Source: Herbinix sp.
GTDB taxonomy: Bacteria; Bacillota; Clostridia; Lachnospirales; Lachnospiraceae
DNA: 64,000 bases
NCBI GenBank assembly: GCA_029240245.1
Contig: JARBTJ010000008.1
Span: 1-64,000 of the forward strand
Reading direction: 5' to 3'
The first letter of the stretch is position 1; each line of letters opens with the position of its first letter. The position numbers and the translations under genes are program-made. A model generated the notes under the pieces. That model made no database searches, was not told the DNA's origin, and was given only the letters and a program-made list of their open reading frames with translations. Positions 1 through 64,000 of this stretch are shown here, piece after piece.

Positions 1-84
1 TAGTTATTTTGAAGTAGTTATTTTGAAGTAGTTATTTTGAAGTAGTTATTTTGAAGTAGTTATTTTGAAGTAGTTATTTTGAAA
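1..84. repeat. 14-bp tandem repeat, six units
   Basis: The 14-base unit tagttattttgaag is repeated head to tail six times from the first base; only the last unit differs, in its final base. The array is cut by the window edge, so the true copy number is unknown. It lies just beyond the terminator of the glycan operon and encodes nothing visible. Confidence 0.95.
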
Positions 85-98
85 TAAAAACATAACAA

Positions 99-136
99 AA
101 AAATTAGTGCAGGAATAAACCTCTGCACTAATTTTT
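99..136 (-). terminator. Terminator of the glycan operon
   Basis: A perfect 14-bp inverted repeat (99-112 with 123-136) has A/T-rich outer ends, so the leftward transcript ends in a hairpin whose 3' arm runs into U residues. It sits 25 bases beyond the stop codon of the GH110 gene. The A/T tails on both sides could make it bidirectional. Confidence 0.85.
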
Positions 137-160
137 CTGCTGCCTACCAGCTCTCACATC

Positions 161-1783
161 TTACCATTCACACGTCTTACCAATTCTCACTTCTTCGCAG
201 TTATCCAGCTCCAGTCTAAACTCTCCTTCTGCCCTGTTACCGTCAATGGTAAGTTTTCCAGCGCATTTTGCTTTAATAACGGCGCTGCCGGTAAATTCAT
301 TTTCACAAATTCTGATATTCGTATGAATCGGTCTGTTACCAATCGAAGGATTATCCGGATGAATGTGAATGACAGGATTTGCACAATTAATGAACCTATT
401 ATCTGTAATCTCCAGGTCATCAATCCGTCCTGACTCGTACCAATAATTCGCGTCGTTATTCACAAAAACCGAGGGCATAATTATTCCACGAAAGATATTA
501 TTTTTAATCACCACTTTCTTTCTCGTGGTTACTAAGATGGCACGGGTGGGGCATCTGGAAAAATCACAGTTTTCCACGGTTAGTTTCGGATATCTCGAAG
601 CGTTTTCAAGAGAATCACTAATATCGGAGGAACCGTCAAAGGTCAACAGTGTATCATATTCATTCAATAGTTTCACTTCCGTTACTGTTCGGCTTCCCAC
701 ATGCAACAAAGTTTTTTTATCATTAAAGTCAACCGTATCACCGGGAAAGAAAGCCTGATATCCATAGCTTTGTGGATGCATAAAACGGACCACCGCCTGG
801 TGATCCGAAGGTCGGTCTACTACATTAAAATGAAAGCCGTGTACATTGATACAGTCATCGTGGGAACCGCAATATACCGTATCCAATATTTTAATTTCAC
901 CTGTACAACCCACAAAATGGCTGAAATCCGCAAAGCCCGCATTGGTACGGTTACTTTCCTTACGCGGTACGAATTCACACTTACTTATGGTTATGGTATC
1001 TGAATACTGTGCTGTAAGGCCAAGTCCATGCATATAATGAAAGCCCACGCTCTCAAACCTTATATTACTAGAATTGGTGATAAACAATCCAACCTGGGTA
1101 CGCACGTCATTACGGAACTGATAAATTAGTCCGGGAGTGGCGTCGAATTTTTCATTAAAATGCAGTTTTATTGTATTTTCTCCCAGCTCTTCGATACTCT
1201 CAGCTTTCTCAAAAAAGTTACCGATCCTCCATGTCTGATCCGTTTCTTTCGTGTATACCTGAACCTGGGTATGTTGTTTTCTCCAGCTGTGTCCATACCA
1301 GATAAGTTTCCCATCGGTAATTTCATAAGTGGATTCCGGATGTATGGCGAGTGTAAGCTCGTTTCCCTCCGCTGATATTTCCTTCACCATAGCCTCCGAC
1401 ATGGTAGGCCGGGCAAAATCGATGTGCAGATTCTTTATAGTAATATTCTCACAAAGATCAAAAACCATGGTTGTCATCTCACCATGATAGAGAAGCAATG
1501 CTCCGTTGCCTTCCAGCACAATATTTTTAGCTCCATGAAAAAACAATCCTATCGTTTTTGTCACATCCGGATTTTCTTCCTTGGTTGCCGTATTTGTTAT
1601 ATAATAACCTTTTTTCACTGCATTCTCAGGATAAATATGATAAATTCCCTTTTCCAATTCAATGGTTGCCGACTCGTAGGTCATTGCCTCATTTATCACC
1701 TTGTTAAGCTCCTCGGTACAGTCCTCCCCCGTATCGGGATGAATGCCAAAATCTCTTATATTCATTAATTTTCTTTGATCCAT
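161..1783 (-). CDS. GH110 exo-alpha-1,3-galactosidase, beta-helix
   Basis: This 540-residue protein resembles GH110 enzymes, which remove terminal alpha-1,3-linked galactose (blood-group B and linear alpha-Gal structures) with inversion. Repeated short beta-strand motifs fit a right-handed parallel beta-helix. An Asp near residue 286 and an adjacent Asp pair (309-310, in GSHDDCINVHG) reproduce the 23-residue spacing of the catalytic Asp trio known in this family. There is no signal peptide, so it should act in the cytoplasm on imported sugars. The start was set at 1783 because GGGAG lies 9 bases upstream; the ATG at 1792 directly abuts that site. It is the last gene before the operon terminator. 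Family assignment is by recalled motifs, not a search. Confidence 0.85.
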   Translation of the reverse strand: MDQRKLMNIRDFGIHPDTGEDCTEELNKVINEAMTYESATIELEKGIYHIYPENAVKKGYYITNTATKEENPDVTKTIGLFFHGAKNIVLEGNGALLLYHGEMTTMVFDLCENITIKNLHIDFARPTMSEAMVKEISAEGNELTLAIHPESTYEITDGKLIWYGHSWRKQHTQVQVYTKETDQTWRIGNFFEKAESIEELGENTIKLHFNEKFDATPGLIYQFRNDVRTQVGLFITNSSNIRFESVGFHYMHGLGLTAQYSDTITISKCEFVPRKESNRTNAGFADFSHFVGCTGEIKILDTVYCGSHDDCINVHGFHFNVVDRPSDHQAVVRFMHPQSYGYQAFFPGDTVDFNDKKTLLHVGSRTVTEVKLLNEYDTLLTFDGSSDISDSLENASRYPKLTVENCDFSRCPTRAILVTTRKKVVIKNNIFRGIIMPSVFVNNDANYWYESGRIDDLEITDNRFINCANPVIHIHPDNPSIGNRPIHTNIRICENEFTGSAVIKAKCAGKLTIDGNRAEGEFRLELDNCEEVRIGKTCEW

Positions 1784-2116
1784 CTCTTCCATCTCCCTGT
1801 ATATTGAACCATTTCACTGATATGAATTATTTCAATATCAGTTCTATTGCTTGATTACCATTAAATTCCTTTTGTAACCATGAGTTATTTAACGCATAGA
1901 TAGCCCGTAAATATAATTTATTATAACAAATTCTTCTTTTACTACAATATCTGCAAAAGATTTATTTCAATCAGTATGAAACTGTAAGTATTAAAAATGC
2001 CGAAGCTCCTCACATCAAACAGAACTATTTATCAGCGTATTACAAATATACCGATATCCTGTAACCATTTGTATTATGAGAACCTTCGGCACTATGAGTC
2101 TCTACCGTTTGTATAA
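1784..2116 (-). other. Structured intergenic gap before GH110
   Basis: About 330 bases without a gene. An 8-bp inverted repeat (actgatat...atatcagt, about 1818-1845) and a longer imperfect pairing of 1998-2011 with 2077-2090, built on tgccgaag/cttcggca, could fold in the leftward transcript. Neither has a clear U-tract. They may adjust expression of the GH110 gene relative to the mannosidase. No promoter was convincing. Confidence 0.4.
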
Positions 2117-5100
2117 TTATTTAAGTCTAAGCCTTATCGTCTTAATTTCGAAAGGTTTAAATTCCAGACGAATATTACGATCTGTAATCACTAATTCTTT
2201 TTCCAGCTTTTCCAGCATATTGCATTCGTAGGCCTCTAAAATAGTAAATGCACTATATAACATACAATTTCCTCCGGCCTTTTTGGATTCATACATTCTG
2301 AGAACAAGATCCTCACTGCCATCCTCCGCCGGTTTTATTGTATCAATAATAATATTGTGTCGGTCCACTCCGAAGAAGCTCTGCTTTTCCGCATAACCCT
2401 CCGTAATTTCAACCGGTACATTTAGCTCGTAACCTTCTCTTACAACCTTACTCTCGATAAAACCGCCTTCCCAGGCAGTAAAAGCATAGGTGAATTTATG
2501 AATTTCGTTATCTGCACGCATTTGCGGTGACCCGGGAGCACGAAGTAAAGTTAAATTGATTGCATTTCCTAACATACTGACACCGTATTTGCAATCATTT
2601 AAGACTGCTGCTCCATGATTTTGCTCACAAAGTGCCGTATACCGGTGATTGCATACTTCAAAGCGGTCCTGGTCATATTGCCTGGAGCGGTGGGTCGGGT
2701 GAGTAACATAACCAAACTGCATCTCATTAATGCCCTCTTCTGCCAGTACATTCACAGGAAAGCTTACCTTTAATAGTCGGTGTAATTCTTTCCAATCAAC
2801 CGTAGTTTCAAAGGTTACCTGATAACTGTCCTTGCTTATGGAAATGATTTGCTCCAATAAAGAATTACCAACGGTCTTCTTAATCAGTAAAGCAGCATAA
2901 ATCGGAGTGTCTACGATGATAGTAATCTCTGCATTCTCATCCAATTCCATCCTTGCATTTTCATAAGGGCTGTCGATATCCCATGCATCAAAATATCTTG
3001 GTACATCCTTATACAGCAGAAACTTATTCATAGCCGTCGCAGCAAATTCTCGGCCGGTTTCCTTCATGATATAGGAGGAAACCTCTGCATTTTGATTGAT
3101 GGTCACACGAATCTGCTTGTTTTCCAACACGATGTCACTCTGAACCCCATATACTTTTACGTATTCCTCCTCGAATGTTGCATCGTTGATGGCATCCTGC
3201 TTATTGATATCCGTTCCGTTATAACTTATTAACTTTATATCGGTATCGTCATCGTAGGGTATCAATGAGACCATACCGCAGGAGGGTACCGTTACCTGTG
3301 CAAGAATTTTATCCTCTTTCACACATACAATGACCCTCTCTCCGCTTCCGGTCTTTGCACCCTTTCGGAATTGGTTGGGCAATGTAATGATACAGTTTCG
3401 TTCCCATGATAAGGAATTGTATACGGTAACTGCCTCCGTAGATTCTGTTAGCAATAGCACTCTTGCCTTCTCAGCAATTTGTGTTGCACCTTCGATTACT
3501 TCGATATGGGTGAGCGCAACATCTTCATAAACCTTTGCTATAGAAGAACCCGGAAGAATATCATGAAACTGATTTAATAATACAAGCTTCCAATACCGGT
3601 CCATCTCACACAGTGGATATTTATTATCATTTCTAATGCCTGCAATGGCACTCCAGAATTCGCCTTCTCGAAGTGCAAATTCGCTTCTTCTGTTTCTTAA
3701 TTTAACACCTGCCTGTGACGTAAACACACCACGATGTGCAGTAAAATACAGCTCGCCGTTATAGGTGTGTTCCGGCTCTCCATCCCTTTCGAGATCTTTG
3801 AAAAACTCCACAGGATGCGCAAATTTAAACTTAGGTACGCCTTCCAAATCCTCTTCCCGCAAGCCGTATTCAATAAAATCACGGCTAGGACCACCTCCAC
3901 CGTCACCATAACCGAACGGGAGCAGGAATTTATCCAACGGCTCGTCCTTTTGCACACGGTTGTTCCATACGTCAATCAATTGACGTGGGTTTGTATTATA
4001 GGTATAACTGGTTGCCAGGAAAGAATTAATTTTAGACCCATCCATGCCCTGCCAGGTAAAGTAGTGATACGGGAATTTTTCGCCCTCGTTAATGGACCAG
4101 AAAATCTTCTGTGTAAATAAATACTTTATACCGCAACTGTTTAATATCTGAGGTAATACCGCGGAATAACCAAAGGTATCGGGTAACCAAAGTATTTCAC
4201 AGTCTGCATCAAATTCGTCTTTAAAGAATTTCATTCCGTGAAGCAGCTGGCGGATTAAGGATTCCCCCGAGGACATATTGGTATCCGGTTCCACCCACAT
4301 ACCGCCTTCGCAAATCCATTGCCCACCCTTCACCGCTTCTTTTACCCGCTCGTACAACTCAGGGTAATTTTCCTTACAAAGCTGATATAACTGGGGTTGA
4401 CTTTGAATGAATTTATAATCTGGATATTTTTCAAGCAGCCGCAGCTGTTGGGCAAACGTTCTGGCAGTCTTACGAATGGTTTCTGCATATGGCCAGAGCC
4501 ACATAATGTCCAGATGAGCATTGCCGATGGCATACATCGTCGGAGCAGTCGATCCATTTTTTGCCTTTAATAAAGGTTGCAATATTTCTCTTGCCCTTTT
4601 ATAATCTTCCATACGTTTTTCTAAGGGCTGCTCAAAATCTATCATATAGGTAAATTTTTTAAGAGCATCTGCAATTTTAGCAGCTCTTAGACTATGACTA
4701 TCCAGGCACTGCATCGTTTCATACAAAGTAATGGCATCCAGCCAAAGCTGATGAGCGGTTTCATTCCAGATTCCAAAGGAGCTGTTACCGACCTGGGAAC
4801 GCAATTCCTCCGGATCGGGCTCTTTAAATTCGCCCGGTTTTACAGGTCCCACAGCTACTAAGCCAAACTTGCTCATAGGGATATGATGACCTGCATAGGT
4901 CTCCATCACAAGCTCATAGCTCATCCCCTCATTTCCCTGCTCCGTTAAAATATTATCCTGTATATAATGATGCCAGATACTTATAAAATCAGCACGTTTG
5001 GTACCGAAATTTTTACCGTCCACATATAGTACTGATTCACCGCCTGGCCAACCGCCGCTTCCGGTATCTAATGACATGACGATCGTTTGCCCCTCAGCTT

Positions 5101-5329
5101 CTTTGGGTAGCACGAGCTTTGCCTTAAACCAGGCATATTCAAACTGGTGCCCCCACCTGGTTCCCTGAGGCATGAGCTCAAATTCCCGCTTAATTGCATT
5201 TTCATAGGACAATCGCTCAAATGTCGTAAAACCTTCGAATTGGATGTTGCCGATTGCTGTATAAAAATCCTGAGTCAGTAAATCAAGCCAATACTGCATA
5301 CGCCCTTTCCATTCTGATGTAAATTCCAT
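2117..5329 (-). CDS. GH38 alpha-mannosidase
   Basis: This 1070-residue protein has the full architecture of GH38 retaining alpha-mannosidases. An N-terminal beta domain is followed by the catalytic barrel with the zinc-binding NAHLDIMWLWP motif (His272, Asp274) and the nucleophile motif LPDTFGYS (Asp384), then helical and large C-terminal beta domains. There is no signal peptide, so it is probably cytoplasmic and trims alpha-mannosides imported by the upstream transporters. A GAGGTG site precedes the ATG, and the gene follows the SGNH hydrolase gene after only four bases, so the two are co-translated. The length is typical for bacterial GH38. Linkage specificity cannot be read from sequence. 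Confidence 0.92.
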   Translation of the reverse strand: MEFTSEWKGRMQYWLDLLTQDFYTAIGNIQFEGFTTFERLSYENAIKREFELMPQGTRWGHQFEYAWFKAKLVLPKEAEGQTIVMSLDTGSGGWPGGESVLYVDGKNFGTKRADFISIWHHYIQDNILTEQGNEGMSYELVMETYAGHHIPMSKFGLVAVGPVKPGEFKEPDPEELRSQVGNSSFGIWNETAHQLWLDAITLYETMQCLDSHSLRAAKIADALKKFTYMIDFEQPLEKRMEDYKRAREILQPLLKAKNGSTAPTMYAIGNAHLDIMWLWPYAETIRKTARTFAQQLRLLEKYPDYKFIQSQPQLYQLCKENYPELYERVKEAVKGGQWICEGGMWVEPDTNMSSGESLIRQLLHGMKFFKDEFDADCEILWLPDTFGYSAVLPQILNSCGIKYLFTQKIFWSINEGEKFPYHYFTWQGMDGSKINSFLATSYTYNTNPRQLIDVWNNRVQKDEPLDKFLLPFGYGDGGGGPSRDFIEYGLREEDLEGVPKFKFAHPVEFFKDLERDGEPEHTYNGELYFTAHRGVFTSQAGVKLRNRRSEFALREGEFWSAIAGIRNDNKYPLCEMDRYWKLVLLNQFHDILPGSSIAKVYEDVALTHIEVIEGATQIAEKARVLLLTESTEAVTVYNSLSWERNCIITLPNQFRKGAKTGSGERVIVCVKEDKILAQVTVPSCGMVSLIPYDDDTDIKLISYNGTDINKQDAINDATFEEEYVKVYGVQSDIVLENKQIRVTINQNAEVSSYIMKETGREFAATAMNKFLLYKDVPRYFDAWDIDSPYENARMELDENAEITIIVDTPIYAALLIKKTVGNSLLEQIISISKDSYQVTFETTVDWKELHRLLKVSFPVNVLAEEGINEMQFGYVTHPTHRSRQYDQDRFEVCNHRYTALCEQNHGAAVLNDCKYGVSMLGNAINLTLLRAPGSPQMRADNEIHKFTYAFTAWEGGFIESKVVREGYELNVPVEITEGYAEKQSFFGVDRHNIIIDTIKPAEDGSEDLVLRMYESKKAGGNCMLYSAFTILEAYECNMLEKLEKELVITDRNIRLEFKPFEIKTIRLRLK

Positions 5330-5333
5330 ATTA

Positions 5334-5942
5334 TCACCTCATTTGCAGAGCGGTCTTTATATATTCCACTACCTGTTCAGCCTGAATTTTTGAGCCGGTT
5401 GCGTTATAATGGAACCCGTCTCCGATACGCATTTCTTCTTTATCATAGGATAAGGTATATAGATCATTCACTGGTAATCCATAACGCTCTGCAACTTTCC
5501 GTGCTCTCTTATTTCGTTCAAGCACACGTTCATTATCTTCATTTTCATATTTTGTGTCATCCCGGTAGACCGGCGTCGATAAGGCGATAATGATTGCCGC
5601 CTTTGAATTTTCTTTGATATACAGAACTGTCTTATCGAGTAGACTCTCGTATTCATCGGCTAATAAATGATTTCCGTGCAGGCCATTATTCAAATGAATG
5701 GCACTATATTCAAATCTATCCCGGTTTAGGATATACCCGAGCTCAAAATAATAATCCTCATTATCCATACCCCGAGAGGAGGCCATAACATTTACCGTCA
5801 CTTCCGACTTGAATAACTCCATCACGGGACCTTTATAGTCCCTTGTGATGGAATCGCCAACGAGTAGCACTCTCGGCTTATCTTTATTGTTTTGATCCTC
5901 GATCCAAAAATCGCACCATTCAATATACTCTAATTTACTCAT
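5334..5942 (-). CDS. SGNH/GDSL-family hydrolase
   Basis: This protein of about 202 residues belongs to the SGNH (GDSL) esterase superfamily. The block I serine lies in LLVGDSIT (Ser31), a glycine/asparagine block in NNGLHGN, and the C-terminal catalytic pair in GDGFHYNATG. It has no signal peptide. In this operon it is most plausibly a cytoplasmic deacetylase of imported oligosaccharides, but the acyl group is unknown. The ATG at 5942 lies inside the end of the upstream GH95-like gene (8-base overlap), whose GAGGTG codons serve as the ribosome-binding site. The start at 5954 would be a TTG without a site. Confidence 0.85.
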   Translation of the reverse strand: MSKLEYIEWCDFWIEDQNNKDKPRVLLVGDSITRDYKGPVMELFKSEVTVNVMASSRGMDNEDYYFELGYILNRDRFEYSAIHLNNGLHGNHLLADEYESLLDKTVLYIKENSKAAIIIALSTPVYRDDTKYENEDNERVLERNKRARKVAERYGLPVNDLYTLSYDKEEMRIGDGFHYNATGSKIQAEQVVEYIKTALQMR

Positions 5943-8148
5943 AATACACCTCAAATGTCACGGTTTTACCCTTCGTCAAAGCAACCGGATAGGTTTCTAA
6001 AGGAGCCAGCTTCATTCCGTCAAGGGAAAGATTACCCCTCAATTTAGCAAAGGAAAACTCCACCGTCTCATCACAATTTGCTTCAACCGTTACAGACTTC
6101 ACCGCATATTTCTCCATAACCACGGAAATTCTATGTCCACCTTCCACCGTTAAATTACTGCAGGAACAATTGTTCCACTCATCAGGAATACCATAAGCTA
6201 CATATACCGTATTCTTTGATCTATGTACAAACATTTCACTTAAAGCAGCAGGAACAATAAAGCCTGCCTCTACCGTAAATGCATCTGAGGTCTCTCCGGC
6301 ATTGGTATCCGAGATCTTTAACATACCATTATTATTCGGATCACCATTTACTACAAAGGTATTTCTTGCGCGGAAGGCCATGCAGTAAATCTCTAACATC
6401 ATACGAGCCATGTTTCCTCTTCCGATACGGGAAGCGAAAATGGACATATAAGGGAAGGACCAGGCTGCATATTCCATGAAGCCCTTATCCACTACGGTAT
6501 TAACTGACTTCTCAGCTATTTTGCTATGTGTATCGGTTCCCAACGGAAAGATCGGGAACAGATGACAGAAATGGCGATGGGAGTCAAATACCTCCTCGTC
6601 GGGGAATAACGGATATCCCTTTTCCGTCGTCTTCACCGGAGTCAACTTCTTTTTAAATTCAACATAATGACTTCCATCAATTCCTAAAACCTTAGCGTAA
6701 CGCTCCATGTTTTCGAGTAAATAATGAAGTGTAGACACTACGATGGTTGCATCATCCTTAATCAACGAACCGTTCTTAAATACTTCAGGTGAATTCGTGA
6801 ATGGAATATGCAGATACCCGTCCTCTCCTTCATAAGCGATACCCTGATACAGGTTGATGACCCTTTCCACAAAGGGATATACGCTGGATTTTAATTTCTC
6901 CACATTTCTGGAAAATTCATAATACCAGCAGAAATCGGCTGCAACAAACATTTCCGGACCTAACAATTCATTCCAGAAGCACCATTCACCGGCTACGCCG
7001 TAACCATCCGGACCCATCATAACCGGACAGTGGATTGCATTCTCTATACCAAACAGCTTATAAGCGCGCTCGGTAAGACGTGGCATACACTTGGTATAAT
7101 AGTCAATATAAGCTTCGGCTAATTCTATGTTATTGGTTTTATATACTGCCCAGTAGCAGGACTGAACATTTAAATCATTATGCCAGTCACCAAACCATGC
7201 CGGCATTCTGGCATCGTTATTCCATACACCCTGGAGTGTTACCGGCCATGATGTCTTTCTTTCGTTGGCAAATATCTTATACATTTCCGTATAAAAGGCA
7301 TGCTGCAGACGGTCATTGGGAATATTGATGTCAGAGCGGTTCCAGAACTCTGCCCAGGAAGCCTCATGTGCTGCCTGAAAGGTTTCTTCCTTCTGAACGT
7401 AACAGTTTAGCAGCTCTGAATTCATGTTAACCAGCTTATCTTTTAAATCACTGTTTAAAATAGCGGATGCGTCCTCTTCATTCGCCAAATCGTCCGCATT
7501 TAATGTAATGTAGATATGCTTCGGCTTTTCGATTAAGCTGATTAAAGCGAGGCTGCGCTCGGAATAGGACTGAAGAACATGGGTGATCTCATTCGTTTTC
7601 TCTTCCTGATATTTTGGATAATTCCAGGCTGCAAGCTGGGGAAGGTTGCCGTTCTCGGTATCCCAACCCTTGATTTCTACGGTAGAATTCGTGGTATCTA
7701 GCTTAACCTTTAGTATATTAACGTTAGAATCCACATATACAAAGCAATTTACTTTCTTACCGTTTTTTAATGTTACGCAGATATCTGAGCTTGCTGTCTG
7801 AAAATCTATTTCACCATAGAAATCGACAATCTCATCTTCCAATGCAATATTAAGACTGAGTCCGGGAAGATGGGTACGGTAAATACTCGGCTCTGATAAA
7901 TTGGTTTGTTTCGTATAGGTTCCATTGTGAAACAGCTCAGGGTTTTTAATAAAATCCTGGAATTTTCCTGCTGGCTCATCTAAGTGAGTATCTCTGGTCT
8001 CCCAAAGCCTAACATTATCGACGGAAAACCGTAGAGAATTACCTACCACATATAGAAAGCCGCCGATTTGCCCATTTCCCCAAAAAAGTCCTTCATTAAA
8101 TTTTTTCGGCAGCTGGTCAATTACCAGCTTATTAAATTCTTTTTTCAT
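5935..8148 (-). CDS. GH95-like glycoside hydrolase (alpha-fucosidase/galactosidase type)
   Basis: This protein of about 737 residues has GH95 architecture: an N-terminal beta domain (EGLFWGNGQIGG), then an (alpha/alpha)6 barrel and a C-terminal beta domain. LQGVWN, the NDLNVQ..YW segment, SPE and HRHFCHLFPIFP match GH95 landmarks. GH95 enzymes remove alpha-1,2-L-fucose or alpha-L-galactose with inversion. Two landmarks differ: the usual Asn-x-Asn reads Asp-Leu-Asn, and the usual Asp of DGNFG reads Glu (VEAGF). It may therefore form a divergent subgroup with another substrate. No signal peptide. The start was moved to 8148 because GGGAGGA lies five bases before that ATG; the ATG at 8190 has none. 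The terminator about 60 bases upstream suggests this and the next three genes are expressed at reduced level. Confidence 0.72.
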   Translation of the reverse strand: MKKEFNKLVIDQLPKKFNEGLFWGNGQIGGFLYVVGNSLRFSVDNVRLWETRDTHLDEPAGKFQDFIKNPELFHNGTYTKQTNLSEPSIYRTHLPGLSLNIALEDEIVDFYGEIDFQTASSDICVTLKNGKKVNCFVYVDSNVNILKVKLDTTNSTVEIKGWDTENGNLPQLAAWNYPKYQEEKTNEITHVLQSYSERSLALISLIEKPKHIYITLNADDLANEEDASAILNSDLKDKLVNMNSELLNCYVQKEETFQAAHEASWAEFWNRSDINIPNDRLQHAFYTEMYKIFANERKTSWPVTLQGVWNNDARMPAWFGDWHNDLNVQSCYWAVYKTNNIELAEAYIDYYTKCMPRLTERAYKLFGIENAIHCPVMMGPDGYGVAGEWCFWNELLGPEMFVAADFCWYYEFSRNVEKLKSSVYPFVERVINLYQGIAYEGEDGYLHIPFTNSPEVFKNGSLIKDDATIVVSTLHYLLENMERYAKVLGIDGSHYVEFKKKLTPVKTTEKGYPLFPDEEVFDSHRHFCHLFPIFPLGTDTHSKIAEKSVNTVVDKGFMEYAAWSFPYMSIFASRIGRGNMARMMLEIYCMAFRARNTFVVNGDPNNNGMLKISDTNAGETSDAFTVEAGFIVPAALSEMFVHRSKNTVYVAYGIPDEWNNCSCSNLTVEGGHRISVVMEKYAVKSVTVEANCDETVEFSFAKLRGNLSLDGMKLAPLETYPVALTKGKTVTFEVYYE

Positions 8149-8205
8149 TTCTTCCTCCCATTCGCAAGCAATCCGATACATTTCTCGCATAACTTTATTA
8201 TATTA

Positions 8206-8248
8206 TTAAAAACAAGACCCCCCGCTATAGTAGCGGCGGGTGCTTGTT
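8206..8248 (-). terminator. Internal operon terminator
   Basis: Inverted repeats 8211-8227 and 8232-8248 (aacaag...cccgc against gcggcggg...cttgtt) form a GC-rich hairpin. In the leftward transcript it is followed by five U residues. It lies 40 bases after the GH36 stop and 58 before the GH95-like start. It probably ends most transcripts, with read-through into the four downstream genes. I saw no good separate promoter in the gap. Confidence 0.85.
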
Positions 8249-8287
8249 CTAAGTACTTATTATTATTTACATTTATCTATTTTTCAA

Positions 8288-10378
8288 TTATACACGTTTG
8301 ATTCTAATCAGCTGACTATCAAAGTCACCCCATAAGCTTGTTTCAATACCGATTTTCATCAGAGTGCTGCCATGAAGCGTCTGCTCCATACCTTCCACCT
8401 GATACAGCGCATTCGGGTCAAGACCGTTAAGAACCAGATTCGGATTAACGCCACCGAACTGATAACCTTGGCGGAATGCAAATATAAGAATTTCGTTATT
8501 ATCCTGGCTCACATATTCGACTGCATGCAGAGAGCTTTCTCTAACAGAGGAAAGGCGATATTGCTTACCATACTGAACGGTTTCACGAATTTCCTTATAC
8601 AATGCGATATATTTTTTGAACTCTTCCAGTACTTCATCACTGAATTTGCTGATGTTTGCACCGATTCCGAGCATACCCATCATAGAGGAGTGGAAACGGT
8701 AAGAGTAAGGTCTGCAATATTTTCTTCCATTATCGGAGGAAGCATCGGTTACCCATGCAGTCATGATTCTAGGTGCATAGAAATGGGAGAAGCCTTCCTG
8801 GATAAACAGTCTTTCATAAGCATCTGTATTATCGCTCGGCCAGCACTGATCGGAATATTGTAAAATACCCAGATCAATTCTTGCACCGCCGCCGGAACAT
8901 ACTTCGAACTCCACGTGAGGGAACTTAGCACGAAGGTCTGCCCAGATTTCATAGAGTGCTTTTGCATGCTTATACCAAAGCTCCTTATCTTGTGCGGTAT
9001 TACCTAAGCTTACATCGGTGAGCGCTTTATTCATATCCCATTTGATAAAGGTAATATCCTTATTCTCAGACAATAATTTGCTCATAAAGTCGATGATAAA
9101 CTCTTTTACTTCCTTTTTGCTGATATTTAAGGTATATTGATTTCTAGCCTGCAAAGGCTCCTGATCCTTAAAACGGTAAATCCAATCCGGATGGGCTCTG
9201 TATAAATCACTGTCCGGATTAACAGCTTCCGGCTCTACCCAGATACCAAAGTCCATTCCGAGGGATTTTACGTAGCTGATAAACTCAGATAATCCGTTGG
9301 GGAACTTATCTTGATTCACATACCAGTCACCCAGTCCGGCTCTGTCATTATGTCTCTGGCCAAACCAACCATCATCGATAACAAAAAGTTCAACGCCCAT
9401 TCCGGCAGCTCTTTTTGCTAGCTCCTTCTGGCTTTCCACTCTAACGTCGAACCAGGTTGCTTCCCAGGAGTTGTAAAGTACTCTTCCTAACTTCTTTTTC
9501 GGGAAAATATGTTCAACTTCAAAGGCATGAAGCTTACGGCTCATTTCACCGTATCCACCGGAGGAGAATCCAAAGGTCATAACAGGCGTTTTAAAACTTT
9601 CGCCTTTTTTTAATGTATACATGAAATCAAAGTTACTGATACCACCTGTGATTTTTACGTTATTATAAATGGTTCTTTCAAACGAAATCTGCCAGTTGCT
9701 GCTAAAGCCAAGTAATCCGAACCATACATTTCCGCTGTCCTCAGTCGCAGATCCGTTATCAAGAGCAAAGCTTGGATTAAAGTGAGGTCCTGTATTACCA
9801 CTGCGGGATTGAAGGGTAAAGTTACCTGTCGTTAAGTATTGGTCATTGATCTGTGATTCTGCAGCCCATTTTCCGGTTAAGTATTTTACTCTGTACTGAT
9901 CCATCTTAGGAACACTGACCGAAGCTGACTTTAGGTTTTCAACAATAACTTCTTCGCCGTCATTAAAGATTTCTGCATAGCGACTGATGATATCGTACTC
10001 AGCATAAACATCATACACTAAGGTCACATATAAGTCGGAATAGCTGTTTTTATAACGGAAGGATAAACGCTCTAAATCCTTACTAATTGTTTCGATTGTA
10101 TGATCAATATAAATCATATCCAGTTTTCTAATCTCAGGATAGCTGACTTTTAAGCAGCTCTCCAAGAAGGAATAACTGGTCCAGAAGCTGTATTCATCTC
10201 TCTCTAAATTCAGATTCGGATCAAAGCTTGAGTGTCCGCGTTCCTTTACTAAGTAAGTTAAATCCTCACCATGAACCTTTTCTCCCCAGTAGACGTTATG
10301 TAGACAAACGTCTTTCGCTAATACGTAGGATGAATTTTTCGTCTCAATATTAAATATATTGTTATTAAGTGTAATCAA
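8288..10378 (-). CDS. GH36 alpha-galactosidase
   Basis: A 696-residue alpha-galactosidase with the GH36 plan: N-terminal beta-sandwich, central barrel, small C-terminal beta domain. Motifs are LFVIDDGWFG (near 332), the nucleophile in FIKWDMNKA (Asp448), CSGGGARIDLG and the acid/base in WPSDNTDA (Asp516). The family cleaves terminal alpha-galactosyl residues with retention. The length (about 700) matches bacterial tetrameric GH36. No signal peptide, so cytoplasmic. The start is a TTG at 10378, chosen because GGAGG lies at good spacing and no early ATG exists. It follows the first clan GH-D paralogue and precedes a terminator, so it closes the main operon segment. Confidence 0.94.
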   Translation of the reverse strand: MITLNNNIFNIETKNSSYVLAKDVCLHNVYWGEKVHGEDLTYLVKERGHSSFDPNLNLERDEYSFWTSYSFLESCLKVSYPEIRKLDMIYIDHTIETISKDLERLSFRYKNSYSDLYVTLVYDVYAEYDIISRYAEIFNDGEEVIVENLKSASVSVPKMDQYRVKYLTGKWAAESQINDQYLTTGNFTLQSRSGNTGPHFNPSFALDNGSATEDSGNVWFGLLGFSSNWQISFERTIYNNVKITGGISNFDFMYTLKKGESFKTPVMTFGFSSGGYGEMSRKLHAFEVEHIFPKKKLGRVLYNSWEATWFDVRVESQKELAKRAAGMGVELFVIDDGWFGQRHNDRAGLGDWYVNQDKFPNGLSEFISYVKSLGMDFGIWVEPEAVNPDSDLYRAHPDWIYRFKDQEPLQARNQYTLNISKKEVKEFIIDFMSKLLSENKDITFIKWDMNKALTDVSLGNTAQDKELWYKHAKALYEIWADLRAKFPHVEFEVCSGGGARIDLGILQYSDQCWPSDNTDAYERLFIQEGFSHFYAPRIMTAWVTDASSDNGRKYCRPYSYRFHSSMMGMLGIGANISKFSDEVLEEFKKYIALYKEIRETVQYGKQYRLSSVRESSLHAVEYVSQDNNEILIFAFRQGYQFGGVNPNLVLNGLDPNALYQVEGMEQTLHGSTLMKIGIETSLWGDFDSQLIRIKRV

Positions 10379-10419
10379 GTGGTACCTCCAAGTATATTAT
10401 TCATAATTTATTTTAATTG

Positions 10420-12477
10420 TTATTTATTTTCCCATAATTTATATAGCTTTGGTTCTGCCTCATTTAACAAAACGGTATGCTTAGATTTCAACACAGTCCT
10501 TGTTTTTGAAACTAAATCATACAGGATATATTCCTTGTTCTGATCCAATCCGATTCGGGAAAGCTCTATTTCTTTCTCCTGCTTCATGGTAGAACTGAAA
10601 TTAAATACCGCCAGATATGTGACCTTCTCCACTTCATCATATCTTGTGAAACAGTCGCATCCCCTGTCTCCGGTATTACCCTCCACCGGGCGGAATGTGA
10701 TTCCTGCCTTCGCTATTTTATTAATCTCTTCGTTCGTAAGAACTTCCTTCGTCCTTTTTCTTGATTCCTCAATTCTGAAATCATCGCTGTCAATCATCAT
10801 TGTTCCGGCAATTGCTGAGGAAATATAGCGGGTTAAACCTTCATTATAAAGAATAGGATCTAGGTGGTTATAGCTGTTATACACCACAATATGGTCAGGA
10901 TCATTGAATTTGTATACCCTATCATTCATCCACCAGCCATAAGTTAACGAATTTAACATGTATTCCGCGAAATTGATGGTCCCAAAGATATCGCATGAAA
11001 TTCTTCGGCTGTGTGCATATTGACTTGGGAATAATGGTGCTATGGAAAGACTGATAAAGAATTCCTGCTTATCAATCTCTTCCTTCATTGAGTCTACTAT
11101 TTTCTGCATACCATAATTATAGGCTGCAATTCCGGTTGTAATATCTTTCTTGTAATGGACACCTTCCACTGCTCCGTGGGTCATGAAATCCATTTTGACA
11201 TATTGATAACCCCATTCACGGAATTTATCAAATTGTTGCTTTAAACGCATGATGTTAGCCGGGTGGGTCGGATCAATGGATAATCCTCCGTCGATTGGCG
11301 GTAAGATATTCCCCTGTTCATCCTTTAAGAGAAGTTCCCTCCACGGATACAGCTCCCCATTAATTTCTAAGGTTCCTGTGGTATCCTTACCCCAGAAGGT
11401 AAATGGTGTCGTGTAAATCCCCGGTACCTGTCCGTTGTTTTTGACATGCCTTGCTGCACTTATTAACTGTTCTTCAGATAACTTATTCCAACCGGCATCA
11501 AAATTAATGTATACCGTATTTTCCGTGCCAAAGCTGTTTGCCTGCAACTGCTCCTTCACATAATCAGAGGCGTTTATGAATATATCATAATTAATATCCT
11601 TAGCAACGGCTGACCAGCTGTTCCAGCCCATGGGAATTCCTTTATTCCAGGGAAGATGAGGTGCAATAATACCATTTGCGGTACCATATGCCTCAAGGCC
11701 ATCGCGGTAATCATCAAAGAAGCCTAATAAAATCTTTGGTGAAGCTACCGTTTCCCCGCAAACAAAGCCATGGGGAAGGGTATCTCTTGTCTGCTTCGAG
11801 GTGATTCCACCATATACAGTTAACCCGCTAAGCTCACTGGAACTACCGGAGCAAAAGCATATTCCTGTTTTCCAGGTATCATGAGTTACGGAACCGACTA
11901 CCATACCCCTTCTGGTATCATTATCAAAGATTGAAGTCACTTCGTAACTTTCCTTCGCCTCGGTAAACGAGAGCGATGAGTAGCGCACAAAATCATCATT
12001 ATCAAATGGAGTAAAGATAAACCGGTTGTCTTTGCCTTCGGTACATCTTAAAAGTTGAACGGACAAAGGTGCTACATAATTGGTGCGGATGGTAGTACGA
12101 GCTTTCACAACGACATCCATTAAGATATAATCCTGCGATTGGTAAGCATAGAAGTTTTGATAAATAACGTATCCGTCCTCACCGGTATTAAGAAACGTTA
12201 ACTTTATTCCTTCTCCAAAACCATCCTTTTGTTCTTCAACCGTTACACATTCCGAAAATACTCTCTGCAAATCCTTACTGTTTACGATAGCTCCGTTATC
12301 GAATTTAATTTCTGCTGAAAGCTTTGACAGGACAATTGATTTGCTATTATTCGATATATCTGCGTTTCCCTCTGCCAAATCATAAACAAAACATATTTTC
12401 CCATTTGTTAAATTAATACGATGATTCTCTTTTTCTACTCTTATGTTACCATGACTATAAATTGTCCTCTGGTCCAT
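10420..12477 (-). CDS. Clan GH-D alpha-galactosidase-like enzyme, cytoplasmic
   Basis: This 685-residue protein has a clan GH-D (GH27/GH36-type) barrel after a long N-terminal beta domain. Landmarks are GIPMGWNSWSAV (near 280), FDAGW, the likely nucleophile in YVKMDFM (Asp430) and the likely acid/base in SCDIFGT (Asp496). These enzymes remove alpha-galactose or alpha-N-acetylgalactosamine; the two cannot be told apart by eye. It lacks a signal peptide. It is closely similar over its whole length to the next gene upstream, which is membrane-anchored, so the two arose by tandem duplication and probably act on the same linkage inside and outside the cell. AAGGAGG precedes the ATG. Confidence 0.82.
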   Translation of the reverse strand: MDQRTIYSHGNIRVEKENHRINLTNGKICFVYDLAEGNADISNNSKSIVLSKLSAEIKFDNGAIVNSKDLQRVFSECVTVEEQKDGFGEGIKLTFLNTGEDGYVIYQNFYAYQSQDYILMDVVVKARTTIRTNYVAPLSVQLLRCTEGKDNRFIFTPFDNDDFVRYSSLSFTEAKESYEVTSIFDNDTRRGMVVGSVTHDTWKTGICFCSGSSSELSGLTVYGGITSKQTRDTLPHGFVCGETVASPKILLGFFDDYRDGLEAYGTANGIIAPHLPWNKGIPMGWNSWSAVAKDINYDIFINASDYVKEQLQANSFGTENTVYINFDAGWNKLSEEQLISAARHVKNNGQVPGIYTTPFTFWGKDTTGTLEINGELYPWRELLLKDEQGNILPPIDGGLSIDPTHPANIMRLKQQFDKFREWGYQYVKMDFMTHGAVEGVHYKKDITTGIAAYNYGMQKIVDSMKEEIDKQEFFISLSIAPLFPSQYAHSRRISCDIFGTINFAEYMLNSLTYGWWMNDRVYKFNDPDHIVVYNSYNHLDPILYNEGLTRYISSAIAGTMMIDSDDFRIEESRKRTKEVLTNEEINKIAKAGITFRPVEGNTGDRGCDCFTRYDEVEKVTYLAVFNFSSTMKQEKEIELSRIGLDQNKEYILYDLVSKTRTVLKSKHTVLLNEAEPKLYKLWENK

Positions 12478-12525
12478 GATGTCCTCCTTTTGCTTATAAC
12501 AGCTAAGCGACTTAGAATAGTTTGA

Positions 12526-12597
12526 GTGTCATAAGCCAGAGCTTCTATGAATGATTGGGCTTTCGTTGCATTCATCCCCCTGTCCGGCTTATGGCAC
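12526..12597 (-). other. Intergenic hairpin between GH-D paralogues
   Basis: GTGTCATAAGCC at 12526-12537 pairs with its near-perfect complement at 12586-12597 (one mismatch), and an inner gaatg/cattc pair extends the fold. There is no U-tract after it in the leftward direction. It is therefore more likely a processing or mRNA-stability stem than a terminator. Confidence 0.5.
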
Positions 12598-12606
12598 ATA
12601 AACTCA

Positions 12607-14874
12607 TTATTTTTCGGAAATTCTGAATAATTTAGGCTCTGCTTTATCGAGTGAAATCTCTGCAGCTCCGGTAATGTCAACTGTTTCCTTGGACCATAAA
12701 TCATACATTGCATATTGCTTATTCGGATCTAAATCAATACGAGAAAGCTCCACTGACATATTCTTCTTCTCATCCGCGCTAAAATTAAATACGGCAAGAT
12801 AGGTTACATTCGCTACTTCATCGTAACGCATAAAGGTATCACATGCTTTTTCCTTTGTATTGCCTTCCACGGGTCGGAAGGATACACCAGCCTTAGCTAC
12901 TGCATTAATTTCTTCATTCGTTAGAATTTCTATCGAACGCTCTCTTGCGGCGGGGATTCGAAAATCGTCACTGTCAATCATCATAGTACCTGCGATTGCG
13001 GATGAAATATAACGAGTTAAGCCTTCGTTAAATAAAATCGCATCACGGTGATTATAACTGTTATAAGTAACAATATGATCCGGATCATTAAACGGATAAA
13101 TGGTGCCGTTCATCCACCAGCCATAGGTTAAGGAGTTTAACATATATTCTGCATTATCAATGGTTCCGAACACATCACAGGAAATTCTTCGGCTGTGTGC
13201 ATACTGGCTGGGAAACATCGGGGCGATGGAAAGACTGATAAAGAACTCCTGGCTATCAATCTCTTCCTTCACTACCTCCAGCATTTTCTGCATTCCGTAG
13301 TTATATGCTTGTGTTCCGGTTGTGATATCTTTATTATAGAAAACGCCTTCTCTGGCACCGTGGCTCATGAAATCCAGTTTCACATACTGGAAGCCCCATT
13401 CGCGGAACTTATTAAACATATATTCAATCCGCATTACACTGGCCGGATGGGTCGGATCGATGGATACACCGCCATCTACCGCAGGCAGCATAGCACCATC
13501 CGGATCTTTTAATACTGCATCCTGCCAGCTATAACGATTATTGGTTCCTTCTACTGCTCCTGCCGTATAGCTGCCGCCCCAGAAGGTAAACGGTGTATAG
13601 TAGATGCCCGGTATTTGACCGTTATCTATTACATGCTGTGCAGCTTGTTTTAATTGGTATTCGGACAAATTATCCCAGAAGGAATCAAAGTTGATATATA
13701 CTACATCCTCATTACTGAAGCTGTTATTCTGCAGATTTTCTTTCACAAAATCAGACGAATTTACGTAGATATCATAGCTTACTTTATCTGCAACAGCTGA
13801 CCAGCTATTCCATCCCATCGGTATACCCTTATCCCAGGCTAAGGCAGGTGCAATTACTGCATTAGCAGAACCATATGCCTCCATACCGTCACGATAATCG
13901 TCATAAAAGCCTAAGAAGATTTTTGGTGAGGAAACAGATTGTCCTGAGACATAACCATGCGGTAGCTTATCTCTTGTGTACGGGGAAGTGATGCCACCGT
14001 ATACACGAAGTTCAACAATATCATCAATACCGCCCTGTTTTACTTTGATTCCGGTTTTCCAGGTATCGTGGGATACTGATCCTACGATAAAACCCTTACG
14101 TGTAGTATTGTCATAAATAGCAGTAACTTCGTAGCTTTCGCTGGCTGCCATGAGTGGCAATGCGGAATAACGTACAAAGGCATCGTTATCATAAGGTGTA
14201 AATATAAATCTGGGGTCATCTCCTGCAATTTCTAAAGCAGGTGTCTTAAAATCACCCTTTCCTGCCATAATCGGTGCAATATTGTTGGTTTTTACAGTCT
14301 CTTCGGAAGCTACTACAGCTTCTAATAATATGTAAGGCAGCTCTTCATAGAAATAATAATTCTGTAATAAGGATAATTTGTCCTTTTTACTCTCTACTGT
14401 TACCTTTACCCCTTTTCCAAAGCCATCGTCCAAGGATTCGGTCTTCACATAGTCTGCTGCACTTCGGTTTAAATCGGTGCTTTTAACAACGGTGCCATCT
14501 TCCAGTATTGTTTCTGCAAATGCACCTAAGATCGTAGGCATCTCCTCATTATTTCTGTAGATATCGGCTTCACCGGTCCATACTTTATATACAACCTTTA
14601 CTAAGCCATTCGAAATAAGAAGTTCATTAGACTTTTGCTCCACAGTAATGCTGTTTTGAACTAGTATCGTTTTATCTTCCATTTCCTCTCCCTGTCCATT
14701 ATCTGTATTATCTGTCTGGTCAGATCCCGGAGTAACCTCCCCCTGACCTGTGTCGGATACGTCGTCCGAGTCCGAACCATTCTCATTCTCCCCGCCCCGG
14801 TTTATTAAAACCAAGGCAAGAATGATCGCCGCAACTATTACTCCTCCTAATATTGCAATATACTTTTTCTTCAT
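12607..14874 (-). CDS. Membrane-anchored clan GH-D alpha-galactosidase-like enzyme
   Basis: A 755-residue paralogue of the preceding enzyme with an added N-terminus. A lysine-rich start and one hydrophobic helix (about residues 5-25) are followed by an acidic Ser/Asp/Gly/Thr-rich linker (about 28-70), then the same beta domain and GH-D barrel. It retains GIPMGWNSWSAV, YVKLDFMSHG (nucleophile) and SCDVFGT (acid/base). The helix lacks a lipobox, so the enzyme is likely tethered outside the membrane, trimming substrate near the transporters. FDAGW of the paralogue is FDSFW here. The start is the ATG at 14874, with GGGAG 11 bases upstream; the ATG at 14892 overlaps that site. Confidence 0.83.
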   Translation of the reverse strand: MKKKYIAILGGVIVAAIILALVLINRGGENENGSDSDDVSDTGQGEVTPGSDQTDNTDNGQGEEMEDKTILVQNSITVEQKSNELLISNGLVKVVYKVWTGEADIYRNNEEMPTILGAFAETILEDGTVVKSTDLNRSAADYVKTESLDDGFGKGVKVTVESKKDKLSLLQNYYFYEELPYILLEAVVASEETVKTNNIAPIMAGKGDFKTPALEIAGDDPRFIFTPYDNDAFVRYSALPLMAASESYEVTAIYDNTTRKGFIVGSVSHDTWKTGIKVKQGGIDDIVELRVYGGITSPYTRDKLPHGYVSGQSVSSPKIFLGFYDDYRDGMEAYGSANAVIAPALAWDKGIPMGWNSWSAVADKVSYDIYVNSSDFVKENLQNNSFSNEDVVYINFDSFWDNLSEYQLKQAAQHVIDNGQIPGIYYTPFTFWGGSYTAGAVEGTNNRYSWQDAVLKDPDGAMLPAVDGGVSIDPTHPASVMRIEYMFNKFREWGFQYVKLDFMSHGAREGVFYNKDITTGTQAYNYGMQKMLEVVKEEIDSQEFFISLSIAPMFPSQYAHSRRISCDVFGTIDNAEYMLNSLTYGWWMNGTIYPFNDPDHIVTYNSYNHRDAILFNEGLTRYISSAIAGTMMIDSDDFRIPAARERSIEILTNEEINAVAKAGVSFRPVEGNTKEKACDTFMRYDEVANVTYLAVFNFSADEKKNMSVELSRIDLDPNKQYAMYDLWSKETVDITGAAEISLDKAEPKLFRISEK

Positions 14875-14922
14875 TAAGTAATTAACTCCCATCCGCGTGA
14901 CGAAGCACGTCTTTCTAATTTC

Positions 14923-15945
14923 CTATCCGACAATACCTACTCTGTCTAAGTTCTCTACAATTTTTCTCTGCACAAAGAAATAAATAATCAAAAGAGGTGT
15001 CAGGAAGGTTATAATAGATGCCTGTTTCAGAGCCTCAAATGCCAGGTCATTGGTCGTTGCTGTATCAAACCACTGTCTTGCTTGGTTATTAATATACCAG
15101 TTATTCGCATCTTTAAAGGTCTTGTCAATGATAACTCCGAAATATGGTCCGTCCGTATGGAAGTAATTCGTATAGTAGGTGTCCCCATATGCCCATACAA
15201 ACGCTAATACGGCAACTGTCAAAATAGCCGGCATCGCATTCGGCAGCATGATTTTAAAATAAGTTTTATAGAACCCTGCTCCATCAATTAAAGAAGCCTC
15301 TTCTATTTCGATCGGTAGTCCTTTAAAGAACTGCCGGAAAATAAAGATAAATAAGCTTTGATTTACGCTAAAACCGAATATCGCCAACAGGTAAAGCGTG
15401 ATCGGTTGATTAATTAAGTCCATGTCGTGTCCTAAAAACATCTGAAATATGCCTAAAATATCAAAATGCTTAAAGTGCAGATACTGCGTAATCAGGAAGG
15501 ACTGACGGGGTACTAAAAATACAAAGATTACCAGGAAAAAGACAAGGCCTTTACCTTTAAAATCCGTTCTTGCCAGGGAGTATCCCGCCATAGCCGACAT
15601 AAACACCTGAATAAAGCAGATCGTCAGTGCATATAAGAGGGATCTGAACATGATTGTGATATCGCCTCTCATAACGGAACGAAACGTAAATTCGATACTG
15701 TTAACCGAAAAGGTGCTCGGAATCCAGATGGAATCCGGGGAACCTAAATCTCTTAAATCAGTGAACACCATGGGCAGTAAGGTTAAGATTGGATATAAAA
15801 TCGCAAAGCATATACTTACAATCAAGGTGGCTAAGAATATTTTTGAAAGAAATCCTGTAAATTTTCTCTTTGTAAATGGATTTTCTTCTCTCGGCTTTAC
15901 ACTGTTTGATGTATTTTGTACAACTAATTCATTATTTTTTCTCAA
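14923..15945 (-). CDS. Sugar ABC transporter permease, MalG type
   Basis: A 340-residue inner-membrane permease of the carbohydrate-uptake CUT1 family. About six hydrophobic helices and the ATPase-docking EAA loop (EEASLIDGAGFYKTYFKIMLP, about residues 228-248) identify it. It pairs with the overlapping MalF-type gene immediately upstream (14-base overlap, translational coupling). The start is a TTG preceded by AAGGTGG. There is no ATPase gene in the window, so a shared MsmX-type ATPase elsewhere must energise it (inference). It differs clearly from the second MalG-type protein at 21.6 kb, so two transporters are encoded. Confidence 0.92.
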   Translation of the reverse strand: MRKNNELVVQNTSNSVKPREENPFTKRKFTGFLSKIFLATLIVSICFAILYPILTLLPMVFTDLRDLGSPDSIWIPSTFSVNSIEFTFRSVMRGDITIMFRSLLYALTICFIQVFMSAMAGYSLARTDFKGKGLVFFLVIFVFLVPRQSFLITQYLHFKHFDILGIFQMFLGHDMDLINQPITLYLLAIFGFSVNQSLFIFIFRQFFKGLPIEIEEASLIDGAGFYKTYFKIMLPNAMPAILTVAVLAFVWAYGDTYYTNYFHTDGPYFGVIIDKTFKDANNWYINNQARQWFDTATTNDLAFEALKQASIITFLTPLLIIYFFVQRKIVENLDRVGIVG

Positions 15946-16870
15946 CTAAATGCACCACCTTCAAAAATAACATTACAATACCAAGCGCCACTAATACATT
16001 CAACATATAAACAACAGAAAGAGCCGAACCAATTCCTATTTTGCTCTTTGTGAAAGCAAAGTTATACACCTCAACCGCAATCGAAGAACTTAAGAACAGA
16101 TCGATCAAGGTATAGATTACGGTAAATACTGTTACATTAGCCAGCAAAGGAATCGTTACCTTCCAGAATACCTCATAGGAATTTGCTCCTTCAATTTTCG
16201 CCACCTCATAATGAGAGGGGCTGATGGACTGTAAACCTGCCAAAAATATCATGGTCTGTACACCTGTTCTGGTAATCAGTTGAGATATATTAGCGATTAC
16301 ATCGGACAAAAACAATATTGTTTTCGGTGGAAGGAACGTGTATTGAAATAATAGGTCAACCCCCATCCCACTACCTAACATGCCACCCGCGCTGGTTTCG
16401 ATCAGCGTACGTCCCATACTTGCCTGCGTCCATTCAACAATCAGCTGTAAGCCGAGAACGATCGGAAGGAAAAAGATAACACGGACAATTCCACGTCCGG
16501 GAAACTTCGCATTCGCTAAAATCGCCAGAAAGAGACTGAAAATAACGATCAGAGGAAGCTGTGTGAATATGTTTGAATTCTCATCCGCAAACATACGCTG
16601 TATGGGCTGGCTTAGAGTACTGACCTCCTCGGTAAATAGGTCAATATAATTTTGTAAGCCGCTAAAGGTTAATGCGATACCACCACTTTCTCCTACTTCA
16701 ACCTTATTAAAAGAATAAAGAATTGTATTTTTTATCGGAACCGCAAAAAATATTATAAATCCCAATAACCAGGGCAAGACAAAGATGAAGCCGTTCACCT
16801 TTCGGCTGGTGGAGTATTTCATCTTCCATTTATTTCTTTCACCATTATTCTGTTTCAAAACCTTTCCCAC
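15932..16870 (-). CDS. Sugar ABC transporter permease, MalF type
   Basis: A 312-residue CUT1 permease with about six membrane helices and an EAA loop (YEVAKIEGANSYEVFWKVTIP). It forms a heterodimer with the next, overlapping MalG-type gene. The annotated start is a GTG four bases after the DUF5696 stop; in-frame alternatives (TTG or ATG within 20 codons) cannot be excluded because no ideal ribosome-binding site is present. Its solute-binding partner is one of the two binding proteins further upstream. Confidence 0.9.
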   Translation of the reverse strand: MGKVLKQNNGERNKWKMKYSTSRKVNGFIFVLPWLLGFIIFFAVPIKNTILYSFNKVEVGESGGIALTFSGLQNYIDLFTEEVSTLSQPIQRMFADENSNIFTQLPLIVIFSLFLAILANAKFPGRGIVRVIFFLPIVLGLQLIVEWTQASMGRTLIETSAGGMLGSGMGVDLLFQYTFLPPKTILFLSDVIANISQLITRTGVQTMIFLAGLQSISPSHYEVAKIEGANSYEVFWKVTIPLLANVTVFTVIYTLIDLFLSSSIAVEVYNFAFTKSKIGIGSALSVVYMLNVLVALGIVMLFLKVVHLVEKK

Positions 16871-16874
16871 CTTC

Positions 16875-19496
16875 CTATTGGATGATTAAATATCCAAGAG
16901 CTCCAATTTCCTGTCCATCAATTTCTACCGGATATTTATTATAATTCGTGATAACTCTTACTCCGTTTGCATAGGTCGTTTCATAAACCTTATCAGCCAA
17001 AACCTTGTGATTACTGATTTCCATTGAATTAACCTTAGCATAAGCTGTTTCATATTCTTTATAGAATTCCTTCATATCTTTACCGATTAAACTGTACTGC
17101 CTTGATATAAAATCAGAGTGAACCGAATTTTTTATTAAATCAAGACTCTTAGCTGTTATTGTATACTTTGGATAACTGCCGAGTTCCAAGGCCTGCAGAA
17201 GGAAATAATCCGTGCTTACCGCAGTTTCATTGATATTTAACGTGGTATATGCAATCAATCCGTTCATAACCAACTGCCTGAAAGGAATTTCCACGGAGAA
17301 TGTGGAATAACCACTGCTTTCTCTCGAAATATTCGTTGCATATTTTCCGTAAATAATTTTATTGATTTCTGGATTATTTAAGGAAAGTGTTTTGGTTTCT
17401 GTAATCTTATCTAAATTCTGATTGATGATAGCCTGTGCTTCTGCAGGAGAAACGATTTTATTCTTTCCGTAGTTAGCAAAGTAACCGGATGCTAGATCAC
17501 CAATATAGAGATTCTTATATTCGTCTGCTCCTTTTAAGAAGCCATTAATAACAGAAGTCAAATAAGCGGGATTTAATACATTATAATTCGGTGTAAGCGA
17601 CGACAGTATTCCGGAATTGTATGCATATCCATAAATATATACCGGATAATTATCGAAATTGTACATTCCATGAATACTCGTTTTAAAACCGTTCCCTTTT
17701 TCATATACCCTGGAGAAATCCGTCTGCAGGAATAATTCCTGTTGATTGCTTTCTATATAGGACATTAAATCTTTTAATTGCTGTCTTGAACCGTTAGCTC
17801 CGGTCAAATCAGCTCTATTCATAACCTTGGATTGTATTCCGTCGTTAAATACACCCATGTAATTGATTACAAGCGGGATCTCCTTTAAATCAGTCAGGAT
17901 ATCCTGCAACTCTTTATAGGTAGTCATGGAAAGAGCCTTGTTATAGACAATACCTAAAATACGCTCCTCTAAGGTAAGTGTACCGGTGACATCAAGATAT
18001 AATTTGGCTTTTTCATCATATTTCAAGGTTAGATCATATCGATCTACCAGGTAATTCCTGTAAGTCATTGCCATGTCATAGTAGGTTACCTTATCGTTAA
18101 AAAGCTTATATCGAACCGTATAATTGATATCCATAAGCCCCGTAGAAGCCATAAATCTGCCACCGCCGGAATCATAGGGTCCTAAGATACTAACCTGAGC
18201 AAACTGCGCTGAGTCAAAACTGGAATGAACCTTGTTATAGGAAGAACCACCACCCTCTTCTGTTGAAGCAAGAGTCGCTGTGATATAAGCTGTCTCATCA
18301 CCCTTTTCAATAATTCCCATAAAACCACCGGTGGAATTATCATCTTTTCCGTAGGTCATACCGAAAACCGGCATATGTAAGCTTTCAGGAAAGGAGCTCA
18401 TATAGTAAAAGCTGTTATAAAACGTATTTGAATACAGTTCTCTTGTGTACGATCCGAAATTAGAATTGAACTTATTTAATTCAAATAATGCGCCTGCTCC
18501 ATCCGGAACAAAGATATAGCCATCCTCTGCTTCCGCCGGTGATACTGCTCCGAAATACGGAAGGACCTCGATACGTGTAATTTCGTAGTATTTATTTTTG
18601 GTATCAATCTGATCGGTAGGTACCCGTACTACAAAATCTTCGCCATCTAAAGTTGCTTCTAACGGAATAACAAAATCTGCCGGTTGTACCAGGGTTACCG
18701 TAATACCAAAATCCGAGTTGTCCTCCATCAATTGCTCCGTTGAGTAATTAATTATTTTGGTAACCTCTATTAACTGTGTTACAACACTGATCGGAGGTGC
18801 GGAGGAATATCGGTTATAATAGCAATTATTAGCTTCATCCTTCACATAAATTAAGGAAAGCGCTGTCTTGTATTTTTGTAATTCAGCATCCGTAATTGCA
18901 CCTTCTGCAAATTTATCATCCAAACCTTTGATGAAGGTAGTTTCGAATTTTTCAATCGTTATTTTTTTCGGCATATACTCTTCGAGCAGATAGGAATCCA
19001 CTACCTTCATGTTAAGATTGACTCTTACGCCATTTTCGATTTTCTCAATAGAGTAGGTTTTATTTTGTAATGAATAGATAAAGGAATTCCAGGTCAACTC
19101 GGTATTGTCTTCTCCTGAATAGGTAATTCTGATCAGGGATTTTTCATCTTCGTTTCCTTCCGGACGAACGGAATTCCATGTTTTACCGGATACTTTGTCT
19201 TCCACCTTCAGATTAAGTGTCGTGGAATCGATGTAAAGCTTCTTTGTGTCCGTCTCTGCAACAAGAGTTTCTGCTTCCCCAATAGGAATCTCACCCTTTG
19301 ATGCAGCCAGTTCCTCAAGACCAACATCTGGTGGAGACATATATTTGATTTGAAGTGTTGGCAGCCAGGTGATTCCCATATGCAGCAGGTATATGATTAC
19401 ACCCACGCCAGCCAGCTTTAGAATGGTATGTTTTTTAAATAGCCGGTACGAGGTAAACATCCACTTTTTCAATAATTCTTTCACTTTTGTCACCAC
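16875..19496 (-). CDS. DUF5696-type membrane-anchored surface protein
   Basis: An 873-residue protein with one N-terminal transmembrane helix (about residues 27-48) and a very large extracytoplasmic part. A beta-rich half (about 60-480) contains a PDGAGALFELNKF motif. A second half (about 480-800) resembles the barrel-like part of uncharacterised DUF5696 proteins that accompany sugar ABC permeases in Lachnospiraceae and Paenibacillus; I assign that from memory. Its function is unknown. Location between transporter genes suggests surface capture or processing of glycan. The first codons are GTG-GTG; a third GTG at 19484 has the better-spaced AAGGTGG and may be the true start. Confidence 0.75.
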   Translation of the reverse strand: MVTKVKELLKKWMFTSYRLFKKHTILKLAGVGVIIYLLHMGITWLPTLQIKYMSPPDVGLEELAASKGEIPIGEAETLVAETDTKKLYIDSTTLNLKVEDKVSGKTWNSVRPEGNEDEKSLIRITYSGEDNTELTWNSFIYSLQNKTYSIEKIENGVRVNLNMKVVDSYLLEEYMPKKITIEKFETTFIKGLDDKFAEGAITDAELQKYKTALSLIYVKDEANNCYYNRYSSAPPISVVTQLIEVTKIINYSTEQLMEDNSDFGITVTLVQPADFVIPLEATLDGEDFVVRVPTDQIDTKNKYYEITRIEVLPYFGAVSPAEAEDGYIFVPDGAGALFELNKFNSNFGSYTRELYSNTFYNSFYYMSSFPESLHMPVFGMTYGKDDNSTGGFMGIIEKGDETAYITATLASTEEGGGSSYNKVHSSFDSAQFAQVSILGPYDSGGGRFMASTGLMDINYTVRYKLFNDKVTYYDMAMTYRNYLVDRYDLTLKYDEKAKLYLDVTGTLTLEERILGIVYNKALSMTTYKELQDILTDLKEIPLVINYMGVFNDGIQSKVMNRADLTGANGSRQQLKDLMSYIESNQQELFLQTDFSRVYEKGNGFKTSIHGMYNFDNYPVYIYGYAYNSGILSSLTPNYNVLNPAYLTSVINGFLKGADEYKNLYIGDLASGYFANYGKNKIVSPAEAQAIINQNLDKITETKTLSLNNPEINKIIYGKYATNISRESSGYSTFSVEIPFRQLVMNGLIAYTTLNINETAVSTDYFLLQALELGSYPKYTITAKSLDLIKNSVHSDFISRQYSLIGKDMKEFYKEYETAYAKVNSMEISNHKVLADKVYETTYANGVRVITNYNKYPVEIDGQEIGALGYLIIQ

Positions 19497-20125
19497 CTTT
19501 TCGAGATTTCAACTGATATTGTGCTGACAAAGCTCATTACTTTGTCCATCAGCGAAAAGTACAATACACACAAGAATATAATTATAATTGCAGCTACTAA
19601 TGTTACAAGTAATGTAACAATATTTTTTGAAACCGTATATTCATGTATTGTACATAAGCCACTAAAAATCAAGAAAACAAACCAAAGCATTCCGATATAG
19701 TTAAATCCAGCCAGAATAAGATTTTCTTCCCATATAATGATGTTACTAAGCAAAACCGTAATTAAGTTAAACAGAATTAAAGGTACCAGTGAGTAACAGG
19801 CCACAACATAGATATCACGTAATCGACCGTTACCGTTCATTAAGGTTGTTGAACTCCAGTTACTAACGATGAATAAGATCATCGGAAGTATACTTGACAT
19901 AAATAAGGAAAAAATATTCAGATTATACCTAAATTCAGTGTTAAAAATGAACCCGGTATACTGTGTTCTAAATACTCCTATGATACCATATAGCACCAAA
20001 ATAATGGTTGCTAAGGCACAATTTCCTTTTTCTCTGTGTTTTGCTTCATAAAACCCATCAAAAGGATGAAAAAGCACATACTTTAAATATTTCGTATCAT
20101 CTAATAATTTAACCACTATCTTCAC
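19490..20125 (-). CDS. Yip1-family membrane protein
   Basis: A 211-residue integral membrane protein with about five hydrophobic segments and an N-terminal LFHPFDGFYEAKHR motif typical of bacterial Yip1-domain proteins. Its role is unknown. It overlaps both neighbours by a few bases (7 and 4), so it is made together with the DUF5696 protein and the NHL-TPR protein. That tight coupling suggests the three form one envelope complex around the sugar transporter. It starts with GTG; a second GTG three codons later has better spacing to AAAGG. Confidence 0.75.
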   Translation of the reverse strand: MKIVVKLLDDTKYLKYVLFHPFDGFYEAKHREKGNCALATIILVLYGIIGVFRTQYTGFIFNTEFRYNLNIFSLFMSSILPMILFIVSNWSSTTLMNGNGRLRDIYVVACYSLVPLILFNLITVLLSNIIIWEENLILAGFNYIGMLWFVFLIFSGLCTIHEYTVSKNIVTLLVTLVAAIIIIFLCVLYFSLMDKVMSFVSTISVEISKRW

Positions 20126-21579
20126 GCCTTTCTTTTATGGTATCTTACCTCTGAATAAATTAGCAATCCTGCAAACAGTATAATTGCCATGAATATCCAT
20201 ATGAAATTATCCTGAACCCAAAGATTTCGATAGCCATTATAAGCTTTCGAGTAATAGGTTCTATCATTACCCAATTTGAAATAATACATGGCTGATTTAT
20301 AATCTTCTTTCATCAGATAATACTTTCCTATCCCAATGTAAGCCAGGTCATAGTTCGCATTGAGACGAATGGCTTCCTGTGATAATCTGGCTGACTCTTC
20401 CCACTCACCATGATAATAATGCTTTGTAGCACCCATCGCCGCCTTACCGAATTCTGTCATCTCATATACGTAAGCGCACTTTAGGGTTTTGTCCGTAGCA
20501 ATTAAGGCATCGCCAAACCAAGCAATACTGGAGGGGGCTTTAAAATCACCTTTTAAATTACCGCTGGAAGCGAAGATATTAAGGAGTTCTCCATCAAAAT
20601 CATATAAGAAGATTCTCCCCGTTCCTTGATCCATCAAAGCATAAACGCCATAATCATTAATAGTAACATCGACAAAATTACCTTGCCCTCGGCCCGTCTG
20701 TGGGTAAATATCACCCGTTACTCTAAGATATCCTTCCTGTTTTAGCACGTTTTCCCCTTTCGGATTTAAACGAAACACCATATTCAGTGCAGCACTGTCG
20801 ATCGTCGTAGCAAAGATAAAGCCATCATGATCCATATTTATATTATTAAAGGACGGTGCATAGGTTTTACTCATTTTTGCTTTCTGTGCATCACTTGATA
20901 TAGATTTCCAGAAATAATCCAGAGGATCGACATACGGCTTGTTAACACCAAAATATCTCGAGAAGCTTCCATCTTCATTTAACTCAATAATACCTTCAAA
21001 GCCGGACTGCACGACAATATATATCTTGTTTGCTTTGTCTACTACAATCTTTGACGGCTTGAACTGGGTTACACCAACCATATCCTCGGGACGCTCGATA
21101 ATCCTTTTTAAGAAGTAGCCTTCGCCGTCCAGAACAATAATTCGGCTGGCACCTGTATCCGCGATATAGATTTCATTCTGGGATTCGTGATACCAGACAC
21201 CCTCTGGATTCGTAAGCACCAACTGATTACCGGTAACCGAATCGGTTACGATTTTTTTATCGGAATTACGAATCAACTTAATTGAAGTAACAAAAGTATA
21301 GTTTTTATCTAAGATATTTAATCTTGATTCGACCGTATCAATAAGGAAAATCCGGTCCTTGCTGGTACTCACATCATCAAAGCCCGATATCGTTACATCC
21401 ATTGTTTTTTCATCAATGGTTCGAACCAGTTCAAAGGCCGGTACGCTTTTCTTAACAACTCTCCAATAATCATAGATATAATTATCATCCGTTGTCGTCT
21501 GAGCGGACACCGATACACCATTGGTAAAAATCAAAACAAGAGAAAGTATTAATGCGCCTATTCTATATTTATATCTCAT
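20122..21579 (-). CDS. Secreted/anchored NHL-repeat protein with TPR and C-terminal helix
   Basis: This 485-residue protein has a signal peptide (to about Ala26, VSVSAQT). About 330 residues of NHL/beta-propeller repeats follow, with recurrent phrases such as IYIADTGASRIIVLDGEG. Two tetratricopeptide-like helices (about 385-445) and one C-terminal transmembrane helix (about 458-476) come next. It should be held outside the membrane by its C-terminus. NHL propellers bind proteins or sugars; none of the residues shows catalysis. It overlaps the Yip1 gene by four bases. GGAGAA precedes the ATG. Confidence 0.82.
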   Translation of the reverse strand: MRYKYRIGALILSLVLIFTNGVSVSAQTTTDDNYIYDYWRVVKKSVPAFELVRTIDEKTMDVTISGFDDVSTSKDRIFLIDTVESRLNILDKNYTFVTSIKLIRNSDKKIVTDSVTGNQLVLTNPEGVWYHESQNEIYIADTGASRIIVLDGEGYFLKRIIERPEDMVGVTQFKPSKIVVDKANKIYIVVQSGFEGIIELNEDGSFSRYFGVNKPYVDPLDYFWKSISSDAQKAKMSKTYAPSFNNINMDHDGFIFATTIDSAALNMVFRLNPKGENVLKQEGYLRVTGDIYPQTGRGQGNFVDVTINDYGVYALMDQGTGRIFLYDFDGELLNIFASSGNLKGDFKAPSSIAWFGDALIATDKTLKCAYVYEMTEFGKAAMGATKHYYHGEWEESARLSQEAIRLNANYDLAYIGIGKYYLMKEDYKSAMYYFKLGNDRTYYSKAYNGYRNLWVQDNFIWIFMAIILFAGLLIYSEVRYHKRKA

Positions 21580-21588
21580 ATTTTTCTC

Positions 21589-22479
21589 CTATCCTTTTAA
21601 ACCAGAGGTTGACATTGTTTCAAGAACATTACTCTGCGAAATAACAAATACAGTAATCGGTACCGACATCATAATCAGTGAAACCGCAGAGGCAGCTCCT
21701 GTTCTTGCAATACCACCAGCTATGATCTGGGAAAGCATGTAGCTGACCGGTTTTAAAGTTTCCGAGTAAATGAAGGTTCCTCCGGTTGTTCCCCAGAAGG
21801 ATTGGAAGGAAAGGATGATTAGCGTAATCCAGGCCGGTTTTGATAACGGCATGATTACTCTGAAGAAAATACCGAGCTCCTTCTGACCATCCATTTTTGC
21901 AGCTTCAATCAATTCGGTGGGTACCTGAACAATAAAGTTTTGCATCAGGTATAAGCCAAAGGTTCCTCCGACTACCGGAAGTATCACTGCCCAGTAGGTA
22001 TTTACCAGACCTAATTTTGACATGATGATATAGTTTGGAATTGCCGTAACGGTACCATTGAACATAAGTGAATACACAATGGTACTTGACAACATCTTAG
22101 ACCCGGGAAACTTATATTTCGCCAACGGAAAAGCCGCCATGGAACCAATCAGTACCGTTCCGGAGGTGCCCAGGAAGGTAATGATTACCGTATTAAATAT
22201 GTATCTCGCAAAAATAACATTGGAATCCTTTACAATAACCGCCAAGTCAAAAAAGTTATTAGCAGTTGGATTCTGCACAAATAACCGTGGTGGGAATAGA
22301 AATATTTCACTGATTGGTTTAAATGCCGCATTGATTATAAATAATAACGGCCAAATACTGACAAAACCAATCACGCTCAACACAAGTATCAGTGAGATGT
22401 CAACCGCAAGGCTTCTGTTCTTTCTTCTGAATTTGAACAGTCTCCATCTTTTTTTAATGGAAGATATAATTTTTCTCAT
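21589..22479 (-). CDS. Second sugar ABC permease, MalG type
   Basis: A CUT1 permease of about 296 residues with six predicted helices and EAA loop IEAAKMDGQKELGIFFRVIMP. It partners the MalF-type gene upstream, whose stop lies just before this start. The ATG at 22479 is preferred, with GGAAGG 12 bases upstream; a TTG at 22491 would overlap the upstream gene and lacks a site. It belongs to the transporter served by the large binding protein at 23.4-26.3 kb, judged by adjacency. Confidence 0.9.
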   Translation of the reverse strand: MRKIISSIKKRWRLFKFRRKNRSLAVDISLILVLSVIGFVSIWPLLFIINAAFKPISEIFLFPPRLFVQNPTANNFFDLAVIVKDSNVIFARYIFNTVIITFLGTSGTVLIGSMAAFPLAKYKFPGSKMLSSTIVYSLMFNGTVTAIPNYIIMSKLGLVNTYWAVILPVVGGTFGLYLMQNFIVQVPTELIEAAKMDGQKELGIFFRVIMPLSKPAWITLIILSFQSFWGTTGGTFIYSETLKPVSYMLSQIIAGGIARTGAASAVSLIMMSVPITVFVISQSNVLETMSTSGLKG

Positions 22480-22480
22480 A

Positions 22481-23422
22481 TTATGCAGCAACCTTCCTCA
22501 ATAATTTCTGAACAATAATATTAACAAATAACATCATAAAGAATAAAATTGTAGCGATAGCACAGGCATAACCCATCTCATAGCGCAAGTTACCATAATC
22601 ATGTAAGTGAGTCAGAATGGTATGACCGGCATATTCTACGGATGGAAAGCCTACCAAGTCAATTGAAATACCGGAGACGGATAAGGAACCGGTAATTTGC
22701 ATTACCGCACCGAACATCAATTGGGATTTCATCTGAGGAAGAGTAATAAACCAAAGCTCCTGCCATCTGTTTTTTACACCATCCACCGCACCGGCTTCAT
22801 AAAGTGTTTTATCAACATTCTGGAAACCGGCAATAAATGCAAGGAAGCTGACACCAATACTTAACCATAATTGAACTATAATCAAGATAGGCATAATTTT
22901 GTCTGCCGATTCAAACCATAGTATTGGCTCTTGGATCAGACCCATATTTAGTAAGAGGGCATTGATATAGCCATAAGCATCCGAGGAAAAAATTAATTTC
23001 CAAATCATATATGCACCACCGGAAATGGACGGAGCATAAAACACAAGGGTCATAACTGCACGTATCTTCGGTGGCAGTTCATTAATAATCCACGCCAGCA
23101 TAAAACAAAGTAAGTAGCTGATGGGACCTGTTACAATTGCAAAGATCAATGTGTTCTTAACCGCAATTAAAAACACCGAATCGAATGCAATTAAGTTAAT
23201 ATAATTCTTAAGACCTACAAATTGTGGAAATTCCAATAAGTTAAATGATGTAAAGCTGAGTACAATGGAGGTCATCACCGGGATAAATGTAAAAATGAAA
23301 AACAAGATGAAAAACGGTACCATCAATAAGTATTTTTCCTTATGCATCCTCCATACCTCTTTGAATGTTAACTTATAAGAGTTATTCGTTGCAGATTTAA
23401 TAACAGCTTTCTTTGAACTCAT
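22481..23422 (-). CDS. Second sugar ABC permease, MalF type
   Basis: A 313-residue CUT1 permease with a hydrophilic N-terminal tail, six helices and EAA loop YEAGAVDGVKNRWQELWFITLP. AAGGAGGTG precedes the ATG. It follows the large solute-binding protein gene after 13 bases and is followed directly by its MalG-type partner, so binding protein and permeases form one expression unit. Confidence 0.92.
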   Translation of the reverse strand: MSSKKAVIKSATNNSYKLTFKEVWRMHKEKYLLMVPFFILFFIFTFIPVMTSIVLSFTSFNLLEFPQFVGLKNYINLIAFDSVFLIAVKNTLIFAIVTGPISYLLCFMLAWIINELPPKIRAVMTLVFYAPSISGGAYMIWKLIFSSDAYGYINALLLNMGLIQEPILWFESADKIMPILIIVQLWLSIGVSFLAFIAGFQNVDKTLYEAGAVDGVKNRWQELWFITLPQMKSQLMFGAVMQITGSLSVSGISIDLVGFPSVEYAGHTILTHLHDYGNLRYEMGYACAIATILFFMMLFVNIIVQKLLRKVAA

Positions 23423-23435
23423 ACATCCACCTCCT

Positions 23436-26318
23436 TTACTCTGCGATGCTTAACCCAAATTCATTACGTTTTTTGGTCAACTCGAAATTGATATCTTTAA
23501 TGTACAAATATAAGGTTTCTCTTGAATTGTTACCATTTAATACAACATTATTAAAGGCATTGGTAAGCATTCTGGTTGTCATATAACTACCCGGAACCGG
23601 AGGGAAACCCTTGGTGTGTTCAAATTGCTCCAGGATCTTCTCCGCATCCGTGGTTGCCCAAGGCAGTTGAACCAGAACTTCTTTATTCGCGGTGGCATAT
23701 CTTGCAGAGCTACCAAGAATAGACTCAATCGCTTTGGCATATTCCGCCTGGGTTTCCGTACTCATCCACCACTTCAGGAATGTCCACGCCTCATCCACCA
23801 CTTCCTTTTTCTCAGCTGTTTTTAATATCACGCATTGAGTGGTTGTACATGCGACCGTATTATCTATGGTGCCATCCGGCTGAACCGTCCCGGGGAGCGG
23901 TGCAAAGGACCATAGGCCCTTGATTTCCGGAGCTAATAATTCAAACTTGTTATAATCAGTATAATCTGCGATACCGATAGGAACCTCGCCGGTTCTGAAG
24001 CGGTTTGCAAAATCTACGGTAACCGGCAGCTTATAAGCGGTAAAGAAGTCGGTTAATTCTTTAAAGGCCTCCATTGCATTATCTTCTGCTAAACCGGATT
24101 TAATTCCGTAATCCTTACCCGTACCCAGATATAAATCACCGCCTCTTTGAGCGATCATGGAGGCCAACGGTGCGGTGGTCGGAATATAGGCTTCATAATT
24201 ATTCATACTTAATACCGGTATGATTTCCCTGTATTCATCCCAGGTTTTCGGTGGCAGTATTCCCAACTTATCAAATATGTCTTTACGATAGAATAGCATA
24301 CCGAAGGTTTGTGTTTCCGGAAGACCAAATATCATATCCTGATAGGTAACTCCCTCGATTGCACTCGTATAATATTTCCGGCTTTCTTCTTCAAAACCTT
24401 CCAATGTAGATAGATCGATTAGTGCATTACGCATCGCAAAGTCCATCATCTTTGTCTGGTCAATACTCAGCACAACATCCGGACCCACACCTGCAAGCGT
24501 TGACGGTAATACGACATCAATCGGTACCAGCTCAAGATTTACGCCAATATCGTTTTCCGGTGTAAATCGTTCGTCAATCAGATTCTGTAAAACCTGCGCC
24601 TGATCACGTCCGGTAGGTATCCATACCTTGATTGAATCCTTTGATACTTTATTTTCTGTATAAACCTTTGTATTATCGACAAAGAAGGTAGCAAAAAATC
24701 TTACTGTATCATTATAAAACTGTTTGAAGAACCCTGCCTCTGCCTGCTTCGGTTCTTTATCCACGCTAAGTAAAGTAATATAATCAACCTCCAGTGGCAT
24801 TTCAGAAATCTGAATTAACCAGGTAGCAAGCGAAGTAACATTGGACTTAAACGCTCCAAGCTCACCGGACAAAGCAGCCTTTTCCGGTTCTTTCGCTAAA
24901 CGCTCCAGCTGAATGATCATCTTCTCAACCAGGTTTGCGTTTTCTCCTTTTTCACCGGTGATTACTAGTAAGGATTCCAGAACAGAAGTCAGTCTCTGTT
25001 TTTCTGCTTCTAGGATGGATACAAAATCGGGCAGCTTTTTAACAATTTCATAATCAATAAATTTATCCGGTACCGTACCGGTGATTTGCACGATTCTTCT
25101 ATATAATTCATTCAGTGTTAAAACACTTTCGCTGATCTGTGTATAGGTCTCACCGAAAGCCCCAAGTACAACCTCTAAGGAAATGGTGTTATGTCCTGCC
25201 TTTAAAGGAAAGAGGAACGCTCCGTCCTCACTGCCGTCACCCAAAACATAGTTCTGCATACTGGTACTGTAATCAAATCTTAAAAATTGAGCTTCTGCGA
25301 AAGGAATCTCACCGTTAATTTTGATTTCACGGTAGGATGTAGTACCTCTTCGAACACTTTGTCTTCCCTTAAGCGCTATCTTATAAAGACCAGCTTCCGG
25401 CACATTAATGTCCCATTCAATCGTTTCACCCGGGTATTTCCAATTGTCACCGCCAATGGTATTATAAACGACATGATAGGGATGATAAGGTTCTATGTTA
25501 GGGTCGGATACATTATTTTTAACGGTTATGGAGGAGGAGGATCTGGTGATTACGCTTGTAACACCATCCACACGTTCTGCCTGGCAGATAATGTTCTCTC
25601 CCTTATATATGTCATACTCACTCTTGAAATCATCGATTACTTCCGCATATGTCTTAATTTTTGGCATACTCTTAAAAGTAATTGAAATGAATTTCATTGG
25701 TTCCTTAATTGATTCCAAAGTGATCGTATGTTTTCCCTGTTCCAGATAGAATTTATATGGCTCGGCACTTCTTTTCTGCGAATCATCAAGATAAATGGTT
25801 TGCTCCTTCAAAATCTCTAATGATTTTGGCCGTATCTCATTTTTATTTTTTACATCAATCGTAGTACTTTCATCGGTAAACATACGATTGAACACGACTT
25901 GTTTCAATCCGCTGTAACATATTTCGTCATCAATATACAAAACACGTTTCATCTGTGAGGTGGTTCCATCTAATGGAAGATATGTAATCTCTATATTGTA
26001 GAAGCCTGTCTCTGTAATATCAAAGTTCCATGTAATTTTTCCACGATCATTTGTTGAAATACCTTGTTCGTCTTTTTCAGCGGTCATACCATCTGCAGCG
26101 GTATAGTTATCAAGATCAACGATCGCTTCTGCGGATGACATTGTACCATCAAATCCATTCTTATCCAAATACTCCTGATAGGAGGTTTCATAAAATTCAT
26201 CCACTGCTCCACTGGCAGTTACGATTTTATCATTTCCTGCTTTCGAGGAAACATATAGATAAGTAACACCTAATAAAATCGCTAATATTATTACTATTAA
26301 AATTCTCTTCTTCTTCAT
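23436..26318 (-). CDS. Large solute-binding protein with N-terminal carbohydrate-binding-like domains
   Basis: This 960-residue protein has an N-terminal hydrophobic helix (about 5-24) without lipobox. Two beta-sandwich regions follow (about 65-225 and 260-400), with phrases like GQHTI-type loops (EQGKHTITLES, KAGHNTISLEV) typical of carbohydrate-binding or PA14-like modules. A helical linker comes next, then a type 1 extracellular solute-binding domain (about 560-950; FGMLFYRKDIFDKLGILPPKTW, GIADYTDY). Ordinary binding proteins are about 420 residues, so this is a fusion. It probably recognises a long or complex glycan and hands oligosaccharides to the two permeases downstream. AAAGGGG precedes the ATG. 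Confidence 0.85.
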   Translation of the reverse strand: MKKKRILIVIILAILLGVTYLYVSSKAGNDKIVTASGAVDEFYETSYQEYLDKNGFDGTMSSAEAIVDLDNYTAADGMTAEKDEQGISTNDRGKITWNFDITETGFYNIEITYLPLDGTTSQMKRVLYIDDEICYSGLKQVVFNRMFTDESTTIDVKNKNEIRPKSLEILKEQTIYLDDSQKRSAEPYKFYLEQGKHTITLESIKEPMKFISITFKSMPKIKTYAEVIDDFKSEYDIYKGENIICQAERVDGVTSVITRSSSSITVKNNVSDPNIEPYHPYHVVYNTIGGDNWKYPGETIEWDINVPEAGLYKIALKGRQSVRRGTTSYREIKINGEIPFAEAQFLRFDYSTSMQNYVLGDGSEDGAFLFPLKAGHNTISLEVVLGAFGETYTQISESVLTLNELYRRIVQITGTVPDKFIDYEIVKKLPDFVSILEAEKQRLTSVLESLLVITGEKGENANLVEKMIIQLERLAKEPEKAALSGELGAFKSNVTSLATWLIQISEMPLEVDYITLLSVDKEPKQAEAGFFKQFYNDTVRFFATFFVDNTKVYTENKVSKDSIKVWIPTGRDQAQVLQNLIDERFTPENDIGVNLELVPIDVVLPSTLAGVGPDVVLSIDQTKMMDFAMRNALIDLSTLEGFEEESRKYYTSAIEGVTYQDMIFGLPETQTFGMLFYRKDIFDKLGILPPKTWDEYREIIPVLSMNNYEAYIPTTAPLASMIAQRGGDLYLGTGKDYGIKSGLAEDNAMEAFKELTDFFTAYKLPVTVDFANRFRTGEVPIGIADYTDYNKFELLAPEIKGLWSFAPLPGTVQPDGTIDNTVACTTTQCVILKTAEKKEVVDEAWTFLKWWMSTETQAEYAKAIESILGSSARYATANKEVLVQLPWATTDAEKILEQFEHTKGFPPVPGSYMTTRMLTNAFNNVVLNGNNSRETLYLYIKDINFELTKKRNEFGLSIAE

Positions 26319-26644
26319 AGCAGCATACCCCTTTTAAAAAGCATTGTTACTCATATTTTTATAATCTGCCAACCGTTTCAGCCGGTGGACTGTTCCGCCC
26401 TTATAAAGGGCCTTTGCCTGCTTGCGCCGGATGAGCGCACTGAGGGATTTGCAAGTTGCACTTTATTCACGGGCTTGCCCTTACATTTAATAACTTCTAT
26501 ATATAATATGAGGTTGGCAAACCTGCATTAGGATATCCTAGAAGTTTTATTACTTTTTTTGGCTTTTTTTCATACATCGATATAAGAATAGGGAAGGTAA
26601 ACTTCCCTATTCCATATACCTATACTATTGTAATATCGTATAAA
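26319..26644 (-). other. Gap between the two binding-protein genes
   Basis: A stretch of 326 bases without a gene. It holds the perfect 11-bp hairpin listed separately, a small gccctt/aagggc hairpin near 26399-26413, and a T-rich segment around 26545-26570. No convincing promoter was seen. It probably sets the ratio of the first binding protein to the rest of the operon. Confidence 0.5.
26586..26612 (-). terminator. Hairpin after first binding-protein gene
   Basis: A perfect 11-bp inverted repeat (gaatagggaag / cttccctattc, five-base loop) lies 33 bases after the stop of the 692-residue binding protein. Only a weak TTAT tail follows in the leftward direction. It is likely a partial terminator or a 3'-end stabiliser that lets the binding protein be made in excess, as is common in sugar ABC operons. 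Confidence 0.6.
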
Positions 26645-28723
26645 TTACTCTTTAACAACCTTAACTACGATGGTTTCCGTTGCTGTATTTCCTGCAAAGT
26701 CTGTTACAGTGATTGCAACATTGTATTCACCAACAGTTGTTGTATCAAGTTCGGATAAGTCAGCAGATACACTTGCTTTAATATCTAAACCGTCTTTATC
26801 AGTAGCTGTTTCAACGAAATCATCCTTCCAATTGATGGAAGAAGAATCCTCATCTACCTTAACTGCTCTGTAAACATCAGCAGCCTTCATAACAAGGGTA
26901 GGAGCTGTTGTATTGTTACCATCGTAAATAGTTACGGATTTGTTATCGGTTGCTTCGTTACCGGTAGCATCTTTGATAGCATAGTGTAACTTACCATCAT
27001 ATTTGCCAACTGCATTGAAGTCGATTTCACTAAAATCGATCGTAGCAGTAGCTAAATCTAACTCGCCGTCAACATTATCTGCTGCGGTTACATATTGCTT
27101 CCAATCAACAGTAGCCGGATCGGTTCCTGCAGGGAATACAAGGCTTAAACCTTCTACGGTGGTAAACTTAGGTTTTACGTTATCGATGATCGCTGTACCA
27201 CTTAATGTGGTTGTGTAATTGTCCATCAAGTCATTGATTTCACCCATTCTAGCTTCAACCTGAACACTGTACTTCGGTGCTCCGTTTACGCCGTATAAGG
27301 AATTACCTAAAATATCATCTGCCCACAGTTTGTAAATACCGGCGTTCTTGCTGTAGTCATTAACCATTGCATTGTTGCCTTCGGTTAAATAGCGGAATGC
27401 CTTGAACAGGTTTTCGCCATATTCTTCGTTGGTGATATCAAGATTTAAACGAATAGCGGCATTTCTTGCAGCTGCTTCTGACTGAAGGTAATCCATTGCC
27501 TTATCAGTACCTGCCATCTTCTTGTGGTATGATGATGTATATTCTTTGAATGCTTTAATCGCTAATTCAGCTTTTTCTTTGCTTACGCCCTTAGGAATAC
27601 CATAGCAGTCGGTAGCATCGTTCAGCTGACGGTAGCTAGGATCATCTGCTGCAACACCGTCCGGTCTCGGGAAAGGAACTACACCCATAGCATCGCCACG
27701 TTTTGCAAATTCACCAACCATATCACGGCTTAACCACTGCGGAAGGTTAACAAATACTGAGTGACCCCACTGGAAACGCCAGGTATCCATAAGACCAACT
27801 ACTTCTGCATTGTTGTAATATTGGTTTTCGCTGAACATTAAGCCTTTTTGTATTAAACGATCCATGTAAGATACTGCTTCTTTTGCTTGGTCGGAGTTAA
27901 TTCCAAGTCCGCTGTCACCATATACTTCTCCGCCGTTAGCATAAATTGCCATAAGCGTTGCAGAACGGTAATCTGTCTGATATGCTCTGTGGTCACTCCA
28001 AACCTGTTTCCAGTGATCGTTCACTTTCTGTAAGTAATCTTCGAATACACTCCAGGTCCAGTTGCCTTCTGCAAAGTAATCGGCAGGATATTTTGTCTTG
28101 CCGTCAACCTTTAAAGCTTCAACCTTGCTAAGCATACCGATATTGTAGCAAAGAAGATCGCTCGCGCCAAATCTCATAACGTTGTTCACAAAATAATTAT
28201 GTCCGTATACTTTACCCCAGAGCATCCACTGATCATCCGGATCTGCAAATACCTCAGTAAACTCATCAATCGGCTGTAATACGTTCTGTGCAAGTATCTG
28301 GCCCTGAGAGCCATTTGTTATTCTAACGATATCTGCAATCGGGTCTCCGGCAAGAACTGACTGAAGGATACACTCTGTTAAATCAGTAGGATACTGAACA
28401 TATTCAATTTTAACATTGAGTTTTTCTAAAACCTGCTGTTCAGCATAAATTCTTGCATTAAGCTCTTCCTGACCAAGTGCAGGTTCGCCGGTTACAGGAT
28501 CCTTAAAATTGGTATCCATTTCACGTGTCCAGTTGTGACCCCATTTAATGACAATTGGTTCACCACTCGGTACCTCGGAATCATCTGCTGTATCATCAGC
28601 AGGTGCCTGTGTCGGAGCGGTTGTGGGTTCATCATTTTCCTGTGACTTGTTATCAGACTTACATGCTGATAAAACCATTACGAGACACAGTAAAAAACTT
28701 AAAATTCTGAATCTTTTTTTCAT
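26645..28723 (-). CDS. Sugar solute-binding lipoprotein with C-terminal Ig-like domains
   Basis: A 692-residue lipoprotein: signal peptide with lipobox LSAC (Cys21), a low-complexity Asp/Thr/Pro linker (22-55), then a type 1 solute-binding fold (about 55-515). Two Ig-like repeats follow (about 528-612 and 615-692), each ending in a V-x-D-xxGN-type strand (TVTDFAGNTATE), as in DUF5011/HYR-like modules. It is the first gene of the operon, with AAGGGAGG before the ATG, and is probably made in excess. The Ig-like tail is unusual for a binding protein and may hold it to the cell wall or glycan. Ligand unknown. Confidence 0.88.
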   Translation of the reverse strand: MKKRFRILSFLLCLVMVLSACKSDNKSQENDEPTTAPTQAPADDTADDSEVPSGEPIVIKWGHNWTREMDTNFKDPVTGEPALGQEELNARIYAEQQVLEKLNVKIEYVQYPTDLTECILQSVLAGDPIADIVRITNGSQGQILAQNVLQPIDEFTEVFADPDDQWMLWGKVYGHNYFVNNVMRFGASDLLCYNIGMLSKVEALKVDGKTKYPADYFAEGNWTWSVFEDYLQKVNDHWKQVWSDHRAYQTDYRSATLMAIYANGGEVYGDSGLGINSDQAKEAVSYMDRLIQKGLMFSENQYYNNAEVVGLMDTWRFQWGHSVFVNLPQWLSRDMVGEFAKRGDAMGVVPFPRPDGVAADDPSYRQLNDATDCYGIPKGVSKEKAELAIKAFKEYTSSYHKKMAGTDKAMDYLQSEAAARNAAIRLNLDITNEEYGENLFKAFRYLTEGNNAMVNDYSKNAGIYKLWADDILGNSLYGVNGAPKYSVQVEARMGEINDLMDNYTTTLSGTAIIDNVKPKFTTVEGLSLVFPAGTDPATVDWKQYVTAADNVDGELDLATATIDFSEIDFNAVGKYDGKLHYAIKDATGNEATDNKSVTIYDGNNTTAPTLVMKAADVYRAVKVDEDSSSINWKDDFVETATDKDGLDIKASVSADLSELDTTTVGEYNVAITVTDFAGNTATETIVVKVVKE

Positions 28724-29118
28724 ATAATTTCCTCCCTTGAAAATTTTTTATTTAAAGAGCACTGATTCAACATCATTTCTCTTCAATTCATAAAAACAAA
28801 AAGTACATTAACATGAAATTGCAGACAATACTTATCATAAATAAAATACTGTCCAAACATAGTAAGCTATGGTATAATAAGGCAATCTGATGATAAAGGA
28901 AATCGAATCCGCGGATATGCATTTTTGCTAAAAGTACTTATAAATAGGGCAGAAACACCAAATAATGCTTCCCCTATATCAAAAATGTCCAATACCGAAT
29001 GGTTATCGTTGTCTAAAACAGTTAAAAAATCAGTTGTAAATTATGTAACCTATTATCTCCAAGTATTTTTTACCAATAAATTAATTGTAATTTAAAAATT
29101 TCTTGTCTATATTTTGAA

Positions 29119-29147
29119 AGTATACACGCTTAAAGTCAAATAGTAAA
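29119..29147 (-). promoter_or_regulatory. Promoter of the glycan-uptake operon
   Basis: Read leftward: -35 TTTACT (29142-29147), 17-base spacer, -10 TATACT (29119-29124). The -35 is poor and directly abuts the activator repeats, as expected for an activated sigma-A promoter. Transcription should start near 29112. Confidence 0.7.
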
Positions 29148-29188
29148 TGGAAATTTGCTAGATTTATATGGAATAATGCTAGATTTAA
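29147..29188 (-). promoter_or_regulatory. Tandem 21-bp activator site (copy A)
   Basis: Two abutting 21-base direct repeats, 29147-29167 and 29168-29188, share ATGGAA, then TGCTAGATTTA. The 21-bp period places both on one face of the helix. The pair ends on the first base of the -35 box of the leftward promoter, a class II activator position. The divergent AraC-family protein is the likely ligand. The same arrangement occurs upstream of the peptide cluster. Confidence 0.8.
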
Positions 29189-29366
29189 TTTATATGCAAA
29201 ATGTAAAATTTGGTACTTTTAATATATAATGGATATCTGAAATTATTTAAAATTTGTACCTGATATGCCAAAAAACGACTTTATAACCAGATAAGCCAGA
29301 TTATAATCATATTACACTTTTGTTAATTAATCTATAACTATTATTGTCATAAAGGAGAACACATAA

Positions 29367-30191
29367 ATGGATAAGCATTTGGCAGATACCCTAAAACATA
29401 CGGATCTTTATATTTATCAATGCGGATCAGACCACTGTGATAACGGACATGCATATGGTCCTGCCGTACGAGATCACTTTCTGATCCATTTTGTTCATAG
29501 CGGAAAAGGAATCTATAAAATAGGTAACGAAGTATATGAGCTGGAGGCCGGTTCCGGTTTTTTAATATGTCCCGATATAATTACCTATTATAAAGCAGAT
29601 GATGAAGATCCCTGGAATTATTCATGGATTGGTTTTCATGGCATCAAAGCGGAGTCCTATTTGAAGGATGCTAATCTGACCTTAAAAAATCCTGTATTTA
29701 AATATACTGAGGATGATTTTATATCCGATTGCTTCCATGAGATGAATTCCGCTTATTATTTAAAACGAGGCGGGGACGTAAAAAGACTTGCTTATCTTTA
29801 CTTATTTCTACACAAGCTTACTGAACTGAATCCCGAGGGATTATATTATGATTCCGCAGATAGCAGAAGGGATGCCTATATCACTCAGGCTCTTCAGTTT
29901 ATTGAAATGAATTATTCCAGAAAAATTACCATCGATTCCATCTCCAAGCATGTGGGTTTAAATCGAAGCTATTTTAATTCCATATTTAAAGGGGCACTCA
30001 ATGTCACCCTTCAGGAATATTTAATCGAATTCCGAATCCTCAAGGCTTGTGAATTATTGCCGAACCAGGAGTTATCGGTTGGTAATATTTCACGTTCCGT
30101 CGGCTACACGGATCCCCTTCTCTTTTCGAAGATATTTAAGCAGGTGAAAGGCGTGACCCCAAGCGAATACCGTAACCTCCTGCAGAAATAA
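29367..30191 (+). CDS. AraC-family transcriptional activator
   Basis: A 274-residue regulator: an N-terminal cupin-type ligand domain (about 25-130; HSGKGIYKIGNEVYELEAGSG) and two C-terminal helix-turn-helix motifs (about 170-272; ISKHVGLNRSYFNSIFK and ISRSVGYTDPLLFSKIFK, ending in GVTPSEYR). It is transcribed away from the binding-protein operon and should activate it through the paired 21-bp repeats in the shared intergenic region. The same site upstream of the peptide cluster makes that cluster a second probable target. AAGGAG precedes the ATG by nine bases. Confidence 0.93.
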   Translation: MDKHLADTLKHTDLYIYQCGSDHCDNGHAYGPAVRDHFLIHFVHSGKGIYKIGNEVYELEAGSGFLICPDIITYYKADDEDPWNYSWIGFHGIKAESYLKDANLTLKNPVFKYTEDDFISDCFHEMNSAYYLKRGGDVKRLAYLYLFLHKLTELNPEGLYYDSADSRRDAYITQALQFIEMNYSRKITIDSISKHVGLNRSYFNSIFKGALNVTLQEYLIEFRILKACELLPNQELSVGNISRSVGYTDPLLFSKIFKQVKGVTPSEYRNLLQK

Positions 30192-30294
30192 TTGCAATAT
30201 CGTTGTGATCAATTGCTGCTAACAACTCACATTCGTAGTGTTATAGATATAAGTTTAGCTTGCTTGATCGAATGATCATTTGCTTACGCAAAAT

Positions 30295-30381
30295 AAGGGC
30301 TGTCGTACCATAGATTCTTGTTCGTGGAGACAATTTTGCTGCTCCTCCGCACCAGGGAAAATCTATGATAGGACAGCCCTT
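30295..30381. other. Long hairpin element after AraC gene
   Basis: A 22-base arm (30295-30316, starting aagggctgtc) pairs with 30360-30381 (ending gacagccctt) with only a few mismatches, enclosing a 43-base loop region that could fold further. Neither side has a strong U-tract. It may end the AraC transcript, but its length and symmetry also suit a small palindromic mobile repeat or a structured RNA. Confidence 0.6.
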
Positions 30382-30416
30382 CCTTTGAATCAGTGCTATC
30401 TATCGGTATTTTTTTA

Positions 30417-30550
30417 TCACTATTTAATCACTTACCTTTGAATCACTTACCTTTGATCACTTACCTTTGAATCACTTACCTTTGATCACTTACCTTTGAA
30501 TCACTAACCTTTGGTCACTTACCTTTGGTCACTTACCTTTGATTACTAAC
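30417..30550. repeat. Tandem repeats of about 15 bp
   Basis: About nine imperfect copies of (a)tcacttacctttg(a) run head to tail and end three bases before the stop codon of the ABC transporter gene. Units alternate between 14 and 15 bases. There are no spacers, so it is not CRISPR. It probably varies in copy number between strains. Confidence 0.9.
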
Positions 30551-30552
30551 TT

Positions 30553-32832
30553 TTATGCCACTGTAATTGCTTCCTCTTCCTCTTCGTGTTTTAGGCTCTG
30601 CATTTCCAGCTGTGCTGTTACTAAGTTATAATAAATGCCCTGTCTTTCCATCAGCTCATTATGGGTTCCGATCTCTGCAATCTGGTGACCATCAATTACC
30701 ACAAGCCGGTCCGCACCGCGCAGGGTGGATAAACGATGCGCTATCGCAAAGGTAGTACGTCCCGTTGTTAATCGCTCCAATGCTTTCTGGATCAAGTATT
30801 CACTCTCTGTATCAAGGCTTGAGGTAGCTTCATCCAAAATCAAGAGCTTAGGATTATTTAAGATGGAACGTGCAATCGCAATACGCTGGCGCTCACCACC
30901 GGAGAGGTTATGTCCATGCTCGCCTACATAGGTATTATAGCCGTCCGGCGTCTTGCAGATGAAATCATGGGCATTCGCCATTTTAGCGGCACGTATTACT
31001 TCCTCTTGGGTTGCATTCGGCTTCGCAAAGCGAATGTTATTATAGATGGTACCGGAGAATAAGAATGTCTCTTGCAGCACTACGCCAAGCTGGGAATGGT
31101 AACTCTCGATATCCAAATCATTAATGTTATGGCCATCAATTAGTAACTCACCGTCATCTATCTCATAAAGATGCATAATTAAGTTAATCAACGTTGATTT
31201 ACCGGTACCGGAGGCACCGACCAGGCCAATCATTTCACCCTTCTTTACTTTCAAATCAATCTTTTCAAGAACCGGTTCATAGGATTTATACCCAAAGCTG
31301 ACATTCTTAAATTCCACGTCACCCTGAATTTCATGTTTGATTGCATTTTCTTTATTTGCAATCAATGGTTCTTCATCCATTACATCGCAGATACGCTCCA
31401 GGCTTGTTACCATCTGGGTAATCATTCTTGGCAGATGAGTCATCCAGCCAAGCGGTCCATACAGTATCCAGGCATAGGAACTGAACTGCACCAAGGTTCC
31501 GACCGTCATCCTACCGTCAAGAACATTGATACCTCCAAAATAGAGAACAAAATAAATTCCCATACTCATGACAAAAGTTAACATCGGGTAAAGGGTTGCC
31601 CAGAAGATTTCATTCCTCTTCTGAACCACCGCGAACTCTTCGGTCAATTGATTGAACTTATCCGATTCCGACTGCTCTTTACCAAAGGATTTCACAACTC
31701 GCATGCCGGAGATAACATCCTGTAAGGAGCTGTTAATTTTATCACTCTTAACCCACTGAAGATGAAAACGTTTATGTATGTTCTTACGAAAGGCCGTTGA
31801 TAAAATAAATACAATCGGAAGGAAAACAACGGACACCAATGTCATCTTCACATCCAAGGTTAACATAATAGCCGTTGCCCCCACCATTGCTATAATACAT
31901 GAGAACATATGGCCGAAACATTCCTGCATAAAACGCTGTATCATTCTGGTGTCGTGCGCCACACGGTTCATCAGTTCACCCGGGCGTTTATCCATGATAA
32001 AGGACAATGTCAGCTCCTGTATTTTATGATACATTTTTCTTCGGATATCCATACTGAGTCTGGCACCCAAGGATACAAACCACCAGTTTTTTGCCACCTC
32101 AACTATAATCAGCAAAATAGTGAAAAGCAGCATAATTCCCACAAACACCAGCACGTCCTGTGTGGAACCCGTCTTGTCTTTCAAGGTTTTATCAATAAAA
32201 TTCTGTTGAAACTCCGGTATATACAGGTGAAAGACAGAGGTACCGACAGAAAACAGTGCCATCAGTACTAACCCCATTTTATAATCCTTTACCAAGCTCC
32301 AGAATTTAGAGATGGTAACCAGCTTGCTGTCACATTTCGGACATTTGCTGGTTCCCGGAAGAGCTCTGCCACATTTTAAACAGGTTTTCTCCCGTTCAAT
32401 GCTTTCTACCGGCCTTACGTTGCCGTCGCGCAGGCGCTCTGCACCTTTTGAAGCAAAGGATACACGAGTCAGATGATGCATGGTAAACCGCACAATCCGT
32501 TTTTCATAATTCTGAGCATATTCCTTTATGATCAGTATTCCGTTATTTACCAACGGCTCGCATTTAATTTTCTCTAAAAGCTTCAAATTCCGATCATAGT
32601 GGATTCTGTCACCGTCCGTAATAATCAGCCGCTTCGGGGTGACAACGATGTACCCGTTCTCCTGGAAGCTTCCATCCTCTGCTATATCATAAGGCACACA
32701 ATATTTAATTTCCTCTCCCAGTCCCAGCTTCAGCATTTCCTTTGTCTGCTTCGGCAGTTGAAACAATAATTCCATAAGAATAACCACGTCTCCTTTCATA
32801 CCCGCACACAATTGACGCAGGTACCTCATCAC
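30553..32832 (-). CDS. ABC exporter-type protein with zinc ribbon (DUF1854-linked)
   Basis: A 759-residue half-transporter fusion. An N-terminal domain of about 150 residues is followed by a four-cysteine zinc ribbon (CLKCGRALPGTSKCPKC), six transmembrane helices (about 190-480) and an ATPase domain with GASGTGKST, LSGGERQR and LLILDEATSSLD. It probably forms a heterodimer with the similar protein encoded at 33.5-35.8 kb; the DUF1854 gene between them supports a shared job. Similar trios are known to me from cyanophycin-metabolism loci, but no cyanophycin gene is here. Direction and substrate unknown. Start uncertain: GTG at 32832, ATG at 32829 or a later ATG. Confidence 0.85.
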   Translation of the reverse strand: MMRYLRQLCAGMKGDVVILMELLFQLPKQTKEMLKLGLGEEIKYCVPYDIAEDGSFQENGYIVVTPKRLIITDGDRIHYDRNLKLLEKIKCEPLVNNGILIIKEYAQNYEKRIVRFTMHHLTRVSFASKGAERLRDGNVRPVESIEREKTCLKCGRALPGTSKCPKCDSKLVTISKFWSLVKDYKMGLVLMALFSVGTSVFHLYIPEFQQNFIDKTLKDKTGSTQDVLVFVGIMLLFTILLIIVEVAKNWWFVSLGARLSMDIRRKMYHKIQELTLSFIMDKRPGELMNRVAHDTRMIQRFMQECFGHMFSCIIAMVGATAIMLTLDVKMTLVSVVFLPIVFILSTAFRKNIHKRFHLQWVKSDKINSSLQDVISGMRVVKSFGKEQSESDKFNQLTEEFAVVQKRNEIFWATLYPMLTFVMSMGIYFVLYFGGINVLDGRMTVGTLVQFSSYAWILYGPLGWMTHLPRMITQMVTSLERICDVMDEEPLIANKENAIKHEIQGDVEFKNVSFGYKSYEPVLEKIDLKVKKGEMIGLVGASGTGKSTLINLIMHLYEIDDGELLIDGHNINDLDIESYHSQLGVVLQETFLFSGTIYNNIRFAKPNATQEEVIRAAKMANAHDFICKTPDGYNTYVGEHGHNLSGGERQRIAIARSILNNPKLLILDEATSSLDTESEYLIQKALERLTTGRTTFAIAHRLSTLRGADRLVVIDGHQIAEIGTHNELMERQGIYYNLVTAQLEMQSLKHEEEEEAITVA

Positions 32833-32846
32833 TAACCCATATTATA

Positions 32847-33443
32847 TTACAGGAACAAATCGAGTTTCTTTAATTCCGGTGAGGTAAGTCTGGTCACATC
32901 GGGAATTTCAAACCGGTTGCCATCCAGATCCGTTATCATCAGACGCGTATCACTTAAATTTACGACGGAACCGCCCCCCATATGTATGGTAAAACGGCAT
33001 GCACCATGATTGGTTAATACGTCAAAATAAGCAAACCCATATTCATTTTTAATATTGATAATCTTTTCTATCGTAGGTGTAAAATAACGCAGCCGCAGTT
33101 GTTCCTCCAGCATTTCTCTACTCTCTTTCGAGATATCCTTCTTCAGATTTTTGATCACACCAATTTCCTTCGCCTTTTCATCCGCCTCACGAATGGAAAT
33201 ATAGCTGTCACGGTCCGTAAACGGAAATGCATGATATACCTGGATACGCGGATAGAATTCCTCACCCATTTTTAGAGATACAAATCCACCCTCGGTACGT
33301 TCAAATACAGAATTATCCTTCGTGATAAAGCGTAACCTCAGCATCTCTTCGGTTTCCTTTTCCATTTTCTCTAAATCAAATTCTTCAAAATTATTACCGC
33401 TTTCCGGTGCTCCAGCTACCGAACCCTTTTTCTTTTTTGGCAT
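32847..33443 (-). CDS. DUF1854-family protein
   Basis: A 198-residue soluble protein whose second half (FTDRDSYISIRE, LEEQLRLRYFTPTIEKI, GFAYFDVLTNHGACRFTI, LMITDLDGNRFEI) matches my memory of DUF1854, a family found beside paired ABC transporters and called cyanophycin-metabolism associated. No catalytic motif is evident and no signal peptide. It lies between two transporter genes with 14- and 16-base gaps, so the three form one operon. Likely an accessory or regulatory subunit of the transporter. A clear G-rich ribosome-binding site precedes the ATG. Confidence 0.8.
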   Translation of the reverse strand: MPKKKKGSVAGAPESGNNFEEFDLEKMEKETEEMLRLRFITKDNSVFERTEGGFVSLKMGEEFYPRIQVYHAFPFTDRDSYISIREADEKAKEIGVIKNLKKDISKESREMLEEQLRLRYFTPTIEKIINIKNEYGFAYFDVLTNHGACRFTIHMGGGSVVNLSDTRLMITDLDGNRFEIPDVTRLTSPELKKLDLFL

Positions 33444-33459
33444 ACCTCATTCCCCCAAT

Positions 33460-35814
33460 CTATTCTAGTCCCTTCAGTGCCAAGGCCTTGGTCTGAAGCT
33501 CCTTAAGTTTATAATAAGTACCTTTCTTCTCTACAAGTTCGGAATGTGTTCCTTCCTCTGTAATCTCACCGTTATCAATTACAACAAGGCGATCTGCGTC
33601 ACGCAGAGTTGAAAGCCGGTGTGCAATCGATATTGTCGTCCTGTCCTTGATCAAGAAGTTAATCGATGCCTGTATCGCCTTCTCCGTTTCCGTATCCACC
33701 GATGCGGTGGCTTCATCCAGTATAAGGATTTTGGGATTTGCTAAAATAGCACGTGCAATGCTGATACGTTGTCTTTCGCCACCGGAAAGATTTCGTCCGG
33801 AGGAACCAATCACTGTATCGTAGCCATCCGGCATTTTACAGATAAAATCGTGGGCACTGGCAAGAACAGCTGCATTTACGATATCCTCCATGGTGGCGTT
33901 CGAATTAGCATAGGCGATGTTTTCTGCTACGGTTCCCATGAAAATATAAGTTTCTTGCGATACCATGGCAACATTTTTCCTTAAATCCTTGAAGGCAACA
34001 TCTTTAATATTGGTTCCGTCGAGGTATATTTCTCCCTCCTGGGGATCGTAAAGTCTTGAAATCAAATTTACCAATGTCGACTTACCGGCACCGGACCGTC
34101 CAACAATTCCAAGCATGGTACCGGCCTTTATGTTAAGATTTAATTTCTTTAACACCGGTTTGTTCGGCTCATATCCGAAGGTTATATTTTTCAACTCAAT
34201 CTGTCCTTTAATAGACTCCATACGTATCGCATCGGGCTTTTCTACGATCTCCGGTACAGCATCTATGATTTCAAACATACGCTGTGAGCTGTTCATACTG
34301 TCGGTAAACCAGCGAAAAGCATAGGACATGAAATCCAACGGTCCGTTTAGCTGCTGCACATATCCGGTAAAGGTAATCAAAATACCCAGATGCATGTTCG
34401 GCTGTTTTAAAAGCAGATAGGAACCCAGTCCCCAGACCACCACTGACGCAATTCGTTCAAAGGTTACGTATAAAGCATAAAACTTATTATCAAATGACAC
34501 CAAGGCCAGCTCAGCGGTACGCACACGGTCATTGTTCTTATCGAAGCGTTCCATCTCGCTTTCCTGCTGCCCGAAGGCCTTAACTACACGGGCTCCGGTC
34601 AGGTTATCATTCAAACGTGCATTCATGCTGCGTTCCGCTCTGTGCCGTCTTCCATAAAATTGCCACAAACGCGGCATCAAACGGAAGCTAACCGTAAATA
34701 AAATCGGTACAAAGATTAATGCTAAGATGGCAAGCCGCCAGTTCATCCGGAACATTACAACTGCAGTTGCAATAATTGTGAGTAAATTTATAAAAAGATA
34801 CGGCAGACCGTCGATAAAAAATCCGGTTACACGCTCAGCATCACTTAACACACGGGTCATCAAGCTTCCTGTTTGGCGTTTGTTATAAAAGCTAATGGAT
34901 AAGCGGCCCATGGACTTAAAAACCTGCGTTTTCATTTCCTTAACCACCACAGGAACAATCTTCGCCGTAAATACACCCTGTAGGATACCAACTGCTTGGA
35001 TCGTAACCTTCGTTAAAAACATCGTTAATACTATGAGTCCCAGGGCAGTCACAAATTCCATCCCCGGGTTACCCAGAAACTCTAAAAACTTCGTATCCTT
35101 ATTCAGTATCTTATCATACAGTATCGTACCACTGAAATATGGCCACACAAGGTTTAACCCGGCGGTTGCGATGTAGCACAACACCATTATCGATATTTTA
35201 CCGATATACGGTTTAAAATAAGCCAGGGAACGAAGGAATACCGATCGTCGATCCATACATTTCGGACATATTTTACGGTCCTTATCCGGATACATAGTAC
35301 CGCATTTCGGACAATATTCCTCCCCGTCATCCGTTTTTAAATCCTCCTCCGTAAGCTCTCCCTTCTCCTTAAGTACATCAAAGAGTCGCACTACGCGGAG
35401 CACATCCCCAACTTTCATATTTGTAAAAGCAGCTAACTGAACATCCGGCACACTGTCCGGCTGATCCTTCTTCGCCGTCGAATACAAAATACCTCCGCAG
35501 ACGGACCGCAGTACGTCCAACTTATGCACTTCCTCAAATGGAAGGAACTTGGCAGCCCATGCTTTCTCCTTCTGCACTTTAGCATCATGTATAGAACCGA
35601 CACCTTTAAACTGAAATACCTCTGCTTCATCCGGCACGGAGGTCATGATAACCAACTTGCTCTTCGTAAGCACAACATAACCTCTTGCAAACTCTCCCTC
35701 TAAAGTCATGTCCGTCTCTGCTGACGCCTGAATATCCTCTTTTTTCACATGATATCCTGCTAGGAATTTTAAGACACCCGCAGACAATTCATTCTTTTTC
35801 TCCAATCCTCTCAC
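33460..35814 (-). CDS. ABC exporter-type protein with zinc ribbon (partner)
   Basis: A 784-residue homologue of the 30.6-kb transporter with the same plan: N-terminal domain, zinc ribbon (CPKCGTMYPDKDRKICPKC, about 170-188), six-helix membrane domain and ATPase domain (GRSGAGKST, LSGGERQR, ILILDEATASVD, IAHRL). Both ATP sites look intact in both proteins. It starts with GTG and is the first gene of the trio. The zinc ribbon inserted before an exporter membrane domain is unusual and common to both partners. Confidence 0.86.
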   Translation of the reverse strand: MRGLEKKNELSAGVLKFLAGYHVKKEDIQASAETDMTLEGEFARGYVVLTKSKLVIMTSVPDEAEVFQFKGVGSIHDAKVQKEKAWAAKFLPFEEVHKLDVLRSVCGGILYSTAKKDQPDSVPDVQLAAFTNMKVGDVLRVVRLFDVLKEKGELTEEDLKTDDGEEYCPKCGTMYPDKDRKICPKCMDRRSVFLRSLAYFKPYIGKISIMVLCYIATAGLNLVWPYFSGTILYDKILNKDTKFLEFLGNPGMEFVTALGLIVLTMFLTKVTIQAVGILQGVFTAKIVPVVVKEMKTQVFKSMGRLSISFYNKRQTGSLMTRVLSDAERVTGFFIDGLPYLFINLLTIIATAVVMFRMNWRLAILALIFVPILFTVSFRLMPRLWQFYGRRHRAERSMNARLNDNLTGARVVKAFGQQESEMERFDKNNDRVRTAELALVSFDNKFYALYVTFERIASVVVWGLGSYLLLKQPNMHLGILITFTGYVQQLNGPLDFMSYAFRWFTDSMNSSQRMFEIIDAVPEIVEKPDAIRMESIKGQIELKNITFGYEPNKPVLKKLNLNIKAGTMLGIVGRSGAGKSTLVNLISRLYDPQEGEIYLDGTNIKDVAFKDLRKNVAMVSQETYIFMGTVAENIAYANSNATMEDIVNAAVLASAHDFICKMPDGYDTVIGSSGRNLSGGERQRISIARAILANPKILILDEATASVDTETEKAIQASINFLIKDRTTISIAHRLSTLRDADRLVVIDNGEITEEGTHSELVEKKGTYYKLKELQTKALALKGLE

Positions 35815-36196
35815 CCCAACGATCTGCTATGTAGCTAAATTCAGTCAAATTCATCTTAGAAATCAATAAACCCATTATCCAAGGAATTTAATAAATTGAT
35901 AAATAATTACCAAATATATTTTCTTATAATACAACACAATTCTAAATTATTCCATACCAAAAATTGCTTTTATCAAACTGTATAAGATATCACATGGAAG
36001 AAGAAGATGTATTTTTTTATGACATCCTTTGAACTTATTTACCGGTTAAAATTTAGATAACCTATTCACCTAACACCGTTCTCTCTTCCTTCGATGACAA
36101 CCGCAAGAATACCCCTTTCCGCTGAGAAAAGGGGTATCCGGTTACGTAAGTTTGATGTGTTATGCTGTCTTATTCTAGCTGATAAAGCTTGAACCA
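35815..36196 (-). other. Intergenic gap upstream of ABC trio
   Basis: 382 bases. It contains the terminator of the beta-helix lipoprotein gene (listed separately) and AT-rich sequence. Read leftward, TTATCA-17-GATAAT about 45-70 bases before the ABC start is a possible promoter. Nothing else was recognised. Confidence 0.4.
36108..36136 (-). terminator. Terminator of beta-helix lipoprotein gene
   Basis: atacccctttc pairs with gaaaaggggtat around a six-base loop. It lies 60 bases beyond the stop of the 908-residue lipoprotein gene. A short TTCTTG tail follows leftward, so it is a moderate intrinsic terminator. Confidence 0.7.
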
Positions 36197-38923
36197 TTAT
36201 GGAATAACCATAAATGCATCCACCAGCATATATTCGCCGGACTTCTTTACCAGTTTAATTTTATGCGCACTCTCTGTCAGTCCGCTAATAGTATATACTT
36301 CCTGCTGCACCGCACGAGCCCCTGCTTTACAATCGATTGTTGTCTGCAGCACCTCATCAATAAATACATCGATTGTTCCTTCGTCATTGTTTGTTTCGGT
36401 AATAAAGGTAATACCCGTTCCGGTAAAGGAATATTCAACATAGTCACCGTCAATCGTTGAATAATGAACATCGTTATTGTAGTCTCCCATACCTCTGTTG
36501 TTTGCCAAACTCCAACTTCCGACATATTCAATGCCGATTGCGTTATTGTTGATATATTCATACGTTTCCTGCGCTTCACCAAAGGTTATCTCTGTATTAT
36601 TTTTGTCAAACAACGACTGGTCACTGACCTGTGAACTGATTTGCACATTATCCACATAAAATATGTTTGTCTGCCCACTGTATGCAAGCCAGATGCTTTC
36701 CGTATCCATTCTAACACTGGCAATATTGGGGAGCTCACATTTAAACGGGACATTACCCAGGGTCTTGGTCTCCGGTACTACACCTTTTCCTTCACCAATA
36801 TACAGATCATATCTCTGAAGACCAACATCAAAAATCCATTTTAAATGATACCAGGTATTTGCCTTGTAGGAGGAAATATCACTACCTACTTCAAAATCAG
36901 ACCCTTTCGTACCAAAATATCTTATCTTTCCATTATTATAAAACCTGACACCAGCTGCAATTGCTCCTACTCTATCATTAATATAAATACTAGATATTTT
37001 ATTCGTTGCACTCGTTTTTATATCCATTCCAATGGTAACAACCATATCCTGTCCCTGAGGGGTAAAACGTTTTATAATACCGCTTACACCGCTGGATTCC
37101 GTATCATATAGAACCATACACTTATCTTCTTTGCGCTCGGTATCCTCAATAGAAACTTTGCAGGTATTGTTTTGAGAACCCGACAGATCGGTCCAATTCA
37201 TATAGGTGCCATTGTTAAAATCGTCTGATATCGGCAGGGAATATTGAGGTATCGTTTCCGGAGGTTCCACCGGTTCCGGTGTATCAAATGCTTCCGGCAG
37301 CTCAGAATCCCAATGTACATTCTTAACATTCGTTATGGTAATGTTCCCCTCCTCCGGGGATGTAATTCTTCTGCCCTCCATCATTAGATCATTAATATAT
37401 AAGTCTACTATTTCGTTTGAAGGGTTACCCGCAATTGTACCACCCTTGTTAACAAAGGAACATTGATCAAGTATAATTGTACCACTTAAATTCCTGAAAT
37501 TATCAAATCCCACACCTAAGCTGGTGGAACTTTCAAATTGAACATTTCGGAGCAGAAAATTACCATACATACCATTGATCGGTGCATTATAGCTATCAAG
37601 CGCCTGGCCGTACTCGATTAGCGAAAGGTTCTCGTAGATAACATTTAAGGTGGATCCGCCTTCCGGGTTGCTTTCATTACATCCGTAACATAGTCCTCCG
37701 CGATCATGCACTCCATCCGCAATATAGGTACTGTTCTTAATCGTTACATTGTTTGTGTCCGTAAATCCACCCCAGGCAGCTGTATGAGCTGACCAGGCAT
37801 CATCATCTCCTGTTCCGATCCCTTCATCAAAGACAATATTGGTTCCCCCATAAACAATAAAATTATCATTTTGATAGCCACCATAATTAATATATTTGGT
37901 GTTATAAAACACAGCATTATTACCACCCTCAGAACGCATCGGTGAATTAGGCATATCAAAAAACCAGAGGCCATCGACAATAAGACCGTTGGATAATCTT
38001 CCGGACAGATGTGTCAGATTAATTCCATCCCACCACCCAATGCCCGATGAACCTCTTCCCGCATGTATTCGATACGTACCGTCTATGATTCCCCGTCCAT
38101 AAAACTTAATATTGTTACAGCCACTTAGTCGGAATATATTTGAACCCCAGCAGTTTTCATCCCACATAATTCTTGCACCTTCACATAAATAGAAAGCAAC
38201 GTTTTCAACCAGGCTTAGTTCGATGGAATGCGTACGGTAAATTCCATCCGGGAAATAAATAATTTCCTTCCCCGGCGTTTCCAGTAAGTAATTTATAGCT
38301 GCATCTATCCCCGCATACACATCCTCATTACCGGTATTGTCCGCAACAAAATCCATGACATTGACAACATTATCATCCTTAGGTCCCGGAACCTCTTCTT
38401 CATATGGTTCTACGGCAAGAATAAACCATGTACCCGTATCATCAAATTGAATCGCATATTTCTGGATTGGATCAGCGGTAAAGGTTAGCTTATTTCCGCT
38501 GATGACCGGTGTGGTTTCATAACGCTTTGGCTCAAATTTATATGCAGATATATCGCCTTTTAAATTGGTTATCTCAATTTCCACTGTACAATCTGCAGTA
38601 ATTCTGGCCATATGATTTACATGATGACTGGTAAAGGAAAATACCTTTACCTCCGTCCATTCATTACCGCCTGCCGGTCTTACTCTGACAGAAAAATCAG
38701 AGCTAATATTCATTCCCGGCATATCTGACATAGTCTTTACAGCTGCAGTCGGAAGAACCTCCGGCTTATCTTCTGTAATAATTTCTTTCGATGCATCCGC
38801 TGTAATCTCTTCCGGAGGCTCCGGGACCATATCCTCTGTATTATTTTTTTTACAGCCTGCTAATAGAACCATAAGTATCAATAGTAACACTACCGTAACA
38901 CCTTTTTTAACCCGGTTTTTCAT
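36197..38923 (-). CDS. Secreted beta-helix glycan-active lipoprotein
   Basis: A 908-residue lipoprotein (lipobox LLAGC, Cys24). After an acidic linker it has a small beta domain (about 75-175). A right-handed beta-helix (about 190-550) has a pectate-lyase-3-like opening (AAINYLLETPGKEIIYFPDGIY) and an Asp-rich GTGDDDAWSAH site (near 368). Two C-terminal carbohydrate-binding-like domains follow (about 565-760 and 775-908). This resembles GH28/GH49-type glycosidases; the family is not certain. It should act at the cell surface, releasing oligosaccharides. A divergent AraC gene and a CE2-type esterase gene are neighbours. AAGGA precedes the ATG. Confidence 0.78.
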   Translation of the reverse strand: MKNRVKKGVTVVLLLILMVLLAGCKKNNTEDMVPEPPEEITADASKEIITEDKPEVLPTAAVKTMSDMPGMNISSDFSVRVRPAGGNEWTEVKVFSFTSHHVNHMARITADCTVEIEITNLKGDISAYKFEPKRYETTPVISGNKLTFTADPIQKYAIQFDDTGTWFILAVEPYEEEVPGPKDDNVVNVMDFVADNTGNEDVYAGIDAAINYLLETPGKEIIYFPDGIYRTHSIELSLVENVAFYLCEGARIMWDENCWGSNIFRLSGCNNIKFYGRGIIDGTYRIHAGRGSSGIGWWDGINLTHLSGRLSNGLIVDGLWFFDMPNSPMRSEGGNNAVFYNTKYINYGGYQNDNFIVYGGTNIVFDEGIGTGDDDAWSAHTAAWGGFTDTNNVTIKNSTYIADGVHDRGGLCYGCNESNPEGGSTLNVIYENLSLIEYGQALDSYNAPINGMYGNFLLRNVQFESSTSLGVGFDNFRNLSGTIILDQCSFVNKGGTIAGNPSNEIVDLYINDLMMEGRRITSPEEGNITITNVKNVHWDSELPEAFDTPEPVEPPETIPQYSLPISDDFNNGTYMNWTDLSGSQNNTCKVSIEDTERKEDKCMVLYDTESSGVSGIIKRFTPQGQDMVVTIGMDIKTSATNKISSIYINDRVGAIAAGVRFYNNGKIRYFGTKGSDFEVGSDISSYKANTWYHLKWIFDVGLQRYDLYIGEGKGVVPETKTLGNVPFKCELPNIASVRMDTESIWLAYSGQTNIFYVDNVQISSQVSDQSLFDKNNTEITFGEAQETYEYINNNAIGIEYVGSWSLANNRGMGDYNNDVHYSTIDGDYVEYSFTGTGITFITETNNDEGTIDVFIDEVLQTTIDCKAGARAVQQEVYTISGLTESAHKIKLVKKSGEYMLVDAFMVIP

Positions 38924-39037
38924 TCTGCATTCCTTCCCCTCTTGTGAATAACTTCTTGATTTTCATCCTTGATTTTTGGTTCTGCATTATTTTACATTAC
39001 ATTAACCATTGCAATCAGCCTTCTTATATATACCAAA

Positions 39038-39066
39038 ATTGTAGCATTCCTCTTTGTTAGGCTCAA
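39038..39066 (-). promoter_or_regulatory. Promoter of beta-helix lipoprotein gene
   Basis: Leftward -35 TTGAGC (39061-39066), 17-base spacer, -10 TACAAT (39038-39043), leaving a leader of about 110 bases. An imperfect gaaaacatcaac/gttgttttc inverted repeat just upstream (about 39090-39127) is a candidate site for the divergent AraC regulator. Confidence 0.7.
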
Positions 39067-39197
39067 TAAATAAACTTCAAAGCATTTTTTGAAAACATCA
39101 ACTATTTTTCGATTTTGTTGTTTTCATATAGACATGCCAAAAGAATATGGTTATATTAGAAATTAGGATAATTTGTATCATAGTTGAGGTGGAATGT

Positions 39198-40115
39198 ATG
39201 AAACAAAAAGTAAATGAAACCATTGGAATTGTAAAGACACCCAGTTATGTTGACCGTTCCGGCATTAATGTTGCACAAAGCAGTGTCAACCACAATGATT
39301 ATTATCATAATAAAATCCATTACCACTATTTTTATGAATTAGAATTGTTTATAAGCGGCAGCGGAACCTATGAAATCAATAATGTTACCTATGATATTAA
39401 GAAGGGTACCTTGTTTTTAGTAACCCCAGCAGATTTCCATCAGTATATATTGGATGATGTAACCCAATTACAGTATTTTAATGTACAATTTCAAGCGGAT
39501 ACCTTATCCGAAAAGATTGTTTCATTTTTATATTCATTTTCTGAACCGATCTATATTCTATTAAATGAGGACGAATATACTTTTTTCACAGATCGATTAT
39601 ATAATATGGTTCATCTATATCAACAAAAATTTCATCTATATGAAACCTTGTTGAAAAATGAAATCGAGAGTCTTTGTATCTATATCATACATATGCTTTC
39701 AAATAAACTGCATAGGGAAATTCAGGATGACGTCATAAAAAATGCAATCATATATATCAAAAACAATTACAGGCATTCCATTTCTTTAGAAAACATCTCT
39801 GCTCATGTCGGTTTATCCCCCTGTTATTTCAGCAGCTATTTTTCTAACCAAATGAAAATCAGTTTTTCTAATTATGTCAGAACGTTTCGCATCAATATTG
39901 CAGCCAATCTGATCAAATCAACCAATATGACTCTTAATCAGATTTCCTATGAGGTCGGATTTAAAACCTTTTCCTATTTTTCTACGCAGTTCCAGAGCTA
40001 TTTTCATATACCACCAAAGGAATACAAAAAATACTTCCGCAATAACGAAACACATTACTGCGGAAGTACTTCTTATATCAATCAAAATATTTTGCATACA
40101 AAATTAAAAGTCTAA
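39198..40115 (+). CDS. AraC-family transcriptional regulator
   Basis: A 305-residue regulator with an N-terminal cupin-type sensor (HYHYFYELELFISGSGTYEI, about 36-56) and two helix-turn-helix motifs near the C-terminus (ISAHVGLSPCYFSSYFS; ISYEVGFKTFSYFSTQF, then PPKEYKKYF). About 26 extra residues follow the usual end. The start is the ATG at 39198 with GAGGTGG just upstream; an upstream in-frame ATG at 39147 has no site. Divergence from the beta-helix lipoprotein gene makes that gene its likely target. The last codons contain the terminator of the converging esterase gene. Confidence 0.92.
   Translation: MKQKVNETIGIVKTPSYVDRSGINVAQSSVNHNDYYHNKIHYHYFYELELFISGSGTYEINNVTYDIKKGTLFLVTPADFHQYILDDVTQLQYFNVQFQADTLSEKIVSFLYSFSEPIYILLNEDEYTFFTDRLYNMVHLYQQKFHLYETLLKNEIESLCIYIIHMLSNKLHREIQDDVIKNAIIYIKNNYRHSISLENISAHVGLSPCYFSSYFSNQMKISFSNYVRTFRINIAANLIKSTNMTLNQISYEVGFKTFSYFSTQFQSYFHIPPKEYKKYFRNNETHYCGSTSYINQNILHTKLKV
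40026..40069 (-). terminator. Terminator of the esterase gene, inside AraC coding end
   Basis: tacttccgcaataa (40032-40045) pairs with ttactgcggaagta (40056-40069) with one mismatch. In the leftward direction it is followed by TATTTTTTG. It lies about 80 bases after the esterase stop codon yet within the last 30 codons of the converging AraC gene. Confidence 0.75.
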
Positions 40116-40146
40116 CAAAGACGCCTTAATCTTGACTTAGTTACCC

Positions 40147-42876
40147 TTACTTAATCTCCGGATTGGTGCCGGTTATGTATACCGTAATGCTTCTAACATA
40201 CACATAGTCAACACCATTGCTTCCGTCATCAATGTAGCCCCATTTTACCAGTACCAGATCGCTGCCCCAGTCGATATAGCCATTGGAATTTTCCATCTTT
40301 GCAAAAGCCGCATCCTCAAGCTTCAATTCCCAGATTGCCCATTCATCCGCTACAGCTCCGGCAAAATTACCGCCGGCCACTTTTCTTAAGCTGGAGGCAG
40401 GTGAATTGAAGCCCTTGTACTCACCTGTAGCTGCATCCTTATGTGTATAGATAGCACCGAGTCTTGTATTATCCTGTGTCACGTCACCGGGCATATAATA
40501 TTCCACAAGTACAGTTACGTTATTATCCTCTGCTTTAATTACTTTCGGGTCAATCTTAATGCCATAACCACCATTTTGATATGCCATCTTATATGCATAT
40601 TTTCCGTCACTCATCTTTTCCATTACTACATTGTCGGATTTTCCGGTGAAGGTTGCATTAAAGCCTACCGGTTCACCGGTAGAGAAATCCATCCTTGCAT
40701 AACTGTAATCCGCATCAGCCGGAATGAGTGATGCTTTTGCTATTTGAATTGCCATGACTGCTGCCTTAATCTCATCAGCAGTCGCTGTATTGCCAAGAGC
40801 TTTTGCCTTATTTATGGCTTCTTTCATTGGCTGTGCTGTCTCGTTCGTAAATCCGGCCAGATAATCATCATTATAGTCCTTCACCAGATTAAGCTGAGCT
40901 GCAAGCTGAGGTAACAGATTATATTCCCATCCCATCTTTTCACTGATAAAGGCGGTCAGTGCAAAGCTTCTGGTGATATTGGTAGTAATAGTCGGATGTC
41001 CATGCGTTCCGATACCCTCACCGCCTTTAATACCATCCAGGGCAAAGAAATAAATATTCTTATCACCCGCCGCATTAAGTTCCTCGATTGCCGCTTTAAT
41101 CGAGTTTACACGTCCTGAGCCCATAATACCATAAGCCCACACAATTACTGCTGCAGGATTTTTCGCACGAACCTGTTTGATAAAGGATACCGCTTCCGTC
41201 TTAATATAATCGTCGGTAACCGGTTGCCCATTTACAGTAGCACCATTATCATTCGTACCCAAATTTATAATAACCACATCACTGGGGTCTTTTTCAAAAT
41301 CCCAGGCTCCCGTTCCACCGGTAAGACCGGCGGTCTGTTCATAAATACCAACAAAGGAATCACAGCTTGCATTGCGGATAAATCCGATTCCGCTTCTGGA
41401 TATAATATTCATCTCCGCACCAAAGGAGGCTCCCATGAAAGCCGCATAGGTCATGGTTCCTTCCACCGTATCAGAGGTGTAATCACCTGTTCCATCCGTA
41501 ATCATATTGCCAAATCCGCTGGTGATAGAATCACCAATCACCTCAATCTGTTTCTCAGAGGCCTTCGGAGGTGCTATAAATACTCCGTTGGTAACCGACA
41601 ATCCGGTTACTCCAATGGTAGCAGATCCACCATAAGCTGCTTCATTTCTTTTACGAAGCGTTAACGTATGCTCCCCTTGAGGAAGGTTCTCAGCCAACAC
41701 ATAGGTACCCTGCGGCTTTGTCAGGCAAATAGTCTGATTCGGTATAAGCACACCATCCACATAAATATTTACATATCCCATTGTATTTAAATTCGTGTTG
41801 CTGGCGGTCATATCTGCAGTTAATCCGGTACCCTTAAAATTTACCGTAAACCCGGAGTTACTCCAGCTTATGTATAACGCATCACCTACGTAATAAGTCC
41901 TTCCGTGCAGTAATAAGTTTTTTTCAGTAATGCCGCTGTCATTGGATAGGTTTGCGATTGCCGTTTCCAGGTAGAGAGCTGCCGCTTTCATATCGCGTAC
42001 GGTAGGTTTCTCTGAGGCACCGTCAAAAGCGCTCTTCACAGCACTTGCCATGGCTAATGCATCTTGAAATACTGCTACATTTTCAGCAGGGTACTCTTTC
42101 AATTTGTCCTCACCCAATTCGATTGCTGCCTCTATTTGTTTATCAAGTACGCCTGTACTTGAAGCGATTAGCTGGTCTTCCCTAACCATACATAAATCGT
42201 CCACCTTAATTGTCATGTTTTCTTTTAGGTCAATTAAGAAAATACGGATAAATTTGAGCGTTTTAAAGTTCTCTCCGCTGGTAGCGATTCCATCACCTAA
42301 TTTCCACTTAATCTTATTCCAACCTTCCTTAAGACCCATGTTGGCAAGTTCATATGCTATCTCGATCTTATCTACCTCCTCGGATAGCTCCACACAGCTT
42401 CCTGCCGTGATTGCTGCAGCATTTTCAAGGTAAATCCATCCCTCAAGATACCAATTCTGCCAATCCTCCGGCATTGCTATATCGTATGCCAAATCGCTAT
42501 GCATAAAATTAAGAAAGTCTTTTCCACTTGTTGCAAGTGAAGCCCCTCCCTGCTTCTTATCCAAGGTATCTAAGCCTCCGGTACCACCTACCGTCCAGCT
42601 TGATTGATTATCAAAAGTATCAATTACGATACAACCTGAATCATCCTGCATATCAAGGTTCTCCTCCGTGTCCTCATTGATGTTATTTGCTGCATCTTCT
42701 TCCTCCGACACATCACCTTCAGACTGGTTATCTTCATCAAGATCAGTGTCGACGGTTCCTGAATTATCCGCCGGTGTTGCTTTGTCTCGATTAAGGACAA
42801 ATACGATACCGATGACTACAACCACCACACATAAGACGATAGGAATTAAAATCTTGGGTTTTAAAAACTTCTGCAT
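40147..42876 (-). CDS. Membrane-anchored CE2-type carbohydrate esterase with extra binding domains
   Basis: A 909-residue protein: one N-terminal membrane helix (about 9-28), an acidic linker, and a beta-sandwich carbohydrate-binding-like domain (about 78-220). A CE2-like jelly roll (about 310-435, ending LTLRKRNEAAYGG) and an SGNH esterase domain follow (IGDSITSGFGN near 450, INLGTNDNG, catalytic His in THGHPT), then a second binding domain (about 725-905). CE2 enzymes remove acetyl groups from plant polysaccharides such as xylan and mannan. It is likely displayed on the cell surface, preparing acetylated glycan for hydrolases. AAGGGGG precedes the ATG. Confidence 0.82.
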   Translation of the reverse strand: MQKFLKPKILIPIVLCVVVVVIGIVFVLNRDKATPADNSGTVDTDLDEDNQSEGDVSEEEDAANNINEDTEENLDMQDDSGCIVIDTFDNQSSWTVGGTGGLDTLDKKQGGASLATSGKDFLNFMHSDLAYDIAMPEDWQNWYLEGWIYLENAAAITAGSCVELSEEVDKIEIAYELANMGLKEGWNKIKWKLGDGIATSGENFKTLKFIRIFLIDLKENMTIKVDDLCMVREDQLIASSTGVLDKQIEAAIELGEDKLKEYPAENVAVFQDALAMASAVKSAFDGASEKPTVRDMKAAALYLETAIANLSNDSGITEKNLLLHGRTYYVGDALYISWSNSGFTVNFKGTGLTADMTASNTNLNTMGYVNIYVDGVLIPNQTICLTKPQGTYVLAENLPQGEHTLTLRKRNEAAYGGSATIGVTGLSVTNGVFIAPPKASEKQIEVIGDSITSGFGNMITDGTGDYTSDTVEGTMTYAAFMGASFGAEMNIISRSGIGFIRNASCDSFVGIYEQTAGLTGGTGAWDFEKDPSDVVIINLGTNDNGATVNGQPVTDDYIKTEAVSFIKQVRAKNPAAVIVWAYGIMGSGRVNSIKAAIEELNAAGDKNIYFFALDGIKGGEGIGTHGHPTITTNITRSFALTAFISEKMGWEYNLLPQLAAQLNLVKDYNDDYLAGFTNETAQPMKEAINKAKALGNTATADEIKAAVMAIQIAKASLIPADADYSYARMDFSTGEPVGFNATFTGKSDNVVMEKMSDGKYAYKMAYQNGGYGIKIDPKVIKAEDNNVTVLVEYYMPGDVTQDNTRLGAIYTHKDAATGEYKGFNSPASSLRKVAGGNFAGAVADEWAIWELKLEDAAFAKMENSNGYIDWGSDLVLVKWGYIDDGSNGVDYVYVRSITVYITGTNPEIK

Positions 42877-42928
42877 AAATACGCCCCCTTAAAATGTTAA
42901 TAATATGTTTGTAAGCCCAATAAAATAA

Positions 42929-42942
42929 GTTGATATATCAAC
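42929..42942. promoter_or_regulatory. 14-bp palindrome at esterase start site
   Basis: gttgatatatcaac is a perfect palindrome covering the expected transcription start of the esterase gene and touching its -10 box. This is a classic repressor-operator position. Half-site copies occur 230-270 bases upstream. Confidence 0.6.
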
Positions 42943-42969
42943 AATAAAGGATATATTGGGCCTTGTCAA
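42941..42969 (-). promoter_or_regulatory. Promoter of the esterase gene
   Basis: Leftward -35 TTGACA (42964-42969), perfect consensus, 17-base spacer, -10 TATTGT (42941-42946). Confidence 0.75.
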
Positions 42970-43066
42970 TATGCGCAAATGACGCCACCCAAGTGTTGAT
43001 TTGTAATTTTTTATACGAATCATGCTTCTGACCGAAAGGTTATAACTGTTATGAACGCAATAAAAT

Positions 43067-43092
43067 AAGCACTAATCCTAAGATTAGTGCTT
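43067..43092 (-). terminator. Terminator downstream of the 143-residue gene
   Basis: Perfect 11-bp stem (aagcactaatc / gattagtgctt) with a four-base loop. Leftward it is followed by ATTTTATT. It lies 205 bases beyond the stop of the 143-residue gene. Confidence 0.7.
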
Positions 43093-43297
43093 TCTAATAA
43101 TTAGTAGAAACAGCAAAAATTAGTGTATTTATAATATGAAAAATATTTTGTTTTTATAAATTATTCAATATATCAACTTCCAATTCCTTGATTTTTATAT
43201 ATCAACTTTATCACCAATATTTTTATATCATGAATTCGGATTCCTATTCAAACCATCCATCCGTATAAATCAAACTTTAAATCACTTTTTCATACAC

Positions 43298-43729
43298 CTA
43301 CATATAGGCTAGTAGTGAATTCATAAAATCCTGTTCTATCTTTACAAGCCGTTTTGCCAAGTCCATACTTTCCTTCGAAGCCGTAGGGTATTGATTGATA
43401 TATCTGCTTAGTGACTTAATCCCCATGTTACAGCCATCTATCATGAGCTCGGCGATTTTATGGGTATCGTCATCCCTCATTAATTTCATTTCGGTACTAA
43501 GCCACGAAAACATCATTGCCATTTTACCGGGATCTTTTTCATCCTTATTCCTATCATTTAACATTTGATGGCATTCATCACCGAGCTTGATATGCTTATC
43601 GTTGTATTCATCAATCAATAATTTCAGCTCTGTATTCTTAATAAATGGTTGTACCTGCTCCATGCTGTTAGTTGCGGATTTGCAGCCGGAGTTACATTCT
43701 TTTAATAGATTTATCGTATCTTCATTCAT
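43298..43729 (-). CDS. Helical-bundle protein, ferritin-like (DUF2383-like)
   Basis: A 143-residue all-helical protein without signal peptide. Long amphipathic helices with Glu/His-rich patches (DEYNDKHIKLGDECHQML, DDDTHKIAELMIDGCNMG) suggest a four-helix bundle of the DUF2383/ferritin-like kind. No full metal-binding motif is certain. Monocistronic, with AAAGGA before the ATG and a terminator downstream. Function unknown; proteins of this type are often stress- or spore-associated. Confidence 0.65.
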   Translation of the reverse strand: MNEDTINLLKECNSGCKSATNSMEQVQPFIKNTELKLLIDEYNDKHIKLGDECHQMLNDRNKDEKDPGKMAMMFSWLSTEMKLMRDDDTHKIAELMIDGCNMGIKSLSRYINQYPTASKESMDLAKRLVKIEQDFMNSLLAYM

Positions 43730-43959
43730 ATGATCTGTCCTTTCAAGGCTTTATATTACTAAGGCGTTAGCAAAACAATATCGTTTTTGCTATTGCACAC
43801 AACACAGAATATAGGTTTCGCAATTGCCTTATTTATATGATTAATATGAGAATATACTTAACTTATTATACACCTCGAGATCCATAGTTTTTTCATTCAT
43901 CCTTAAAATTTTAAATCCATGAATGAAATAATCCCAATCGATTTGCATAACTCCTCCAC

Positions 43960-44175
43960 CTACTATTTATTAGTAGGCTTTTGCGAAACAATATAGTTTT
44001 TGTTATTGCACACACAACACATACTATTCCTCCGCTCCAACGCTTCCTACGGGCTTAGCTTCCGCTCCGGAGTAGTATATGTTGTGTGCGCAATTAATAC
44101 AGAATATGAGTTTCATGTTGTGTGCGCAATTAATACAGAATATGAGTTTCGCAAACGCCTACTATTTATTAGAAG
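43960..44175. repeat. Imperfect palindromic repeat element
   Basis: The ends, ctactatttattagtaggc...ttgcgaaac and gtttcgcaaacgcctactat..., are inverted copies bounding about 200 bases. Inner parts (ttattgcacacaacac and gttgtgtgcgcaattaa) also pair. A degenerate copy with the same words (ggcgttagc, ttgcacacaacacagaata, gtttcgcaattgcc) occurs at 43763-43829. This looks like a dispersed miniature palindromic element. Confidence 0.65.
44079..44150. repeat. Perfect 36-bp tandem duplication
   Basis: Positions 44079-44114 and 44115-44150 are identical 36-base units (starting atgttgtgtgcgcaatt), inside the right arm of the palindromic element. Confidence 0.95.
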
Positions 44176-44392
44176 AGTCTTATTTAAATCTGTTTGTTTT
44201 CTATACGCTATCATTTGCGTATCAGATATCAGATATGATAATATAAAACAAGATATTATTTACCTTTTTAAAATGAACAGCAATATTGTCCGACCGGATG
44301 GGGTATGGTAAAGCATACATAATCAGGTTGAATTAATACATTACAATTTTGATAACGATACGAATCTATGTATATAGGAAAGGAAATTATCT

Positions 44393-45745
44393 ATGGATGA
44401 AAAAACCTTATATTTGGAATGTTACTCGGGTATCAGCGGAGATATGACCGTTGCAGCCTTACTTGATTTAGGTGCAGACCAGGAGATCTTAATGGAGGGC
44501 CTCAAAAGTCTCAATGTCACCGGATACCGCACTGTTATTGGCCGAAGAACAAAGAGCAGCCTCGACGTTTGTGACTTTGATGTAATCTTAGAAGCCGGGC
44601 AATACCACGAGCCTGAGCATAGTGATGACCAGGTTGAACAGCATAGTCACCATGATATGCACGACCATCATCATGACCACGATCATGATCACGATCACCA
44701 TCATGACCAAGACCACCATCATGACCATGATCACCATCACGAGGATGCCCCTCATCGCCTTGGTCATCACGAACACAGAAATTTAAACCACATATATAAA
44801 ATAATTGATCAGTCTTCGATTACAGAAAACGCAAAAAAACTAGCAAGAAAAATCTTTCATATCGTAGCTGTTGCAGAGTCGAAGGCACATGGAAAACCCA
44901 TTGAATTAGTACATTTTCATGAAGTAGGTGCCATTGATTCCATCGTGGATATTGTAGCAACCGCTATCTGCTTAGATAATCTAAATATTACAAAGGTAAT
45001 AGTTCCTGCTTTATACGAAGGGAGCGGACATATCACCTGCCAGCACGGCCTTTTGCCGATCCCGGTTCCGGCTGTTTCAAACATCGCGGTAGAACATCAG
45101 CTGTCACTTCATATTACCAATGTTAAGGGCGAGTTAGTTACTCCCACCGGTGCTGCCATAGTAGCTGCCATAAAAACCAGCGATACCCTTCCACGCGAAT
45201 ACCGGATGAAAAAGATAGGTCTAGGAGCCGGAAAAAGAAATTATGAGAACGCGAGTGGCATCCTAAGGGCCATCCTAATAGAAGAAAATGAAAATACAAG
45301 TTCTGGTCTCACCGACGATAACGTCTGGGTTTTAGAAGCAAATATAGATGATTGCAGCGGGGAAGCACTGGCATATGCCATGGAGGTATTATTACAGCAG
45401 GGTGCAAAGGATGTCTATTACACTCCTATCTTCATGAAGAAGAATCGTCCCGCATATCTTCTGGGTGTAATCTGTGATGATCAGAAATTAGAAACAATGG
45501 AGGAACTCATCTTTACGAATACCACCACCATTGGCATTCGTAAACACCTGACAGAACGGTCCATACTAAAACGCAGCCAAAAGACAATTACAACCCCTTA
45601 TGGTGCAGCTTTGATTAAGCTATGTACCTATAAAGGGAAAACCTTTTATTATCCCGAATATGAGAGCATTAAAATACTTTGTGCAAAATCCGGACTAAAC
45701 TACATGTCTATGTATCATTTCCTCCAGGAGCTGGCTACGAAATAA
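44393..45745 (+). CDS. larC: LarC, nickel-pincer cofactor nickel chelatase
   Basis: A 450-residue LarC (DUF111) protein, which inserts nickel into pyridinium-3,5-bisthiocarboxylate mononucleotide to complete the cofactor of lactate racemase-type enzymes. The opening LYLECYSGISGDMTVAALLDLGA and the VHFHEVGAIDSIVDIV segment are diagnostic. Residues 72-128 form a very His/Asp-rich stretch, a likely nickel store. In several Firmicutes larC is split and joined by ribosomal frameshifting; here one frame runs through. larA, larB and larE are not in the window. AAAGG precedes the ATG. A long bidirectional terminator follows. Confidence 0.93.
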   Translation: MDEKTLYLECYSGISGDMTVAALLDLGADQEILMEGLKSLNVTGYRTVIGRRTKSSLDVCDFDVILEAGQYHEPEHSDDQVEQHSHHDMHDHHHDHDHDHDHHHDQDHHHDHDHHHEDAPHRLGHHEHRNLNHIYKIIDQSSITENAKKLARKIFHIVAVAESKAHGKPIELVHFHEVGAIDSIVDIVATAICLDNLNITKVIVPALYEGSGHITCQHGLLPIPVPAVSNIAVEHQLSLHITNVKGELVTPTGAAIVAAIKTSDTLPREYRMKKIGLGAGKRNYENASGILRAILIEENENTSSGLTDDNVWVLEANIDDCSGEALAYAMEVLLQQGAKDVYYTPIFMKKNRPAYLLGVICDDQKLETMEELIFTNTTTIGIRKHLTERSILKRSQKTITTPYGAALIKLCTYKGKTFYYPEYESIKILCAKSGLNYMSMYHFLQELATK

Positions 45746-45860
45746 TGATGCTGTTTATGATACATCATCGTAGCACTTAAGTATTACTATTAATATCTTA
45801 ATAATAATTATTAGTATCTTACCGATATCTTATTAATGAATAGATTGCGCATTTACGTTA

Positions 45861-45920
45861 ACATTATATACTACACAAAAACCCCCACATCAGTGAGGGT
45901 TTTTGTGTAGTATATAATGT
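45861..45920. terminator. Bidirectional terminator between larC and ECF gene
   Basis: 28-base arms 45861-45888 and 45893-45920 pair with a single mismatch around a four-base loop. The core acccccac/gtgagggt is flanked by runs of A and T, so it should stop transcripts from both converging genes. Confidence 0.93.
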
Positions 45921-45935
45921 TGCAAATCATTTTCC

Positions 45936-46466
45936 CTAAACAGATACTACGGTAAGTTTCGCTTTCTTTAACGCGTATAATATGGTTGGGATTAATGTCA
46001 GTTGTATTATTATGCCCGGCAATGCGGTAACAAAAGCACTTGTCAAGAATACAGAAAAAACAAATTGTTGTTCACCCATGCTCAAAAGAATTACATTAGC
46101 AATACCCATGACAATTCGTCCGGCAAGCATGGCTCCGATTAAGGGAATAAACACCTTTCCTTTCGTAACACGATATAAAACAGCGGTAATACAACCATAG
46201 GTAGCCAGTTCCAACATCATGGATATACCTACCGGATAAATCATAGGTCTCCCTGTCAGTATAAAATTCAGTAACGGCAGGATAAATCCACAAAAGGTGG
46301 CATAAGGAATCCCACAAAGGAAACCGGCAAGTAATACCGGAATATGCATCGGTAAAATAATTGCTCCAAGGTTTGCACCTGGTATTTTATTTAGCATCGG
46401 AAGTATCAAGCCCAAGGTAATACATAGGGCTGTGTAAATTAATTTTTTGATTTGTGTCTGCTTCAT
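45936..46466 (-). CDS. ECF transporter S component
   Basis: A 176-residue membrane protein with five to six helices and LPMHIPVLLAGFLCG, a segment typical of substrate-binding S components of group II ECF transporters that share a common energising module. Vitamin specificity is not clear from sequence; the segment is shared by several S families. No riboswitch was recognised upstream, so regulation gives no hint. AAAAGGAG precedes the ATG. It follows the uridine-kinase-like gene on the same strand after a gap of about 135 bases. Confidence 0.82.
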   Translation of the reverse strand: MKQTQIKKLIYTALCITLGLILPMLNKIPGANLGAIILPMHIPVLLAGFLCGIPYATFCGFILPLLNFILTGRPMIYPVGISMMLELATYGCITAVLYRVTKGKVFIPLIGAMLAGRIVMGIANVILLSMGEQQFVFSVFLTSAFVTALPGIIIQLTLIPTILYALKKAKLTVVSV

Positions 46467-46602
46467 TTTGAATCTCCTTTTCGTTGCATTAATTTATTTA
46501 TAAACCTTGCATCATACACTTATTTCAAATTATCAAATTAAAATCACTCAAACTTTTGTTGTAACGCATGAATCAGCTGTCTTTTAAAGTATTGAAATCG
46601 TG

Positions 46603-47193
46603 CTAAAAATTAGTCGTATCCAGTGTAATATCACATAAAGATGGAATCCCTAAATGATCAAAATACAGGCTTTCAAGCGGAATCCATTTATCAATAAATT
46701 GCTTTAATTTTTCTTCACCGTTACGTTCAAGAATCCGCTCCAATTGCTTATTCTTGTCGATTGACAAAAATACTGTTATTGAATAGGCATTCCGTAATTC
46801 CGGATGTAATGAGTAAGTACCCTCGATGATCGTTAATTTCTTGGGTTCAACCACAACTTCCTCTCCCAGTCTCCAAAGTCCGCATAGATAAGGCCGATAG
46901 GTTACCGTCCAATTATTCACTAGTGAATTTATCACTTCCTCTTTAAACCGTTCATAATGCACGTTCCCGCCAGGCTGTGCCAGCCTATCCTCTTTCTTCA
47001 TTTCCAGAGGGACAAAATAATCATCCATGTGAAACACATTACAGTCAAAGGTAGCTGCTAATATGGAAGCAAGGTAGCTCTTACCACTGCCGCACATACC
47101 ATCAATAGCAACAATAACCGGCTTATCCTTTTTAAGCAACTCTTCGATTGCCTCAAGAACCGGACGATAGTCCGACTTAACTTTATTGTTCAT
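46603..47193 (-). CDS. Uridine kinase-like P-loop kinase
   Basis: A protein of about 196 residues of the uridine kinase/phosphoribulokinase superfamily. A Walker A site IDGMCGSGKS lies near residues 31-40, followed by VFHMDDYFVP and LTIIEGTYSLHPEL. It probably phosphorylates a nucleoside or related small molecule in the cytoplasm. The start at 47193 was chosen because GGAG lies nine bases upstream; an in-frame ATG at 47262 would add 23 residues but has a weaker site. It might supply or use the vitamin imported by the adjacent S component, but that is a guess. Confidence 0.83.
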   Translation of the reverse strand: MNNKVKSDYRPVLEAIEELLKKDKPVIVAIDGMCGSGKSYLASILAATFDCNVFHMDDYFVPLEMKKEDRLAQPGGNVHYERFKEEVINSLVNNWTVTYRPYLCGLWRLGEEVVVEPKKLTIIEGTYSLHPELRNAYSITVFLSIDKNKQLERILERNGEEKLKQFIDKWIPLESLYFDHLGIPSLCDITLDTTNF

Positions 47194-47991
47194 CTTAAAA
47201 ATCTCCATTCTGCGAACACCGTGAATAAGGCGCTTATACTTATTTTCTGTATGATAAATCATGATTTATCTCACTAAAGCCCGTGCTCTTTGGGCAAAGT
47301 TATTGCTCTATTAATCTTAGCTTTCTCGCAAAAAAACATGAAGATAAAACCAGCTCATCCAGCGGTTTGAATCTTCATGATTCTTGTTCTTAAATATGTA
47401 ATTGAATAATTATCAATAGGATTAAATTAATCCTTTGATTCGTATTATATTATCTAGCTGGAAGCAGAAGTCACTCTGAACTATTAAAAGAATAAAAGTT
47501 CTGCATCCGTGATCCTGCACTTATTGTCATTCCCATTTCATACGGGACCTGCTTTCATAGCTTTCTAACAATATCTCACGCTTAGCATAATCAATTTTAA
47601 TATTTTTATGGTTCGATTGCAATCCTTTTTTAATCTATTTTCGCAAATGTTACACCATCTTTGTACCATGTATATGGAATTTTATCCTTAAGTACTTTTC
47701 CCTAATGATAATTGCTGAAAGACAATCCACCGTATACTGGAAAATGTATCAATTGTATGCTATATTATGATAGAGGTAAGTGAAACATATTCCGATATCA
47801 TACCTATGTATTTATATGAATAGCATTGTTATTATCCGATAATGTTTTATTACCTATCTATATAAAAATGTACATGTTTCAAGTATGAAGGTTTGACTAT
47901 ATACAGTGATTCAATTATCAGCTATATCATGATTTCCGCTATGTATGTAAGATGTCAAAACCTATAATTAATATTACGGAAAGAGGTTACT
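47194..47991. other. Divergent gap between kinase and hydrolase genes
   Basis: About 800 bases. It holds a leftward hairpin-terminator (47330-47379, listed separately) and a possible hydrolase promoter, TTGACT-17-TATCAG at 47893-47921. No coding sequence was recognised. Confidence 0.45.
47330..47379 (-). terminator. Orphan leftward terminator / possible small RNA end
   Basis: catgaagat...aaacc pairs with ggttt...atcttcatg (47337-47379), and leftward it is followed by seven U residues. No gene lies immediately upstream. A TATAAT reading leftward at 47444-47449 would give a transcript of about 105 bases. It may be a small RNA or an attenuator ahead of the kinase gene. Confidence 0.7.
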
Positions 47992-48729
47992 ATGAGAGAA
48001 CTGTTAAATATCGTTTATGATGAAAATCACGCTGATGTCTGTTCCTTAGATATCTATCTGCCAGATGACCGCCATACTCCCTGCCCGGTATTTATATACT
48101 TTCACGGAGGCGGCATTGAAGGTGGTAATAAAGCAGACCCTTCTGATTTAATTAATTTGACTTCGAATGGAATTGCATTTGTTTCGGTGGAATATAGAAT
48201 GTATCCGAACGCGAAGTTTCCCGATTTTATAGAAGATGCAGCAAGAGCTATCGCATTTGTGAAAGAATATGGTGAATTAAATAATAGTTTTAAGGAAATT
48301 TATGCCGGTGGTTCCTCCGCAGGTGCCTATCTGACCATGATGGCATACTTTGACAGGCATTATCTAAGCAAATATGGAGTCGCACCGACCGATATAAAAG
48401 GTTGGATATTTGATGCAGGTCAGCCCACCGTTCATTTTAATGTGTTACGGGAAAGAGGTCTTGATCCCCGTCTGGCAAGAATTGATGAAGCCGCACCTGT
48501 CTACTTTATCGACCATGAAATTGATTTTGCAATGCAAAACAGACTAATGTTTATTGTTGCGGAAAACGACATGCCAGGGCGTATTGAACAAACCAGATTT
48601 CTTCTTAAAACAATGGAGCAATTTAACTACGATATGTCAAAAGTGGAATTTCGATTAATGAATGGACATACCCATTGCAGTTATTCTATCTCCTCTATGG
48701 TTTCAGACTTTATATTAGATAAACAGTAA
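47992..48729 (+). CDS. Alpha/beta hydrolase, HSL-type esterase
   Basis: A 245-residue cytoplasmic alpha/beta hydrolase. The oxyanion motif FHGGG (38-41), nucleophile elbow GGSSAG (Ser109), late acid in VAENDMPG and His in NGHTHCSY are present, as in hormone-sensitive-lipase-type esterases (alpha/beta hydrolase fold 3). It likely cleaves small ester or acyl groups; substrate unknown. Monocistronic, with AAAGAGG before the ATG. Confidence 0.87.
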   Translation: MRELLNIVYDENHADVCSLDIYLPDDRHTPCPVFIYFHGGGIEGGNKADPSDLINLTSNGIAFVSVEYRMYPNAKFPDFIEDAARAIAFVKEYGELNNSFKEIYAGGSSAGAYLTMMAYFDRHYLSKYGVAPTDIKGWIFDAGQPTVHFNVLRERGLDPRLARIDEAAPVYFIDHEIDFAMQNRLMFIVAENDMPGRIEQTRFLLKTMEQFNYDMSKVEFRLMNGHTHCSYSISSMVSDFILDKQ

Positions 48730-48819
48730 TAAGTGTGAAGTGCTACAAGCCTACCAGCCTATTTTAGGACAAACGAGTAGACTAGGAGGTAGTCGATTAA
48801 TTCTGCTACCGACTTCTCA

Positions 48820-48891
48820 GTCGAAAGCAAGAGGATTTTTACCCCAGGCATATCACAGAACCGTACTTGAAAGTCTCCTTTCATGCGGCTC
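48820..48891 (-). mobile_element. Group II intron remnant (domains V-VI)
   Basis: Read leftward, 48858-48891 is a 34-base hairpin opening GAGCCGCATGAAAG and closing CTTTCAAGTACGGTTC around a GAGA tetraloop. This is the catalytic domain V signature of bacterial group II introns. A domain VI-like stretch then runs to about 48820 (...TTTCGAC). No intact reverse transcriptase gene lies upstream of it on that strand, so only the 3' end remains. Confidence 0.65.
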
Positions 48892-49144
48892 TTATTATTC
48901 AACAATATCTATAATTGCAATGAGCAAATACAGCTGGTTCTCTTATCTTTATCTGAGAGAGCCAGTTTTCATTTAAAAGTCTTCCACCACAAAATCGTTT
49001 ATACTTACATACATATATTCTTACATCAATTAGGCAGTTCATTTTCATTTGGAAATTCATCTATTGCTTGTGCTGGATGTTCACCTATATTTTATACTTT
49101 TATTATCAACGAGTTCCATATCTTAACATTTCCGAAGCCATTGA

Positions 49145-49303
49145 CTTGTATTTATCACCTTATCTTCCTTTTTTCCATATAATTTAGAAAAACTGCTTTG
49201 CTGTGAACATATACTCTTGTTCTTAAATTTTACATCTTTACGAAATAATAAATACTCTGCATAAATCCTATCAATAAGAGAACTGTCTAAAGATCGTGAA
49301 CAG
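49145..49303 (-). pseudogene. Decayed reading frame of unknown origin
   Basis: A leftward frame stays open for about 53 codons (DSSLIDRIYAEYLLFRKDV..., ending SQWLRKC) without start or ribosome-binding site. A shifted frame just beyond contains further protein-like text (IGEHPAQAIDEFPNENELPN, about 49034-49093). This looks like a broken gene, possibly part of the mobile debris here. I do not recognise the family. Confidence 0.25.
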
Positions 49304-49687
49304 GTATTTCTGTTGATAGCTGAGAATCAGTCATATCTCCTGTTGTAATTAGTCATGGTAAGAGAATAAAACAGCGTTTTGGGAAGGAATATCTGTGATG
49401 ATCGTATCCCTCTCCCTTTCAAGAACAATTGTAATCTATATTAAATGCCTGAGTAAGTTCCATATTGTAATCGGCTCTTCACAGCTTGTAGCAATCCTTA
49501 GTATTTGATTATAGATATCTCTATAGTGACGGCAAGTTTCTATACGGAATCGATTTATGTTTATCTTTCTTATCATAAAAAATTTCAACCAGTAGTTCGA
49601 TATTATCGTAATATTTGAGTCGTCTATCTCTTCTGATCAATTCGTATGCACTGTTATGGAGATGTTGTTGTATTTTACTTTAATAAA

Positions 49688-49729
49688 CAGAATCTAGCAA
49701 TTTTCCATAAATATCTAGTATTTTACCAT
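49688..49729 (+). promoter_or_regulatory. Tandem 21-bp activator site (copy B)
   Basis: Two abutting 21-base direct repeats, 49688-49708 and 49709-49729, share TCTAG(C/T)A then TTT(T)CCAT. Read on the opposite strand they match copy A at 29147-29188 (ATGG-AAA-CTAGAT). The second repeat overlaps the -35 box by one base, exactly as in copy A relative to its own promoter. Confidence 0.8.
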
Positions 49730-49757
49730 ATGAAAAATTTGGATAATGCGCTATAAT
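49729..49757 (+). promoter_or_regulatory. Promoter of the peptide cluster
   Basis: Perfect -10 TATAAT (49752-49757), 17-base spacer, very poor -35 TATGAA (49729-49734). The distance from repeat end to -10 is 22 bases, identical to the glycan-operon promoter. Start near 49764, leader about 90 bases. Confidence 0.75.
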
Positions 49758-49852
49758 AATACAAATTTGAGAAATTTATGGGGAATAATTATTTTATATG
49801 TATTATGATTCCATAAATAGTATTTTAGATAAAATTTTATTTGAGGTGAAAA

Positions 49853-50926
49853 ATGAATAATAAGATAGAGTTAGTTTTAAATTCGCCGAATAATTTTTTT
49901 GCATATAAGCCTGCAGATGCTTCTAAAGTTGCAATGCTACTTCCCTGTGCTAATGCATACACAGAATTAGTTCAACGAAATATTCATTTTTATATAAAAA
50001 AAGAATATCTAAATGGGAGACTTAATTTAGAAATAAATTTTTGGGAGAACTATACGAATCTAGAGAGTTACCATATACCTACGTTAATGATACAAATGTT
50101 AAATATTAATCTGGTAGATTTACTTATAAGCCTGATTCAGTTAGAGCATTATATTACTATTCCTGTAGATTCATCAAAAATACATCTATATCCGAATTAT
50201 GGTACTGGTTTTTCAGAGCATCCCATACTTATATCGGGATATGATAAATCTAATAGAACCTTTACAGTATCAGATTATTTTAATTATTCATATGGGAAAT
50301 TTACAACAACTGAGTTGGCTTTTGATGAATTGGAAGCAGGTTTTGAAAGCATTTTAAATTATATTATTACAAAGAGGAGAGACGAAATAGGATGGCTCTC
50401 TATGATTGAAATATTATATGTAAATAATAATATCAAACGGACCATGAATTTAGAAAGACTGAGTATCAGTCTAAAGAATTATATGGAAGGAAAAAATAGT
50501 TGGGGAGAAAAGGGAAATGATGTTAATGTATTTTGTGGCTTTGACATATATGATTTATCGATTGAATACATAAATGATATTATTGAAAATGAATTAGATT
50601 ACATCGATATTAAAATGATTTATGTTTTAGAATTACATTTTAGGTTATTAAAAATGCAAAGTGAATATATAAGCGGATGGCTAACAAATTATAGCACTGA
50701 ATTCAAACAGTTTGAAGATGATTTTCAAAAATGTGAGGAAGAAGCAAAGCAAATTGTAATGTTATCTTTAAAATATAATGCTAACAGAAAAAACAATATA
50801 TTATCGAATATAATTGAACGAATAAAAAAATTGAAAAATGTAGAATTGAATTATACAAATAAATATATTCGTTTCATCGATGATATAGAAAATAATAAAA
50901 AAGAAGGACATGCTTATGATTTTTGA
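49853..50926 (+). CDS. BtrH-like cysteine-fold protein (putative acyltransferase)
   Basis: A 357-residue soluble protein. Its first half resembles the BtrH N-terminal (papain/C39-like) fold: a candidate nucleophile Cys32 in LLPCANAY, then His123 in SEHPILISGYD and Asp141 in FTVSDYF, giving a Cys-His-Asp arrangement. In butirosin synthesis BtrH moves an acyl group from an acyl carrier protein onto an amine. The neighbours encode two adenylating enzymes and a carrier protein, so the same chemistry is a reasonable guess. The second half (about 200-357) is helical and unassigned. A C39-like protease is the main alternative. GAGGTG precedes the ATG; it is the first gene after the promoter. Confidence 0.65.
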   Translation: MNNKIELVLNSPNNFFAYKPADASKVAMLLPCANAYTELVQRNIHFYIKKEYLNGRLNLEINFWENYTNLESYHIPTLMIQMLNINLVDLLISLIQLEHYITIPVDSSKIHLYPNYGTGFSEHPILISGYDKSNRTFTVSDYFNYSYGKFTTTELAFDELEAGFESILNYIITKRRDEIGWLSMIEILYVNNNIKRTMNLERLSISLKNYMEGKNSWGEKGNDVNVFCGFDIYDLSIEYINDIIENELDYIDIKMIYVLELHFRLLKMQSEYISGWLTNYSTEFKQFEDDFQKCEEEAKQIVMLSLKYNANRKNNILSNIIERIKKLKNVELNYTNKYIRFIDDIENNKKEGHAYDF

Positions 50927-52334
50927 TTTCAATAAGTATAGTAACAGATATGCTATCATAGATGAAGATGGTTTAAAGTATACATACGAAATGTTATTTT
51001 CTGAAAATCAGATGCTTGCAAATATAATAGGTCAAAGGTGCTTAGTATTTATACTTTGTACAAATCGCATTGGATCTATCATAGGATATACCACATGCCT
51101 CAATAATAATATTATTCCTCTATTATTATCTAATGATATCGATAAAATGTTCTTACAAGATCTTATAGAAATATATAAACCTAGGTATCTATGGTTACCG
51201 GATGAAGGAACTGAAAGCCTAGAATTATGTAATATAGTTTATAGGAAATATGGTTATAGTTTAGTTGAACTGCAATTTAACGAAAGATATTTGCTTAACA
51301 AGGATTTAGGACTTCTACTGACTACTTCCGGTTCGACCGGAAGTCCGAAACTTGTTAAACAAAGTTATGTTAATATACTTTCTAATGCTACGTCAATTAT
51401 ACAATATTTAGGAATCGCAGAAACAAACAAAGCGATTGCGACTCTACCAATGAATTATACATATGGTTTATCAATAATTAACAGTCATTTGATATCTGGC
51501 GCAACGATTTTATTAACAGAGAAGACGTTATTCCATCTTGAATTTTGGAATTTTTTCAAAAAGGAACAGGCGACCACGTTTGGTGGTGTCCCATACACAT
51601 ATGAAATACTAAAAAGAATAAAATTCTTTAATATGAATTTACCGAGTTTACGTATTATGACGCAAGCAGGCGGGAAGCTGTCTCCAGAGTTACAGGTTGA
51701 ATTTTCAAATTTTTCTGCAGCACATGGAATTAAGTTCTTTATTATGTATGGTCAAACCGAAGCTACAGCCCGGATGTCATATTTACCATGTGCTATGGCT
51801 GTAGAAAAGATAGGAAGTATTGGAAATGCAATACCTGGAGGAAAACTATCCTTAATAGATGATAACGGGAATGAAGTAATGGAACATGATGTAGTTGGAG
51901 AACTCAGATATGAAGGACCTAATGTAACGATGGGTTATGCTCTAGGCAAAGATGACTTAGCCAAGCCGGATGATTGGCAGGGAGTGTTAATGACGGGTGA
52001 TTTGGCAAAGAAAGACCAAGATGGTTTTTTTTATATTGTGGGAAGAAGAAAGAGATTTGTCAAAATTTATGGTCATAGTGTTAACCTTGATGAAATTGAG
52101 ATTATCATTCGATCCAAATTTGATCAGATAGAATGTGCTTGTTCCGGAATAGATAATCAAGTGTATATATTTATAACGGATACGACTTTAATATATGATG
52201 TAAAAGAATATATATCTGATAAATTGAAGATGAATCCAAGTTCTTTTAGCGTTACACCTATAAAACAGATACCTAAAAATAATGCAGGCAAGATACTTTA
52301 TAATGAGTTAAACCATTACTACGAAAATCAATAA
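50916..52334 (+). CDS. AMP-binding acyl/aminoacyl adenylating enzyme
   Basis: A 472-residue member of the ANL superfamily, activating a carboxylic acid as adenylate and probably loading the adjacent carrier protein. Core motifs are all present: TTSGSTGSPKLVK (near 133), MYGQTEATARMS (near 283), MTGDLAKKDQDGFFYIVGRRKR (near 360) and the terminal catalytic lysine in PKNNAGKILY. Substrate unknown. The start is the ATG at 50916, seven bases after AAGGA; it overlaps the previous gene by 11 bases. Confidence 0.88.
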   Translation: MIFDFNKYSNRYAIIDEDGLKYTYEMLFSENQMLANIIGQRCLVFILCTNRIGSIIGYTTCLNNNIIPLLLSNDIDKMFLQDLIEIYKPRYLWLPDEGTESLELCNIVYRKYGYSLVELQFNERYLLNKDLGLLLTTSGSTGSPKLVKQSYVNILSNATSIIQYLGIAETNKAIATLPMNYTYGLSIINSHLISGATILLTEKTLFHLEFWNFFKKEQATTFGGVPYTYEILKRIKFFNMNLPSLRIMTQAGGKLSPELQVEFSNFSAAHGIKFFIMYGQTEATARMSYLPCAMAVEKIGSIGNAIPGGKLSLIDDNGNEVMEHDVVGELRYEGPNVTMGYALGKDDLAKPDDWQGVLMTGDLAKKDQDGFFYIVGRRKRFVKIYGHSVNLDEIEIIIRSKFDQIECACSGIDNQVYIFITDTTLIYDVKEYISDKLKMNPSSFSVTPIKQIPKNNAGKILYNELNHYYENQ

Positions 52335-52392
52335 CTTTCATAAGAGATTAAAATTAGTATTGGTTTATAAGTTTGAAAGGATGATAAAAGAA

Positions 52393-52662
52393 ATGGCGCA
52401 AGAAAAGATTAAAACAGAGATAAAAAAAATAATTATTAAGAATACTCGTAGGAATGTCTTGGAAGAAGACATTATCGATACTACATTGCTCATTGAAGAC
52501 TTGGAATTTGACTCTATTAATATAATTAGTTTAATTGTTGATATCGAAGAATGTTTTAACGTTGAATTCGATGATGCCAATTTACTAATAACAAATATAA
52601 ATCAATTTGATAAACTAGTTAACTATGTAGAAAAGCTTAATAAGGAGAAAACCAATGAATAA
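52393..52662 (+). CDS. Acyl carrier protein
   Basis: A small acidic helical protein (about 89 residues) with the phosphopantetheine attachment site LEFDSINI (Ser41). It should carry the acyl or aminoacyl group activated by a flanking enzyme. Alternative starts are an ATG at 52381 or a TTG at 52360; 52393 gives the usual carrier-protein length, though the AAAGG site is a little far (12 bases). It overlaps the next gene by eight bases. Confidence 0.85.
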   Translation: MAQEKIKTEIKKIIIKNTRRNVLEEDIIDTTLLIEDLEFDSINIISLIVDIEECFNVEFDDANLLITNINQFDKLVNYVEKLNKEKTNE

Positions 52663-53899
52663 GCCTTTGCTGGATATAGTAAATCATGCTTACAAAACGG
52701 TACCCTTCTATAAGGAATTACTTACCGATAAGGGAATAAATATTAATTCTATTATTGAGGAAAATAATTTTACCAAGTTACCTTTGGTGACAAAAGAAAT
52801 GATACAATCGGAAGGTGAAAGAATACTATCCGAAAAATACATACATTATCCTCAATATCCAAATCTATCAGTAAGAAGAACATCTGGTTCAACAGGTAAA
52901 TATCTAAAGATATACTGGAATAATGAGGATAATATACGTTCATTAATGGAGCTGTGGTATCGTAGAAAAAAATATTTTGATATCTCCCCAAATAACAAGT
53001 TTTGTTATTTTTATACAACTGACTATATTCAAAATAAATTGGTCGAGGAGAAAGATATTAGTATATCACCTCTTAATCGAAGTATCGGTTTTAGCAAAAA
53101 TGGATTGAATACCGAAAAAGTACGCGAGATTTACGATAAAATGTATGAATTTGATCCAATATGGTTGATGCTGCAACCATCTATAGCTATATTGCTTGCA
53201 AACTGTATTCAGGATAATGATCTTCCCAGATTTAAAAGTTTGAAATATATCGAATTAACAGGAGAGTTTTTATTAGAAACAGACAGAGCTAGGCTTACAG
53301 ATATATTTCAATGCAGTATATGTAATCAATATGGTTGTATAGAAGCAAATAGTATCGCAAGTGATTTTGGTGATCAGCAACTGCATTGTCATACCTCAAA
53401 TGTGTACATTGAAATAATAAAGGATGGACATGTAGTGCCGGATGGTACAGAAGGAGATCTCTATATAACATCACTAACGAATTATGCAATGCCATTAATA
53501 AGATATAAGATTGGAGATAAAGGGAGATTGCTACACTCAGATAGTAATATCTCTCCTATATTGGAACTAACCATGGGACGTGTGAATGAATTTGTTATCG
53601 ACGAAAACAATGATAAATTACCTCCCTATATATTCCTTCGTCCTATCGAGCATATCAATGAGAAACTTGGAATTGTAATTAATCAATTTCAAGTGATTCA
53701 AACCGGTGTAAACAATTTTACAGTAAAATTAGCTGTCAAAACATCCTATTTAGGTTGGCAAGAGACTTTGAAAAAACAGTTTATATCAAATATCAAACAG
53801 CCTTCTCTAAGGAATGTTCAATGGAATTTTGAGTTCACAAATCATTTGTTTCCTGAAAATGAAACTGGTAAGGTGGCTTATTTTTATAATAGAATTTAA
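52655..53899 (+). CDS. PaaK/CapK-like adenylating enzyme
   Basis: A 414-residue protein of the phenylacetate-CoA ligase (PaaK) branch of adenylate-forming enzymes, distinct from the 50.9-kb enzyme. Motifs are VRRTSGSTGKYLKIYW (near 73), NQYGCIEANSIASDF, and GDLYITSLTNYAMPLIRYKIGD, with a final ETGKVAYFY lysine. PaaK relatives in natural-product clusters load aryl or other acids onto CoA or carriers. Start inside the carrier-protein gene implies coupled translation. Substrate unknown. Confidence 0.82.
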   Translation: MNKPLLDIVNHAYKTVPFYKELLTDKGININSIIEENNFTKLPLVTKEMIQSEGERILSEKYIHYPQYPNLSVRRTSGSTGKYLKIYWNNEDNIRSLMELWYRRKKYFDISPNNKFCYFYTTDYIQNKLVEEKDISISPLNRSIGFSKNGLNTEKVREIYDKMYEFDPIWLMLQPSIAILLANCIQDNDLPRFKSLKYIELTGEFLLETDRARLTDIFQCSICNQYGCIEANSIASDFGDQQLHCHTSNVYIEIIKDGHVVPDGTEGDLYITSLTNYAMPLIRYKIGDKGRLLHSDSNISPILELTMGRVNEFVIDENNDKLPPYIFLRPIEHINEKLGIVINQFQVIQTGVNNFTVKLAVKTSYLGWQETLKKQFISNIKQPSLRNVQWNFEFTNHLFPENETGKVAYFYNRI

Positions 53900-54022
53900 G
53901 GTTATTATATAAAGAGTAAATGCTTCTTATATATAATAGATAGAATTTTAAAAAGATCATGGATAGCAAGACAGTAAACAATAAATATATCTCGAGAAAC
54001 ATGCTATAAGGAGGATAAAAGC

Positions 54023-55471
54023 TTGGAAAATAAATTAAGCAATATAGAAAGAGTACCATTTATTCATTTGTTAAGCTCACCAAATGGAAAATATTTCTTT
54101 GATGTGAATAGGAATGAAATAGTAGCGATAAATGATAAAGTATATCAAGCTTTAAAAAGCATTTTAAATAATGAGTTTGATAAAATTAGCCATGATGTAG
54201 AAGATGAAATTAATCGGATAAAGGTTATGGGGTATTTATCTGATCATAAGGTAAAAGAAATAGAACATCCATACCATAAACACCTTGAAGCAAATTTAGA
54301 ACGAAAATTAAAAAGAGTATGTTTGCAGGTGACCCAAAACTGTAACTTGCGTTGTGCTTATTGTATTTATTCGGATGTAAATAATAGTAAACAAAGATCT
54401 CATACAGCAAAAAACATGTCGTTTGAGACGGCAAAACAGGCAGTTGATTTTCTATTGGAGCATTCAGTAGAAAGTGATTCAGTGAATGTTGGATTTTACG
54501 GAGGAGAACCTTTATTGGCATTTAATTTGATAAAAGATATTGTAATTTATGCGAAAGAGATATTTGAAGGTAAAGATCTCAGCTTTAACATAACTTCGAA
54601 CTGTACACTTCTAAGAGATGATATTATTGAGTTTTTTGTTAAGCATGATATACATTTAATGGTAAGTATTGACGGTCCGGCAGAAATACACGATGAATCC
54701 AGAAGGTTTGTTGCGGACGGTTCGGGATCCTTCGCAGTAATATTAGAAAAACTTAAATCAATTAGTACAAAATATCCGGATTACGTGAGTAAAATGAGTG
54801 TCAGTATGGTAATGAATCCACAAAATGATTATGAGTGTATTAACTCTATATTTGTAAAATATGATATTTTTAAAAATATAAAAAATATTAATGCTGTAAC
54901 AATTGATGATGCATACTCAATAGAAAAAACAACTTTTACAGATGATTTTATAGAGAAACAAAAATATCTAACATTTTTAGCTTTCTTAGGATATTTTGGA
55001 AGACTAGAAGATGTTTACATTTCAAAAATTGCCAATCAAGAAATATTAAGTTTAGTGAATAAAATAAATCGTATGAATAGAAGGTTTGAATTGCCTAAAA
55101 CAACATCTCCAGGTGGGCCATGTTTACCAGGTGGTGCAAGATTATTCGTTGATATTGATGGGAATTTTTATCCCTGCGAAAGAGTTAGTGAAACTTCTGA
55201 TATTATGAGAATAGGTAGCCTTTCAGATGGGTTTGATTATAATAAGGTTACAGCTTTATTAAATGTTGCAAGCACCACCTCGGAGGTATGCCGAAATTGT
55301 TGGGCTTTTTCAAATTGTACTTTGTGCGCAAAGCAATCGGATGATAATGGTACGTTAAGTAAAGAATTACGATTATCGCATTGTAACTCTGTCAGAGAAG
55401 CCGTACATGATGATTTATTAAATATGATTATGCTTCAGGAGTATAGCCAAATATATAGCTACGGAAGTTAA
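54023..55471 (+). CDS. ccpM: Radical SAM/SPASM Cys-rich peptide maturase (CcpM-like)
   Basis: A 482-residue radical S-adenosylmethionine enzyme. The 4Fe-4S site is TQNCNLRCAYC (Cys107, Cys111, Cys114), with GFYGGEPLL downstream. The C-terminal SPASM region (about 365-455) has many cysteines (PCERVSE, VCRNCWAFSNCTLCAKQ) for auxiliary clusters. The N-terminal 90 residues resemble a peptide-recognition domain. It should modify the seven-cysteine precursor encoded 1.5 kb downstream, possibly forming thioether links. The start is a TTG, fixed by AGGAGG eight bases upstream; no ATG fits. Name from recalled families of clostridial Cys-rich peptides. Confidence 0.88.
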   Translation: MENKLSNIERVPFIHLLSSPNGKYFFDVNRNEIVAINDKVYQALKSILNNEFDKISHDVEDEINRIKVMGYLSDHKVKEIEHPYHKHLEANLERKLKRVCLQVTQNCNLRCAYCIYSDVNNSKQRSHTAKNMSFETAKQAVDFLLEHSVESDSVNVGFYGGEPLLAFNLIKDIVIYAKEIFEGKDLSFNITSNCTLLRDDIIEFFVKHDIHLMVSIDGPAEIHDESRRFVADGSGSFAVILEKLKSISTKYPDYVSKMSVSMVMNPQNDYECINSIFVKYDIFKNIKNINAVTIDDAYSIEKTTFTDDFIEKQKYLTFLAFLGYFGRLEDVYISKIANQEILSLVNKINRMNRRFELPKTTSPGGPCLPGGARLFVDIDGNFYPCERVSETSDIMRIGSLSDGFDYNKVTALLNVASTTSEVCRNCWAFSNCTLCAKQSDDNGTLSKELRLSHCNSVREAVHDDLLNMIMLQEYSQIYSYGS

Positions 55472-55492
55472 GACGATTAAGGAGAATAATGA

Positions 55493-56644
55493 ATGAAATT
55501 TACAGATTCTAAGAAAATTGTTGTATACCCTTTTAGCAGAGATTCATTGCCATTAGTAAGGTATTTGAATAAGTTGAATCCGAGTTACAATGTTACGGAA
55601 ATAGTATCACCAAAAGGATGGGGATTCACCGGAAAAGATGCAGGCATGATTCACTTAACACCGGAAATTGGAATATTGATAACGAATGATATTAAACAGG
55701 CATTAGAGAAAAGTGATACTCTTTTTATAGTAGATAGCAAGAAAATCGATAGTGTTTATGAGTCAATAATAAAAAGTATCGAAATTGCATTTGATATGGG
55801 AAAAGATGTAATTTGTGCAGTGAGTCTATTAGAGGACGACCTTGAATCAATTCAAAATAGTTGGAAGGAATTTAATGTTAAATTTATCTATTTCCCAAAT
55901 GCAAAGTATTCAAGTGGAAATAATAAAAGACTATATCATAGTTCATCAAGAGGTCTTTATAATACTAAAGCTCCTATAATATTTATCAGTGAAATGCATG
56001 AGGGGCTGGATGGCCTTGAAGTTTTATATGCGGCCACTTATTACTTTAGAAAAAATGGATATAAAACTACATCTTTAAGCGAAAAAAATTATAGTGAATT
56101 ACTTGATATCTATACGTTACCTGACTTTATTCAAAACTTAAATGTTCCTGATATTGATAAAATCTATCAATTTAATGACTTTATTAAAGATATAGAAGAA
56201 AAAGAAAAGCCTGATATTATTTTTCTACAACTCCCAGGAGGTATAATGAAATATAATGACAAGATTACTAATAATTTTGGTATAATACCTTATCTAATAA
56301 GTCAAGCTGTTCAAGGTGATTATATTATTTTGTGTACACCATATGCATTTTTTAATGATGAGTATTATAAAAAATTAAATGATGTGTTCTCATATAGATA
56401 TGGCGTTGGTTTGGAAAGTTTTCATATGTCTAATACAATAGTTGATGAAAATAGTTTATTAGAAAAAGGAGAATTTTCAGTATTTCATATTAAGCAAGAA
56501 GAAGTTGATCACCAGATTCAAAAAATTGATAATGAAATTCCTGTATTTAATTGCATTAATTCAATAGATTCGGAGAATATGTTTCATCATTTGATAGAAA
56601 CTTTAACTCTGCATGAATTAAATCCTATAGGTGGCATGAACTAA
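55493..56644 (+). CDS. Peptide maturation system protein, TIGR04066-like
   Basis: A 383-residue soluble protein that I match from memory to the TIGR04066 family, found only with this class of clostridial Cys-rich peptides. The N-terminal half (VVYPFSRDSLPLVRYLN, SDTLFIVDS, GKDVICAVSL) and the C-terminal half (APIIFISEM, YYFRKNGYKTTSLSE, KPDIIFLQLPGG) look like two Rossmann/P-loop-like domains without an intact Walker A. Biochemical role unknown. Its C-terminal layout is shared with the second half of the protease at 59.4 kb. AAGGAG precedes the ATG. Confidence 0.78.
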   Translation: MKFTDSKKIVVYPFSRDSLPLVRYLNKLNPSYNVTEIVSPKGWGFTGKDAGMIHLTPEIGILITNDIKQALEKSDTLFIVDSKKIDSVYESIIKSIEIAFDMGKDVICAVSLLEDDLESIQNSWKEFNVKFIYFPNAKYSSGNNKRLYHSSSRGLYNTKAPIIFISEMHEGLDGLEVLYAATYYFRKNGYKTTSLSEKNYSELLDIYTLPDFIQNLNVPDIDKIYQFNDFIKDIEEKEKPDIIFLQLPGGIMKYNDKITNNFGIIPYLISQAVQGDYIILCTPYAFFNDEYYKKLNDVFSYRYGVGLESFHMSNTIVDENSLLEKGEFSVFHIKQEEVDHQIQKIDNEIPVFNCINSIDSENMFHHLIETLTLHELNPIGGMN

Positions 56645-56666
56645 TTTTATATGGAGGGATAGGAAA

Positions 56667-56933
56667 ATGAACAATGTAGATGTAAAAGATATCCATATTA
56701 GAGTAGAACAGATATTGGTTAATAAACTAAATATAAATATAGAGTTATATAAGAGAGACTATGATAAGGAAGCATTAACGGGAAGAGTTTTTAATTTAAC
56801 TCCTAGAGATTTAATATATCTATTCTTAGAATTAGAACAAGAATTTGACTGTCGTATAAATACTATGGATATATTGAACTATGAATTTAATACGATACAA
56901 GGAATAACGGATGTTATTAAAAAACAGAAGTAA
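56667..56933 (+). CDS. ACP-related protein lacking the pantetheine serine
   Basis: An 88-residue helical protein with the size and ending of an acyl carrier protein (LELEQEFDCRI...ITDVIKKQK). At the place of the DSL serine it reads LTPRDLIYL, so phosphopantetheine cannot attach in the usual way. It matches my memory of the TIGR04069 ACP-related family of this maturation system. It may act as a docking or chaperone protein for maturase and precursor. Good GGAGG-type site upstream. Confidence 0.78.
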   Translation: MNNVDVKDIHIRVEQILVNKLNINIELYKRDYDKEALTGRVFNLTPRDLIYLFLELEQEFDCRINTMDILNYEFNTIQGITDVIKKQK

Positions 56934-56998
56934 ACTCATTGAAAAATCTTGATGATTTACAATGATATTAATATAATAAATATTAAAGGAGATAAAAC

Positions 56999-57211
56999 AT
57001 GAAAAAATTAAGTAAAAATATTGCAAATATTAATTCAATAGAAGCTTACGGTTGTAATAATACCAGTTGTTATTTTTGTCCTTGTGGCGCTTGTGTTTGT
57101 TCATGTAATACTCAAATAAATAATCACCTAACTATTTGGGATGAAAGTACAAGAGGAATTAATAATAATAATCGTGCACGTCAAATATGGAATGGAGCGT
57201 ATCTCAAATAA
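56999..57211 (+). CDS. Cys-rich precursor peptide, CLI_3235-like bacteriocin class
   Basis: A 70-residue peptide with AAAGGAG before the ATG. Residues 1-18 look like a leader (KKLSKNIANINSIEAYG). Seven cysteines follow within 18 residues (19, 24, 27, 29, 32, 34, 36). A polar Asn-rich tail without cysteine ends it (about 37-70). The EAYGC junction and alternate-Cys core fit the putative bacteriocins (CLI_3235 family, from memory) that co-occur with CcpM. It should be the substrate of the radical SAM enzyme. Activity of the product is unknown. Confidence 0.88.
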   Translation: MKKLSKNIANINSIEAYGCNNTSCYFCPCGACVCSCNTQINNHLTIWDESTRGINNNNRARQIWNGAYLK

Positions 57212-57619
57212 TTTACTATATTACAAAGCTGACTTTATTCAACTAATTTGATTATTAATAAATAAAATTCATAGTACTAGGTATACATATTTTGAATAAT
57301 AAAATAAAGTTTTATTTTTATTGTTTGTTTAGAATGTAAATATATTAGAATTTTAATGAGTTTACTTAAAAATAATATTTTTAGTACTATCCAACCCTTG
57401 TTTTATTCGAGAAGAACCTGGATTATAGTGCAGAACTTAGAAAATGATTTTTAGTTATCTTATTTTTCAAATAATTTATAGGTTATCCACACGTTATTTT
57501 TTCATAAAAAGTTGTTCAGTATAACTGTTTAAGAAGTGATTAGTGCTGTGGATAACTCTGAGAAAACATTAAATTTGGATGATATACATTTAATCATCAT
57601 ATAAGGGGGTTCAGCCAAA
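57212..57619 (+). other. Gap between precursor and exporter genes
   Basis: 408 very AT-rich bases. A weak aataaaa/ttttatt hairpin (about 57300-57318) could lower read-through and favour the precursor. Two DnaA-box-like sequences lie in it (listed separately). No second precursor was found. Confidence 0.5.
57483..57555. promoter_or_regulatory. Two facing DnaA-box consensus sequences
   Basis: TTATCCACA at 57483-57491 and its inverse TGTGGATAA at 57547-57555 match the DnaA box exactly and face each other across 55 bases, just upstream of the exporter gene. Confidence 0.5.
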
Positions 57620-59431
57620 ATGATTACTATTCTTAATAGGATAATTATAAAGTTAAAAGATGTTTTTAGCATTATTTCATATTGCTTAATGTGGGCTTGG
57701 AAATCATCACCTTTCTATACTATAATAAGATTATCAAATAAGATGATACTCCCTTTTTTATCCATACTTTTAACTTTTATCGGAAAACGCATTGTTGACA
57801 CTTTATCAGGAACCATTTCTGTTGAGAATATTAAAAATGAAATCATATTCTTAATATTAATTTCATGTCTAATTGGGATCTTATTTATTGTTATGCAAAA
57901 GGTTGATGAATATATACAGTTAATTCATAGTGAGCTATTGACGAATGAAATAAGTAAAAAGATGATGGAACAATCACTAAAGGCTGATATGGAGTTTTTT
58001 GATAACGCTGAATACTATGATTCCTTTGAAGCAGCGAAAGGAAATATGTATTCAGTTATTAATGTTATGTGGAATGCAATAAGCTGTATAAGTTATTTAA
58101 TAACCGCTATTGGTACCTTTATTGTATTTAGTAGTTTAAGTATTATTTATGCAGTAATCATAATTTTAAGTACAATTCCATCAAGCGTAGCAAATAAAAA
58201 ATACACAAAAACAATATATGAAATCAGTGTGGATCAAATTAATGATAATAGAAAATTAGGTTATTTAAATTTTATTCTTACAAGTAAATCGTTTGCTGGA
58301 GATATTAGACTATTTCAAACTGGGGATTATATTAAAAAGAAGTATATTGATTTATGGAATTCTTTGTTCTTAACTAGGAAGAAGACATTAAAACAAAAAT
58401 CATTGTCTGTTACTGTTTTAAATATATTTCCTACTTTTGTGAAATGCTTCATCTTATTGAGTATTACATTTCGAATATTACGTGGTGAAGGTACCATAGG
58501 CGATTACATTCTATACGCTGGAATATTAGAACAATTAATTGGCAGTATTAACGGTCTCTTCATATCAATTAATCAAATATATAATGACAAATTAAGAATT
58601 GATAATGTTAAATCATTCGATAAATATAAAAATCATATCGTAAATGATGGAACTGTTATCTTAGAAGAAATAAAAAGTATTGAATTTCATTCTGTTGATT
58701 TTACGTATCCTGGTACAGACCATAATGTTTTAGAAAAAATAAATTTTACAATAAATCAAGGTGAAAAAGTAGCTTTAGTTGGAGTTAATGGGTCAGGTAA
58801 AAGTACCATCATAAAGCTCTTACTTCGTTTTTATGATGTTACTGGCGGAAATATTTTGATTAATGGATTAGATATACGTCAATATGAAATAAACAGCATC
58901 AGAAAAGCTTTTAGTATATGTTTTCAAAATCCATCAATTTATGGATTTAGCTTACGGGAAAATATTATTATAAGTGACCTTGAGTCATTTCATGGAGATG
59001 ACGAAAAGGTGTATCAGTCTCTTTATGATGGTGATGCAAAGAATATTATTGATATGTCACCGAAAGGGTTGGATGTATATTTGGGAAGGAACCTAGATAA
59101 TGAAGGAATTGAATTGTCAGGAGGGCAATATCAAAAGGTATCATTATCGAGAACCTTTTATAGAGATAGTCAGGTATTAATTTTAGATGAACCGTCATCA
59201 TCACTAGATCCGGAAGCCGAAAATGAAATATTTATGAAAATGAAAGAATTAAGTACTAATAAGACTACTTTATTTACATCACATAGACTATCAAATATCA
59301 CGATAGCAGATAAAATAATCGTAATAGAAAATGGTAAAATTATCGAGCAAGGTACTCATAAACAATTAATGGCGAACGCAAACCGCTATTCCGTACTTTA
59401 TAATTATCAAGCGGAAAAATATGTGGTTTAA
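57620..59431 (+). CDS. Peptide ABC exporter (membrane plus ATPase domains)
   Basis: A 603-residue half-transporter with six helices (about 30-330) and a C-terminal ATPase: GVNGSGKST near 390, LSGGQYQKVSLSR, VLILDEPSSSLD and SHRL. It lacks an N-terminal C39 peptidase domain, so leader removal must be done by another protein, plausibly the adjacent subtilisin-like protease. It should work as a homodimer exporting the modified peptide. AAGGGGG precedes the ATG. Confidence 0.9.
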   Translation: MITILNRIIIKLKDVFSIISYCLMWAWKSSPFYTIIRLSNKMILPFLSILLTFIGKRIVDTLSGTISVENIKNEIIFLILISCLIGILFIVMQKVDEYIQLIHSELLTNEISKKMMEQSLKADMEFFDNAEYYDSFEAAKGNMYSVINVMWNAISCISYLITAIGTFIVFSSLSIIYAVIIILSTIPSSVANKKYTKTIYEISVDQINDNRKLGYLNFILTSKSFAGDIRLFQTGDYIKKKYIDLWNSLFLTRKKTLKQKSLSVTVLNIFPTFVKCFILLSITFRILRGEGTIGDYILYAGILEQLIGSINGLFISINQIYNDKLRIDNVKSFDKYKNHIVNDGTVILEEIKSIEFHSVDFTYPGTDHNVLEKINFTINQGEKVALVGVNGSGKSTIIKLLLRFYDVTGGNILINGLDIRQYEINSIRKAFSICFQNPSIYGFSLRENIIISDLESFHGDDEKVYQSLYDGDAKNIIDMSPKGLDVYLGRNLDNEGIELSGGQYQKVSLSRTFYRDSQVLILDEPSSSLDPEAENEIFMKMKELSTNKTTLFTSHRLSNITIADKIIVIENGKIIEQGTHKQLMANANRYSVLYNYQAEKYVV

Positions 59432-59448
59432 TAGGAAGATGACAACAT

Positions 59449-60903
59449 ATGGAAGTGATTATTATTGATGATGGGGTGAATGAAGAATTTGCTCATATCA
59501 ATGCTTTAAAACATAATTTGGAAATAACTAAGTCTCTTAAAATTATAAATCGAAAAGATTATGATAAATCTTTATATAGTCATGGAAGTATATGTGCATG
59601 TATTATTAAAAAATATTCACCAAACTGTAAAATTGGAAGTATAAAAATTCTAAGTTCAGATGAACATAATGGCTCACTTGAGCAATTGCTGGTAGCTTTG
59701 GAATGGTGTATTGATGTGGGGACCAATTTGATAAATATGAGCATTGGTTCAATCAAGTATAAGGATTATGAACCGGTTAGAGTTTTGATTTCCAAACTTG
59801 TGAACAACGGTTGCATCGTTGTTTCAGCATGTAATAATAATAAATGGTTTTCTGTTCCTGCTTGTTTATCTGGGGTTATTGGTGTAGAAACCAAGGAAAC
59901 ATATAGTGATGATCAGTTTACATATAATAATAATTATTACGATTTTTCCGATATTATTGCATCAAGCCAACACTTAATTCATGGCTACAATAAAAAAGTT
60001 ATTCTAACAAAATTATCTAACAGTTATGCGGCACCCTTAATTACCAGTAAGATTTATAACCTGTTAAAAAATAAAGAATATAAAAAGATTTGTAAAATTA
60101 AATTAGAATTATATTCCAAATCGTGTAATGAACAATTTATAGAAGTCTGTTACAGCATGAGACCAGATTTTATCGATAGTGCAATTGTTCTTAATTATAC
60201 AGAAATAAATAATATGGATTTACTTTTTTTTAACACTGAGTTCATATACAGTCATTTAGACGTAAAAAGATTTCAATTAAATGATAAAATGACCAATATA
60301 GTTATATTACCACCAAAAAATAATAATGATTTTAATTTTCTAGATGATATATCTGATGTAATAGATCGGAATAAAGAATGGATAAATGGAATACTATATT
60401 GTGGAATATTACCTTCTCGATTGAAAACACTGTGTATCAAAGATGTAAATTGTTTACTGTGGGATGAAGAAGCATATTTAAGACGATTAAAAAATAAAGA
60501 ACTATCGGAACTACCGTGTGGGATACCTATTATATCAATACAGGGAGATGTTGATCACACAATTAGGGCCATGCTGCTTTTAGAAAAAGAGCTTATCAAA
60601 AATGAATACAACAGTATGATGGTTTCAACTTTAAAGTATTCTTATTTATACGGTATAGAATATATACCCTTACAATTAATGGATTATAAAGTATTTAGAT
60701 ATTTAGAAACCTACTTTAATTTAGATATAATCCTGTTTGTAGACAATTCTATCAAAAGTGAGATATTTGATTTGAAAATTAAAATTATAAATGGAGCAAG
60801 TAATTGCTTTGTTACAGATGGAGATACAATTATAATTAGTAATAATATGATTGAAATCAAAATCAAGGAAATATTTAACTATATTGTAGCATATTTCAGA
60901 TAA
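59449..60903 (+). CDS. Subtilisin-like (S8) protease fused to a TIGR04066-like domain
   Basis: A 484-residue protein without signal peptide. Residues 1-200 are a minimal S8 fold with all catalytic positions: Asp in VIIIDDGV (7/8), His45 in YSHGS, the oxyanion Asn in SACNNN (129-131) and Ser192 in SNSYAAP. Residues about 205-484 have the same order of segments as the TIGR04066-like protein (IPIISIQGDV, LIKNEYNSMMVSTLKYS, FNLDIILFVDN). A cytoplasmic protease beside a peptidase-free exporter is the obvious candidate for leader cleavage. Site AGGAAG is weak. Confidence 0.8.
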   Translation: MEVIIIDDGVNEEFAHINALKHNLEITKSLKIINRKDYDKSLYSHGSICACIIKKYSPNCKIGSIKILSSDEHNGSLEQLLVALEWCIDVGTNLINMSIGSIKYKDYEPVRVLISKLVNNGCIVVSACNNNKWFSVPACLSGVIGVETKETYSDDQFTYNNNYYDFSDIIASSQHLIHGYNKKVILTKLSNSYAAPLITSKIYNLLKNKEYKKICKIKLELYSKSCNEQFIEVCYSMRPDFIDSAIVLNYTEINNMDLLFFNTEFIYSHLDVKRFQLNDKMTNIVILPPKNNNDFNFLDDISDVIDRNKEWINGILYCGILPSRLKTLCIKDVNCLLWDEEAYLRRLKNKELSELPCGIPIISIQGDVDHTIRAMLLLEKELIKNEYNSMMVSTLKYSYLYGIEYIPLQLMDYKVFRYLETYFNLDIILFVDNSIKSEIFDLKIKIINGASNCFVTDGDTIIISNNMIEIKIKEIFNYIVAYFR

Positions 60904-61107
60904 ACAAAGCATTTATTTGTTGTAAAGTTAATAATGCGTGCTCAATACATAAAAAACAGTCCCATAGATGTGGAAAAATCTTCATTCTCTGAACATTATA
61001 GCAAAAAACACTGTTAATCCACAGCTTTATTAAATTCACTTAAAAATGAAAAACTGAAGGAAACGCATTGAGCATCGAATCCTCAGTAATTTTTATGCCA
61101 AATAATA

Positions 61108-61160
61108 CAAAAGAGGCGTCGCATCATAACTTAAAAAGTTATTTTGCGACGCCTCTTTTG
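61108..61160. terminator. Terminator after tRNA-Gln and peptide cluster
   Basis: A perfect 16-bp stem (61108-61123 with 61145-61160; core gaggcgtcgca) with A/T tails on both sides. It lies just beyond the tRNA 3' end leftward and about 200 bases after the protease gene rightward, so it can serve both. Confidence 0.92.
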
Positions 61161-61166
61161 TTAGGA

Positions 61167-61238
61167 CTGGGGTATAAGGATTTGAACCTTAAAATGCTGG
61201 AGTCAGAGTCCAGTGCCTTACCGTTTGGCGATACCCCA
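61167..61238 (-). tRNA. tRNA-Gln(CTG)
   Basis: 72 bases read leftward. The acceptor TGGGGTA pairs with TACCCCA, the D arm contains GCC..GGT..GGC, and the anticodon stem CTGGA/TCCAG encloses loop CTCTGAC (anticodon CTG). The T arm contains GGTTCAAATCC and the discriminator is G. CCA is not encoded. A strong promoter lies 70 bases upstream. Confidence 0.96.
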
Positions 61239-61243
61239 ATGTG

Positions 61244-61414
61244 TTATAACAACTGGTCCGATTTTTTGACCACTTGTTTTCCCGGCGCCGTTTTGTCGCC
61301 ACGAATGATATTATAACCCATCGATTCTAATTTTTCAAGAAGAATTTTTACTTTTTTATATATTTTTTTCAGGTTATTTCTACCATCATTATCTGCAAAA
61401 TCATTATCTGTTAT
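61244..61414 (-). pseudogene. Orphan 56-codon open frame before tRNA-Gln
   Basis: The leftward frame between the amidohydrolase stop and the tRNA stays open for 56 codons and reads like protein (NNLKKIYKKVKILLEKLESMGYN..., ending KKSDQLL). There is no start codon except an internal ATG and no ribosome-binding site. It may be the 3' end of a lost gene. The tRNA promoter lies inside it. Confidence 0.25.
61310..61338 (-). promoter_or_regulatory. Promoter of tRNA-Gln
   Basis: Leftward TTGAAA (61333-61338), 17-base spacer, perfect TATAAT (61310-61315). The leader to the tRNA is about 65 bases. Confidence 0.85.
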
Positions 61415-62217
61415 TCATTGGATAATCCTAGCAATTCCAGTGCATTTCTGTATAACATACACTCTAATTCCTCCTCACTGAAATGAAGCCCTCTCAGATG
61501 CGATAACGTTTCATTCTGGCCGCTCCAGGGAGAGTCCGTTGCGAATAGGATACGGTCTGCACCGTGATTATTAACAATCCTTATAAACTGCTCATCCTCT
61601 ATCATACCCAGGCTGTAGCTCATATCAAACCATACCTTCTTACCGACCAGCTCATCTTCCACCTCGTCCCATTGCGCATATCCGCCTGTGTGAGCAAGAA
61701 CGATTTTGGTTTCGATATTGCTCATTTGGTTAAGCATACTAGCTGCCCGCTTCGGCGCGCAGTGTATCGGGTCCGGAAGCCCGATATCGAGTCCGGCATG
61801 AAGGAGTACGATCAACCCAAGCTCGGATGCGTAATTTATGATTTGAACCATCTTAGGATCATCCACAAAGGTTTCCTGATAATCGGGATGCAGTTTAATT
61901 CCCTTAAGCCCCATTTCTTTGATACGATCAAGCTTTTCCCGGTAATCCTCCGTATCAGGATGAATTCCTCCAAAGGAAATGATCCCTTCTTTCCCGTTAA
62001 TTTCTGCCGCATAAGCATTCACTGCGTCAAACTGGGAGGGTTTTGTCACTACCGGCAGCACCACCGACATATCAATATGATTCTCCGACATGGACTTTTT
62101 TAATCCGTCCAGAGTTCCATTTGTAAATGCCCTAACATTTCCCACTTCTTCAAGTTTATGAATTGTTTTCTCTGCAATTCGGTCTGGGAATACATGTGTA
62201 TGAAAATCGATGATCAT
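61411..62217 (-). CDS. Amidohydrolase-family metal-dependent hydrolase
   Basis: A 268-residue cytoplasmic TIM-barrel hydrolase of the amidohydrolase-2 type. Metal ligands are in DFHTHVFPD (residues 4-7), a barrel His in KLHPDYQE, further His in LLHAGLD and AHTGGYA, and the terminal Asp in FATDSPWSG. Such enzymes hydrolyse or decarboxylate ring compounds; the substrate is not predictable. AAAGGAGAGG precedes the ATG. It follows the CDF transporter gene on the same strand, about 210 bases apart. Confidence 0.85.
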   Translation of the reverse strand: MIIDFHTHVFPDRIAEKTIHKLEEVGNVRAFTNGTLDGLKKSMSENHIDMSVVLPVVTKPSQFDAVNAYAAEINGKEGIISFGGIHPDTEDYREKLDRIKEMGLKGIKLHPDYQETFVDDPKMVQIINYASELGLIVLLHAGLDIGLPDPIHCAPKRAASMLNQMSNIETKIVLAHTGGYAQWDEVEDELVGKKVWFDMSYSLGMIEDEQFIRIVNNHGADRILFATDSPWSGQNETLSHLRGLHFSEEELECMLYRNALELLGLSNE

Positions 62218-62364
62218 CTATATCCTCTCCTTTGTCATCGGCAACTCTGATGAATAACTGTCTTTTTTCATTATCTTTATCATTTATAATCGAAAGCCTA
62301 GCCAATAAAAATACTTCATTACTTATATGTGAAATATGCCGTTTCATAAGGATTTTCCCGGAAT

Positions 62365-62404
62365 TTATCCACATCAGCTTAAAAATCCCTGTCCCTTATC
62401 CACA
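62365..62404. promoter_or_regulatory. Two DnaA-box consensus sequences
   Basis: TTATCCACA occurs twice in the same orientation (62365-62373, 62396-62404), 31 bases apart, in the gap upstream of the amidohydrolase gene. An inverse copy lies in the CDF gene at 62842-62850. Confidence 0.5.
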
Positions 62405-62425
62405 TTCTTTTACATTGATTCACAC

Positions 62426-63604
62426 CTACTCCTCCGCCACATAGGAATTCTCAAGGGTAATGATGCACTGGTACTTTGCATCCTGTCGTCTTATTTCCTC
62501 CACAATCCTGCTGAGAAGTTTCTGCTCCTCCTCCTTCGAATAAGAATAAGGAATTACAAGGTCAAAGATCAGGTTAATCTGATGCTCTCCGTTAACAATC
62601 CGAAAATCATGCAGGGACGAATTTGGCTCAAAACTATGGATTATATTTAATACCATATCCTTCTTTTCCACCACCATGGTATCGTTGACCTCCAGCGGAT
62701 CCATATGGATGACCAGAAAAATATCCAGTTTTTTCAGTACATCCCGTTCAATGCGGTCGATGGTTTCATGGGCTTGCTCAAAATTAATATTGTTCGGCAC
62801 CTCGGCATGGATCGTCGCCATCCGATGAGTCGGTCCATAGCTGTGGATAATCAGATCATGGCTACCGACGATTCCTTCATAACTCTCCACCATATCGGTT
62901 ATCCTTTGATATACCTCACGGTCAATTGCCTGACCAAGTAAAGGTTCCAGTGTCTCCTTTGCAATGCGAAAACCGGCAATCATTACGAAAATAGATACTA
63001 CAACACCCATATAACCGTCAATCAAAAGTCCGGTCAGTCCGGCAATAACGGTTGAAATAATCGCTGCCGTAGTTACCAGAACATCGCCCAGAGAATCTGC
63101 TGCCGTAGCCTTCATAACGGAGGAATTAATACGTGTTCCCAACTTACGGTTAAAGAAGGCGAGCCACACCTTAATCAGAACGGAGATCCCAAGGATACCA
63201 GTTAGCAAAGGATTGAAATCGACTTCTTCCGGTTTAAATATCTTGGAGAATGAGCTCTGAAACAGAGAAAATCCTACCTGCATAATTAAAAATGATACAG
63301 CGAGAGCAGATATGTACTCAAATCTGCCGTGTCCAAAAGGATGTTCTTTATCTGCCGGTCTTTCCGCCAGCTTAACTCCGATAAAGCTAATCACCGAAGA
63401 AGCCGCATCTGATAAGTTATTAAATGCATCTGCCATAACAGAGATACTGTTTATGATAATACCGATGGCCATTTTAATGCCAAATAGCAGCAAATTGCAT
63501 ATCATGCCAACAACACTGGATAAAATTCCATATGCGGTCCTTACCGAAGGGTCCTCTATATTTTCATTGTTTTTTATAAACTTTTTAACCAATAAATTAA
63601 TCAA
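62426..63604 (-). CDS. CDF metal exporter, manganese-type site
   Basis: A 392-residue cation diffusion facilitator: six membrane helices (about 25-230), then a cytoplasmic ferredoxin-like domain and an extra C-terminal domain of about 100 residues. Transport-site residues are Asn62 and Asp66 in helix 2 (FNNLSD) and an Asp-x3-Asp in helix 5 (ADSLGD). The Asn-Asp-Asp-Asp set is typical of manganese exporters rather than zinc ones, which use His. It probably exports Mn(II) by proton antiport as a dimer. The start is a TTG with AAGGAG ten bases upstream. Confidence 0.88.
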   Translation of the reverse strand: MINLLVKKFIKNNENIEDPSVRTAYGILSSVVGMICNLLLFGIKMAIGIIINSISVMADAFNNLSDAASSVISFIGVKLAERPADKEHPFGHGRFEYISALAVSFLIMQVGFSLFQSSFSKIFKPEEVDFNPLLTGILGISVLIKVWLAFFNRKLGTRINSSVMKATAADSLGDVLVTTAAIISTVIAGLTGLLIDGYMGVVVSIFVMIAGFRIAKETLEPLLGQAIDREVYQRITDMVESYEGIVGSHDLIIHSYGPTHRMATIHAEVPNNINFEQAHETIDRIERDVLKKLDIFLVIHMDPLEVNDTMVVEKKDMVLNIIHSFEPNSSLHDFRIVNGEHQINLIFDLVIPYSYSKEEEQKLLSRIVEEIRRQDAKYQCIITLENSYVAEE

Positions 63605-63914
63605 AACAATAATTCTCCTTCCATATCAGAATCAAACCTGATAATATATAGGAATCAAAAACTACACCTCTTAATTCCATCATTTTTATTTGGGTCCTAC
63701 ATAAAATACAAGTATAAACACGAATGATAAATTGTTTTCCAAAAGAACAATAACCTGCAACAGGGAAAAACAGGAATATCATAATTGTATCACAAGAGCT
63801 TAAAAAATCAAGGTATACCGGTCTCTAAAAGCTCATAGTATCCATAAATTACCGGATTAGGAGAATTACCGTCCGCTGACGTAAAACCAAACACAAGGAT
63901 AATGGTGATATAAT
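63605..63914. other. Intergenic region at right edge
   Basis: 310 bases between divergent genes. A TATAAT at 63909-63914 directly abuts the last ATG and so is more likely chance sequence than a promoter. No repeat or RNA gene was recognised. Confidence 0.4.
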
Positions 63915-64000
63915 ATGAAAAGATTAGCAGGTATATACCGTACCTATATGAAATCACATAATCTAAATTTATTCCTCCTTGATGCAACCTTCAAGGTTCT
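63915..64000 (+). CDS. Possible gene start cut by window edge
   Basis: An ATG at 63915 opens a frame that runs to the last base (starts MKRLAGIYRTYMKSHNLN). The ribosome-binding site (GGTG) is weak. Too short to identify; it could be a chance frame. Confidence 0.35.
   Translation, partial: MKRLAGIYRTYMKSHNLNLFLLDATFKV

Follow-up and report, generated by a model that had tools for sequence, protein, structure and literature searches.

A CcpM-type radical-SAM peptide cluster joined to an acyl carrier protein cassette in Herbinix sp., and the possible acylation of its Cys-rich peptide

In Herbinix sp. (contig JARBTJ010000008.1), ten open reading frames, all on the plus strand, form a single run at positions 49853-60903 of the window, the 64,000-nucleotide stretch of DNA analyzed here, just as a preliminary description of this DNA had it. 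The six right-hand genes are a CcpM-type radical-SAM peptide cluster of an already known kind. The four left-hand genes, which encode a BtrH-like protein, an ANL adenylating enzyme, an acyl carrier protein (ACP), and a PaaK-like enzyme, are a portable cassette mostly found without a CcpM-type gene. The parts, their order, their shared composition, and their recurrence in other families are observed. Tentatively, it is quite possible that the run is a single cluster, gained by horizontal transfer, whose CcpM-type Cys-rich peptide is also acylated, through chemical steps that we infer.

In such a pathway, a carboxylic acid would be adenylated by the ANL enzyme, the PaaK-like enzyme, or both, and then loaded onto the Ser-bearing ACP. 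CcpM would modify the seven-Cys core of the precursor, putatively helped by TIGR04066 and the Ser-less ACP-like protein. The acyl group would move from the ACP to the peptide, perhaps to the side chain of the C-terminal Lys; the PaaK-like enzyme itself and TIGR04066 are candidate transferases, as is the BtrH-like protein, which would then rely on its His without a Cys. The leader would be removed by the S8 protease and the product exported by the ABC protein. That these genes represent a new class of acylated radical-SAM peptides, in which the ANL-ACP-PaaK cassette and a Cys-less, His-reliant BtrH-like partner acylate the C-terminal Lys, is a narrower proposal and an unlikely one. To our knowledge, the product chemistry of CcpM maturases has been little studied, and those CcpM clusters that add a Ser-bearing ACP and two enzymes for acid activation offer a direct handle on these pathways. 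Should acylation of the peptide prove true, CcpM pathways would include carrier-protein chemistry, and there would be a candidate role for the Cys-less BtrH-like family.

All ten genes have a GC content between 0.25 and 0.33, while nine flanking genes range from 0.39 to 0.45, and this common low GC fits a real unit. The genes lie in a low-GC island at about 49000-61000 (borders approximate). Near its left edge is a group II intron RNA match on the minus strand (48796-48893; RF00029, 46.4 bits, gathering threshold 40), and at its right edge a tRNA-Gln (CTG), also on the minus strand (61164-61239). Within the run, the BtrH-like and ANL genes overlap, as do the ACP and PaaK-like genes. The PaaK-like and CcpM genes are 123 bases apart, so that a separate promoter is possible. 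Scans gave 94 promoter sites (91.0 in shuffled sequences) and 2 terminator sites (3.7 in shuffled sequences), numbers close to or below those of the shuffles, and operon borders are therefore not drawn from them. In the same-genus genome G636, a flank protein of the island, sought in order to find an empty site, had no match, and neither T4066 nor a PaaK of the window's type was found.

All the right-hand components that had been named beforehand are in place. The radical SAM/SPASM maturase is CcpM (54023-55471, plus strand; motif CNLRCAYC), with 527 bits against TIGR04068 for a cut-off of 500. It is followed on the same strand by the TIGR04066 protein (55493-56644; 285 bits, cut-off 200), which is predicted to adopt a DUF1611/DgcN-like fold; the literature on DUF1611/DgcN held nothing of use among the matches listed. 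Next is the second, ACP-related protein (56667-56933, plus strand), in which Pro stands where an ACP has its Ser. It has the right size and place for TIGR04069 while its score of 48.5 bits does not reach the cut-off of 70. The Ser is likewise absent at 50 of the 52 CcpM+T4066 loci with such a protein beside T4066; at 15 further loci, no ACP-like protein was found in that position. We know of no explanation for a Ser-less ACP-like protein in CcpM clusters. The precursor peptide (56999-57211, plus strand; 70 aa) does have seven Cys, at residues 19, 24, 27, 29, 32, 34, and 36. It scores only 15.6 bits against TIGR04065 (cut-off 26), and its MKKLxK...IEAY leader matches those of other CcpM-cluster precursors. 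Profile matches complete the run with an ABC exporter (permease and ATPase; 57620-59431) and an S8 subtilase-type protease (59449-60903), both on the plus strand. In a sample of 391 genomes of the window's class, 14 encode a CcpM maturase that scores above the family cut-off.

Two described clusters share this core. The SacP23 cluster of Paenibacillus polymyxa, whose expression in B. subtilis gave antimicrobial activity, has CcpM (TIGR04068), TIGR04066, a TIGR04069 ACP-related protein, a CLI_3235-type precursor, an S8 protease, and an ABC protein in common with the window; among the eight genes given in the available part of the source are a sigma factor and a protein with no assigned role, but no ANL enzyme, Ser-bearing ACP, PaaK-like enzyme, or BtrH-like protein (PMC10731318). 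A Roseburia intestinalis cluster has the same five core genes as the window (TIGR04068, TIGR04066, TIGR04069, S8, and ABC); its authors saw no obvious precursor gene, and the excerpted text mentions no cassette (PMC4573289).

An island with such borders could also have collected the four left-hand genes as mere neighbors, without any link to the peptide. In line with this, only two of the 57 CcpM+T4066 loci for which 5 kb or more of upstream sequence is available have a PaaK gene nearby, and the other 55 lack it. (The 57 loci, with T4066 adjacent, are a subset of 76 CcpM-like ORFs, each 380 aa or longer and scoring 250 bits or more, one per distinct C-terminus, counted before L260 was added.) However, the pairing with CcpM-type genes recurs in other families. 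Locus L260, from another family, has the order ACP-PaaK-CcpM-T4066-ACPrel-precursor-S8-ABC-ABC, and its ACP and PaaK genes overlap by 8 bases, as they do in the window. Directly upstream, on the opposite strand, are an ANL gene and a BtrH-like gene whose product is a weak match (31 bits) of the Cys-less kind. Locus L004 carries ANL-ACP-SDR-PaaK-ABC, four precursor genes, CcpM, T4066, ACPrel, and S8. Two loci pair the genes more distantly, L087 (ANL-ACP-PaaK-rSAM) and L201 (PaaK-rSAM), and these are sisters in both the PaaK tree and the CcpM tree; a check for T4066 at L087 by hhalign gave 10% probability. Placing the five paired rows on the CcpM tree takes 3 changes; shuffled rows take 4.9 on average, and so low a number is reached in 4 of 500 shuffles. 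We therefore consider a chance neighborhood very improbable. Related clusters thus both lack the left-hand genes, as judged by PaaK at most loci, and possess them, as at L260 and L004. From the recurrence of the pairing in distant relatives, it follows that the mature product may be an acylated peptide. Of the earlier proposal, the link between an acyl-ACP cassette and a CcpM cluster is real and recurs, and transfer by a BtrH-type Cys enzyme is not supported. Locus L056, which had looked like a further BtrH case, was set aside: the BtrH domain there is the end of a polyketide synthase, and ORFs that read as transposase-like lie between that domain and the CcpM genes, so that it is not counted as a cassette locus.

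The main competing reading is that the locus makes two products, the peptide and a separate small acyl amide or ester from the ANL, ACP, PaaK-like, and BtrH-like proteins; this is possible, if rather doubtful. The cassette can indeed work alone, since the CcpM profile, the only one used to look for radical SAM genes near cassettes, finds no CcpM-like gene in the sequence examined at nine of the 14 loci of the window's PaaK sub-family; at L204, which is among these nine, there is a radical SAM gene of another kind. Two more cassettes of this sort, L277 and L278, come from other families. A precedent comes from the fatty acid amide clusters of gut Clostridia (OaaA-OaaACP-OaaC), where, as in the window, a stand-alone adenylation enzyme and an ACP are present, there feeding an amide-forming protein (PMC13142362). 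Unlike in the window, a condensation domain makes the amide bond and no peptide is involved, and in the available text on these clusters PaaK and BtrH have 0 occurrences each (PMC13142362). None of the ten window proteins has a Pfam match to a free-standing condensation domain. Two features speak against separate products: the repetition at L260 of the ACP-PaaK-CcpM order with the same ACP/PaaK overlap, and the Lys that ends the precursors of PaaK-bearing CcpM clusters.

This C-terminal Lys is the sole Lys of the window precursor's core. It ends five of five pattern-matched precursors from PaaK-bearing CcpM clusters, compared to 3 of 29 others (P 2e-4, post hoc), in a set of 34 peptides chosen by the leader pattern, near-identical ones included. 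Three peptides fall outside that pattern: the fourth L004 precursor, which is the sixth from a PaaK cluster and likewise ends in Lys, and those of L121 (ending in R) and L149 (ending in K). By hand arithmetic, adding the first gives 6/6 vs 3/29 (P about 5e-5), and adding the other two as well gives 6/6 vs 4/31 (P about 9e-5). These values describe a pattern that was noticed before being tested, at three loci (the window, L260, and L004), with four of the six peptides coming from one locus. The likely peptides of L087 and L201 lack the leader, are hence not in the set, and have no Lys at their ends. As a lead, the Lys-ending precursors would favor acylation of the peptide. Side-chain acylation of a ribosomal peptide, as proposed for the window, is a known step in the selidamides and nostolysamides, which are lipidated RiPPs (the acylated residue being Lys in nostolysamides); these are, however, lanthipeptides acylated by GNAT enzymes with acyl-CoA donors in vitro, according to the part of the source available (PMC13060382). 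The ten window proteins contain no match to a GNAT-type transferase, and the locus has a radical SAM enzyme instead. Among the matches listed from the open-licence PMC literature, no radical-SAM peptide is described with an ACP, PaaK, or BtrH partner.

The cassette enzymes themselves had been correctly recognized. The ANL adenylating enzyme (50910-52334, plus strand) is of the acyl-CoA/ACP ligase type (PF00501, E 1.1e-37). The true ACP (52360-52662, plus strand; PF00550 26.7 bits, cut-off 20.8) has its Ser attachment site in FDSIN, and the PaaK-like adenylating enzyme (52655-53899, plus strand) begins within the 8-base overlap. The cassette might act on the peptide otherwise than through Lys, with the PaaK-like enzyme or ANL activating an acid for the N-terminus or for Ser/Thr, or adenylating the peptide C-terminus to give an amide. 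Consistent with this, the cassette has two distinct adenylating enzymes, both with core motifs that seem intact on visual inspection, beside one Ser-bearing ACP only, and its PaaK-like enzyme is weakly similar to the BagE/FevW synthetases (52 bits, cut-off 800), which are ester-forming. The C-terminal Lys points instead to a side-chain amine, yet it fits a C-terminal reaction too, and we regard these other modes of action as improbable. No PPTase was found in the organism's own genome, which is 77% complete. The PaaK profile found no relative among viral contigs, and tblastn against plasmids gave distant ligases only (at most 29.4% identical in the best 20 of 73 records).

The BtrH-like protein (49853-50926, plus strand; 357 aa) had been described as a Cys-His-Asp protein, but its match to BtrH_N (PF14399) covers residues 102-141 only and, at 14.6 bits, is under the cut-off of 29.7. 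A profile of Cys-less relatives fits it better (49.7 bits, residues 25-215) than one of Cys-bearing relatives (23.0 bits, residues 81-210), and because of this better fit neither the triad nor transfer by a Cys enzyme is supported. In the alignment of 35 Cys-less members, window protein included, the column of H123 is His in 33 sequences, no column has Cys in more than 13, and that of C32 has Cys in two. One 10-sequence alignment sets C32 on the catalytic Cys, so that the Cys-less assignment casts strong doubt on the triad without being proof. The sequence comparisons thus suggest that the protein belongs with a Cys-less sub-family that retains the His. Triad geometry is unreadable from a single-sequence AlphaFold model, given its mean pLDDT of 33.6. 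Compared with butirosin BtrH (PF14399), as far as the source excerpts go, the His half is weakly similar and both have an ACP neighbor, but the window protein is under the Pfam cut-off and without an aligned Cys (PMC10318531, PMC2922099). No relative was found among viral contigs, and none by tblastn against plasmids. Of 299 sampled genomes from the window's family, 26 have matches to the Cys-less profile, a few of these matches being weak and made via Cys-bearing relatives (G331, G566). A nearby ACP gene, as expected for a BtrH acyltransferase, is present in the window at 52360-52662, and among the 35 Cys-less members, 16 have an ACP with the Ser motif no more than 1.5 kb away.

The region 49853-60903 of the window is occupied by ten ORFs, all on the plus strand, which encode in order a BtrH-like protein (357 aa), an ANL enzyme, an ACP, a PaaK-like enzyme, the radical SAM/SPASM maturase CcpM, a TIGR04066 protein, a Ser-less ACP-like protein, a precursor (70 aa), an ABC exporter and an S8 protease. 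This ten-gene run and the seven Cys of the precursor core are borne out as the preliminary description had read them. In profile searches, CcpM (527 bits on TIGR04068, cut-off 500) and the protein that follows it (285 bits on TIGR04066, cut-off 200) score above their thresholds, and the Ser-less ACP-like protein (48.5 bits, cut-off 70) and the precursor (15.6 bits, cut-off 26) score below. Despite its low score, the precursor assignment is well supported by the seven-Cys core and by its MKKLxK...IEAY leader, which is found again in other CcpM clusters. Inspection by eye indicates that the adenylation motifs are retained in the ANL and PaaK-like enzymes, as are the Asp, His and Ser motifs in the S8 protein.

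All ten genes have a GC content of 25-33%, against 39-45% in nine flanking genes. The low-GC stretch runs from about 49 kb to about 61 kb; a tRNA-Gln marks its right edge, and on the left there is a match to group II intron RNA. Neither a TIGR04066 protein nor a PaaK of the window type is found in G636, the only genome of the same genus encountered. Composition, borders and this absence fit the acquisition of the island as one unit, but do not prove it. Elsewhere in the window, positions 161-42876 hold a long run of large genes, mostly on the minus strand, that look like carbohydrate-utilisation genes, with products resembling glycosidases, AraC-type regulators, and the permeases and binding proteins of sugar ABC systems.

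The right six genes belong to a known kind of cluster. Their core recurs unchanged in the eight-gene SacP23 cluster of Paenibacillus polymyxa, whose expression in B. subtilis gave antimicrobial activity (PMC10731318), and also, described in silico, in a Roseburia cluster (PMC4573289). The window's own genome carries a second CcpM cluster at L053 (G000:C32:1-14000), composed of precursor, CcpM, TIGR04066, ACP-like, ABC and S8 genes; no cassette of the left four genes is found there, on a contig that starts only 0.9 kb ahead of CcpM. The TIGR04066 protein (55493-56644) belongs to a family whose name says no more than "peptide maturation system protein". Its AlphaFold model, made from 18 sequences (mean pLDDT 87.1), predicts a DUF1611/DgcN-like fold: the top solved Foldseek matches are DUF1611 proteins (2obn, E 1.8e-10, TM 0.60/0.66), with the N-acetyltransferase DgcN lower down (7xrj, E 1.6e-8). 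Since the rmsd to these matches is about 6 Å or more, single domains probably superpose better than the whole. At most, the match hints that the protein may bind a nucleotide or transfer an acyl group.

The left four genes seldom accompany CcpM. Among 76 distinct CcpM-like proteins from loci gathered before L260, 67 adjoin a TIGR04066 protein, and 57 of these have at least 5 kb of upstream sequence; two of the 57, L004 and the window itself, have PaaK within 6 kb. The preliminary description had named homologous clusters that consistently lack the first four genes as evidence against its reading; most relatives do lack PaaK, but not all, and the pairing recurs elsewhere. At L087 and L201, PaaK stands beside a CcpM-like gene that scores 360 bits on TIGR04068, below the cut-off, and no TIGR04066 protein is found there by profile. 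In L260, from another family, the order is ACP-PaaK-CcpM-TIGR04066-ACP-related-precursor-S8-ABC-ABC, and directly upstream, on the opposite strand, lie an ANL gene and a BtrH-like gene that matches the Cys-less kind (31 bits). An 8-base ACP/PaaK overlap is common to L260 and the window.

The ANL, ACP, PaaK and BtrH-like genes are a cassette in their own right. Within the family, 10 of 299 sampled genomes gave a match to a PaaK profile at E 1e-45, counting the window's own and one weak match; within the class, 3 of 391 did so above 380 bits. Fourteen loci of this PaaK sub-family reach 248 bits or more when scored with a profile built from those same loci. An ACP is near 12 of them (the exceptions, L199 and L201, start at contig ends), ANL near 13 (all but L201, with L203 having just a partial ORF at a distance of about 8.6 kb) and a BtrH-like gene near 12 (not L197 or L199; about 11 kb away in L004). 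A CcpM-like gene adjoins PaaK in five: the window, L004, L087, L201 and L260. Of the other nine, L204 carries a different radical SAM gene. In L277 and L278, from other families, the cassette is present with no CcpM-like gene. In a quickly built CcpM tree (77 rows), three changes account for the five paired rows, against a mean of 4.9 after shuffling, and 4 of 500 shuffles gave a value as low. L002, the row closest to the window, is without the cassette, and L087 and L201 group as sisters in the PaaK tree and again in the CcpM tree, though from genomes of different families. From this pattern of trees and loci, the pairing has either arisen repeatedly or been retained by some lineages while others lost it.

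Relatives of the window's BtrH-like protein split into two groups. In the Cys-bearing group, the aligned Cys and His are invariant in six members, and L181 and L206 pass PF14399; the Cys-less group has NYIQL-like residues at the expected Cys site. On profiles made from sequences sorted by eye, the window protein scores 49.7 bits as Cys-less versus 23.0 as Cys-bearing. In the 35-member Cys-less alignment, window included, the H123 column is His in 33, and no column has Cys in more than 13 (two in the C32 column). The Cys-His-Asp arrangement proposed in the preliminary description is thus in strong doubt, though not disproved: a single 10-row alignment, differing from the others, did set C32 onto the catalytic Cys. 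Its sequence does not demonstrate that the protein is a BtrH. For 16 of the 35, an ACP with the Ser motif is encoded no more than 1.5 kb away, often immediately upstream, and therefore the family seems linked to ACPs rather than peptides; a CcpM-profile match lies within 8 kb of 10, in loci partly picked for such genes.

A PPTase-like gene comes next in L238, L240, L242 and L251, where the trio of ACP, Cys-less BtrH-like and PPTase-like genes recurs, adjoining genes that read like rplK/rplA in the last three. A Pfam run on L240 and L251 backs the PPTase; the L242 BtrH-like protein has no Pfam match. A second cluster type (L138, L144, L149; similar in L137, L139, L140) combines another radical SAM gene, a Cys-less BtrH-like gene and ABC genes with an S8 protease that carries a fused TIGR04066 domain; a small Ser-bearing ACP is seen in the first three loci, and some loci have small peptide genes. 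At L056:14462-19649, a polyketide synthase (KS-KR-ACP) bears a terminal BtrH_N domain above the Pfam cut-off, and transposase-like ORFs separate it from a nearby CcpM cluster.

With the parts, order, recurrence and composition of the ten genes established, a pathway can be proposed. ANL and/or PaaK would activate an acid, which would then be loaded on the ACP Ser; CcpM would modify the core, the acyl group would pass to the peptide, S8 would remove the leader and the ABC protein would export the product. A bacterium needs a PPTase, and so the lack of a match in the window's own genome, which is 77% complete, carries little weight. Among working systems, the one most like the cassette is the gut fatty acid amide pathway, in which a stand-alone adenylation enzyme and an ACP are joined by a condensation protein (PMC13142362); in the window the BtrH-like protein stands in the position of the latter. 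Because of this resemblance, a strong rival is that the cassette makes a separate small amide instead of acylating the peptide.

As for acylation of the peptide itself, Lys side-chain acylation by a GNAT is already known among RiPPs from the nostolysamides (PMC13060382). Pattern-matched precursors of PaaK-bearing CcpM clusters end in Lys in 5/5 cases (one in the window, one in L260, three in L004), against 3/29 others (P 2e-4), a pattern noticed in the window and L004 peptides before it was tested, and spanning three loci. The likely L087 and L201 peptides are not Lys-terminal, and the Cys-bearing part of the latter has no Lys. A fourth L004 precursor, missed by the pattern, likewise ends in Lys, which brings four of the six peptides to a single locus; in five of the six the C-terminal Lys is the only one of the core. 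The four similar L004 genes, all ending in Lys, form a row at L004:6447-7287, between an ABC gene and CcpM.
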